The translations under genes and the position numbers were made by a program. Of a stretch of DNA of 36,883 nucleotides, positions 1 to 36,883 are shown one piece after another. Numbering within the stretch: the first letter of the stretch is position 1; each line of letters begins with the position of its first letter. The notes beneath the pieces are model-generated. The model ran no database searches. It worked only from the letters and a program-made list of their open reading frames with translations, and was not told the origin of the DNA. Source of the stretch: Nitrososphaerota archaeon (lineage in GTDB: Archaea; Thermoproteota; Nitrososphaeria; Nitrososphaerales; Nitrosopumilaceae); contig JAGWGB010000013.1 of assembly GCA_028867595.1 (NCBI GenBank), forward strand, positions 1 through 36,883, read 5' to 3'.

Positions 1-2
1 CA

Positions 3-560
3 TGTGAAAGAACTGCACTCAACCTTCTTTCAAGAATGAGCGGGATTGCAACAAAGACAAGGGAGTTTGTAAAAATAATCAAGAGTGCAAATTCCAGAAC
101 CGACCTGTATTCTACAAGAAAGACTGCACCCGGTCTTCGCATATTTGACAAGGAAGCAGTAGAGATAGGCGGGGGAAGGAGGCACCGCATGACCTTGGAC
201 CAGATGGTGATGATAAAGGACAACCACATTGCAGCTTCCAAGTCATTGCAAGATCTAGTGCGTTCTGCAAAGAAGCACTACAAAAAATTTGAAGTTGAGG
301 TTGAGAACCTTGATGACGCATTGATGGCAGCAAGAGAAGGGGCGTCAATCATAATGCTTGACAACATCTCTCCAAAGGAGATTGTACAAATAATCAAGAC
401 CTTAAAGCGTCTTGGCCTTAGAGGAAAAGTAAAGTTAGAGGCATCAGGCGGAATCGATGTGTCCAACATAAGGCAATATGCAAAAACTGGAGTGGATATG
501 ATATCCATTGGAAAACTTACAAGTTCTGTATCAGGACTTGATCTAAGCCTTGAAGTTTAG
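3..560 (+). CDS. nadC: Nicotinate-nucleotide pyrophosphorylase (carboxylating), 5'-truncated
   Basis: Quinolinate phosphoribosyltransferase converts quinolinate and PRPP to nicotinate mononucleotide, CO2 and PPi, the third step of de novo NAD synthesis. The open frame runs from the window edge; its first visible residues (ERTALNLLSRMSGIATKT) are the conserved helix of the family, so the first ATG at 36 is internal and the true start lies upstream. The barrel motifs follow: TRKTAPGLR, a GGGRRHR PRPP/quinolinate-binding stretch, KDNHI, EVEN, MLDN and the C-terminal EASGGI and ISIGKLT phosphate-binding loops. About 185 residues are present of the roughly 275 usual. It converges on nadA, and the two stop codons share the tetranucleotide at 557-560. 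Confidence 0.95.
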   Translation, partial: CERTALNLLSRMSGIATKTREFVKIIKSANSRTDLYSTRKTAPGLRIFDKEAVEIGGGRRHRMTLDQMVMIKDNHIAASKSLQDLVRSAKKHYKKFEVEVENLDDALMAAREGASIIMLDNISPKEIVQIIKTLKRLGLRGKVKLEASGGIDVSNIRQYAKTGVDMISIGKLTSSVSGLDLSLEV

Positions 561-1495
561 TTGATTGCAAGCATGCGCTCTATTGCAAGCTGTGCTTTTT
601 GAGCAACGTTTCGTGGTACCTTTACCTCATACTTTTCTTCCTTTAGAGATTCATAGACCTTTTCAAGTGTTATCATCTTCATGTACTTGCATACTGCGGA
701 ATCGGACATGGCAACAAACTCCTTTTCTGGGTTTTGCTTTCTCATTCGGTACAGTATACCTGTCTCGGTTGCTACCACAAATGTATTGTTAGTTGAACTC
801 TTTGCGTGATTCATCATTCCTTCAGTTGACAAGATCTGGACTTGCTTTGCACCATAGTCGCCGCATGCAACATCATACATAACAGAAGACGTGCAGCTGC
901 ATTCTGGATGAACAAGAAATTCAGCATTTGCATACTGGGCTAATTTTTCCTTTACCTCCTGCGGTCTTATTCCTGCGTGGACATGACATTCACCTGCCCA
1001 GATGTACATGTTTTTTCTGTCAGTCATCTTTGCAACGTACGAACCAAGGAACATGTCAGGCAAGAATAATACTTCTTTATCAGATGGAATCGATTTTACT
1101 ACATTTACTGCGTTTGACGAGGTGCAACAATAATCAAGTTCGGCTTTGACTTCGGCAGATGTGTTTACATATCCTACGGTTACTGCTCCAGGGTGTTCTC
1201 GCTTCCAGTTGCGCACCTGTTCAGCATTTATGGTATCAGCAAGAGAGCATCCTGCACCAAGGTCTGGAATTAGCACCTTTTTGTTTGGGCATGTGATTGC
1301 CGCAGTCTCTGCCATAAAGTGAACTCCGCAAAAAAGTATCATTTTTTGATCAGTCTTTGCAGCTTGGCGAGAAAGGCCAAGCGAGTCCCCTACATAGTCT
1401 GCAATATCTTGCACTTCGGGCAGTTGATAGTTGTGTGCCAGAATCAGTACATCTTTTTGCTTCTTTAGTTTGAGGATCTCAGATTTTAAATCCAA
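557..1495 (-). CDS. nadA: Quinolinate synthase A
   Basis: NadA condenses iminoaspartate with dihydroxyacetone phosphate to quinolinate and uses a [4Fe-4S] cluster with three Cys ligands. At 312 residues it has the archaeal short-form length. The candidate ligands are C83 (AGCSLAD), C170 (WAGECHVHAG) and C269 (CKYMKMITLEKV), spaced as in characterised NadA proteins. Other family motifs are LAHNYQLPEVQDIADYVGDS, FCGVHFMAETA and HPECSC. A TATA-like box at about 1523-1529 lies near 30 bases upstream of the ATG, so the transcript would be nearly leaderless. The neighbours nadC and the aspartate dehydrogenase gene complete the aspartate-to-NaMN route. Confidence 0.95.
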   Translation of the reverse strand: MDLKSEILKLKKQKDVLILAHNYQLPEVQDIADYVGDSLGLSRQAAKTDQKMILFCGVHFMAETAAITCPNKKVLIPDLGAGCSLADTINAEQVRNWKREHPGAVTVGYVNTSAEVKAELDYCCTSSNAVNVVKSIPSDKEVLFLPDMFLGSYVAKMTDRKNMYIWAGECHVHAGIRPQEVKEKLAQYANAEFLVHPECSCTSSVMYDVACGDYGAKQVQILSTEGMMNHAKSSTNNTFVVATETGILYRMRKQNPEKEFVAMSDSAVCKYMKMITLEKVYESLKEEKYEVKVPRNVAQKAQLAIERMLAIN

Positions 1496-1520
1496 CGCAA
1501 AATTAAACTGGTTGTTCTTT

Positions 1521-1531
1521 CCATTTAAATC
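1521..1531 (-). promoter_or_regulatory. Candidate TATA box of nadA
   Basis: On the minus strand the sequence reads GATTTAAATGG, a good archaeal box A, centred about 31 bases upstream of the nadA start codon. That spacing fits initiation at or just before the ATG, as is common in this phylum. Confidence 0.5.
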
Positions 1532-1588
1532 GTCATAATGTTGACAAATTTAACGGTCATACAAATACATCGTGGCAATATTTGCCAA

Positions 1589-2425
1589 TTATGTGCCTAT
1601 CTGAATTTCACTGCCGCAAATCTTTCTCAGGCATTCAATTGCAGAAAGTGTTGCAAGCCTGCTTGTTTTGGGGTTGCTTGAGCTTGGCACATTTTCAACC
1701 TTGATTGAGAGCCGGCCAAACTTGCCGCTTGCTTCTATCTCATGAGTGTTCTTGTCAGTGTTTGGGTCTGCCACTAGCTTGACCCTAGTCTTTGTACTTC
1801 CGATTCCTGCAATGCTCAGAAGTGCTGCAACGTTTATGTTTGCTGGAAATAATTTCACTGCCTCTTGTGCTGCACCTTCGTAAATCACGGTCGGCTTGCT
1901 TATCTTGTCAGGGTCTATCTCAGAGGTCTCAAAAAACTTGGCGCCTTTTAGCGCTTTTGGGTTCTTTGTTGTAACAAGCACTAGCGAATCAAGCTCGTCT
2001 TTTACTGCACGTATGGCATCAAGTCCTGCAATGGCCCCAGATGGTAAATAGACGTGTTTTCCAAAATCTTTGCATCCTTCAAGTACAATATCAAATATCG
2101 ATTCATCTAGCAGCGCCCCCACACTCATTATCATCAAGTCTTTTCTGTTTTGAAGAATAGAAAGCGCGTTATCTCGAACGGCATCCTGTGATGCTGCCTC
2201 TACTATCAGATCTACCGGAGATGCGGCAAGCAGACCGACATTTTCTGTTATTACAGGCTTGTTTTTTAATTTTGAGACCAAAAGAGCAGAAGACTCTTTT
2301 GAAAAATCAAATACATGAGTGAGCTTTGCCGGAATCTTGCCAGAGTCTACTGCAATTGCAATCTCGGTCCCTATCGCTCCACATCCCAACAGCCCTATTC
2401 TTTTCAAGCCAGTGTTTCTTGGCAT
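1589..2425 (-). CDS. nadX: L-aspartate dehydrogenase
   Basis: The 278-residue protein has an N-terminal Rossmann glycine motif (GLLGCGAIGTEIA, residues 11-23) and the family's C-terminal NINVAALLSIAG and NTHEIEASGKFG stretches, the latter holding the conserved His region. Aspartate dehydrogenase oxidises L-aspartate to iminoaspartate with NAD(P)+, which feeds NadA and replaces the bacterial aspartate oxidase NadB. It lies 93 bases upstream of nadA on the same strand, so the two may be co-transcribed, although nadA also has its own candidate TATA box. The ATG at 2425 leaves only a nine-residue leader before the Rossmann fold, which supports this start. Confidence 0.92.
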   Translation of the reverse strand: MPRNTGLKRIGLLGCGAIGTEIAIAVDSGKIPAKLTHVFDFSKESSALLVSKLKNKPVITENVGLLAASPVDLIVEAASQDAVRDNALSILQNRKDLMIMSVGALLDESIFDIVLEGCKDFGKHVYLPSGAIAGLDAIRAVKDELDSLVLVTTKNPKALKGAKFFETSEIDPDKISKPTVIYEGAAQEAVKLFPANINVAALLSIAGIGSTKTRVKLVADPNTDKNTHEIEASGKFGRLSIKVENVPSSSNPKTSRLATLSAIECLRKICGSEIQIGT

Positions 2426-2505
2426 ATTACCTTGTTAAATCTGTTCTTTGGTTGGGCGGCAATAACATAAAATTGAATTACATATCTTGGTAAAATCAAG
2501 TAGAA

Positions 2506-3381
2506 TTGAATTCACATGAATCAACACTAATCGAAAAGTTTCTTTTCAGAATAGCTAAACAATGGATTGCAGGCGATACCATGGAGGAAGCCATACGCTC
2601 TGCAAGAGATGCAAACAAGAAGGGAATGAATGCAATAATCAACAGGCTTGGGGAACACATGACCTCAAAAGAGCAGATTGAAAATACAGTTTCAGAATAT
2701 TTTACGCTAGTTTCAAACCTGCACAAATTCAAGGTCTCAGGCGGCATATCAATCAAGCCCACGCAGGTCGGCCTCTCAAAAAATGCAAATGACTGCAAGG
2801 ACAACCTCGAAAAAATAATATGCGAAGCTGCCAAGTCCCAGTCCTTTGTTTGGATAGACATGGAATCTTCAGAATACACGGACGATACAATCAGAATCTA
2901 TCTAGAATTGTTTGAAAAATATGAGAGGTTAGGCATAGCAATACAGGCAAACCTCAAGCGCACTGAGCAGGATGTAAAAATGCTACTTGAGCATGGTGCA
3001 AAGATTCGGTTAGTAAAAGGTGCCTACAGGGAAAGCAAAAAGGCATCTTACAAAACAAGACACGAGGTAGATGAAAACTATGCAAAACTTGTAAAGACTC
3101 TATTTTCAGATGGCAACGAGTTTGCAATAGCAACTCATGATTCTAAAATGATAGACCTTGCAGTAAGACTTGCAAAAAAGCATGAGCGAAAGTTTGAGTT
3201 TCAGATGTTAAAAGGAATACGCGATGAGTTAAAACCGTCTTTGATAAAAGATGGATTTTCTGTCTCAGAGTACATCCCGTATGGAACCAACTGGCTCCCT
3301 TACTCGGTTAGACGACTAAAGGAGAGAAAACGCAACATATTGCTTTTGGGAAGCTCCTTTATTCAATCGCATCGAGTCTGA
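2506..3381 (+). CDS. Proline dehydrogenase
   Basis: A 291-residue FAD-dependent proline dehydrogenase of the single-domain type oxidises L-proline to 1-pyrroline-5-carboxylate. Visible signatures are FVWIDMESSEYTDDTI, AIQANLKRTEQDV, RLVKGAYRES, AIATHD, FEFQMLKGI and the C-terminal substrate motif YIPYGTNWLPYSVRRLKER. The frame opens with a TTG at 2506; no in-frame ATG lies before the core, so a TTG start is likely. A slightly later start just before LIEKFLFRIAKQW is possible. The last 19 bases overlap the 3' end of the convergent P5C dehydrogenase gene, which catalyses the next step. Confidence 0.93.
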   Translation: MNSHESTLIEKFLFRIAKQWIAGDTMEEAIRSARDANKKGMNAIINRLGEHMTSKEQIENTVSEYFTLVSNLHKFKVSGGISIKPTQVGLSKNANDCKDNLEKIICEAAKSQSFVWIDMESSEYTDDTIRIYLELFEKYERLGIAIQANLKRTEQDVKMLLEHGAKIRLVKGAYRESKKASYKTRHEVDENYAKLVKTLFSDGNEFAIATHDSKMIDLAVRLAKKHERKFEFQMLKGIRDELKPSLIKDGFSVSEYIPYGTNWLPYSVRRLKERKRNILLLGSSFIQSHRV

Positions 3382-4928
3382 GTCTGCTCTCTTAGGAATT
3401 GTAAAAGATAGTATGCCCCGCCTGCTCCCTTACCTGAGATTCCAGAGTCTTTCCATCCCACAAATGGCTGCGCTCCAACCATTGCACCTGTTGTTGCACT
3501 TGCGGACCTGTTAGCATACGTCACTCCTGCCTCTATCTTGTCAAAAAATGATTCAATCTCATTTTTATCCTGGCTGAAAATTCCAGCGGTTAAACCATAG
3601 TTGCTCTTGTTTGCTTCGGAAATTGCTTCATCAAATGTATCAAACTCTTCAACACAGAGAAACGGAACAAACAACTCTTCTCGTACCAACTCGTGATCCT
3701 TTGGAAGCCCGACTACAATTGTTGGCTCGACAAAATTTCCGTCCTTGAATTCCAAGTCAGATAGAACAGATCCTCCACAGACAATCTTTCCGTCTTTCTT
3801 TGCAGTCTCCACGGCTTTTTGGAATTTCTTTAACGCAGTGTCGTTTATTACAGGACTTACAAAAGAATCCTTTTCCCAGGGCTTTCCAATCTTTAGCATC
3901 TTTGTCTTTGTGACAAGTTTTTCTACAAACTGGTTTGCGATACTTTTTTGGACATAGACTCGAGAACATGCGCTGCATTTCTGTCCGCTGTAACCAAACG
4001 CTGCTCTCAATACTCCATCAGTCGCCTTTTCGATATCAGCACTCTTTGTTATTATGGCAGGATTTTTCCCACCCATCTCAGAGATGAATGGTCTAGGCGT
4101 TCTTCCAACAAATGTGTTAAATCCCAAGATTCCAACTTCTTTTGAACCTGTGAATGCAATACCGTCAACAAGAGGACTTTCCAGAATAGTTTTTCCAATA
4201 ACACTGCCTGCACCTGTAACAAAATTTACTGCGGCAGGAGGAAGCTTGTGATATATTGCTTCAACGAACTTGAATGCCGAGATTGGTGAGTCGCTTGATG
4301 GTTTTAGTACGATAGTGTTTCCAGTGATGAGAGCACCTGAGCTCATCCCTATGGCTATTGCGGAGGGAAAGTTAAACGGCGATATTATTCCCCAGACGCC
4401 GTACGGTTTGAGTGTACTACGAGTCTTTTCGTTTTTGCTTGCGCTTTGTGTCTCCTTTGAGAACCCTTGGTTTGCCTCAAGCTGTTCTGCATAAAATCGC
4501 ATAAAGTCTATTGTTTCGTCAAGGTCTCCCATGGCCTCAAGTCGGTTCTTGCCGTTCTCAAAACTCAGTATTGCCGCAAGGCGGAATTTGTCTTGCGCAA
4601 AGACATCGGCTATCTCTCGAAATATCTTGACTCTATTTTGATATGGTACAAGTGACCACTTGTAAAAGGCCTCCTTGGCAGTCTCTATGGCATGTATTGC
4701 ATCGTCCTTTGAGGCCAATGGAAAGTTTGCCAGTATGAGATTTTTGTCGGCAGGCGAGCGAACTTGAAATTGGTTATTTGAAAAGATCTCTTTGCCACCT
4801 ATTATCATCGGATAGTTTTTGCCAAAATCTTTGCGTATTTCTTCGATCGCATTATCAAATTTTTTGTGAAATTCATCAGTATTGTTATTTTCTACGAATG
4901 TCGACCAGGTCTTCTCGTTTTTGAACAT
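3363..4928 (-). CDS. 1-pyrroline-5-carboxylate dehydrogenase (ALDH superfamily)
   Basis: This 521-residue aldehyde dehydrogenase carries out the second step of proline catabolism, oxidising glutamate semialdehyde to glutamate with NAD+. The catalytic residues are visible: Asn186 in SPFNFPSA, the general base Glu284 in SEMGGKNP and the nucleophile Cys318 in GYSGQKCSACSR. FTGSKEVG at about 259-266 is the NAD-binding loop. Assignment to P5C rather than another aldehyde rests on its N-terminal extension typical of P5C dehydrogenases and on the convergent proline dehydrogenase gene. The start codon abuts a perfect palindrome (4929-4947) with a TATA box behind it, which suggests regulated, leaderless transcription. 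Confidence 0.92.
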   Translation of the reverse strand: MFKNEKTWSTFVENNNTDEFHKKFDNAIEEIRKDFGKNYPMIIGGKEIFSNNQFQVRSPADKNLILANFPLASKDDAIHAIETAKEAFYKWSLVPYQNRVKIFREIADVFAQDKFRLAAILSFENGKNRLEAMGDLDETIDFMRFYAEQLEANQGFSKETQSASKNEKTRSTLKPYGVWGIISPFNFPSAIAIGMSSGALITGNTIVLKPSSDSPISAFKFVEAIYHKLPPAAVNFVTGAGSVIGKTILESPLVDGIAFTGSKEVGILGFNTFVGRTPRPFISEMGGKNPAIITKSADIEKATDGVLRAAFGYSGQKCSACSRVYVQKSIANQFVEKLVTKTKMLKIGKPWEKDSFVSPVINDTALKKFQKAVETAKKDGKIVCGGSVLSDLEFKDGNFVEPTIVVGLPKDHELVREELFVPFLCVEEFDTFDEAISEANKSNYGLTAGIFSQDKNEIESFFDKIEAGVTYANRSASATTGAMVGAQPFVGWKDSGISGKGAGGAYYLLQFLREQTQTRCD

Positions 4929-4960
4929 GTAACTACTAGGTAGTTACTACGTAAAATATT
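4929..4960 (-). promoter_or_regulatory. Palindrome and TATA box at the P5C dehydrogenase start
   Basis: GTAACTAC (4929-4936), a TAG spacer, and GTAGTTAC (4940-4947) form a perfect 8-bp inverted repeat directly next to the start codon. An AT-rich box at 4953-4960, reading AATATTTT on the minus strand, sits 25-32 bases upstream of the ATG as expected for a TATA box. The palindrome would therefore cover the transcription start, a classic repressor position. The cognate regulator is not identified. Confidence 0.5.
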
Positions 4961-5032
4961 GATCGACTGTTAGCTTGTGGACAAAGCTGTTTCAAACGCG
5001 AAACATTTTATCCATACAGGAGAAGGTGTTTT

Positions 5033-5872
5033 ATGCTCAACACTGTTTATCGAGATGCCCTAAAAAAGCGCGAGGAGGCAAGGGCAATATTCAAGGGTGA
5101 AAAATTTAACCAGATAATACAGACTGCAAGGGAAAACTGGATTGATTACGAGCCGCAGAAAAAAGACGCAGACATAGCGGGCATAGATAGCAGTTACAAT
5201 AACACAAAATTCCAAGGACTCGAACTGTGGGTAGTCACAGGAGTATCAATAAAATCAGACGGAACCATAATAACCGAAGGCCATAACCAGGGACTTGGCC
5301 AACCCACGCCTGAACTTGAGACGCAGGCAAGTAGGATGGAAGTTGATGCCTGCGCTGCTTCGGTTGACAAGGCAGACTTGGTTGCACTTGACGGCTCACT
5401 TTATTCACAGTTTCTTACAAGGCAGGCATCTCTTGGCAATTCCATCATTTCATCAATCAAGAAAAGAAACAACGTAGTGTTCATATCAAAGACATCATCT
5501 GCAAGAAAACAATTTGAAAAACTTGGCTCTGTTGCAGGCGATATTTTCTATTATAACCATGCATTGAAACGACCTGGCTTTAGCAAAATTTTTGTCGACA
5601 ATGATCTTGGCCCAGGCAAGGTTGTTTCATACGTATACGCAAGGCTGAGAGACTCTACCCCACTAATCAAGATAGAACTACTGGGCTCTGGCATAAGCGA
5701 GAATGAGATAAAGTCTCTTTTAGACAAACTGACAAAGAACAGCGTAGGCGGATACCCCTATGCATTAAAGTTGGCTCATGAAAACTGTAAGATAACAAAT
5801 GCTGACCTGTCAAGGCTTGTAAGCCTGTATGGATTATCAAACGAAATTGGTTCAAGGGAGGTATTGAATTGA
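5033..5872 (+). CDS. nurA: NurA-domain 5'-3' nuclease
   Basis: NurA works with the HerA translocase to resect DNA ends after Mre11-Rad50 has acted. The 279-residue protein shows the NurA metal-site motifs AGIDSSYN (near residue 50) and VALDGSLYSQ (near residue 120), with KTSSARKQ and late Asp/Glu residues following. Identification is strengthened by position: it is first of four packed genes, nurA-herA-mre11-rad50, an order well known in archaea. A TATA-like ATTTTATCC lies at about 5006-5014 and a purine-rich stretch precedes the ATG at 5033. The 3' end overlaps herA by four bases (TTGA), suggesting translational coupling. Confidence 0.9.
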   Translation: MLNTVYRDALKKREEARAIFKGEKFNQIIQTARENWIDYEPQKKDADIAGIDSSYNNTKFQGLELWVVTGVSIKSDGTIITEGHNQGLGQPTPELETQASRMEVDACAASVDKADLVALDGSLYSQFLTRQASLGNSIISSIKKRNNVVFISKTSSARKQFEKLGSVAGDIFYYNHALKRPGFSKIFVDNDLGPGKVVSYVYARLRDSTPLIKIELLGSGISENEIKSLLDKLTKNSVGGYPYALKLAHENCKITNADLSRLVSLYGLSNEIGSREVLN

Positions 5873-7386
5873 TAATAGGAGTAGTAATTGGAGAGTCAAA
5901 ACCAACTGAGGTTACTGCACAATCATCCAAGCCTCTCTCAGTTGGAGAGTATGTTATCATAGATTCGCAGGACGGAAAAATTCTCGGCCTAGTTGAAAGG
6001 TCTGCAATATCAAGCGAAGCCCTGACAGATGTCAGAAACTTTGACGAAGCAATAGAGAGCAAGGAAGTCGCCGAGATAAATTCAAGAGACAAAAATTACA
6101 AAGTAAAAATTGGAATACTTGGATTTCTGGACAAGTTACAGAAAGGACATGTTGTGATTCCAGCAGTTCCTCCACTTCCCGGAACATCAATACTTGAAGC
6201 CACATCGCAAGACCTTGGAATGATATTTGGTCCGACTGGAACCGAATGGATTAGAATAGGCGCACTCTTGAGAAACTCTAGCATTGAGGCCAAGATAAAC
6301 ATCAACAAGATAGTATCAAGGCACTTGGCTATTCTTGCAATGACAGGCATGGGGAAAAGCAATCTTGTATCTCTAATAGCAAAACACGTGTCTGCATTGA
6401 ACGGCACGTTGGTTATTTTTGATTATCATAATGACTATGAGAGCCTCGATATTTCCAAGATGAATTACATGATGGCAAAAATAAATCCAAGACTCTTGCC
6501 TTCAGACAAGCTTGCTGAAGTCATAGAGCTTCGTGAGAATGCAGACAAGCAACAAAGAGTGCTTCGAGAATCATTGACTGAATCAGTTAGGCAATCAAAA
6601 GAATTTTGGACGTCTCTTGAAGAAAATGTAGCAGCGTTTGGGCGCACAACAAAAGGATATGCAGACAGTGCAAGCAGAGTACTTGATAAAATAGATGATG
6701 CAAAACATAGGTTTTCAGACATACTTGACCCCGACTGTGGTGACCCAGTAGACTTGATAAAAGAAGGAAGAGTGAACGTGTTAAACATTGCAGAGCTTAG
6801 CGAGAGGCAGGCAAATGCAGGACTGGCTTACTATTTGCAAGAGTTATTGCAACAAAGAAAAGAGTCAGTGTGGGAGAGAAAAGGAAAGTCAACAAAACGA
6901 ACTTACAAGTTTCTTGCTCCAATATTTGTTATAATAGAAGAAGCACATGTCTTCATACCCAAAGGAGAGCACACTGATACCAAGTACTGGGCATCCAAGG
7001 TAGCAAGAGAAGGACGTAAGTTTGGAATTGGACTCGGTGTGGTATCGCAGAGACCGAGAAACATCGACCCCAACGTACTCAGCCAGATGGGCTCGCTTGC
7101 AATAATGAAAATTGTGCAAGATGATGACCAGCAGCAGATATCATCTGCCGCAGAGTCACTAAGCAAGGACCTCATTTCACAGCTATCGTCTTTGAACATA
7201 GGTGATGCGCTATTTATCGGCCAGTGGGTAAACCTGCCATCGATTGTTCACATAGATGAAGTGAAAGGCAAGCGCTCAGGCTCTGACCTAGATGCAGTCT
7301 CAGAATGGAGTCAGACAGACAAGTTCAAAGACATTGCAAAGGAAACAACACATGGTCTAGTACAGAAAGACCTTTTGCTAGATTGA
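5869..7386 (+). CDS. herA: HerA DNA translocase/helicase
   Basis: HerA is a hexameric FtsK-like ATPase that pumps DNA to NurA during end resection. The 505-residue protein opens with the HAS-barrel-like N-terminal domain (residues 1 to about 130). It then has Walker A MTGMGKSN with Lys163, Walker B VIIEEAH with Glu357/Glu358, and an arginine-rich VAREGRKFGIGLGVVSQRP segment typical of the family. The start is a TTG overlapping the nurA stop codon as TTGA. Starting here keeps the barrel strand IIGVVIGES intact, which supports it. mre11 begins two bases after its stop. Confidence 0.95.
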   Translation: MIIGVVIGESKPTEVTAQSSKPLSVGEYVIIDSQDGKILGLVERSAISSEALTDVRNFDEAIESKEVAEINSRDKNYKVKIGILGFLDKLQKGHVVIPAVPPLPGTSILEATSQDLGMIFGPTGTEWIRIGALLRNSSIEAKININKIVSRHLAILAMTGMGKSNLVSLIAKHVSALNGTLVIFDYHNDYESLDISKMNYMMAKINPRLLPSDKLAEVIELRENADKQQRVLRESLTESVRQSKEFWTSLEENVAAFGRTTKGYADSASRVLDKIDDAKHRFSDILDPDCGDPVDLIKEGRVNVLNIAELSERQANAGLAYYLQELLQQRKESVWERKGKSTKRTYKFLAPIFVIIEEAHVFIPKGEHTDTKYWASKVAREGRKFGIGLGVVSQRPRNIDPNVLSQMGSLAIMKIVQDDDQQQISSAAESLSKDLISQLSSLNIGDALFIGQWVNLPSIVHIDEVKGKRSGSDLDAVSEWSQTDKFKDIAKETTHGLVQKDLLLD

Positions 7387-7387
7387 A

Positions 7388-8542
7388 ATGATCTTCTCAC
7401 ATATTTCTGACACACATCTTGGATTTGTACAATATCACTCAGAAGAGCGCGAAGACGACATTTACAATGCATTCAACCAAGCAATAGACACGTCAATAAA
7501 AGATCATGTTGATTTTGTGATATTTGCAGGAGATATTTTTCATGTTCCAAACCCAAGCGGCAAGGCAATAGTCACACTGGCAAATGCGCTCAAGAGATTG
7601 AGAAAAAATAGTATAGATTCATTTTTCATTTTAGGAGAACACGACATCAGCAGGATAAGGGCCACCCCTGTTCCCTTTGTGTACCACAACCTTGATTTTT
7701 CAAAATACATCGGAAGAGGAGAACCTGTGTTATACAAGGATGTTCTCATAATGGGTTTTGATAAAAAAAGAAAGAGTGAGATTCATGACTTTGAAAGTAG
7801 CTTTGCAGCAGCAGATGCATCTGCAAGAAATCACAAGGGGCACAAGATACTTGTGCTGCATCAAGGCATAACAGAGATTAACAAGTTTGCAGGAGAATTG
7901 AGCGCCACTGATCTGCCAAAAAACTTTACGTATTATGCCATGGGGCACCTGCATGACCAAGAGCTGAAAAAATTCGCTCATTTGGGAGGCCCACTTGCGT
8001 ATCCTGGCTCCATAGAATTGACATCAAGCGAATCAATAAAGGAAGCCAAGAAAGGATTCTATGAAGTAGACATATCAGGCGCAGAAGCAGTTCCAAGTTG
8101 GATAAAACTCGATACAAGGCCGCAGATCTCAATCAAGACCCAATCTGAGAGACTTGCAGATGAGGTCAGCCTGCTTGCTGAAAAAATAAAAACATACAGC
8201 AGAAAACCGATAGTTGAGATAAAGATAACAGGTGAGACATTGGAACCCGGTTTTGTCCAGGGCCAGATTGCAAAACTCTCGGATCTAACTTTGCGATGCT
8301 TTTGGAAACACGTCTTGTCTGAGCAGTCTAATGGTTCCGTATTCATGGAAAGGCCAGTCAAGATAGAAGAAGAGATGCACAAGATAGCAAAAGATATTCT
8401 AGGTTCTGCCGAACTTGCAAATTTTGCCATAAATGAGTTACTGCCTCTACTATCAAAGGGGAGCGTGGAAGAGGCAAACCATGCAATCAATGAGAACTAC
8501 ATGCAATTCAAAAAGGGATTGGGAAATGCTACAGTCAGTTGA
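7388..8542 (+). CDS. mre11: Mre11 double-strand break nuclease
   Basis: Mre11 is the Mn2+-dependent phosphoesterase of the Mre11-Rad50 complex. Metal-site motifs are visible at positions known from archaeal Mre11: Asp8 and His10 (SDTHLG), Asp49 (FAGDIFH), His85 (GEHD), His158 (LHQG), and His187/His189 (MGHLHDQ). At residue 84, where the well-studied enzymes have a metal-binding Asn (GNHD), this protein has Glu. The 384 residues include the C-terminal capping region and a helical tail of the kind that binds Rad50. It begins two bases after herA and overlaps rad50 by 17 bases. Confidence 0.95.
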   Translation: MIFSHISDTHLGFVQYHSEEREDDIYNAFNQAIDTSIKDHVDFVIFAGDIFHVPNPSGKAIVTLANALKRLRKNSIDSFFILGEHDISRIRATPVPFVYHNLDFSKYIGRGEPVLYKDVLIMGFDKKRKSEIHDFESSFAAADASARNHKGHKILVLHQGITEINKFAGELSATDLPKNFTYYAMGHLHDQELKKFAHLGGPLAYPGSIELTSSESIKEAKKGFYEVDISGAEAVPSWIKLDTRPQISIKTQSERLADEVSLLAEKIKTYSRKPIVEIKITGETLEPGFVQGQIAKLSDLTLRCFWKHVLSEQSNGSVFMERPVKIEEEMHKIAKDILGSAELANFAINELLPLLSKGSVEEANHAINENYMQFKKGLGNATVS

Positions 8543-10604
8543 GATAGAGAACTTTCTCTCGCACGTAAAAACCAAGTTAGAGTTTGGCAACGGTGTGACC
8601 GTGTTTGTAGGACCAAACGGTGCCGGCAAATCAAGCGTAATCGATGCGATAACATTTGCACTCTTTGGAGAACATATTAGAAAATCTACAAAGGGCCTGT
8701 TACGCCGTGGAAGCAGTCAAGCATATTCCAAGGTTGGATTTTCCATAGGAACAAGACAGTTTGAAGCAGTTCGCAAGATAGATGCAAAAGGGACAGTCTC
8801 TGCCCAACTGTACGAAAAGACAAATGGTGAGCTAGTTCCACTTGCAGCAGGCGAACGAAAGCAGTTTGGCGAATCAATGACAAAAGAGATAGAATCATTG
8901 ATAGGACTTGATTTTGAAAAGCTCAAGGTAGCATCAATTGTACAGCAGGGAGAACTGCAATCTATCATTGATGCCGATCCAAAAAAATTCAAAGAACTTG
9001 TCAATGCAATAATTGGAATAGACAAGCTTGACATTGCATATGAAATGATGAAAAAGACCATTGATTCTTTTAGATCTTCAGTAAGAACACGGCTTGATTA
9101 TGACGACACAAGTGTAGAAAGCCTACAAGCCAAAATAGAATCACTATCAAAAGAAATTGCATCGCTAGAACCTCAGAAGAAAAAACTTGAAGAAGAAAAG
9201 ACCATAAAAGAACAAGAATTTGTTTCACTGCAAAATGAGATAGAAAGTGAAGCACCAAAAGAACTCAAGATAAAAGACATAGAAAGCAGGAAGGATGAAC
9301 TTGTAAAATATCTCAGAAATGCAGTAACATCAATAAAAAAAGAGATTGCTGAGAAAGAACGAAGATTTTCCGAATGCTCAGCCAGTCTGCCTCTTGTAGC
9401 GACAAAGCCACAGATAGAATCAGAGAACAGGCAAGTACAGCAAGAAATGGAAAAAATACGAATAGAATCAAGAGAGGTAGGCGAAAAGATAGCCAAACTG
9501 AAAGGACAGCAGGAAATAGCAAGCAAGTTGCACCTAGTTGACGGAAAGTGTCCTGTTTGCGATTCCAAGGTTGACAGCATCAATCCTTTATTTGAGCAAG
9601 AGCACTTGCGCACAGAACTTGACATGCTAACAAAGAGGATAGAGGATATCACAAGGGAAGAAACTACAGTTCAAAACAAGAAAAAAGAGGTTGATTTGAA
9701 ATTGCAGCAAATTGTAAAAGCAGAAAGCATCATGTCCTCAAACAAGATCAAAGACAAAGAAGAACTGACAAGGCTCAAAGAAGAAATATCGGGTTTGCAG
9801 ACAAGTATAATTCAAGTTCCTTCGGAGGTTACCGCCACAGGAAACTTGATGCAGTTTGCAATAGATGAATACTCTACTAATGCAATAAGAACAATTTCTT
9901 TACTTGTAGAGGAAACAAGAGGTTTTGATGTGATAAGATTCAGAGAACTAAAATCAAAGATGGACAAGCAACGAATAACCATCAGCACTTTGAACCAAGA
10001 ACTAGGAATAATTACAGAGAGAGTAAATCACAGAAAGACAGAATCTGAAAAGATTTCAAGTGTTTTAAATGAGTTACAACATGTAAGGCAGTACGTATCA
10101 AGTCTTGAAACGATACGCAGTCAGATTTACAACAGAGATGGTCCTGTTGCCACAAGTCTTCGCTCATGGGCACTTGGAATGATATCTCAAAAGGCTTCAG
10201 AGTATCTTGCCACATTTAATGTAAAGATTCAGAGAATAGTTCTAGAAGACAAGGCAAGAGATATTGGAATCACATGCTATGCTGGAAATTCTGTTCTCGA
10301 CTTGGAATCTTTGAGCGGAGGGGAGAAAGTTAGTGTTGCACTCGCATTACGCCTTGGCATGGCACACTTGATGGGCTCGTCTCACCTTAATTTCATCATA
10401 CTTGACGAACCTACTACACATCTTGACCACGAGCGCCGAAGATCTCTTGTAAATGTCCTCTCTCAGGCATTTGAGTCCAACATCGATGCCATATCGCAGT
10501 TTATCATAATAACACATGATTCTGAAATATTTGAAAACTCTAACATTGATACAATATATGATTTCAAATCTACTGCTGAAGGAACGCAGGTTGTTCCAAT
10601 CTAG
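8526..10604 (+). CDS. rad50: Rad50 SMC-like ATPase
   Basis: Rad50 is the ATP-driven DNA-tethering partner of Mre11. The 692-residue product from the ATG at 8526 starts with MLQSVEIENFLSHVKTKLEF, the canonical Rad50 beginning; the open frame extends upstream to 8433 but that part lies inside mre11. Motifs in order are Walker A GPNGAGKSS (Lys35), Q-loop VQQGEL, a charged coiled coil, the zinc hook CPVC (Cys342 and Cys345), the returning coiled coil, signature LSGGEK (near 597) and Walker B FIILDEPTTHLD (near 621). It is shorter than many archaeal Rad50 proteins, so the coiled-coil arms are short. The stop overlaps that of the convergent HEAT gene. Confidence 0.95.
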   Translation: MLQSVEIENFLSHVKTKLEFGNGVTVFVGPNGAGKSSVIDAITFALFGEHIRKSTKGLLRRGSSQAYSKVGFSIGTRQFEAVRKIDAKGTVSAQLYEKTNGELVPLAAGERKQFGESMTKEIESLIGLDFEKLKVASIVQQGELQSIIDADPKKFKELVNAIIGIDKLDIAYEMMKKTIDSFRSSVRTRLDYDDTSVESLQAKIESLSKEIASLEPQKKKLEEEKTIKEQEFVSLQNEIESEAPKELKIKDIESRKDELVKYLRNAVTSIKKEIAEKERRFSECSASLPLVATKPQIESENRQVQQEMEKIRIESREVGEKIAKLKGQQEIASKLHLVDGKCPVCDSKVDSINPLFEQEHLRTELDMLTKRIEDITREETTVQNKKKEVDLKLQQIVKAESIMSSNKIKDKEELTRLKEEISGLQTSIIQVPSEVTATGNLMQFAIDEYSTNAIRTISLLVEETRGFDVIRFRELKSKMDKQRITISTLNQELGIITERVNHRKTESEKISSVLNELQHVRQYVSSLETIRSQIYNRDGPVATSLRSWALGMISQKASEYLATFNVKIQRIVLEDKARDIGITCYAGNSVLDLESLSGGEKVSVALALRLGMAHLMGSSHLNFIILDEPTTHLDHERRRSLVNVLSQAFESNIDAISQFIIITHDSEIFENSNIDTIYDFKSTAEGTQVVPI

Positions 10605-11095
10605 CCGCCGGTTAATTTTGCAAATTTTTCATTCTTGCAAAGTTTTTCCATGAACTTTAGGTTCGATAATGCTACAACAGCAGAATCTCTTACTTGTTCG
10701 CTTGAATCCAATAATGCTTTTTGAAGAGTTTCTCGCGCCTCCTGTGAGCCAATAACGCCAAGAGCAACGGCTGCTTCATGTCGAACAAAGAGGCTTTCGT
10801 CATTGCGTGTCGCATCCTCTAGCGGTGGGATTCCACTTCGAAGGCACATCTGTCCAAGTGAAAAGGCGGCTTCATGTCTTACCAACTCGTTAGTATCATT
10901 TTTTAAAATCCTTGAAATGTGTGGGACCACATCTTCTCCTCCCATATCTACAAGTATACAAACTGCCCTGCATCGTATCACAAAATCTTCATTGGCGAGC
11001 AGCTGGACAAAGTAATCCTTATCGTGCTTCTCGTATCTTTCTTCCATTTCAGATAGCAGATCAAGACGGCTTTTAGGAATAAGTTCCATGCACAC
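10601..11095 (-). CDS. HEAT-repeat protein (PBS-lyase-like repeats)
   Basis: This 164-residue protein consists of about four helical repeats of roughly 31 residues. Repeat signatures are VIRCRAVCILVDMG, LVRHEAAFSLGQM, FVRHEAAVALGVIG and QVRDSAVVALSNL. HEAT repeats of this kind are protein-interaction scaffolds, so no catalytic role can be read. It is convergent with rad50, sharing a CTAG at 10601-10604, and divergent from the gene at 11130 with only 34 bases between. No signal peptide is visible, so it is probably cytoplasmic. The link to DNA repair is positional only. Confidence 0.85.
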   Translation of the reverse strand: MCMELIPKSRLDLLSEMEERYEKHDKDYFVQLLANEDFVIRCRAVCILVDMGGEDVVPHISRILKNDTNELVRHEAAFSLGQMCLRSGIPPLEDATRNDESLFVRHEAAVALGVIGSQEARETLQKALLDSSEQVRDSAVVALSNLKFMEKLCKNEKFAKLTGG

Positions 11096-11129
11096 AATTT
11101 TATAATCGCATATTTATTCCAATGACTAG
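11096..11129. promoter_or_regulatory. Compact divergent promoter region
   Basis: Only 34 bases separate the divergent start codons at 11095 (minus) and 11130 (plus). TTTTATAATC at about 11099-11108 suits the plus-strand gene (about 26 bases upstream). ATATTTATTCC at about 11111-11121 could serve as the minus-strand TATA. The two promoters must overlap, so the genes may compete for or share initiation factors. Confidence 0.4.
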
Positions 11130-11588
11130 ATGACCAGGTTACGATATTGGAAATTAACTGTGGATGATCTCAGAAAGGCGCAGTACGATCCAAAAAAAGT
11201 TCTGATCTGGGAGATAAAGTGTAGCAAAGATGATCAAGGCACACACTTTGGAGTCTTTTGTTATAGAAACGGCACTCCATGGGATTATGCTTCAATTCAT
11301 GGAATTGTGTTTTACCATAACATGATAACAGCAGACGAGGTTGGTAAAATTACAAAATTCCTCAAAGACAAGTTTGGTGGAGAGCCAGCAGAAAAAGGAA
11401 GTCGAATATTCTTGAAAAACTCGCGTGAGATATACCAACCAGGTGAGATAGCAGACTTGGCAGTGCAGCTAGGTGATACATTTGAGGCAAGTACAGAGCT
11501 TACAGTAGAACTTGAAAACTTTACAGCTCCTGAACAGGAGCAAAGCAACCTGCCCTCAAGCAAGATCCTACCAATACCCGGCAAGTAG
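11130..11588 (+). CDS. Conserved hypothetical protein upstream of tatC
   Basis: I do not recognise the family of this 152-residue protein. It is soluble by composition, with an N-terminal mixed alpha/beta part (YWKLTVDDLRKAQYDPKKVL, WEIKCSKDDQGTHFGVFCYR) and a C-terminal half with a beta-rich EIADLAVQLGDTFEAS segment and a Pro/Ser tail. No transmembrane segment, signal peptide or metal motif is apparent. It lies 37 bases upstream of tatC on the same strand and may be co-transcribed with it. Codon use looks like that of its neighbours. Confidence 0.75.
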   Translation: MTRLRYWKLTVDDLRKAQYDPKKVLIWEIKCSKDDQGTHFGVFCYRNGTPWDYASIHGIVFYHNMITADEVGKITKFLKDKFGGEPAEKGSRIFLKNSREIYQPGEIADLAVQLGDTFEASTELTVELENFTAPEQEQSNLPSSKILPIPGK

Positions 11589-11625
11589 ATAAATAGGGTT
11601 TCGACGAATTCACAGATCTCTAGAT

Positions 11626-12417
11626 ATGTCAATGACAATCATGGGTCATCTTGAGGAGCTAAGAAAGCGACTCTTCAGGATGGTAATTGCTGTTGGAATA
11701 ATCACTTTTGTTATTTTAGGATTTCATCTGACATCATTTGTTTACAATGGGATACATCTGTACTATCCAACATTTAGTCCATTTGACAACATGGCGGCTC
11801 AGCTAACCAACTCCATGAAACACCATCTACTTCCTCCATATGTTCAACTGATTCAGACAGCACCAGGTCAGGCATTTTTTGCCCAGTTTTATGTAGCAGT
11901 TTTGGTTGGCATTGCAGTAGGCATGCCTGTTATTGTAAGAGAGTTCATGGGGTTTCTTGCACCAGCACTTGACAGAAAAGAGATTCGAATAATAAAATCA
12001 ATGACGCTTCCTGCAGTCGGTCTTTTTGTGGCAGGATGCATCTTTTCTTATGTAGTTGTAACACCATACATCTTGACATTTCTATACAAGTATGGCCAGT
12101 CTGCAGGACTACTTACATTTCTTAACATTGTAGACTTTATTACATTTGTATTGCAGTTCATGCTGGCTTTTGGAATATCATTCCAATTACCACTCATCAT
12201 GTATGCAGTTACTGCATCAGGAATGGTTGATGAAAAGTTTTGGCGACGCAACATAAAGTGGGCAGTAATTGGAATTGTCATCTTGGGAGCTGCAATAACA
12301 CCAGACGGCAGTGGAGTTACAATGTGGTTTGTCGCAGGACCTCTCATAGGCCTGTATCTCATAGGCATGTTTCTCTCAGAGAGACGGGCCAAACAGATTG
12401 GAACACTTAAATCTTAA
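11626..12417 (+). CDS. tatC: Sec-independent protein translocase TatC
   Basis: TatC is the polytopic receptor of the twin-arginine translocase, which exports folded proteins. The 263-residue protein starts with the cytoplasmic motif MGHLEELRKRL, then has about six hydrophobic segments, with the conserved VREFMGFLAPAL between the second and third and FQLPLIM before the fifth. Length and order match the family. The start could be Met1 or Met6 of this frame; both precede the motif. It is followed 21 bases later by tatA, giving a minimal TatC-TatA system. Confidence 0.95.
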   Translation: MSMTIMGHLEELRKRLFRMVIAVGIITFVILGFHLTSFVYNGIHLYYPTFSPFDNMAAQLTNSMKHHLLPPYVQLIQTAPGQAFFAQFYVAVLVGIAVGMPVIVREFMGFLAPALDRKEIRIIKSMTLPAVGLFVAGCIFSYVVVTPYILTFLYKYGQSAGLLTFLNIVDFITFVLQFMLAFGISFQLPLIMYAVTASGMVDEKFWRRNIKWAVIGIVILGAAITPDGSGVTMWFVAGPLIGLYLIGMFLSERRAKQIGTLKS

Positions 12418-12438
12418 TCCGCCCTACTAAGAGCATTC

Positions 12439-12615
12439 ATGGCATATGAAAATGTAATAATTGCTGTAGTGATTATCGGCGTACTGATTTTCGGAGCAAA
12501 GAAGATTCCCGAATTAGCTCGAACATTTGGAAAAGCCAAAGGCGAATATGAGAAAGGCAGAATAGAAGCAGAAAAAGAGCTAAAAGAATTCAAAGACAAA
12601 GAAGAACTCAAGTAA
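12439..12615 (+). CDS. tatA: Twin-arginine translocase subunit TatA
   Basis: This 58-residue gene is short but clear. Its single N-terminal membrane helix (IIAVVIIGVLIFGAKKIPEL) ends in the family hallmark F-G-x-K-K-x-P-E-L. The amphipathic helix ARTFGKAKGEYEKG and a charged tail rich in Glu and Lys follow. TatA polymerises around TatC to let folded Tat substrates cross the membrane. It lies directly downstream of tatC on the same strand and probably shares its transcript. TatB is not expected in archaea. Confidence 0.92.
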   Translation: MAYENVIIAVVIIGVLIFGAKKIPELARTFGKAKGEYEKGRIEAEKELKEFKDKEELK

Positions 12616-12651
12616 CGAACCCTTTTTTACCCATCCAAAAATAGATTTTGC

Positions 12652-13743
12652 ATGATCAAAAGATCAGAGATTCAAAAAATAGTAAGAGAATATTCTGATC
12701 TTTCCATAGGAACTCTTGGAAGCCATTCTGCCCTTGAGATAATGGATGGTGCAAAGGATGAAAACTTTAGGACATCTGTAATATGTCAAAGAGGCAGAGA
12801 AGTACCGTATAAGAGATTTTCAAGGATTGCAGATGAGATAATCATAGTAAACAAGTTCAAAGACATGCTTTCTCCCAAGATGCAATCAAGGCTTAGGGCA
12901 GAAAACACAGTCATAGTTCCACACAGGGCTCTTACTGCATATCTTGGATATGATGCAGTTGAAAATAGGTTCAAGGTACCGCTTTTTGGAAATCGCGCTC
13001 TCTTTCAAGCTGAAGAGCGCTCACACAAGAAGAATCAATACTATTTGCTGCAAAAAGCCAAGATAAGACTTCCTCGTCTGTTCAAAAATCCAAAAGACAT
13101 AGACAGGCCAGTCATAGTTAAGGTGCAAGAAAAATCTCGCAAGTTGGAAAGAGCATTTTTCATTGCCACTTCGTACGCCGACTATAAAGACAAGACAGAG
13201 AAGAAGATAAGGCAAGGCCTAATCTCAAGGGACGCACTAAAGATTGCAAGTATTGAAGAATTTGTTGTTGGGACGTATTTTAATTTCAATTATTTTCATA
13301 CTCCAATATCAGACGAAGTAGATTTTCTTGGAATTGAAAGAAGACTGCAAACAAATGTACACGACTTTGTCTCATTGCCTGCAAAGCAACAACTTGAGAC
13401 AAACATCGAACTACAAAACATCGAAGTTGGGCACACACCTGCAAGCATACGCGAATCCTTGCTTGAGAAAGTCATAGATATCGGAGACAGGTTTGTGGCA
13501 GCAGTAAGAAGAGAATATGCGCCAGGAATCATAGGGCCGTTCTCGCTTCAAAGCGTCATTACAAGAGACCTTGAGATAGTAGTCTATGACGTATCACTCA
13601 GAGTACCAGGCAATCCAATCCTTGCTACTACTAGTCCGTATACAAAGTACAAGTACGGCACAACCTTCGGAGTTGGTAGAAGAATAGCTATGGAATTAAG
13701 AAGAGCTCAGCAAGAAGGAAAGATTGAACAAATAGTTACCTAG
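12652..13743 (+). CDS. purP: PurP: formate-dependent FAICAR synthetase
   Basis: PurP is the archaeal ATP-grasp enzyme that makes FAICAR from AICAR, formate and ATP in purine biosynthesis, replacing the transformylase domain of PurH. The 363-residue length is typical. Family signatures are the N-terminal IGTLGSHSALEIMDGAKDE (AICAR site), the ATP-grasp strand RPVIVKVQEKSRKLERAFF, and the C-terminal GPFSLQSVITRDLEIVVYD and PGNPI stretches ending in FGVGRRIAMELR. Paralogues exist in some archaea, so substrate identity is inferred. Its stop codon overlaps that of the convergent DUF151 gene at 13740-13743. Confidence 0.9.
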   Translation: MIKRSEIQKIVREYSDLSIGTLGSHSALEIMDGAKDENFRTSVICQRGREVPYKRFSRIADEIIIVNKFKDMLSPKMQSRLRAENTVIVPHRALTAYLGYDAVENRFKVPLFGNRALFQAEERSHKKNQYYLLQKAKIRLPRLFKNPKDIDRPVIVKVQEKSRKLERAFFIATSYADYKDKTEKKIRQGLISRDALKIASIEEFVVGTYFNFNYFHTPISDEVDFLGIERRLQTNVHDFVSLPAKQQLETNIELQNIEVGHTPASIRESLLEKVIDIGDRFVAAVRREYAPGIIGPFSLQSVITRDLEIVVYDVSLRVPGNPILATTSPYTKYKYGTTFGVGRRIAMELRRAQQEGKIEQIVT

Positions 13744-14165
13744 GCTTCCATTTTTTCTTTCAAGAGATTTTTTCTAACCAGTATCGGTACATTGTAAAAC
13801 GTTGCAAGTGCAATTGCATCTGATGCCCTATAGTTACGCATCACAACATCATGTTTTCCTGTAAAGTAGAGATTTGCCCTAAGCACACTTCCACTTTCAT
13901 ACACTTTAATTCTAACAAGAACAAGTTCGTTTATCTCAGAGAGTTCCTCGATCATGTTGTATATTGTGGGTATTACTCCCCTTTCCCCCTCGACAAAATT
14001 TGTGATATGCCTTGCGACCTCGCCTGAAAAAGCACGCATGTGAAATTCCTTGTCATCACTAGATCTTAGAATTACAAGTCCTTCTACGCCGTACGGGTCG
14101 ACAAACCCTACATGAGTTATTTTGGTTTCTACATAATCAGAGTCTTGTGGTTCGTCTATCTTCAC
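13740..14165 (-). CDS. Bifunctional nuclease-domain protein (DUF151/BFN)
   Basis: The 141-residue protein matches the BFN (DUF151) fold: an N-terminal beta-rich part (THVGFVDPYGVEGLVILRSSDD), a central helix YNMIEELSEI and the C-terminal hallmark RASDAIALATFYNVPILVRK. Plant and bacterial members have been reported to have nuclease activity, but the biochemical role in archaea is unsettled. It is convergent with purP, with a CTAG overlap. No signal peptide is present. Confidence 0.85.
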   Translation of the reverse strand: MKIDEPQDSDYVETKITHVGFVDPYGVEGLVILRSSDDKEFHMRAFSGEVARHITNFVEGERGVIPTIYNMIEELSEINELVLVRIKVYESGSVLRANLYFTGKHDVVMRNYRASDAIALATFYNVPILVRKNLLKEKMEA

Positions 14166-14233
14166 GACAAGTCTCTATCACACACCATCTCAGATAAATA
14201 CTTTGAAAAACAGAGATAGGATTTAATGTTGCC

Positions 14234-15094
14234 GTGCATCGTTTTTATTCGTTGGAAAAACCTAGCACAGTGCACCGTTCACATAGGGCACTTGTCATTG
14301 TAGGATTTTTGGCCATCGCAGTATCTTTTCTTGCATATGCAAAAAATAATGAGATCACAGTAACTCCTGGAGCCATGCCAGCCCTCCAAAACCTAGCATA
14401 TGCAACTTATTTCATATTGTTTGCCTCGTTTGGCGCCATTGGGTGGGGTCTGTACAAGTTTTACAAGTCAAAGACAGAGACGCCAGATTCATCAATTGCT
14501 TCAATCATTTCAAATTCTTTGAACAATAAAAGAGCAAAACGCATTCTAGTCATAAGTGCAATAGGATATGGAATATTTTTTGGACTGACATCAGGAGTTA
14601 TTCTTTACAAACCAGACGTTAATGCAACAGATTATGGTTTTCCAACCCCGCCTCACATTGAACTCTCCCCTTGCTGTGACTTGCCTGGATACATGCCAAT
14701 GATATTTGCCTTTTTCACAGAACATGTAGGGCTGCAGATTGTTCCACTAAATTTGGTTCTTCTTGTAGTTGTATCTTTTCTAGTTGGGCTTAATTTCGCC
14801 CTTTCTGCAACTACATTTACTGTAGCAAAGAACGCAGGAAAGTTTGGTACATTTGGTGCGGTAACAGGACTCTTTGTAGGATGTCCGACATGTGCAGGCA
14901 CTGCCTTTACAATGCTTTTTGGTCTAGGAGCAAGCGCAACTGGTTTCACACTATTTTTGACAAGCTATGAGGCACAGCTCCAAACAATATTCATTGCAAT
15001 CTCCATACCAATCCTACTTGCTACACCATACATCATGGCAAGAAAGATAAGAAAGGAGCAAAATGGAAGTTGTGCATTAGAGCCTAAACAGTAG
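14234..15094 (+). CDS. Polytopic membrane protein with GCPTCAG motif
   Basis: A 286-residue membrane protein with about six hydrophobic segments: two near the N terminus (VIVGFLAIAVSFLAY; ATYFILFASFGAIGWGLY), one at IGYGIFFGLTSGVILY, one at VPLNLVLLVVVSFLVGLN, one at FGAVTGLFVGCPTCAGTAF and one at FIAISIPILLATPYIM. A Cys-Cys pair (SPCCDLPGY) lies in the loop before the fourth, and a Cys-Pro-Thr-Cys motif lies inside the fifth. This suggests a metal- or disulfide-active site at the membrane, but the family is not recognised. The frame opens with GTG; the nearby ATG at 14226 is in another frame. Its 3' end overlaps the convergent gene by 11 bases. Confidence 0.8.
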   Translation: MHRFYSLEKPSTVHRSHRALVIVGFLAIAVSFLAYAKNNEITVTPGAMPALQNLAYATYFILFASFGAIGWGLYKFYKSKTETPDSSIASIISNSLNNKRAKRILVISAIGYGIFFGLTSGVILYKPDVNATDYGFPTPPHIELSPCCDLPGYMPMIFAFFTEHVGLQIVPLNLVLLVVVSFLVGLNFALSATTFTVAKNAGKFGTFGAVTGLFVGCPTCAGTAFTMLFGLGASATGFTLFLTSYEAQLQTIFIAISIPILLATPYIMARKIRKEQNGSCALEPKQ

Positions 15095-15362
15095 ATTTTG
15101 TGACCTGAGGAGTCTTCCAGTCTCCAATGTTGTAACCGCTCTGTCTGAGATACTTGAGAGTTAGTTTGTAGACAAGCTCATCGTGATCAGAGACTTGGAG
15201 AATCTCGTTCCATGAAACAACTCCAGCCTGATCTATTTTCTTGGCAAGATCAGAAGAAAGAGTTTCAGCGATTTTTCTGCACTGGTCAAATGTTTTGCCA
15301 TTCTTGTATGCTCTTGTTCTTGTATCACAAGCATCCATGACGTATTGGTTTTCTATCCCCAA
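15084..15362 (-). CDS. Conserved hypothetical protein, 92 aa
   Basis: I do not recognise this small, mainly helical, probably cytoplasmic protein. It has two Cys residues in its N-terminal third (MDACDTRTRAY and FDQCRKIAETL) and a C-terminal YKLTLKYLRQSGYNIGDW segment. It is convergent with the membrane protein before it and divergent from the methyltransferase after it, where 64 bases hold both promoters. Absence of stops and sensible composition favour a real gene. Confidence 0.7.
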   Translation of the reverse strand: MGIENQYVMDACDTRTRAYKNGKTFDQCRKIAETLSSDLAKKIDQAGVVSWNEILQVSDHDELVYKLTLKYLRQSGYNIGDWKTPQVTKSTV

Positions 15363-15426
15363 ATAAAAAGATCAACTTCATTAATTTATGGAAGAGTTTT
15401 AAACTGAACTTGACAATAGTTTGTAG

Positions 15427-16326
15427 ATGCCACAAAACCAAAAAATGGCAAGCATAAACCCAATAGATGTTCTTCTGTGGACTTTTCGCCGAGATGAAAC
15501 TGATGTCATAAATCTCTACAACTCGCTTGCTTCGCTGATGCAGATTTCTACTGGAAGCAACATGCTAAATTTTGGATACTGGGACAAAAACACAGCAAAT
15601 CCAGTGGAAGCACAGACTGCGCTATGTAAAATGATTGCAGACATGGCAGAATTGAAAACTGCCAAAACTGTTTTAGATGTTGGAAGCGGGTTTTCAGAGC
15701 CAGCAACTATTTGGAAGACAAGATTTCCTCATATCGAAATTTCTTGCCTTAATGTAAACCAGACACAGCTTGGCTTTGCCTCAAAAATTCTTAAAAACAT
15801 CCAATCCCCAGCCGAGTCCGACTTTTCACAAATAATACATCTAGTAAATTCCACTGCTACAAAGCTACCTTTTGCAGACAAATCCATGGACAGAGTGATT
15901 GCTTTAGAATCATCACAACACTTCAAGCCATTTTCAGGATTTGTATCAGAAAGCAAACGAGTTCTAAAAGACAATGGTATTCTCGTACTTGCCATACCTG
16001 TAATGTCACATACTAAGTCAGAATTGTTCAAGCTCGGCATACTGTCATTTACTTGGTCGTCTGAGCACTATCATCTTGAGGGACTCAAAGAAAACATAGA
16101 GAGTTCAGGTCTAAAGATAATCTCAACAGATCTAATAGGCCCAAAAGTTTACGAGCCGCTTGCAGATTATTACATAAAAAACAGGGAATCGTTGAGACCA
16201 AAGATATTACAACAATACCCATCATACATAGAGAAGATCCTAGCCAAATCATTATTGAAGATGAAGCAGGTATCTGAAAACGGAATCATCGATTATGCAC
16301 TTTTAAAGTGTGTCGTAGAAATATGA
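15427..16326 (+). CDS. Class I SAM-dependent methyltransferase
   Basis: The 299-residue protein has the methyltransferase core: motif I TVLDVGSGFSEP (residues 81-92), an acidic motif II region around IEISCLNVNQTQL, a motif near LPFADKSMDRVIALESSQHF and the post-core ESKRVLKDNGILVLAIPVM. The stretch MLNFGYWD before motif I is shared with small-molecule methyltransferases such as those for tocopherol or glycine/sarcosine, so a small-molecule acceptor is more likely than DNA, RNA or protein. The acceptor cannot be named. A structured element follows it, between it and the convergent cupredoxin gene. Confidence 0.88.
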   Translation: MPQNQKMASINPIDVLLWTFRRDETDVINLYNSLASLMQISTGSNMLNFGYWDKNTANPVEAQTALCKMIADMAELKTAKTVLDVGSGFSEPATIWKTRFPHIEISCLNVNQTQLGFASKILKNIQSPAESDFSQIIHLVNSTATKLPFADKSMDRVIALESSQHFKPFSGFVSESKRVLKDNGILVLAIPVMSHTKSELFKLGILSFTWSSEHYHLEGLKENIESSGLKIISTDLIGPKVYEPLADYYIKNRESLRPKILQQYPSYIEKILAKSLLKMKQVSENGIIDYALLKCVVEI

Positions 16327-16361
16327 ACAAAGGCTTATGTTGTAGCATGTTCCTTAAGCCA

Positions 16362-16428
16362 TTGTAATACCAGTTACCTGGTTACCCACTGCGTAGCGTA
16401 ATTTCTACGCAGGTGCCATTTATTACAA
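16362..16428. other. Three-way-junction-like structure between convergent genes
   Basis: Outer arms TTGTAATA (16362-16369) and TATTACAA (16421-16428) are perfect complements. They enclose hairpin CCAG-TTAC-CTGG (16370-16381) and hairpin CTGCGTAG (16389-16396) / CTACGCAG (16405-16412) with an 8-base loop. The element lies in the 109-base gap between two convergent genes. A bidirectional transcription end or processing site is the simplest reading. A tiny inverted-repeat element is another possibility. Confidence 0.5.
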
Positions 16429-16435
16429 ATTTTGC

Positions 16436-16900
16436 CTAGGAAGTTAGTGCGCCGTGCACTATGTCTATCTCGCCTTTCATCCAAGGGTGAACCTTGCAAT
16501 AATATGGAATTTTGGCTTCTTGTGTAAATACAAATTGGTATGTTTTATCAGGCAGTATTGCGTCCGAACCAAAATCTCCACTGTACGAATCTTTGTATGC
16601 TGTAACCGGTGTTACATAATGTGCAGCCTGGTCCTGATTTGTCCATACCACTACATTATCAACACCGAGTTGGACTTCTTGTTTTTTTGGGACAAAATTT
16701 TGTTGTTGGTCTTGGTTGACTGAACCCGCAATAATTGAAATCTTTGTGGTTTGACCAGGGTTTAGAACTTTTTCAGGTATGATTGGTTTTGCATTATATT
16801 CTGGAATGTAATATAGTTGATAGTAACCAATACCTATTGCGGCTCCAACTATTACCGCTATCAATCCTATCCCATACGCATGACTGACACTGACACTCAA
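16436..16900 (-). CDS. Membrane-anchored plastocyanin-like cupredoxin
   Basis: The 154-residue blue-copper protein has an N-terminal membrane anchor (about residues 10-30) and an extracellular cupredoxin domain. Candidate type-1 copper ligands are His94 (DQAAHYVTP), Cys135, His138 and Met141 in YYCKVHPWMKG, the C-x2-H-x2-M arrangement. Ammonia-oxidizing archaea use many such proteins for electron transfer instead of cytochromes c. It starts only 10 bases after the stop of the upstream secreted-protein gene on the same strand, so the two are probably one transcript. Confidence 0.92.
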   Translation of the reverse strand: MSVSVSHAYGIGLIAVIVGAAIGIGYYQLYYIPEYNAKPIIPEKVLNPGQTTKISIIAGSVNQDQQQNFVPKKQEVQLGVDNVVVWTNQDQAAHYVTPVTAYKDSYSGDFGSDAILPDKTYQFVFTQEAKIPYYCKVHPWMKGEIDIVHGALTS

Positions 16901-16910
16901 AATCGTAAAC

Positions 16911-18377
16911 CTAGGAATTCAGTGAGATCATTCCGTTTGCAATCATGTATTGTATCCCTTTGACAAATTCAGTATCAGATATTTGTCCATCAGCCCACCA
17001 TCCGGCGTTGTTCTTTACCCATGCTGGGATTCCCTGAGCTGCACTAGTGGATACGCTCGTCTGTGGGACTTTCATTATTCCATTTTGAATAAGATATTGT
17101 ATGCCTTTTTCAAATTGACTATCGTCAACTTGTCCTTGCGACCACCACTTGGCGTTGTTCTTTATCCAGGATGGAATTACAATACTTTGAGTATTGCCTG
17201 TATTGTTTACAAGACCTGATGAAATACTAGTTGATGATGAAGTAGATGAAGAAGAACCAAATGGAGGAGCTACTTTCACATCAATTTTTACCATGCCTGC
17301 CTGACTAACATCAGTTACCCCTGATTCAGGACCTGTTCCTGCAACGTAAAGTACGTAATGGGCTATCGATGGAGGTTGTTTTTCTATGAAATGTTGTTCG
17401 TCGTCACCAACTGCAGAATAGATGTCTGTCCTTCCAATGCTTTGTGCTAAAGAATCAAGCTCGTGGCCCTGATTATCTACAGTGTAAATATCATAATGAA
17501 CATCTGAGATTCGTTGAGTTGATGAATAAACAGGCGCAAAAGTTAACCTCCAACCCATCGGACATCCTTGGTGTGGCACTGCTGGGCTGTAGTAATATTC
17601 TACAGCAATGGTACCTGAATCCGTCGATTGCGTATCATGAACAACATCATTTGCATAATCCACTGGAGGGCATTGCGAACTTCCTCCAAGCGGATTGGTA
17701 GACACCACGTTAAGAAATGAAGGCGGCTGTGCACTGTTTCCATGTTCCAATAGGCTGTATTGATAACCAATTGTAGGTGCACCGCTGGTCTTTATTGCAT
17801 ACACATTTGCCTTGATTGGGTATGCCATTGTTGGTTCTACCCAAATGTAGCTATCAACTCCGCTATCATGGAAATGCAATGTCGATGCTTGGAATGTTCC
17901 AGCAGGAACTGTCACGCTCTGCATACCTATGGAACCTATCGATACCTCTCCATAGATTCCAGTCTGCCCCCAGACTGGTTGTAGTATGTCCACAGGAGCA
18001 GTCTTTATTGCAAAAGAATCAAGCCATGTCAATGTTAATCGATATACATTCACGTAATCTGAAAGGTTTGGGTCAGAATATGTTGGATCAGGCGTGACAT
18101 TTCCTATCTTGACAATACCTTTTTGCACTATGGAGCCATCGTGCACCACCATCTGCAAATTATAACCATTGCTTGTCTGGTTCTGTACCCAAAAATCCAT
18201 CTCAAATGGGGCCAAGTTATGATAGAAAACATCTGCTATGGTGTATCTGTAATAATCGCCAACCTTCAACCCTTGACCAACATACCAAGGTGTGGCAAAT
18301 ACATTAGGCATCATAGAAATTGTTCCAACTAGAACAACTAAAACAACGAAAAGTGCAAGTGAAGATCCAAATCTCAT
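16911..18377 (-). CDS. Large secreted protein with C-terminal Trp-rich tandem repeats
   Basis: This 488-residue protein has a clear N-terminal signal peptide (LALFVVLVVLVGTISMM, then FATPWY). A beta-rich extracellular region of about 370 residues follows, then a Ser/Thr-rich linker. Two tandem repeats of about 37 residues close the protein, at roughly 405-443 and 452-487. Each repeat follows the pattern I-P-x-W-x-K-N-N-A-x-W-W-x-x-G-Q-x-x-D-x-x-F-x-K-G-I-Q-Y. The same repeats end the metzincin protease at 34092. The large domain is not recognised. The gene heads a likely operon with the cupredoxin, so a role in envelope copper or redox chemistry is possible but only positional. Confidence 0.85.
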   Translation of the reverse strand: MRFGSSLALFVVLVVLVGTISMMPNVFATPWYVGQGLKVGDYYRYTIADVFYHNLAPFEMDFWVQNQTSNGYNLQMVVHDGSIVQKGIVKIGNVTPDPTYSDPNLSDYVNVYRLTLTWLDSFAIKTAPVDILQPVWGQTGIYGEVSIGSIGMQSVTVPAGTFQASTLHFHDSGVDSYIWVEPTMAYPIKANVYAIKTSGAPTIGYQYSLLEHGNSAQPPSFLNVVSTNPLGGSSQCPPVDYANDVVHDTQSTDSGTIAVEYYYSPAVPHQGCPMGWRLTFAPVYSSTQRISDVHYDIYTVDNQGHELDSLAQSIGRTDIYSAVGDDEQHFIEKQPPSIAHYVLYVAGTGPESGVTDVSQAGMVKIDVKVAPPFGSSSSTSSSTSISSGLVNNTGNTQSIVIPSWIKNNAKWWSQGQVDDSQFEKGIQYLIQNGIMKVPQTSVSTSAAQGIPAWVKNNAGWWADGQISDTEFVKGIQYMIANGMISLNS

Positions 18378-18417
18378 CCTATGCTAAAAATCTGTCAAGC
18401 TGTCAGATAAACCAATT

Positions 18418-18437
18418 ACATGTTCTCACATGTTCTT
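18418..18437 (-). promoter_or_regulatory. Tandem 10-bp direct repeats upstream of the secreted-protein gene
   Basis: ACATGTTCTC (18418-18427) and ACATGTTCTT (18428-18437) repeat with a 10-bp period, so both copies face the same side of the helix. On the minus strand they lie about 41-60 bases before the start codon, just upstream of an apparent TATA region (about 18404-18412). This is a typical activator or accessory-site position. Confidence 0.4.
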
Positions 18438-18478
18438 AAAGGGTATTAGAAGTTAGTATACATCCAGATACAGTTGTG

Positions 18479-18609
18479 CTCAAGAAAAAGAATAAACTTG
18501 AGAATAATGTATGGTGTTAAGTATTTTCATACATCACTAATATCACAGGTCATCTCTTCGGAGATCTAACTCATATCCTACCCTTCCAAGTAGACCTGTA
18601 CTTGGAAGG
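18479..18609. other. Cluster of four hairpins in the 18378-18705 gap (possible RNA or regulatory leader)
   Basis: The 328-base gap has four consecutive inverted repeats. They are CTCAAG/CTTGAG (18479-18484, 18497-18502); ATGTATG/CATACAT (18507-18513, 18528-18534); ATCTC-TTCG-GAGAT (18552-18565), a UUCG tetraloop; and CCTTCCAAGTA/TACTTGGAAGG (18582-18592, 18599-18609), an 11-bp perfect stem with a 6-base loop. No open frame is apparent across it. It could be a small RNA, the leader of the downstream gene or a double-stranded protein-binding region. The strand is undecided. Confidence 0.45.
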
Positions 18610-18705
18610 TATAGGTCAACACAGTCTAGATATGCCGATAAATTTTATCTGCAAATTGCAGTGTATACTGCCAGAGATTTATTTCATATCTACATGTGAT
18701 TAGAC

Positions 18706-19149
18706 ATGGTAGAGGTGGACATTATGCTCAAGATTGACACCACTTTTGAAAAAGTGTGGAACATAATATCTAAGATAGAAAATGATCGTAATTATTGGAA
18801 AGGTATTGTTCGTATAAAAAACATATCAAATGACAGAAATGTTGTAGAGCGAGAGATATACTTGGCTAACGGCAACAAATACCATCAAAAGATTACATTA
18901 TTTCCAAAAGAAGGCATACACATACGATGGACAAAAGGAACTGTCACTGGTACAAAGGATATAATGCTTATCGATGGCGGGAATACCACCATTGTCCGTG
19001 TTCAAATAAATTACAAACCCAGAGGAGCGGTACGTATAGGATCAAGAGGCATTTTAGAAGAATTGCAGTCTCAAACAGAAAATGCTTTAGAATTGATAAA
19101 AAAAGAAGCAGAGTGCAAACCGTATGGTACTATGAAAAATAAGATATGA
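18706..19149 (+). CDS. SRPBCC (START/polyketide-cyclase-like) protein
   Basis: The 147-residue protein has the helix-grip pattern of the SRPBCC superfamily: a first strand MVEVDIMLKIDTTFEKVWNI, the early helix, a series of beta strands including GIHIRWTKGTVTGT and TTIVRVQINY, and a long C-terminal helix (LEELQSQTENALELIKKEA). Such proteins bind hydrophobic ligands in a deep cavity; here the ligand is unknown. It is cytoplasmic by composition. The ATG at 18706 starts directly with the first strand. Confidence 0.75.
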   Translation: MVEVDIMLKIDTTFEKVWNIISKIENDRNYWKGIVRIKNISNDRNVVEREIYLANGNKYHQKITLFPKEGIHIRWTKGTVTGTKDIMLIDGGNTTIVRVQINYKPRGAVRIGSRGILEELQSQTENALELIKKEAECKPYGTMKNKI

Positions 19150-19166
19150 GTTGAGAGATCAGGAGA

Positions 19167-19448
19167 TCATTTTTGAGATCTAGTGTGAAACAAACATGCA
19201 TTAGTTTTGTATCTCATCTCCCATCGACCGGACATTCCTACAACATATTCAATTTGGAGAAGGTTTGTTTCTACCAGCCTCTTTAGTTTTCTATATGTTG
19301 TGCTCTGAGCAAGATTTGATTCCAAAATAATCTGATTTGCAGATTTTGACACATCATAGGTGGATTCCAAAATTAATTTTGTGTCCCTGTCAGAGAGAAT
19401 CTTTTCATACAATTCAGATTTTTCTGATCTTTGGGTTTGACCATGCAT
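19167..19448 (-). CDS. Winged-helix transcriptional regulator
   Basis: A 93-residue winged-helix DNA-binding protein. The segment ILSDRDTKLILESTYDVSKS is the first helices, and ANQIILESNLAQSTTYRKLK is a helix-turn-helix with recognition helix STTYRKLKRLVE, followed by a wing. The open frame extends to 19532, but I prefer the Met at 19448. An ATTATACCTT box (minus strand, about 19480-19488) lies 32-40 bases upstream, and the extra N-terminal residues look non-coding. It lies downstream of the ribbon-helix-helix gene on the same strand, so this region holds two small regulators together. The target is unknown. Confidence 0.75.
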   Translation of the reverse strand: MHGQTQRSEKSELYEKILSDRDTKLILESTYDVSKSANQIILESNLAQSTTYRKLKRLVETNLLQIEYVVGMSGRWEMRYKTNACLFHTRSQK

Positions 19449-19550
19449 CAAATCAGTTCGACTTCCACTGTTGTACCATAAGGTATAATCATGAAAATTA
19501 GAATAAATGTGGGACGTACACACTGCAATCAAAACAAGGCAGGCTACACA

Positions 19551-20078
19551 CTATTCAGAAAATTGAAATGCGATTGTATTTTTTTCTGCCTTTACAGCGA
19601 TTTTTCTGTTGAAAGCTTCTTGAAAGAGAAGCTCTAAAATTGTCTTGTGATATATTGACCAGTTTTTTCCAATGTCATGTTTCATGACGTATGTGTGAGA
19701 GCCATTGTCTTTGGTATGGCTTACTTGAACTGATGAGTTTATCATCCTGGTTTCAAACCACGATAAGAAAGAAATCAAGTCCATTTTGCCTCGCATGAAT
19801 AACGCAATGTCTCTCACTTCATTCTTGCCAATTCGAGAGGCAATTGATACTACATCATCGTGTTTCATCTTGCCAAAAATCTCAATGAAGACAGGTTTGT
19901 TTATCATTACAAAGCCAGACACAGGCTCGTATATGTCCCATTCAAGAAATCTCCGCAGTGCCTGGTTTGCCAGCGTGTTAGTGCTTACTTGTCGCTTACT
20001 TGACTCATCACGTAATCGTGTTAACACTTCGTCGTCTAATCTGAATGTGATGGTGGATGTTTTCTTGGATAAACTCAA
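19551..20078 (-). CDS. Ribbon-helix-helix regulator with an uncharacterised C-terminal domain
   Basis: Residues 8-48 (STITFRLDDEVLTRLRDESS, then QALRRFLEWD) form a CopG/MetJ-type ribbon-helix-helix. The rest, about 125 residues, is a separate domain with a late MKHDIGKNWSIYHKTILELL motif. The gene at 32725 encodes a clear paralogue with the same layout (VLHDLGEKWSLYLTKLLSS). The C-terminal domain probably senses a ligand or mediates oligomerisation, but this is inference. Length (175 residues) is far beyond a bare CopG protein. The start ATG directly precedes the first strand. Confidence 0.82.
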   Translation of the reverse strand: MSLSKKTSTITFRLDDEVLTRLRDESSKRQVSTNTLANQALRRFLEWDIYEPVSGFVMINKPVFIEIFGKMKHDDVVSIASRIGKNEVRDIALFMRGKMDLISFLSWFETRMINSSVQVSHTKDNGSHTYVMKHDIGKNWSIYHKTILELLFQEAFNRKIAVKAEKNTIAFQFSE

Positions 20079-20188
20079 TCTCCTACAATGATGCGTTGCT
20101 AGTTTTTTAATATTTGTAATCTATCAAAGATGTTTTATAGAACCAACCTATTGTTGACCAAGACCGTTACACAGTAACTTGAAGAATG

Positions 20189-20758
20189 CTATCTTTTTTC
20201 ACGTATACGTCGCCATATGACAATTCCTATTACTACAAACACCCCGGTTAAGATGAGGAAAGGCAGCAAGATATAGACCAAATTCATAATTTGAAATTGT
20301 GGCGATGAAACAAAGACAACAAATTTTGAAACGTTTATGAAAGTCGTGGTGTCTATACGCAGAAAAATCTCATACGTGCCACCATTTTCAAAAACATAGC
20401 TATGAGAAAAATCACCGTTTTGTATTTGTGTACTATTAAATTTGTAAGCAATATCATTTGCAGATGAATTTTTTCCTTGATAATGTAGAATTGTGACGGT
20501 TTCGGTGAAATTTGTGAGATGTTCGCCTGTTTGCAAATTTTGAACGCTAAAGTTTAGGACGGAACTTTTTCCTACAGAGGGAGTTTGTGGCTCTATCCCA
20601 AATTGAATCAAAATGTTGTCTTTCGGGTTTTTCCACTCTTGAATGTTATATCCATAGAGATGCCCATAAGACGGTGAATTTGGAATGAAAAGCAAACTAG
20701 TGATAAATATGATTGCCATCATTGTAAGAAAATGGGTGCGAGTATTTGTCTTCAACAA
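20189..20758 (-). CDS. Type-I membrane protein with extracellular beta domain
   Basis: The 189-residue protein has an N-terminal signal peptide (THFLTMMAIIFITSLLFIPN), an extracellular beta-sandwich-like part of about 115 residues (with the pattern PSVGKSSVLNFSVQNLQ), one C-terminal transmembrane helix (VYILLPFLILTGVFVVIGIV) and a short RRIREKR cytoplasmic tail. The pattern resembles YtkA-like domains. A His follows the likely cleavage region (SYG/HLYGYN), so a mature N-terminal His, as in copper-binding CopC-like proteins, is conceivable. It is divergent from the gene at 20872, which has the same architecture. Confidence 0.75.
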   Translation of the reverse strand: MLKTNTRTHFLTMMAIIFITSLLFIPNSPSYGHLYGYNIQEWKNPKDNILIQFGIEPQTPSVGKSSVLNFSVQNLQTGEHLTNFTETVTILHYQGKNSSANDIAYKFNSTQIQNGDFSHSYVFENGGTYEIFLRIDTTTFINVSKFVVFVSSPQFQIMNLVYILLPFLILTGVFVVIGIVIWRRIREKR

Positions 20759-20871
20759 GTTATTCAGATCATAGTTGTTTTATAATACATTGCCAAGATT
20801 CCAATTTCAAAATTGTTGATGTTGGAAAAGAGATGCAGGATATTTAAGCAACGTGTTCCATACAAAAGCAA

Positions 20872-21468
20872 ATGCGAGTGATAGTTTTATCAACATTAGT
20901 AGGTTTTTTAATCATGTTTGCATCTCATGGTGCCAATGCAGAATTATCAAGTGGTTCCATTTTTAACAATTTTTTCTCAGGTTTAAAATGGCAACCTGAT
21001 GCGTTGAATGCGGAATCTGAAGTAATTGGAAACTATCAAGTAGTCATTACAACAAACCCATTAACTCCCATAGTGAACCAAACAACTCACATGGAATTCA
21101 AAGTATACAATTACAATCAAGGAGCTTACAGCGATAAATCAAATTATGCTGAGACTGGTGTGAATCACTTTATCATGGGAATTCGTGTTTTTTACAATGA
21201 TGATCTTGTAGATGAGATTCATCCGCAACTACACAAGGGAAATTCTTGGGACATGGACTATACTTTCCACAGATCGGGAAATCATGTGCTAAAAATAGAC
21301 CTGTATGACGCAGACAGGAATAACCAAGTCATAACTTATATCTTCAATATGCCAGTAAACACGATTTTTGGGCCTATTTTTGAATATATTCTGATTGCAG
21401 CCGCGATTGCATTAGCAGGTACTCTCATTTGGGTAAGATTTGTCATGATGAAGAAAAAAGCACCATAA
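20872..21468 (+). CDS. Type-I membrane protein, partner-like of the divergent gene
   Basis: The 198-residue product has a signal peptide (residues 1-23, ending SHGANA/ELS), an extracellular beta domain (YQVVITTNPLTPIVNQTTHM, ending HVLKIDLYDADR), a C-terminal membrane helix (YILIAAAIALAGTLIWV) and a basic tail MKKKAP. The domain again resembles the YtkA type, with a P-x-x-P-x-V pattern and several His residues (GVNHF, EIHPQLH, FHRSGNH). A TATA-like ATATTTAAG at about 20838-20846 fits a short 5' leader. Function unknown; a copper- or redox-related envelope role is a guess. Confidence 0.75.
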   Translation: MRVIVLSTLVGFLIMFASHGANAELSSGSIFNNFFSGLKWQPDALNAESEVIGNYQVVITTNPLTPIVNQTTHMEFKVYNYNQGAYSDKSNYAETGVNHFIMGIRVFYNDDLVDEIHPQLHKGNSWDMDYTFHRSGNHVLKIDLYDADRNNQVITYIFNMPVNTIFGPIFEYILIAAAIALAGTLIWVRFVMMKKKAP

Positions 21469-21559
21469 GCGTGCCATTACCAATACGAATGCCTAAAGAA
21501 CAGTTTTAGATCCATATACAGAGAGAAAGAATATTAGCGGATTTTAGACATCTAAATTC

Positions 21560-21727
21560 ATGGGCTTGTTTATAAAAAAGGAAGAACAGCCGCAGACAAA
21601 GTGTAAAGAATGTGGCTTGGAGTTGAACGATCCAGAACGTCTAGACAGACACATGAAGAAGGCGCATCGCCACGCACCACAGCGAAAATCTGACGAACAA
21701 GGGTTCACAACAGGTGGCATGTGGTAA
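21560..21727 (+). CDS. C2H2 zinc-finger micro-protein, 55 aa
   Basis: This short gene encodes one classical zinc finger: Cys15 and Cys18 (CKECGLEL), then His31 and His36 (DRHMKKAH), spaced C-x2-C-x12-H-x4-H. A basic region follows, and the tail ends GGMW. Single-finger proteins of this size occur in archaea and bind DNA, RNA or protein. A TATA-like AGAATATTAG at about 21527-21536 lies near 26-32 bases upstream of the ATG, consistent with a leaderless transcript. It precedes the DedA gene by 47 bases on the same strand. Confidence 0.8.
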   Translation: MGLFIKKEEQPQTKCKECGLELNDPERLDRHMKKAHRHAPQRKSDEQGFTTGGMW

Positions 21728-21774
21728 GCCTCACGCGATAGGTATAATTCAGTATTCAAATGTCATAGTAGAAG

Positions 21775-22392
21775 TTGGTTACCCTTGAGATTCTCAGCAG
21801 TCTGACTAATTTCATAATTCAGACCATATCAAATTCCGGATATCTCGGAGTCTTCTTTCTCATGGTTGCAGAAAGTGCGCTAATACCAATACCAAGTGAG
21901 GTAATCATGCCGTTTTCCGGATACCTTGTATCTACAGGCAAGTTTAGCATCGTGCCAGTCATACTTGCAGGCTCTGTTGGAAATCTAGTTGGATCCCTAA
22001 TTGCATATGCCATAGGGATGTACCTTGGAAGAGGTTTTGTGTTAAGATATGGAAAGTATGTCTTGCTCAAAAAATCACATCTTGAGCTTGCCGAGTCCTA
22101 TTTCAAAAAATATGGCGACAAGTCCACTTTTATCAGCAGGTTACTGCCTGCAATAAGGACATACGTCTCGCTTCCTGCAGGCGTAGCCAAGATGAACCTG
22201 AAGAGGTTTGTCGCCTTTACATTCATAGGTTCAGTCATATGGAATACTGCACTAACATTTATCGGCCTAAAATTGGGCCAAGAGTGGGAAAGTATCAGGA
22301 AATATTCAAACTATTTTGATGTACTAGTAATAGCAATAGTGGTTATTGCCATAGTTGTGTATTTGAAGAAACGACGCGTCAGCGATTCTTAA
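21775..22392 (+). CDS. DedA family (VTT/SNARE-associated) membrane protein
   Basis: DedA proteins are polytopic inner-membrane proteins implicated in lipid flipping and membrane homeostasis. The 205-residue product has the family signatures ESALIPIPSEVIMPFSGYLV, GSLIAYAIGMYLGRG, FKKYGDKSTFISRLLPAIRT and SLPAGVAKM, with about five hydrophobic segments. The frame opens with TTG and lacks an early ATG, so a TTG start is accepted. Its 3' end overlaps the convergent PIN-like gene by 14 bases. Confidence 0.9.
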   Translation: MVTLEILSSLTNFIIQTISNSGYLGVFFLMVAESALIPIPSEVIMPFSGYLVSTGKFSIVPVILAGSVGNLVGSLIAYAIGMYLGRGFVLRYGKYVLLKKSHLELAESYFKKYGDKSTFISRLLPAIRTYVSLPAGVAKMNLKRFVAFTFIGSVIWNTALTFIGLKLGQEWESIRKYSNYFDVLVIAIVVIAIVVYLKKRRVSDS

Positions 22393-22660
22393 AGTTACCA
22401 AGTTCTTCCAAAATTATCTTGAATAAAGATTCAGTATCAAGCAAAACACATGGAATGTTGTTTTCCTTGCAGGCCTTTCCGACTTCAACATCTTCGGTTA
22501 TCATTATCATTCCATTTTCTTCAGCATATTTTATTACAGAATAATCACTTGACAGTTTCTTTCCCTCCATTATCAGTTTTTTTACGCTAAATGCGTCATA
22601 GCCGAATTCTTTTAGCCTCGTATCCATACCATCGTACATTTCATCGACTAGTACTTTCAT
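22379..22660 (-). CDS. DUF5615-type PIN-like protein
   Basis: The 93-residue protein follows the DUF5615/Mut7-C-like fold: an N-terminal acidic VLVDEMYDG, a helix LKEFGYDAFSV, the SSDYSVIKYAEENG acidic helix and the MIMITEDVEVG strand, all holding Asp/Glu residues that line the metal site of PIN-like nucleases. Members are often found as toxin-like or RNA-processing proteins, but no antitoxin gene adjoins it here. A free-standing RNase role is possible. It is convergent with the DedA gene. Confidence 0.75.
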   Translation of the reverse strand: MKVLVDEMYDGMDTRLKEFGYDAFSVKKLIMEGKKLSSDYSVIKYAEENGMIMITEDVEVGKACKENNIPCVLLDTESLFKIILEELGNFKNR

Positions 22661-22816
22661 CGTATTTTCTTCTTTCTAGATGCTTATTATTTATCTGATT
22701 TGATCTTTCTACAAATTTGATCGATGAGCATTTTTGAATTCAACAACTACATTCATAGATCTAGAACAAAATGGAGCTTTAAAGGATTGTTTTCATCTAA
22801 CTCAATTTCCCATTAA

Positions 22817-23308
22817 CTATTTTACAACAATATTAGTGTTAATTATATCTGTAAGTTGACTTGACATTAAATTCCCATTGAGAAGAAACGTCTGCACAGA
22901 ATACATTCCAGCTTTTTGTGGTATCCAGGACTCGGCTACAGTAAGGGATTGGTTCGGTGAAATGTTTACAGACATACTGCTTCGAGATTGAATCTGATTG
23001 TTTTGATCAAGCACTCGAACAACATATGTGAATCGCTTCTCTCCTGTGCCATGATTTTCAATGATTGATGAAAATCCAATTGGAGTTCCCACGTATAGAT
23101 CATTTTTTTGATGGCCCTTCATATCAACAATTGTTGGATTAGACAAGGTTATTTCACTTAGTTGACCCAAAGCATATCCAGGAATTCCCATTACTAACAT
23201 AGTCATACTAAGGATTATCACTTGTTTGCGCATAATCCGATATGATTTTTTATTATCATCAATTATTTTGATTAATCCATAACATTTTTGACAGGATTCA
23301 TTTGACAT
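22817..23308 (-). CDS. Secreted Ig-like/CARDB-type protein behind the left inverted repeat
   Basis: The frame of 163 residues has a hydrophobic segment (VIILSMTMLVMGIPGYALG) and then an extracellular beta domain (VGTPIGFSSIIENHGTGEKR, ending MYSVQTFLL), like adhesion or CARDB folds. From the ATG at 23308 it begins with a CxxC stretch, MSNESCQKCYG, resembling the start of the zinc-ribbon gene at 24469. From the Met at 23233 it would begin with a clean signal peptide. A TATA-like box at 23337-23345, at the outer edge of the left repeat, suits the 23308 start. Both starts are possible. Confidence 0.7.
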   Translation of the reverse strand: MSNESCQKCYGLIKIIDDNKKSYRIMRKQVIILSMTMLVMGIPGYALGQLSEITLSNPTIVDMKGHQKNDLYVGTPIGFSSIIENHGTGEKRFTYVVRVLDQNNQIQSRSSMSVNISPNQSLTVAESWIPQKAGMYSVQTFLLNGNLMSSQLTDIINTNIVVK

Positions 23309-23336
23309 GTCTATTTTCTAAACAATAATAATTTTA

Positions 23337-23417
23337 GTATATTAGTATTGAGAGACACTTTTCAAAATGAAATAATTTTGGATATTAAGAAACTAAAGAT
23401 CATTTAGAGAAATGTAT
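23337..23417 (+). repeat. Left copy of an 81-bp inverted repeat
   Basis: Compared with the reverse complement of 24677-24757, the inner 56 bases (23362-23417) are identical. The outer 25 bases have six mismatches and no gaps. The outer end, GTATATTA (23337-23344), reads as a TATA box on the minus strand 29-36 bases before the ATG at 23308, so the repeat appears to carry that gene's promoter and upstream region. Confidence 0.95.
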
Positions 23418-23512
23418 TATAATCATTAAATCATTTGTCCACAAAATATTTTTACTTCAATTATGCAATATTTTTGTAAATGTACATATGTCTGTGAGGG
23501 AGGTATTTGTTT

Positions 23513-24049
23513 TTGGCCAATCCTACAACCAATGAAGACAGAATACTGGAATACATACAACGAAATCCCGGATGCCATCTTCGCCGTATCAAAAATGATT
23601 TAGACATGTCAATGGGTACTACACAATATCATTTGAATTCGCTAGAAAAGGCTGGAAAAATTATCTCTGAAAGACATAGTTTGCACCGATTCTATTTCCC
23701 TGTAGGAATTTTTGAGTTAAAACAAAAAAACATAATGAAGATTCTGAATCAAGATACCTTAAGAGAGATATTGTTATTCATAATAGAAAGAAAGAATCCC
23801 ACTCAGACAGAGATCAGCGAGCGCATAAAAATAACTGCAGCGTCTGTTAACTGGCATATAAAACGACTACTTGAACTTGGCATTGTGAATGAAACCCGAG
23901 AAGGAAAGTTCAAGAGATACGAGTTTGTTGGAAGTCCTTCACATATCATAAAGATACTGAAAGAATATCATCCATCCCTGTGGAATAGTTGGAGTGATAG
24001 ATTGGCTGAGATGTTTTTGTCATTGCACAAGGACGGTAAGGAAACATGA
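23513..24049 (+). CDS. Double winged-helix transcriptional regulator
   Basis: The protein (about 178 residues) has two winged-helix domains. The first spans roughly residues 1-65 (ILEYIQRNPGCHLRRIKNDL, MGTTQYHLNSLEKAGKI). The second spans about 80-150 (TQTEISERIKITAASVNWHI, then KRLLELGIVNE). This tandem layout is common in archaeal regulators. The frame opens with TTG at 23507, but the Shine-Dalgarno-like GGGAGGT at 23498-23504 is two bases from it and eight from the in-frame TTG at 23513, which is therefore preferred. It heads a cassette with the membrane gene at 24046, overlapping by ATGA, and lies between the two 81-bp inverted repeats. Confidence 0.85.
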   Translation: MANPTTNEDRILEYIQRNPGCHLRRIKNDLDMSMGTTQYHLNSLEKAGKIISERHSLHRFYFPVGIFELKQKNIMKILNQDTLREILLFIIERKNPTQTEISERIKITAASVNWHIKRLLELGIVNETREGKFKRYEFVGSPSHIIKILKEYHPSLWNSWSDRLAEMFLSLHKDGKET

Positions 24050-24348
24050 ATGTGCCACCATTTTCCTTTGGGCCTGGATTCTCAGAGATATTTATTGGTA
24101 CACAAATAACTATTATAGTAATTTCCGTTATCTTGATGACTTTATCTATTTCCATCTACAGAAATAAAAATTTGAAAAGAATCGCATTTGCTATAGCAAT
24201 ATTTGCTTTATTTGCTTTTCAACACATTATCAATTTTGTTGATGCTAAAGTGGGCGATATTATGCCTGATGACATGAGATATGCGGTATTTTCATCAATA
24301 ACATTGGTTATAATTGGATTATTCTTTTTAGCAATAGTCAAGAAATAA
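24046..24348 (+). CDS. Small polytopic membrane protein coupled to the regulator
   Basis: The 100-residue protein has three hydrophobic segments: FIGTQITIIVISVILMTLSI, IAFAIAIFALFAFQHIINFV and VFSSITLVIIGLFFLAIV. A short basic loop (YRNKNLKR) suggests an orientation. The ATG overlaps the regulator stop as ATGA, so the pair are probably translated together. A one-component regulator paired with a small membrane protein could sense the membrane or envelope, but that is inference. No family is recognised. Confidence 0.75.
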   Translation: MNVPPFSFGPGFSEIFIGTQITIIVISVILMTLSISIYRNKNLKRIAFAIAIFALFAFQHIINFVDAKVGDIMPDDMRYAVFSSITLVIIGLFFLAIVKK

Positions 24349-24353
24349 CTTGT

Positions 24354-24412
24354 ACAGTTTTCTAACTGTTTGTCTTATAATAAAAAAAGCAATATTGTCA
24401 ACTTATGCTTTT
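24354..24412 (+). terminator. Possible terminator region after the regulator operon
   Basis: A hairpin ACAGT-TTTCTA-ACTGT (24354-24369) follows the stop codon by five bases. Seven-base complements AAAAGCA (24385-24391) and TGCTTTT (24406-24412) form a second. Position and T/A-rich flanks suggest transcription ends here, before the separate promoter of the zinc-ribbon gene. Confidence 0.35.
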
Positions 24413-24468
24413 AGTTAGATGAACGTATCTGAAATGTAATATAGCATAACTCGCATTGTTAACAAGAC

Positions 24469-24660
24469 ATGCCAGATGAATCATGTAGAAAGTGTGGTGG
24501 AACACTGACAAGATTTTCCCTGTGTGCAGAGTGCATGGGACCAATGCAACAAATCTGCATGAAATGTGGATTGAAGACTGTGGAAAAGCTACACCATGAT
24601 TGTTTCTATTCCATAGAACCGATTCAGTTAACATCCCCACATCTCATAATATTGGAATAA
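24469..24660 (+). CDS. Small Cys-rich zinc-ribbon protein, 63 aa
   Basis: The protein has three CxxC knuckles, C6/C9 (CRKC), C19/C22 (CAEC) and C30/C33 (CMKC), plus His42, His43 and Cys45 (KLHHDCF). Together these could hold two zinc ions. Such micro-proteins may bind nucleic acid or protein. A TATA-like AATATAGC at about 24438-24445 lies near 25 bases before the ATG. It is the last gene inside the inverted-repeat cassette, ending 16 bases before the right repeat. Its first residues (PDESCRKC) resemble those of the secreted-protein frame at 23308. Confidence 0.75.
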   Translation: MPDESCRKCGGTLTRFSLCAECMGPMQQICMKCGLKTVEKLHHDCFYSIEPIQLTSPHLIILE

Positions 24661-24676
24661 CATACACATTTTCTTG

Positions 24677-24757
24677 ATACATTTCTCTAAATGATCTTTA
24701 GTTTCTTAATATCCAAAATTATTTCATTTTGAGAATTGTCCCTCAAATATAATATAC
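24677..24757 (-). repeat. Right copy of the 81-bp inverted repeat
   Basis: The 56 bases 24677-24732 are an exact reverse complement of 23362-23417, and similarity continues to 24757. The outer end (24745-24757, AAATATAATATAC) reads as a plus-strand TATA box about 22-34 bases before the ATG at 24779, so this copy appears to carry the promoter for the small ORF and the HtrA gene. Confidence 0.95.
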
Positions 24758-24778
24758 AAAGAATTTACATTGGATGCC

Positions 24779-24886
24779 ATGACGGCAGATTTGAAATATT
24801 ATTTTGAACAAAGCCAGCCTTTTCCTATAGATCCCCTGCAATTTGAAACAATTTCTGCCGTCAAATTTTTTTTAATTAAGAAATGA
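24779..24886 (+). CDS. Small upstream ORF (35 aa) coupled to the HtrA gene
   Basis: An ATG at 24779 opens a 35-codon frame (MTADLKYYFEQSQPFPIDPL onwards) whose TGA overlaps the HtrA start codon as ATGA. It sits at leaderless distance from the TATA at the edge of the right repeat. Within it, GACGGCAGA (24781-24789) and TCTGCCGTC (24854-24862) are perfect 9-base complements, so the transcript could fold across it. It may be a leader peptide controlling htrA, a real small protein, or a relic. No family is recognised. Confidence 0.45.
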   Translation: MTADLKYYFEQSQPFPIDPLQFETISAVKFFLIKK

Positions 24887-26127
24887 TCCACAAAGAATAC
24901 GTCATTAGCATTATGAGGAAACTACGTACTGTACTCCTTGCTGCAGTGATCCTTGTAGTGCTTGGTAGTACAGGTGTCATACATGTAAACCAGTCCTCTG
25001 CTTCACATGAATTCACAGACAAAATATCGTCTCCTGACTATGTTAGTTTGTTCAAGATGGTGCAAAATTCCGTAGTCAAAATAACAAGTACAGTATCTGA
25101 TCCATCTGAGATCACTATCATAAATGGCATGCCATCCAATGGAGAAACCACCATGCTTGGTTCTGGATTTATGTATGATACTACTGGCCACATTGTCACA
25201 AACGCTCATGTGGTTGGCCAGAATAACGTTGTTTATGTAACTCTCACCGATGGTGATACCTATACTGCAAAAGTAGTTGGAACAGACCCATACAATGATT
25301 TGGCCGTAATACAGATGACTGGCAACTTTACTGGGGAAAGCATAGTTCCGTTGCAGCTTGGTAATTCTTCCCAGCTTGAGGTAGGGCAGTATGTGGCAGC
25401 AATCGGAAATCCATTTGGGCTTGAAGATACAATGACCAACGGCATCGTATCACAGCTTGGTAGATCACTTAACGATGAGGAGACAGGCAGCTTTTCTATT
25501 CCAGATGTTATTCAAACTAGTGCGGCAATAAACCCCGGAAATTCGGGCGGGCCACTTCTTAACATGGATGGACAGGTGATTGGAATGAACACTGCGATAA
25601 AGACCGATACGGGTAACTTTGCAGGAATCGGATATGCAATTCCGTCAAATCAAATTGCAAGAATAGTGCCAATTCTGATAAAAGATGGTGCATACCATCA
25701 TACCTGGCTTGGTATCGAAGGAAGGAATCTAACACCAGACATAGCCCTTGCAAACGGGCTTGAGAGAAACTCCAAGGGCGTAGTAATAGAAAAAGTATCA
25801 ACCAATAGCTCTGCATCAAAAGCTGGTCTTGAAGCAGCAACAGATGACCAGAACGGAATACCCCATGGCGGAGACATAATAGTATCAGTTGATGGGCATC
25901 CTGTTAAATCAGTCTATGACATCACAGCATACCAAGACAACTACAAATCTGTTGGAGACACCATGAATCTTGGAATAGATAGGGCAGGAAAGATAATCAA
26001 TGTCATTGTTACGCTGCAGGCCAGACCACCACCACTACCTCCTACACCTCCAACACCTACAGCATATCCCAGCTTTCCGCAAGTTCCAGGCTTCCCACAA
26101 ATACCAGGTTTTCCACAAGTTCCATGA
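24883..26127 (+). CDS. HtrA/DegP-like serine protease with PDZ domain
   Basis: This 414-residue exported protease degrades or guards misfolded envelope proteins. It has an N-terminal signal sequence (LLAAVILVVLGSTGVIHV). A trypsin-like domain carries the triad His109 (TNAHVVG), Asp139 (YNDLAVI) and Ser221 (GNSGGPLL). One PDZ domain spans about residues 280-380, with HGGDIIVSVDGHPVKSVYDI. The Pro-rich tail has short PGFPQ repeats. A start at Met11 (24913) is also possible and gives a tighter signal peptide. The promoter seems to lie in the right 81-bp repeat, with a 35-codon ORF in between. Confidence 0.92.
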   Translation: MIHKEYVISIMRKLRTVLLAAVILVVLGSTGVIHVNQSSASHEFTDKISSPDYVSLFKMVQNSVVKITSTVSDPSEITIINGMPSNGETTMLGSGFMYDTTGHIVTNAHVVGQNNVVYVTLTDGDTYTAKVVGTDPYNDLAVIQMTGNFTGESIVPLQLGNSSQLEVGQYVAAIGNPFGLEDTMTNGIVSQLGRSLNDEETGSFSIPDVIQTSAAINPGNSGGPLLNMDGQVIGMNTAIKTDTGNFAGIGYAIPSNQIARIVPILIKDGAYHHTWLGIEGRNLTPDIALANGLERNSKGVVIEKVSTNSSASKAGLEAATDDQNGIPHGGDIIVSVDGHPVKSVYDITAYQDNYKSVGDTMNLGIDRAGKIINVIVTLQARPPPLPPTPPTPTAYPSFPQVPGFPQIPGFPQVP

Positions 26128-26128
26128 T

Positions 26129-27196
26129 TTAGGATTTTTTGAATTTCTTTCGGATTTTTCTTAGTCTTTCCATTCCCAATGTCTGTCCAAAAAATCGTCT
26201 TACATAGAAATATGCTACTGCAGTAGCAAGTCCTGCAGAGACAACAATGGTACTCACGATAGGCCAGAACTGTTGTTCATGTGCAGGATAGAGCCCAAAT
26301 ACAGTCGCGATTGTGTTTGGTACAAGTTCTGCAGTTCCTGCCACAGTCCACCAAATTATGAGTATTGTAACCTTGTTAGTAACTTCTGTCTGAATTACAT
26401 TTACACCGGTAGCAACCATCTGCATGACGTTTTCTGACATTTGTATCTGTCTGTCCAACCTACCTAGAATGACCTCAAACTTTGCAAGAATCGGTTCGTC
26501 ATCTGACACCATATCTGCATCACCATATTTTAGATTGTGAACAGTGTCATATGTAGCCCATATTGCGTTTAGAAATGTTAAGAGTGCAGTCTTCATGTTT
26601 GAAAGCTCAAGCGATATATCTCGAGTTACTTGTCTTGAACCTGCAAGATCAATTTCAAATTGCTCTGCTCGTTCAACAATCAATCTCAATATGGAAAAGT
26701 TAGCTTCGCTTATTTCGTCAATTATTCTTGCAAGCAAAAGAGTTTGTCTGTCTGCCCACTGCTCAGGATCTTTTGGAAGTTTACGCAAAAGTGTTTGCGC
26801 ATAGTTGTACAAACGAGTAATCTTTCCCCCATAGTCATCATGTATGGTTAAAACCAAGTCTTTTTTCATAAATATCAATAATGGCGCAGTCTGGGTTGTG
26901 TTGTTTCCAGGTACAACAAAAGGAATCATCAGACCTAGTGTATCTCCTCTGTCCTCGTAACTTGATACATATCCAGAAAGAAGCAAAGACGGATCCATCG
27001 ATACGCCAAGTTTTTCAAGAACTTTTGGAGTTTCTTCAGTTATGCTATCAACAACACATTCTATCCATACGAGGTTACCGCTAGTGATAATTTGTGCAGC
27101 CTCATCAAGGCTAATAGACGGATTCTTAAATGGAGTTCCAGCCTGGAGTCCTGCAGCACTTACTGCTTTTATCATGCTATGGAAACAAGATTTCAT
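26129..27196 (-). CDS. CorA-like divalent metal ion transporter
   Basis: The 355-residue protein has the CorA layout: an N-terminal alpha/beta domain, a long stretch of coiled helices (ARIIDEISEANFSILRLIVE, LSNMKTALLTFLNAIWATYD) and two C-terminal membrane helices (ILIIWWTVAGTAELVPNTIA; IVSTIVVSAGLATAVAYFYV). In CorA the first helix ends with a Gly-Met-Asn selectivity motif; here the corresponding place reads TVFGLYPAHEQQ, so GMN is absent. The transported ion therefore cannot be assumed to be Mg2+. It converges on the HtrA gene with a one-base gap. The start could also be the Met at residue 8. Confidence 0.82.
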   Translation of the reverse strand: MKSCFHSMIKAVSAAGLQAGTPFKNPSISLDEAAQIITSGNLVWIECVVDSITEETPKVLEKLGVSMDPSLLLSGYVSSYEDRGDTLGLMIPFVVPGNNTTQTAPLLIFMKKDLVLTIHDDYGGKITRLYNYAQTLLRKLPKDPEQWADRQTLLLARIIDEISEANFSILRLIVERAEQFEIDLAGSRQVTRDISLELSNMKTALLTFLNAIWATYDTVHNLKYGDADMVSDDEPILAKFEVILGRLDRQIQMSENVMQMVATGVNVIQTEVTNKVTILIIWWTVAGTAELVPNTIATVFGLYPAHEQQFWPIVSTIVVSAGLATAVAYFYVRRFFGQTLGMERLRKIRKKFKKS

Positions 27197-27637
27197 CTAT
27201 ATACGCCTATTTGTGAAAAATGATAACACTGACCTGCCAGCTTGAAATCCACAATCAGACTCTAAATCAATAAAAATGAAAAAGGCGTTTTACAAAATGT
27301 CGTTACAGGATGTTTTTCATCGTTTGGTTGAATGTGAAAAATATTCACATAGGAGACAGACCACAAATTTTCAAATATTCATTCAAATGTATTGAAACCA
27401 AAATCAATCCCTATACGACGAGCGGTTTACGATTACAGTTTTTGTTTGATAATGGCCCAAAATCCACATAGTATGTTTTTACCATTTATCCACATTCTAT
27501 TTTAGTTATTATGCGAAACCAGATCATTTCTATTAAAATTAGCCCAAATCAACTATAAACCTAGAATATTTCGATTTTTTATTGAAAATTAAAGGTTCAT
27601 AAATCGTTTTCACCAACTCTCGGAGAATTAGCAGACC
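27197..27637. other. Intergenic region before the SNF2 gene
   Basis: This 441-base AT-rich stretch has no convincing gene. It holds the start region of the CorA-like gene on the left and a TATA-like TTCATAAATC at about 27596-27605 some 33 bases before the SNF2 start. TGTGAA and TTCACA form a small inverted repeat at about 27335-27351. A 39-codon frame at 27276-27395 is weak. I see no hairpin cluster or GC-rich island. Confidence 0.5.
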
Positions 27638-29839
27638 ATGAAAGAATTTGGAACCTTAGAATATGTCTTGGACACTTACTCGAAAAACTGGACCTGGAAG
27701 CTTACTGGCTCAAGAGCAGTAAGCATGGTTGCCAGAGTCATTCCTCAAGCTTGGTATGGAGACGGTCCTGAAGAAGCAATAGTACCGGATACAGAACATA
27801 ACGTTCAGAAAATCAAATGGATAATGGAGACATATCCGCTTGAGATTAAATCACGAAACATTTGGCAAAGAAAGACAAAACACATGGTAATTCCAAAAAG
27901 AAAATGGACTAGAATAGAAAAACTTCGCAAAGCAAACGCAGGAGATCAGTTCAGGGGCAAGCTGCTTGATTTCCAGAGAGAAGGCTTGGACTTTTTGCTA
28001 AAATCTTCTGGCAATGCACTTTTAGCTGACGAAATGGGATTGGGTAAATGTGTAGTTGGCAATACAATTATTCATACAGTTGATGGTCCAATCACAATCG
28101 AAACGATATGGAATAATGCATCTGTGACCGAATCTTATCATGATGAAGAATGGGCTCATCTCACAACACCCATCACAATCCAAACATTCGATGGAGAAAA
28201 AATCATCAGCAAAAAAATAAACAAAGTTTTCAGGCAAAAAATAAACGAACCCATGATAGAGATTAATCTATCTAATACATCGCTAAAATGTACGAGGAGA
28301 CATAGGCTCCTCACCTTACATGGATGGAAAACAGCATTTGAATTGATTTCAAGTGATAAAATTGCTTTATCTACAGAAACATTTGATTGCAGTCATTCAA
28401 ATCAAATTCTAGTCTCTAAATCCATCTATTGGTGTCCCATAGAATCTATGCACTCAATAGAATTTTCTGGTTACGTGTATGATCTTTCAGTTCCTGAAAC
28501 CCACAACTATATCGCAAATGGAATCATAACGCACAACACTGTTCAGACCTTATCATATTTAGCTACAGAGAAACAAACATTTCCAGCCTTGATAGTGGCA
28601 CCACTTGTAACATTAAGTAATTGGCAGAGAGAGATTCAAAAGTTTCTTAAAAAAAGAAGCAGAAACGGAAGAGTTGTTGAAACTCAATATCCTTCTTCTG
28701 TGCTTATTCGCACTGGCAAATCTCAAGAGATTGCCAAACATGACATTTACATCATAAATTATGATCTTCTATACAAAAGACTTGGCGACCTTTCAAAGTT
28801 GAACATACGCACACTTGTATGTGATGAAGTTCAACATCTTCGTTCAAAATCAACCAAGAAATATTCTGCAGTAAAGAAACTTTCCGGATTAGAATCAGTA
28901 AAGTACAGAATAGGGCTTTCTGGAACACCAATTTACAATAGAGGCTCTGAGATATGGCCAATAGTTGACATACTAAGACCAGGACTTCTTGGAAGCTTTG
29001 AGGAGTTTTGTGAGTATTTCTGTTATGTAAATGAGAAAGGAAAAGCAATAGTGCTTGAAAGCAAACGTGCAAGTTTGGGTGAAGAGTTACGAAAACATGT
29101 CATGCTGAGACGCAAAAAATCTGACGTCCTAAAGGAATTAAAAGAAAAGGTGAGATACAAAGAATTTATCGATTCAGATATCAATTACTACTATGCCGAG
29201 CTTGACAAGATTTGGAAACGACTAGAAGAGGAGCAAAAAACTGCAACCTCTGCATTTGATAAATTTTCTTCATACAAGAGGGCAATCCAGAGTGAGAGAC
29301 AAGCAGCTGGCGCTGCAAAATTGCCCCATGTCATAGAGTTTGTCAAGAACATCATGGAGATAGAAGAAAGTGTGGTGGTGTTCTGCCATCACAAGGCAAT
29401 ACATGCGTTGTTGCACAAGAGCCTTCATGAATATTCGCCTTCGTCCATCATAGGTGGGCAGTCAGACAAGGAAAGACAGGACAACATAGACAAATTCCAA
29501 AATGGCGAAACAAAGCTAATGATTGCCGGACTTCGAGCTGGAAATGTGGGAATAAACCTAAGCAAGGCAAGATACGTCATATTTGCAGAGCTTGATTGGA
29601 GTCCTGCAATACACAGACAGGCAGAAGACAGACTGCACAGAATAGGGCAAAAAAATACTGTATTTGCATATTATTTGATAGGCAATGCAACGCTTGATGA
29701 TCATGTGGCAAACGTTCTCGTTGACAAGAGTTATGAGATTGATGCAATCATGGACGAAAAAGAAGAAGCGTTTGAAAACAAGGACAAGGCAGAGTTAATC
29801 TTGGCCCAAATTCATGACAGGCTTACTGCAAAACACTAG
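27638..29839 (+). CDS. SNF2-family helicase/translocase containing a mini-intein
   Basis: The 733-residue frame encodes a SNF2/Rad54-like DNA translocase of 570 residues once the intein is removed. An N-terminal region of about 115 residues precedes the ATPase. Motif I reads DEMGLGK, is broken by the intein after Lys137, and resumes as TVQTL. Later motifs are IVAPLVTLSNW (Ia), LVCDEVQHL (II), GLSGTPI (III), a C-terminal lobe with VVVFCHHKAI, MIAGLRAGNVGINL (V) and QAEDRLHRIGQKN (VI). Splicing must occur to rebuild the P-loop, so the unspliced protein should be inactive. A TATA-like box at about 27596-27605 precedes it. Confidence 0.93.
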   Translation: MKEFGTLEYVLDTYSKNWTWKLTGSRAVSMVARVIPQAWYGDGPEEAIVPDTEHNVQKIKWIMETYPLEIKSRNIWQRKTKHMVIPKRKWTRIEKLRKANAGDQFRGKLLDFQREGLDFLLKSSGNALLADEMGLGKCVVGNTIIHTVDGPITIETIWNNASVTESYHDEEWAHLTTPITIQTFDGEKIISKKINKVFRQKINEPMIEINLSNTSLKCTRRHRLLTLHGWKTAFELISSDKIALSTETFDCSHSNQILVSKSIYWCPIESMHSIEFSGYVYDLSVPETHNYIANGIITHNTVQTLSYLATEKQTFPALIVAPLVTLSNWQREIQKFLKKRSRNGRVVETQYPSSVLIRTGKSQEIAKHDIYIINYDLLYKRLGDLSKLNIRTLVCDEVQHLRSKSTKKYSAVKKLSGLESVKYRIGLSGTPIYNRGSEIWPIVDILRPGLLGSFEEFCEYFCYVNEKGKAIVLESKRASLGEELRKHVMLRRKKSDVLKELKEKVRYKEFIDSDINYYYAELDKIWKRLEEEQKTATSAFDKFSSYKRAIQSERQAAGAAKLPHVIEFVKNIMEIEESVVVFCHHKAIHALLHKSLHEYSPSSIIGGQSDKERQDNIDKFQNGETKLMIAGLRAGNVGINLSKARYVIFAELDWSPAIHRQAEDRLHRIGQKNTVFAYYLIGNATLDDHVANVLVDKSYEIDAIMDEKEEAFENKDKAELILAQIHDRLTAKH
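28049..28537 (+). mobile_element. Mini-intein in the SNF2 P-loop (163 aa)
   Basis: Residues 138-300 of the SNF2 frame form an intein. Block A begins with Cys1 (CVVGNTIIHTVDGPITIETI). Block B is SLKCTRRHRLLTLHGW with the T-x-x-H His. Block F is YVYDLSVPETHNYIANG, and block G is IITHN, with penultimate His and terminal Asn. The +1 extein residue is Thr. Joining GLGK to TVQTL restores a perfect Walker A motif. The gap between blocks B and F is too short for a homing endonuclease and has no LAGLIDADG motif, so this is a mini-intein that can no longer home by itself. Confidence 0.95.
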
Positions 29840-30021
29840 CTTTTTGATTCGTGTATTTCATACTTGTCAAAAAAATCTTGACCTTCGCCTTGTTTTTGTA
29901 CAATAAATGACTCTAGTTTTTTTATAACTTCGGCTCTAGTCATTCTTCCTTCAGTCGATACATAGTGTGGTACAGAGACTTCTCGAAATTTTTTATAACT
30001 CATTCCTTTTCCCATAGACAA
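29836..30021 (-). CDS. Conserved small protein, 61 aa
   Basis: A small basic protein with no recognised family. The core VPHYVSTEGRMTRAEVIKKL could be a short helix-loop-helix, and the tail is charged. Its stop codon overlaps that of the SNF2 gene (CTAG at 29836-29839). Possible starts are the first Met or Met3. It lies 30 bases downstream of the DnaJ-TPR gene's partner region on the same strand side, with a 29-base gap to 30051. Confidence rests on tight packing and composition. Confidence 0.6.
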   Translation of the reverse strand: MSMGKGMSYKKFREVSVPHYVSTEGRMTRAEVIKKLESFIVQKQGEGQDFFDKYEIHESKS

Positions 30022-30050
30022 TCAGATCACGGCAAACGATATAAGAGATC

Positions 30051-30791
30051 TTAGCGTCGCAGTTTTTTTGCCTGCTCGATGCATTTTTGGCCTTCCTTTT
30101 TTCTTTCCATGTTAAGCAGCACACTCCCTTTGTTGTACCAGGCTGCAGCAAAGTCACGGTCCAGCTTTATTGCTTTATCAAATGAATCCAATGCATCACT
30201 ATGCCTTTTGAGATTATAGAGACATACGCCTCTAAAATTCCATATTGTTGCATAATCAGGGTTTAGTTCAATTGCCTTTTCAAATGACACTAGTGCATCA
30301 TCGTATCGTCTCAGGTCAGAAAGACATACGCCCCTTAGATTCCACGCACTCATTGATTTCGGGTTGATTTGCAGTACCTTGTCATAGCACACAAGTGCTT
30401 CCTCGTATCGCTTTAGGTTGGATAAGCAGTCTCCTTTTCTAAGCCAAGCATTTTCATGCCGCGGTAGGCTTTCTGTGACCTTGTCATAGAGTACCACTGC
30501 CTCATCGTATTTACGTACGGCAAAAAGTGTCTCTGCTTTATCGTACCAAGATACGGCATCCTCAGGGTACATGTCAGAGAATTTCTTGTGTTGTGACTTT
30601 ATTGCGGCCTTGTGTTGGTTTTTTAGCATCTGATAGGCATCAGTTATCAGTTTGAACTGGTCATCGTCAGTTCCCGGTGAATTTTTGTCGGGATGATGCT
30701 TGAGCACCAATTTTCTGTATGCTTGTCTTACCTCTTTCATAGACGCACCAGGCTCTAGCCCAAGTATTTCATAGCATTTTACAGTATTCAA
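30051..30791 (-). CDS. DnaJ-domain TPR protein
   Basis: The 246-residue protein has an N-terminal J domain (residues 5-68) with the Hsp70-activating His-Pro-Asp at 33-35. About five tetratricopeptide repeats of 34 residues follow (for example NAWLRKGDCLSNLKRYEEAL). A J domain stimulates DnaK's ATPase, and TPRs bind client or partner proteins, so this is likely a specialised co-chaperone. No membrane segment is visible. Repeats three and four are closely similar (RGVCLSDLRRYDDAL and RGVCLYNLKRHSDAL), which suggests recent internal duplication. Confidence 0.92.
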   Translation of the reverse strand: MNTVKCYEILGLEPGASMKEVRQAYRKLVLKHHPDKNSPGTDDDQFKLITDAYQMLKNQHKAAIKSQHKKFSDMYPEDAVSWYDKAETLFAVRKYDEAVVLYDKVTESLPRHENAWLRKGDCLSNLKRYEEALVCYDKVLQINPKSMSAWNLRGVCLSDLRRYDDALVSFEKAIELNPDYATIWNFRGVCLYNLKRHSDALDSFDKAIKLDRDFAAAWYNKGSVLLNMERKKEGQKCIEQAKKLRR

Positions 30792-30968
30792 TTCATGTCA
30801 CCAGAATACATGTTAGGGGATTTGTGAAAACTTGTCAAGTTACGCATTTCCAACATAACAATACTGATTTTATCATAGTATAAATGTAAAAACCTCATCT
30901 TTGTTCCAGATTTATCAATATTTCAGATTTACATTTTCGTTGAATTTTGTTTAATTCAAAGTGTCAAA

Positions 30969-30991
30969 AATTTATTCCCAAGGAATAAATT
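30969..30991 (+). promoter_or_regulatory. Perfect 10-bp palindrome over the promoter of the 54-aa gene
   Basis: AATTTATTCC (30969-30978), a CAA spacer and GGAATAAATT (30982-30991) form a perfect inverted repeat. The right arm AATAAATT is itself the likely TATA box, 25-32 bases before the ATG at 31016. A protein bound here would block TBP, as repressors do, or the arms may be a symmetric BRE-TATA arrangement. Confidence 0.5.
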
Positions 30992-31015
30992 GAAAAATAT
31001 TTTAGCGATGGTGAA

Positions 31016-31180
31016 ATGGCAAATCAAACAATAAGTGAACTTGTCAAGCTAGCAGATAAGATAGTTATTGATGAGGTAAAAGGCAAGAAAGTGACTTTGA
31101 AGATAAGCTGGTTTGATCTCAAAGGAGCACGCAAGTCAAAAAAGTTTTTGCTGAACGAAAAAGAAAAGATCGAGTTTTAG
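31016..31180 (+). CDS. Small basic protein, 54 aa
   Basis: A 54-codon frame starting ATG with a well-placed promoter. The product (ANQTISELVKLADKIVIDEV, then a Lys-rich half with LKISWFDLKGARKSKKFLLN) has a helical first half and a probable beta second half. It is cytoplasmic, and no family is recognised. The palindrome over its TATA box suggests tight control. A candidate structured RNA follows about 125 bases downstream. Confidence 0.6.
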   Translation: MANQTISELVKLADKIVIDEVKGKKVTLKISWFDLKGARKSKKFLLNEKEKIEF

Positions 31181-31304
31181 ATCTAACTTACTTTTTTATT
31201 TTATTTGCGTTAAATTTTTTGCTAAAAAGAGCGATAAACTACATAGCATAAAAATTTTGTTCATAAATTTATCCTACTACTAATAAGCAAAAAAATACCC
31301 CTCA

Positions 31305-31397
31305 ACATGGCGGACATTCCTTGTCTGTGAAAAGACAGGAACTCAGGCTTATCACCATGGTCTGAACGATCCTTTACCCACATGGACAAGGAACGCC
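31305..31397 (+). ncRNA. Candidate structured RNA with two competing folds
   Basis: A GC-richer island stands out in the AT-rich 455-base gap 31181-31635. Locally, TTCC-T-TGTCT (31317-31326) pairs with AGACA-GGAA (31333-31341) around a GTGAAA loop. Alternatively, GGCG (31309-31312) plus TTCCTTGTC (31317-31325) pairs with GACAAGGAA-CGCC (31385-31397), a 13-bp long-range helix with a 4-base bulge. The two folds exclude each other. A TATA-like CATAAATTTATCC (31262-31274) lies about 30 bases upstream. No open frame fits. The rest of the gap shows only a weak hairpin at 31463-31480. Confidence 0.5.
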
Positions 31398-31635
31398 TAA
31401 TTTATCACATAATGTATAGAAATGCCCAAAACTCACCGTGCCGTATTATTATTTGATGAGCTTTGTGTTATACAGCACAAGACGAAGCCTATACAGAAAA
31501 ACATTCGTACTATATTCCAGCAATTATGAAATAATCGAAGACGATTAGTCATGTCAAAAAAGATCAGAAAGTAGTAAACCTATTGTGAACTAGTGTACTA
31601 GAACATAAATCAAGTACAAATATTCATGAAATTTG

Positions 31636-31917
31636 TTATTCACTTATTTTTTGTATGAACAGGTCTAGTTTTTCATGATTCTCAAATCCAGTCAATTCAT
31701 TTCTTATCTTGTCTACCAGTACCAAGTACGAGTCTCCATACAATTCTTTTAGGGCAAAATTCAGGACGTCCGGGTTTCTATAACAGTCAGAAAATGTTAG
31801 ATTATGAGCTCCCAGTATCTCTGCCACTTTGGCATGACTCAAAACTCCAACTTCCATTATAATTTTTTCGACAATCACTCCAACCACATCTCCGATTAGG
31901 TCTTCATTACTGTGCAA
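31636..31917 (-). CDS. Conserved hypothetical protein, 93 aa
   Basis: A small, mostly helical, acidic cytoplasmic protein (NEDLIGDVVGVIVEKIIMEV at its start, VLNFALKELYGDSYLVLVDK in the second half). The family is not recognised. The segment VLSHAKVAEILGAHNLTFSD could be a helix-turn-helix-like fold, but no clear recognition helix is seen. It is preceded by the signal-anchored gene at 31977 on the same strand, with a 59-base gap. Confidence 0.65.
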   Translation of the reverse strand: MHSNEDLIGDVVGVIVEKIIMEVGVLSHAKVAEILGAHNLTFSDCYRNPDVLNFALKELYGDSYLVLVDKIRNELTGFENHEKLDLFIQKISE

Positions 31918-31976
31918 TTATTCGCAACCCATTACACATTAGAAAAACATGTTATTAAATTTGATAATAAAAATAG

Positions 31977-32606
31977 TTATCCTGATGAACCGTACTCTGA
32001 TGAGTTTATATCATTATGCTGTGTACTGTTCCCAATTCCAATCTTGCCTGAATAGATAAGCGAGGCAGCAGACATTCGTACCTGTGCCAGCGACAATTGT
32101 TGTTTTACGTCATTAGCATGGTTTTGTTTACATGACCATGGGTGGTTTCCAAACAGAACATTCGAAAATTCTGCAAGGTCATAGTTTTTCTCATAAGAAT
32201 ACGGAATTACCCCCATGATTTTGGACTTGACAAAAATTGTTGCATTAAAGTCTGCACTGCTTTCATTGTTTAAAACCCAGTCAATGACATTCTTCATTGA
32301 ATTAAAGTCTGCAAAATCAAGAGTACCCTGCATTGTTTCTTCAGATAGAGGCGGAATGTATTTGGAGCCAGCTGCAATTGTACCATAGTCACCTGAGCTG
32401 CCATGCAAAATAGCCTCAATTCCTTCTACACTCACAGGAAGAACAGATGGATTGCATGCATCAATTGAGATATCCATTTCGGATGCTCCGACCTGACCTA
32501 TTTCAGATACCGAAAACTCTAGGCTTTTTGTAGAGTATGACAATGCCATGAAGATGCCAAATGCTAGAATTATCAACAGGACAAGCGCTACAACAGATCG
32601 TTTCAA
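31977..32606 (-). CDS. Membrane-anchored LEA14/WHy-like protein
   Basis: The 209-residue protein has an N-terminal signal anchor (VVALVLLIILAFGIFMALSY). A beta-rich extracellular domain resembling LEA14/WHy domains follows, with the pattern MDISIDACNPSVLPVSVEGI for the first strands. The C-terminal tail is Ser/Asn-rich. Such domains are linked to desiccation or stress tolerance, but the match is by pattern only. Two Cys residues (DACNPS and PWSCKQ) could form a disulfide outside the cell. It is divergent from the ribbon-helix-helix regulator at 32725. Confidence 0.7.
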   Translation of the reverse strand: MKRSVVALVLLIILAFGIFMALSYSTKSLEFSVSEIGQVGASEMDISIDACNPSVLPVSVEGIEAILHGSSGDYGTIAAGSKYIPPLSEETMQGTLDFADFNSMKNVIDWVLNNESSADFNATIFVKSKIMGVIPYSYEKNYDLAEFSNVLFGNHPWSCKQNHANDVKQQLSLAQVRMSAASLIYSGKIGIGNSTQHNDINSSEYGSSG

Positions 32607-32724
32607 GATCGCTGTGGTTAATCTGCAATATCAATAAATTCTTTAGCAAAAAATTCCAAAACGGCTACAAAAAATGATAGAATTTGCCACCATTTTTATT
32701 AGTTAAAATTTCATACCGTACACA

Positions 32725-33312
32725 TTGAAAAGCAAGCACAAGTTCAGCATATCGCTTGACAATGAAACATTTGAAAGGTTGAGGGTCATATCAGAGAAAG
32801 AAAATGTCTCGATGAACCGCTTGATAAACCAGACGCTTGAAAATTACACCATCTGGAACCTTCGCAATGCAGAGTTTATCCCAATCAGAAAATCTTTGAT
32901 TGCCATATTACTTGACAAGTTTTCACATGAAGAGATGGAAGCAATTGCGTCAAACATGGCACGAACAAAAAATACTGATACCGTATTACAGTTTACAAGC
33001 AAATTTGACGCATCAAACGTGCTAAAGACTGCTGACAGATGGTTGCGCTTGACAGGCTTTCCGTATTCTTATGATGTAAAAGATTCAGTGCATAGGTTTG
33101 TGGTACTGCACGACCTTGGAGAAAAATGGTCGCTTTATCTGACAAAACTTTTGTCCAGTACATTAAACCAGCTTGACATAATTCCAAAATACGAGTATAC
33201 TGATAAGATACTCTCAATTACAATAGACTTTTCTCAAACAAAAGACACAAAAACTGATACCGACAAGCAGGTCAAAGTTCCAAATTCTACACCTAGACGT
33301 AGAAACAGATAG
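32725..33312 (+). CDS. Ribbon-helix-helix regulator, paralogue of the one at 19551
   Basis: The 195-residue protein starts with a ribbon-helix-helix (HKFSISLDNETFERLRVISE, then RLINQTLENYTIWN). It continues with the same C-terminal domain as the 19551 gene: MEAIASNMAR early and VLHDLGEKWSLYLTKLL late. A Lys/Thr/Arg-rich tail of about 25 residues is extra. The frame opens with TTG six residues before the ribbon strand, and no ATG is available. It probably regulates transcription in response to an unknown signal sensed by the shared domain. Confidence 0.82.
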   Translation: MKSKHKFSISLDNETFERLRVISEKENVSMNRLINQTLENYTIWNLRNAEFIPIRKSLIAILLDKFSHEEMEAIASNMARTKNTDTVLQFTSKFDASNVLKTADRWLRLTGFPYSYDVKDSVHRFVVLHDLGEKWSLYLTKLLSSTLNQLDIIPKYEYTDKILSITIDFSQTKDTKTDTDKQVKVPNSTPRRRNR

Positions 33313-33318
33313 TATGCA

Positions 33319-33666
33319 TTACGGGGCTATTGGGCGCGGAAGGGAGTTTGACAGTTTTCCAATTAGCTTTTGTGCTAACTGATTGTCTATCTTCCCGTCA
33401 CTGATTGTGGACAATGGCAAAAAGGTAGAGGCATAATCAAGGATTGAGATTATTGTTTTTGCATCATGCTCGTCTATGCGGAATCCGGTTTGTGGCGGTA
33501 CAGAATCTGTCTTTCTTAGCAAGAACTGCTTGAGGCTGCCATACGAATATTCTATTCCATGCTCTTCGTAGGAGTGCTGCATAAATTTTCCAACAACTTC
33601 CTTTTCCTCGCCTTCTACTTCGTATTTGCACTCAAATCCATAGTCTGCGCATGCAAATTTTGCCAT
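33319..33666 (-). CDS. DUF1059-domain small protein
   Basis: The N-terminal 45 residues match DUF1059: MAKFACADYGFECKYEVEGE, then VGKFMQHSYEEHGIEYS, with Cys and His residues that could bind a metal. The remaining 70 residues form a helical extension not usual for the short family. The frame allows a start three codons earlier at 33675, but the family begins with the second Met, so 33666 is chosen. Function is unknown for the whole family. It converges on the regulator at 32725 with a six-base gap. Confidence 0.78.
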   Translation of the reverse strand: MAKFACADYGFECKYEVEGEEKEVVGKFMQHSYEEHGIEYSYGSLKQFLLRKTDSVPPQTGFRIDEHDAKTIISILDYASTFLPLSTISDGKIDNQLAQKLIGKLSNSLPRPIAP

Positions 33667-33725
33667 GCATTGCATAGCTTGCCTGATCTCTTAAGAAGTA
33701 GCTTGATCAAAAATAGCAAAACTTG

Positions 33726-33839
33726 ATGAATTTTGTAAAAATGAAAGAAAACTTATGCTGGTCAGAACTTGTTCTGTACATGGATGCAACAAATACAACT
33801 AAAGTTTGGTTTGACATGATGTTAGAGGACATATCATGA
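33726..33839 (+). CDS. Possible 37-aa ORF coupled to the membrane gene at 33836
   Basis: A frame opening with ATG at 33726 (MNFVKMKENLCWSELVLYMD onwards) ends with a TGA that overlaps the next start codon as ATGA. The layout mirrors the 35-codon ORF before htrA. No family, Shine-Dalgarno or strong TATA is evident, so it may be a leader ORF or chance. Confidence 0.3.
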   Translation: MNFVKMKENLCWSELVLYMDATNTTKVWFDMMLEDIS

Positions 33840-34084
33840 AGCGTGGACATGGCATCATAATAGCTGGCATAGGTATGTTAGTTATTGGCCACTTTATTTC
33901 ACAATGGATTGTGGACAGCATACCAACTATCAACCCGTCCCATTCATCCATGCTTGCAGATGCAGAATACCACATGCTTGACTGGAGCAACCAGCTCAGA
34001 ACAATCAGTCAGTGGGGAATTGTTGTTCTAGTAATTGGTGCATTTGTAACAATACTTGACAAAATAAAAAAGCCAAAAATCTGA
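33836..34084 (+). CDS. Small two-helix membrane protein, 82 aa
   Basis: The protein has two transmembrane segments (GIIIAGIGMLVIGHFISQWI and QWGIVVLVIGAFVTILDKI) separated by a polar loop of about 30 residues, with a basic start (MKRGHG) and tail. The protein at 35499 has the same plan and a similar start (MQRGTVIMIVGISM). The two flank the metzincin gene. The stop is seven bases from the metzincin 3' end. Function unknown. Confidence 0.68.
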   Translation: MKRGHGIIIAGIGMLVIGHFISQWIVDSIPTINPSHSSMLADAEYHMLDWSNQLRTISQWGIVVLVIGAFVTILDKIKKPKI

Positions 34085-34091
34085 GACGAAT

Positions 34092-35204
34092 CTACTGCAG
34101 AGCAATCATTCCGTTGCTTATCAGATACTGTATTCCTCGGATAAATTCATAGTCAGATATCTTGCCGTCTGCCCAATATCCAGCATTTGTTGTCACCCAG
34201 GATGGGATTTGGCTTGAGGAGATGGAATTTGCGGTGCTAGGAACTTTTAGTATTCCTTGCTGAATCAGATATTTCATTGCATCTGTAAACTCGCCGTTGC
34301 TGACTTGGTTTAGAGACCACCACTTGGCAATATGCTTTATCCATGCAGGTATCTGAGACGGTATACTTTGTGCAGTTTGTGTCTGATTCAAGATTTGAGG
34401 TCCTGCAGCAACAGTAGTTGGGACAATGTTTTGTGTGATGTTTTGTACAGGCAATGGCTTGGCACCAAGCCCGTGAGTTCCATAAATTGATTGAACCTCT
34501 TTTAGGTCAAGCTGAGTAATATCAAAATGTGTCACGCCGTAGGTAAAGACAGTTGTAACCATGATTGACGGCATGTCTTGATCACCCTCTACTATTCTTG
34601 TCAGTGCTGCGTTAGACACAATGTAATGCCCCAAGCCAAGCGAGTGTCCAAGCTCGTGCCTTATTGTCATCTCAAGCTGAGGATCGCTTGCAAGGTATCC
34701 AGTAAAGTAGGGTATTGGCTGGTACGTATAGTAGTGTGTGCCGTTTTGCCAAAATGTTTCATATTGTTCACGCAGGTCAACTCCCAGATAGTATATTGTG
34801 ACGTATACTTTTGGAAAGTTCTTGTATACTGTGACACCTGCCTCGTTGAATTTTTCGTCAGGATTGTCAGGTGACGGTTTAAAATTTACAGTGATATCGC
34901 AGTTTGTTGCATTGTAAGAGTTTGTTTGTGAAAATGGTACGTCTGTCAACTTAAAGTTCCAGGCGCCATTTTTCGCATTGCCGCCGTTTAATTTTGTCTG
35001 CCAGTCAAGCACTGCATTCTGTGTTTGAATGAACATCTTTTGCCCCAGACCTGAAAAGTGAGGATCAGACGGCTCTAGAACACAGATAGACGGCTGGTAA
35101 GCCCACTTGAAAAGAGGCTGCTCAAAGCCATCCGCAAATGATTGCGGCATCAAGCTTGCAAACATTACCATCAGTATTGGAATTATTACCATAACGAGTT
35201 TCAT
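34092..35204 (-). CDS. Secreted metzincin-type zinc metalloprotease with Trp-rich tandem repeats
   Basis: The 370-residue protein has a signal peptide (VMVIIPILMVMFASLM, cleaved near SFADG). A matrixin-like catalytic domain follows with the zinc motif HELGHSLGLGH at residues 183-193, where three His bind zinc and Glu184 is the base. A downstream MPSIMVTT fits the Met-turn. After a Gln/Thr-rich linker come two C-terminal repeats (IPAWIKHIAKWWSLNQ, IPSWVTTNAGYWADGK) like those of the secreted protein at 16911. The repeats may fix both proteins to the cell surface. A role in envelope protein turnover is inferred. Confidence 0.9.
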   Translation of the reverse strand: MKLVMVIIPILMVMFASLMPQSFADGFEQPLFKWAYQPSICVLEPSDPHFSGLGQKMFIQTQNAVLDWQTKLNGGNAKNGAWNFKLTDVPFSQTNSYNATNCDITVNFKPSPDNPDEKFNEAGVTVYKNFPKVYVTIYYLGVDLREQYETFWQNGTHYYTYQPIPYFTGYLASDPQLEMTIRHELGHSLGLGHYIVSNAALTRIVEGDQDMPSIMVTTVFTYGVTHFDITQLDLKEVQSIYGTHGLGAKPLPVQNITQNIVPTTVAAGPQILNQTQTAQSIPSQIPAWIKHIAKWWSLNQVSNGEFTDAMKYLIQQGILKVPSTANSISSSQIPSWVTTNAGYWADGKISDYEFIRGIQYLISNGMIALQ

Positions 35205-35356
35205 GGCTTGTCTATCAAAAGATGTACAATATCATGATTCTCATCGAGTTAAAAGTATGACATCATTTCATGAGGAATACAATATTACAGTATTTTGAAT
35301 TTTCAACTGTGATAATCAAAAAGGGTCTTTTATAATGCAAAGACGTTATAGATAAT

Positions 35357-35463
35357 GGACGTAAGCAGACCAAGAAAAACAGCTCTTCGGAGTATTGGTT
35401 TGTATGACACGCAAGGGCAGAAGTCACTACGGTGTGAGTCTTGGACTGTTTACGCCTTTTTTT
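35357..35463 (+). ncRNA. Candidate stand-alone structured RNA with promoter and T-tract
   Basis: A helix of 16 pairs joins 35357-35374 to 35440-35456: GG, bulged A, CGTAAGCAG with CTGTTTACG (one G-U), an A-A mismatch, and CCAAG with CTTGG. A TATA box TTTATAATG (35329-35337) is centred about 24 bases upstream of G35357, and seven T (35457-35463) follow the helix at once, as in archaeal termination. Inside are UNCG-loop hairpins GCTC-TTCG-GAGT (35382-35393) and CAC-TACG-GTG (35425-35434). ACCAA (35369-35373) can alternatively pair with TTGGT (35395-35399). It matches no RNA family I know. The rest of the 35205-35498 gap is featureless. Confidence 0.65.
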
Positions 35464-35498
35464 CACAGTTACAGACTGATTCAGATTTGCTTCTACAA

Positions 35499-35726
35499 TT
35501 ATTTACGATATGGTTTTCTTTTAGGGTCGTTTGCTGGCAGTTTCTTTTTGTCAAAGTGACGTATTGCAAAACCTGCAAAAAATAGAGCCCAGCCAAATAT
35601 TGTTACAGTGCCCAAAGTGCCTTTGAATGGTTGAAAGCTTGGAGAGTTTGACATGGTGGAAGAGATTATCCAGTTGATTATTTGCATGGAAATTCCCACT
35701 ATCATGATTACGGTGCCGCGTTGCAT
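35499..35726 (-). CDS. Small two-helix membrane protein, 75 aa
   Basis: Two hydrophobic segments (VIMIVGISMQIINWIISSTM and VTIFGWALFFAGFAIRHF) are separated by a short polar loop and followed by a Lys/Arg/Pro-rich cytoplasmic tail. The plan and N terminus resemble the 82-residue protein at 33836, so the two are probably distant paralogues. It is convergent with the candidate ncRNA, whose T-tract ends 36 bases away. Function unknown. Confidence 0.65.
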   Translation of the reverse strand: MQRGTVIMIVGISMQIINWIISSTMSNSPSFQPFKGTLGTVTIFGWALFFAGFAIRHFDKKKLPANDPKRKPYRK

Positions 35727-35812
35727 ATTGAGGTAGATTTTGCATCGACCTTAAACCTTCTGCAATACATCACGTAAGAGGGACGAAATGTCAAGTCAAT
35801 TGACAGTAAAAG

Positions 35813-36271
35813 TTATGGCATTCCTTCTGGGCGATGTAATGCATCCTGCCTTATTCTCAATGCATGATAAATTATTGGCGCGTGATCAGCCTCGACATCA
35901 GTTGTGATGTACAGTATGTGGTCAGAATCAATTGGCATTGTGATGCGCTTTATCTTTTCATATTCCACAAGTGCATACTTGCCTCGTCCTATCTTGCTTG
36001 AGACTTCATTTCGTGATTTCCAGGCATTTATAGCAAGTTGAAGCGATTTCTTGCTCTCGTCTTGTGAGAGAAGATTTGCCACTCCCTTGCGATGTTCGCT
36101 GTGCAATACATTGCCATCCATGTCAAAGATTGTGGCAAAACGAATCTTTGGGTCTATTGCCATAACTTTGTCAAACATAGCCTTGTAATTCGTGTAACCT
36201 ATGCGTTGATGTAAATGATAAAGGTTGTCGAAATCTAGATCAGGGTCATTTGTTTGGCACGTAGACGACAT
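35813..36271 (-). CDS. Conserved archaeal protein, possibly roadblock/profilin-like
   Basis: The 152-residue soluble protein has a helical start (LYHLHQRIGYTNYKAMFDKV). An alternating strand-helix pattern follows (IRFATIFDMDGNVLHSEHR, NLLSQDESKKSLQLAINAWK, YALVEYEKIKRITMPI, HILYITTDVEADH). A five-strand fold with these helices is reminiscent of roadblock/LC7 or profilin-like sensor domains, but I cannot assign the family firmly. Its start overlaps the 3' end of the small membrane ORF at 36246 by 26 bases. Confidence 0.7.
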   Translation of the reverse strand: MSSTCQTNDPDLDFDNLYHLHQRIGYTNYKAMFDKVMAIDPKIRFATIFDMDGNVLHSEHRKGVANLLSQDESKKSLQLAINAWKSRNEVSSKIGRGKYALVEYEKIKRITMPIDSDHILYITTDVEADHAPIIYHALRIRQDALHRPEGMP

Positions 36272-36365
36272 AACTTCCTTCAGTAAACATGATTACAAGA
36301 AAGCCAATCCCGAGTGCTATTGCAACCGCTATACCTATAATAATTTTCTTGAGATGTCTTTTCAC
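36246..36365 (-). CDS. Possible single-helix membrane peptide, 39 aa
   Basis: A GTG at 36365 opens a 39-codon frame with a basic start (VKRHLKK), one membrane helix (IIIGIAVAIALGIGFLVIMF) and a short outside tail (TEGSYVVYVPNK). A TATA-like CTTTAAG on the minus strand (about 36390-36396) lies near 25-31 bases before it. It overlaps the next gene by 26 bases in another frame. The clean basic-hydrophobic-polar order argues for a real gene. Confidence 0.5.
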   Translation of the reverse strand: MKRHLKKIIIGIAVAIALGIGFLVIMFTEGSYVVYVPNK

Positions 36366-36507
36366 AACATCATGACTTACATGTTGATCTTAAAGATTTT
36401 CCACAGACTGCATTGCAGTGTTGTGCACAATTGTAGGAATTTATCCCAAGTGCGGTTATGCTTAATATCACCAAAACTTCATTTTGTAGAATCAAGTGCA
36501 ATAATAC

Positions 36508-36883
36508 ATGAGAAAGAGACCATTGCCTTTATCACGTGTATACCGCTTGCTTGAGCCTGGTCCAGTTGTCTTGCTTACAACTGCCGGTATAAAGCGTCCC
36601 AACATAATGGCCATGTCTTGGCATATGATGATAGATTTTGAGCCGCCCATTGTTGGCTGCGTGGTCAGCAACCGAGATTATACATTTGATATTCTAAGAA
36701 AAACAAAAGAATGTGTTATCAATATTCCAACAGTTGAACTGGTCAAGCAGGTTATAGAATGTGGTAACACGTCAGGACGAAATATTGACAAGTTTAGAAA
36801 ATTTGGTCTTACACCTTCTGCTGCTTTGCAGGTCAAGGCACCACTGATTGACGAGTGCTTTGCCAATCTAGAATGTAAAGTGG
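36508..36883 (+). CDS. Flavin reductase-like domain protein, 3'-truncated
   Basis: The first 125 residues of a flavin reductase-like (FMN-binding split-barrel) protein are present. Signatures are PGPVVLLTTAGIKRPNIMAM, SWHMMIDFEPPIVGCVVSN, DYTFDILRKTKECVINIP and the later GRNIDKFRKFGLTPSAALQV. These proteins bind FMN and reduce it or act in related redox reactions; the partner is unknown. The window ends inside the gene, around residue 125 of a likely 190. The ATG at 36508 begins just before the barrel. Confidence 0.88.
   Translation, partial: MRKRPLPLSRVYRLLEPGPVVLLTTAGIKRPNIMAMSWHMMIDFEPPIVGCVVSNRDYTFDILRKTKECVINIPTVELVKQVIECGNTSGRNIDKFRKFGLTPSAALQVKAPLIDECFANLECKV

Follow-up and report, generated by a model that had tools for sequence, protein, structure and literature searches.

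Two copies of an 81-bp sequence stand in opposite orientation, about 1.26 kb apart, in a 36,883-nucleotide stretch of DNA from a Nitrososphaerota archaeon (contig JAGWGB010000013.1, assembly GCA_028867595.1; hereafter the window), and the gene of a putative transcriptional regulator lies between them. Are these copies the ends of a segment that flips, a mobile element that landed twice, or control regions of the genes around them? Alignment of the two arms bears out the repeat as a first-pass annotation had described it: 75 of 81 bp match, with six mismatches, and the inner 56 bp are identical. A repeat search of the window places the arms at 23334-23417 and 24677-24760 (84 nt, 92% complementary, 1259 nt between them), and their 55-nt core, which has two copies in the window, occurred in none of 100 shuffles. 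We consider it probable that the inverted repeat is a pair of regulated promoters that face outward from their own regulator's gene and would serve a small local group of genes, mostly of the envelope.

The segment between the arms had been read as a cassette of a double winged-helix regulator, a coupled membrane protein and a zinc-ribbon protein, and Pfam searches and open reading frames agree (Table 1). The regulator contains the domains HTH_HVO_0163_N (64.1 bits, with a cut-off of 31) and HTH_24, and its structural model shows a tandem winged-helix fold (pLDDT 86); domains above the curated cut-offs together with this fold place it among the archaeal winged-helix regulators. Its Foldseek neighbours are winged-helix proteins of the ScpB, ArsR and MarR types, with low TM-scores over the full length. 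In most loci, the gene of the membrane protein is coupled or adjacent to that of the regulator, which suggests a sensing role for the membrane protein; a Pfam family search of the membrane protein returned no match backing a sensor role, and none to sigma/anti-sigma or histidine kinase/response regulator families. The zinc-ribbon mRNA is probably leaderless. To the right, Trypsin_2 (116 bits) and PDZ_2 (38 bits), both above cut-off, assign the protease to the HtrA/Deg family. Two observations concern the surroundings of the locus: a small protein encoded beside it (22379-22660) has a sub-threshold match to DUF5615/Mut7-C (PIN-like), and a probable intein (approximately 28046-28490; GKCVVGNTIIH...GIITHNT) interrupts the P-loop of an SNF2-type helicase reading frame (27638-29839).

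Table 1. Features of the locus, with positions and strands in the window
Feature	Position	Strand	Remarks
Predicted secreted protein (left target)	22817-23308	-	163 aa; sub-threshold CARDB match
Left promoter module, O1-49-O2-TATA	23337-23418	-	Points outward to the secreted-protein gene; from repeat search, alignment of arms and orthologues, and matrix
TATA box, left module	23338-23344	-	Consensus position
O2 of left module, CATTTTGAAAAGTGTCTC	23352-23369	-	
O1 of left module, AATACATTTCTCTAAATG	23401-23418	-	Inverted operator; 13.5 bits
Tandem winged-helix regulator	23513-24049	+	Start also possible at 23507
Membrane protein	24046-24348	+	About 100 aa; about three transmembrane segments by eye; overlaps the regulator by ATGA
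Third module, degenerate	24351-24443	+	O1 24351-24368, 61 bp, O2 24412-24429, TATA 24437-24443; 5' of the zinc-ribbon gene
Zinc-ribbon-like protein	24469-24660	+	63 aa; weak Pfam matches only
Right promoter module, O1-49-O2-TATA	24676-24757	+	Points outward to the hairpin leader and htrA
O1 of right module, GATACATTTCTCTAAATG	24676-24693	+	20.7 bits
Identical 56 bp, right-arm copy	24678-24733	+	Differs from the right arms of orthologues; apparently copied from the left arm by conversion
O2 of right module, CATTTTGAGAATTGTCCC	24725-24742	+	
TATA box, right module	24750-24756	+	Consensus position
Class A hairpin RNA or leader	24780-24873	+	Stem 24780-24789 with 24854-24863, then U8
HtrA-type serine protease with PDZ domain	24883-26127	+	

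Both arms share one layout, in which an inverted operator (O1) is followed by 49 bp, by the same operator (O2) and then by a TATA box; the ends of the arms coincide with O1 and the TATA box. The O2 sequence consists of a palindromic core, CAYTT-N4-AARTG, extended by TGTNCC, and it adjoins the BRE/TATA. The orthologous locus was found in three genomes of the same genus (G017, G018 and G020), and O1, O2 and TATA are kept there in both arms. In the alignment of the four loci, the conserved parts of each arm are the outer 36 bp or so, made up of an operator-like sequence with the TATA box directly after it, and a shorter inner element. Comparative evidence supports the annotation's proposal that the arms are promoters for the flanking genes. 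In G017 the regulator is split by a frameshift (L070 4923-5457), and the frame of the downstream htrA also looks broken, from either sequencing errors or decay.

These modules also bear on the idea that the arms are a dispersed repeat or miniature mobile element inserted twice. Two near-identical copies are what such an element would leave, but a search of the whole source genome (1.68 Mb, a fragmented assembly of 170 contigs, 96.5% complete) returned as its next best match a 23-bp fragment (E 0.01), and the only two copies are those at this locus, in place of the multiple dispersed copies of an insertion sequence or MITE. Moreover, relatives hold the same modules at orthologous positions, and the arm ends fall on an operator and a TATA box. 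A mobile origin is hardly credible on this evidence.

The description of the arms as one duplicated promoter region was too modest, in that the paired module is old and widespread and that the window contains three modules, not two. The third, overlooked in the first-pass annotation, lies upstream of the zinc-ribbon gene, is weaker than both arms and has apparently been lost in G018. The first codons of the left gene, read by eye, resemble those of the zinc-ribbon gene (MPDESC in G018), which suggests that one of these two modules was derived from the other together with its leader.

The distribution of the operator ties it to the regulator. When 201 related genomes were scanned with the operator-TATA pattern TNGANNANTGTNYCTCAANTNTAATATNC, allowing two mismatches, 51 matches were obtained in 29 genomes, compared with 2 for the reversed pattern used as a control. 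Forty-five of the 51 have a homologue of the regulator at 23513 no more than a few kb away, five do not, and one is near a contig end; the conserved operator thus co-localises with the factor gene across genomes, as in a local transcription-factor regulon. Presence by genome (n = 101) gave 21 genomes with both operator and regulator, 3 with the operator only, 7 with the regulator only and 70 with neither (Fisher p 7e-13, for a regulator cut-off of E below 1e-30 and with related genomes treated as independent). By this co-occurrence and co-localisation, the gene between the arms is very probably the regulator of the modules, as had been proposed. In two loci (L085 7085, L086 7196), a diverged operator, TTAGATRAATGTACCACAAATTATAATT, followed by another hairpin lies about 2 kb from regulator homologues in family f8, which belongs to the same taxonomic order.

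The paired arrangement was examined with a weight matrix trained on O2 alone and run over the DNA upstream of 62 O2 sites, many of which belong to related loci and are therefore not independent. An inverted O1 scoring at least 10 bits was found upstream of 26 of them (about 0.16 expected from shuffles), and no O1 in direct orientation was found upstream of any of the 62. All 31 matches of at least 6 bits fall at spacings of 49-52 or 59-61 bp, and two further pairs, with spacings of about 70-73 bp, were found at promoters of S-layer paralogues. These steps of about 10.5 bp point to proteins bound at O1 and O2 on the same face of the helix. Half of the O2 sites, including those of distal targets in other loci, are without an O1.

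Could the conserved sequence instead mark a class of promoters for a particular TFB/TBP or another global factor, with the neighbouring regulator being incidental? O2 abuts the BRE/TATA at fixed spacing, much like a basal element. However, the sites are confined to the neighbourhood of the regulator family rather than spread genome-wide, and a basal element would not need an inverted operator again 50 or 60 bp upstream, which makes this explanation unlikely.

In 14 genomes (G000, G003, G004, G006, G007, G017, G018, G020, G023, G026, G029, G041, G102 and G130), an outward module stands on either side of the regulator and membrane-protein pair, and this comparison of the locus among relatives also bears on inversion. 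It had been suggested that recombination between the copies could flip the cassette, and the geometry, with long near-identical inverted repeats 1.26 kb apart, would suit an invertible segment with the repeats as its recombination sites. Yet the regulator reads away from one module and toward the other, in the same sense, in all 14 genomes; no relative among them has the second orientation, and flipping is therefore not supported. The recombination-length repeat is not conserved either: the 56-bp identity is specific to this genome, and none of the three orthologous loci has it; what they keep is mainly the operators and the TATA boxes. In addition, the cassette is without a recombinase gene, and, with arms that read outward, inversion would give both flanking genes near-identical promoters again. 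We therefore regard an invertible segment as very unlikely.

If the cassette does not flip, where does the 56-bp identity come from? Compared with the left arms of G018, G017 and G020, the left inner arm of the window has identities of 86, 66 and 78%, respectively, and the right inner arm has only 68, 63 and 58% with their right arms; this right inner arm is 84% identical to the left arm of G018. Long identity between the inner arms is absent from all three orthologous loci. Since the right inner arm is closer to the left arm of G018 than to the orthologous right arms, the left spacer appears to have replaced the right one in this lineage, and the identity most simply looks like a recent left-to-right gene conversion over an old architecture. 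An assembly fault is an unlikely source, because the flanks of the arms differ. Recent duplication, gene conversion and strong constraint had all been offered as causes; the operators and TATA boxes are constrained, conversion would account for the spacer, and recent duplication is not upheld.

From these elements, we infer a mechanism in which the tandem winged-helix regulator would bind O2 beside the BRE/TATA, and O1 on the same helix face, and would control the secreted protein on the left, the zinc-ribbon protein, and the hairpin leader with the HtrA protease on the right. The regulator would probably be gated by its coupled membrane protein, and the signal may be envelope stress. Targets in other loci include acidic secreted proteins, DUF347 membrane proteins, a small winged-helix protein and S-layer paralogues. 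Many of the targets would thus be envelope-related (HtrA, secreted and membrane proteins), several of the small ones by predicted signal or transmembrane segments alone; a winged-helix protein and the zinc-ribbon protein are targets outside the envelope.

The sign of this regulation is a finer question, on which we lean slightly toward activation. Archaeal activators usually bind just upstream of the BRE/TATA, and the position of the operators there fits an activator. Winged-helix proteins of the ArsR and MarR folds, among which the structural neighbours of the regulator are found, are mostly repressors, and paired operators could form a repression loop. A repressor that keeps the same modules shut until the membrane protein relays an envelope signal would be a form of the regulon rather than an exclusive rival to it; with operators just upstream of the BRE/TATA and not over the TATA box or start, it is possible but the less probable form.

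For either sign, the transcript of the right module should begin at a hairpin, here called class A, with a U-tract ten bases before htrA. This hairpin is common to seven loci under the same operator. RNAalifold recovered its helix unaided, and 4 of the 10 pairs show compensatory change, with a covariation of 0.276 compared with 0.147 in shuffles and reached in 0 of 500 shuffles, for seven sequences only; these compensatory changes beyond shuffles mark a structured RNA. Folding z-scores are modest and mostly weak, and a search of Rfam 15 over window positions 22700-25100 gave no credible match. One-sided changes, in class A as in the class B hairpin described below, mostly give G-U pairs on the strand transcribed from the operator, as would be expected of an RNA and not of symmetry in the DNA.

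A small reading frame of 35 aa (24781-24888), which the first-pass annotation had noted without the RNA, overlaps the class A hairpin, and its stop overlaps the htrA start. Three of the four orthologues also have a frame that stays open between the hairpin and the start of htrA, and in the fourth it stops a few bases short. Its codon changes are mostly non-synonymous, and the 3' arm of the stem is kept in different frames (in an alignment by eye); constraint at the RNA level is a better reading of these changes than a conserved peptide. The frame may nonetheless be a coupled or attenuating leader peptide, and the class A element itself may be a small RNA, an attenuating leader or a stabilising 5' hairpin. 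Pairing of the window's class A RNA with S-layer mRNA starts, taken from relatives because this genome's assembly yielded no main S-layer gene, was no better than in shuffles. A high-scoring duplex between the class A RNA of G020 and the S-layer mRNA of G018 was set aside, as it joins two genomes and has long bulges. Compared with its own genome, the window's hairpin RNA has two antisense matches, of 13 and 15 nt, in the 5' part of one predicted secreted-protein gene (G000:C115, near 69270 and 69342; L207/L212), which may be due to chance or to an artefact of local search in AT-rich sequence.

In sister loci, the operator is followed by a different RNA. This class B hairpin was found downstream of the operator in eight loci of seven genomes, all beside regulator homologues, with a weak operator match at some (class B hairpins are recorded at L073 4936-4988, L075, L079, L142, L143 and L151-L158); none was found in the window's genome. 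Its 15-nt loop, GUUGUACAUAGUUAU, is invariant in a five-sequence alignment, occurs in six of the seven strong matches (that of G024 being one base short) and matches without exception the reverse complement of AUAACU-AUG-UAC-AAC, where translation of the main S-layer gene begins. This is the extended complementarity to a target mRNA start that an antisense RNA would have, and the five class B/S-layer duplexes tested within the same genome were beaten by only 0-2 of 200 shuffles. PDB 8c8k is a homologue of the main S-layer protein in the sister genomes (E 1.6e-85, 502 residues aligned).

Beside the regulator in five class B loci lies an S-layer paralogue that starts AAUAAC-AUG, followed by AGC, AAC, AGU, AAU or GAA. 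The antisense target site is absent from these regulator-side paralogues (L221-L225) and kept by the main S-layer genes (L226-L231), and class B duplexes with three of the paralogues are weaker. O1-O2 pairs are clear at two of the five paralogue promoters and weak at the other three, and none was found at the promoters of the main S-layer genes. The complementarity of the loop, the escape of the paralogues from it and the presence of paired operators at paralogue but not at main S-layer promoters support a model in which the regulator would induce two products at once, an alternative S-layer protein and an RNA antisense to the main one.

Taken together, the two kinds of locus may belong to one regulon family of Nitrosotalea-type ammonia-oxidising archaea that remodels the envelope through a membrane-coupled tandem winged-helix regulator and helically phased paired operators. 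One branch, that of the window, would act on HtrA and secreted proteins by way of a hairpin leader; the other would swap the S-layer, with the alternative protein switched on and an antisense small RNA that silences the main mRNA and spares the alternative one. We hold the chances of this wider proposal to be evenly balanced. The family appears undescribed in the literature searched, where we found no S-layer switch of this kind, nothing direct on archaeal envelope stress, S-layer antisense RNA or the regulator motifs, and no paper on the sensing or repair of extracytoplasmic damage in ammonia-oxidising archaea. To our knowledge, it is largely an open question how archaea detect and mend damage beyond the cytoplasmic membrane, and this locus supplies a concrete regulator, operator and target set that can be tested directly. 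What the sister loci contribute is a candidate archaeal antisense RNA whose predicted target, the main S-layer protein, is exact at the sequence level, and a paralogue that escapes it. If the proposal is true, archaea would have an equivalent of the bacterial envelope-stress small RNAs and a way of exchanging the S-layer, which forms the outer barrier of these organisms.

In bacteria, envelope stress responses are governed by the sigmaE and CpxAR systems, and MicA and RybB are sigmaE-dependent small RNAs. The likeness lies in an HtrA/DegP-type protease and secreted proteins under one envelope-linked regulator and, in the sister loci, in an RNA predicted to be antisense to the message of an abundant surface protein. 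However, the bacterial systems rely on sigma/anti-sigma or two-component pairs, are global and concern porins, whereas the system proposed here, known from its sequence, would combine archaeal TATA promoters, a winged-helix regulator with a small membrane partner, a local regulon and the S-layer; no homologous sigma/anti-sigma or histidine kinase/response regulator pair was found. Among archaeal proteins, the regulator resembles those of the HVO_0163 type and of the ArsR/MarR folds in its HTH_HVO_0163_N and HTH_24 domains and its predicted tandem winged-helix fold, and differs in its translational coupling to a 100-aa membrane protein and in the paired inverted operators, in helical register, that flank its gene. 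In Haloferax volcanii, a TrmB-family regulator of oxidative stress, which is thiol-based and has a single winged helix, likewise ties an archaeal winged-helix regulator to a stress response; its abstract mentions neither a membrane partner nor paired flanking operators (PMC9426492). Finally, the S-layer of ammonia-oxidising archaea is represented by the "Cell surface protein" of PDB 8c8k, to which the predicted antisense target of the sister loci is homologous; what sets the sister loci apart is that two S-layer paralogues differ at the target site.
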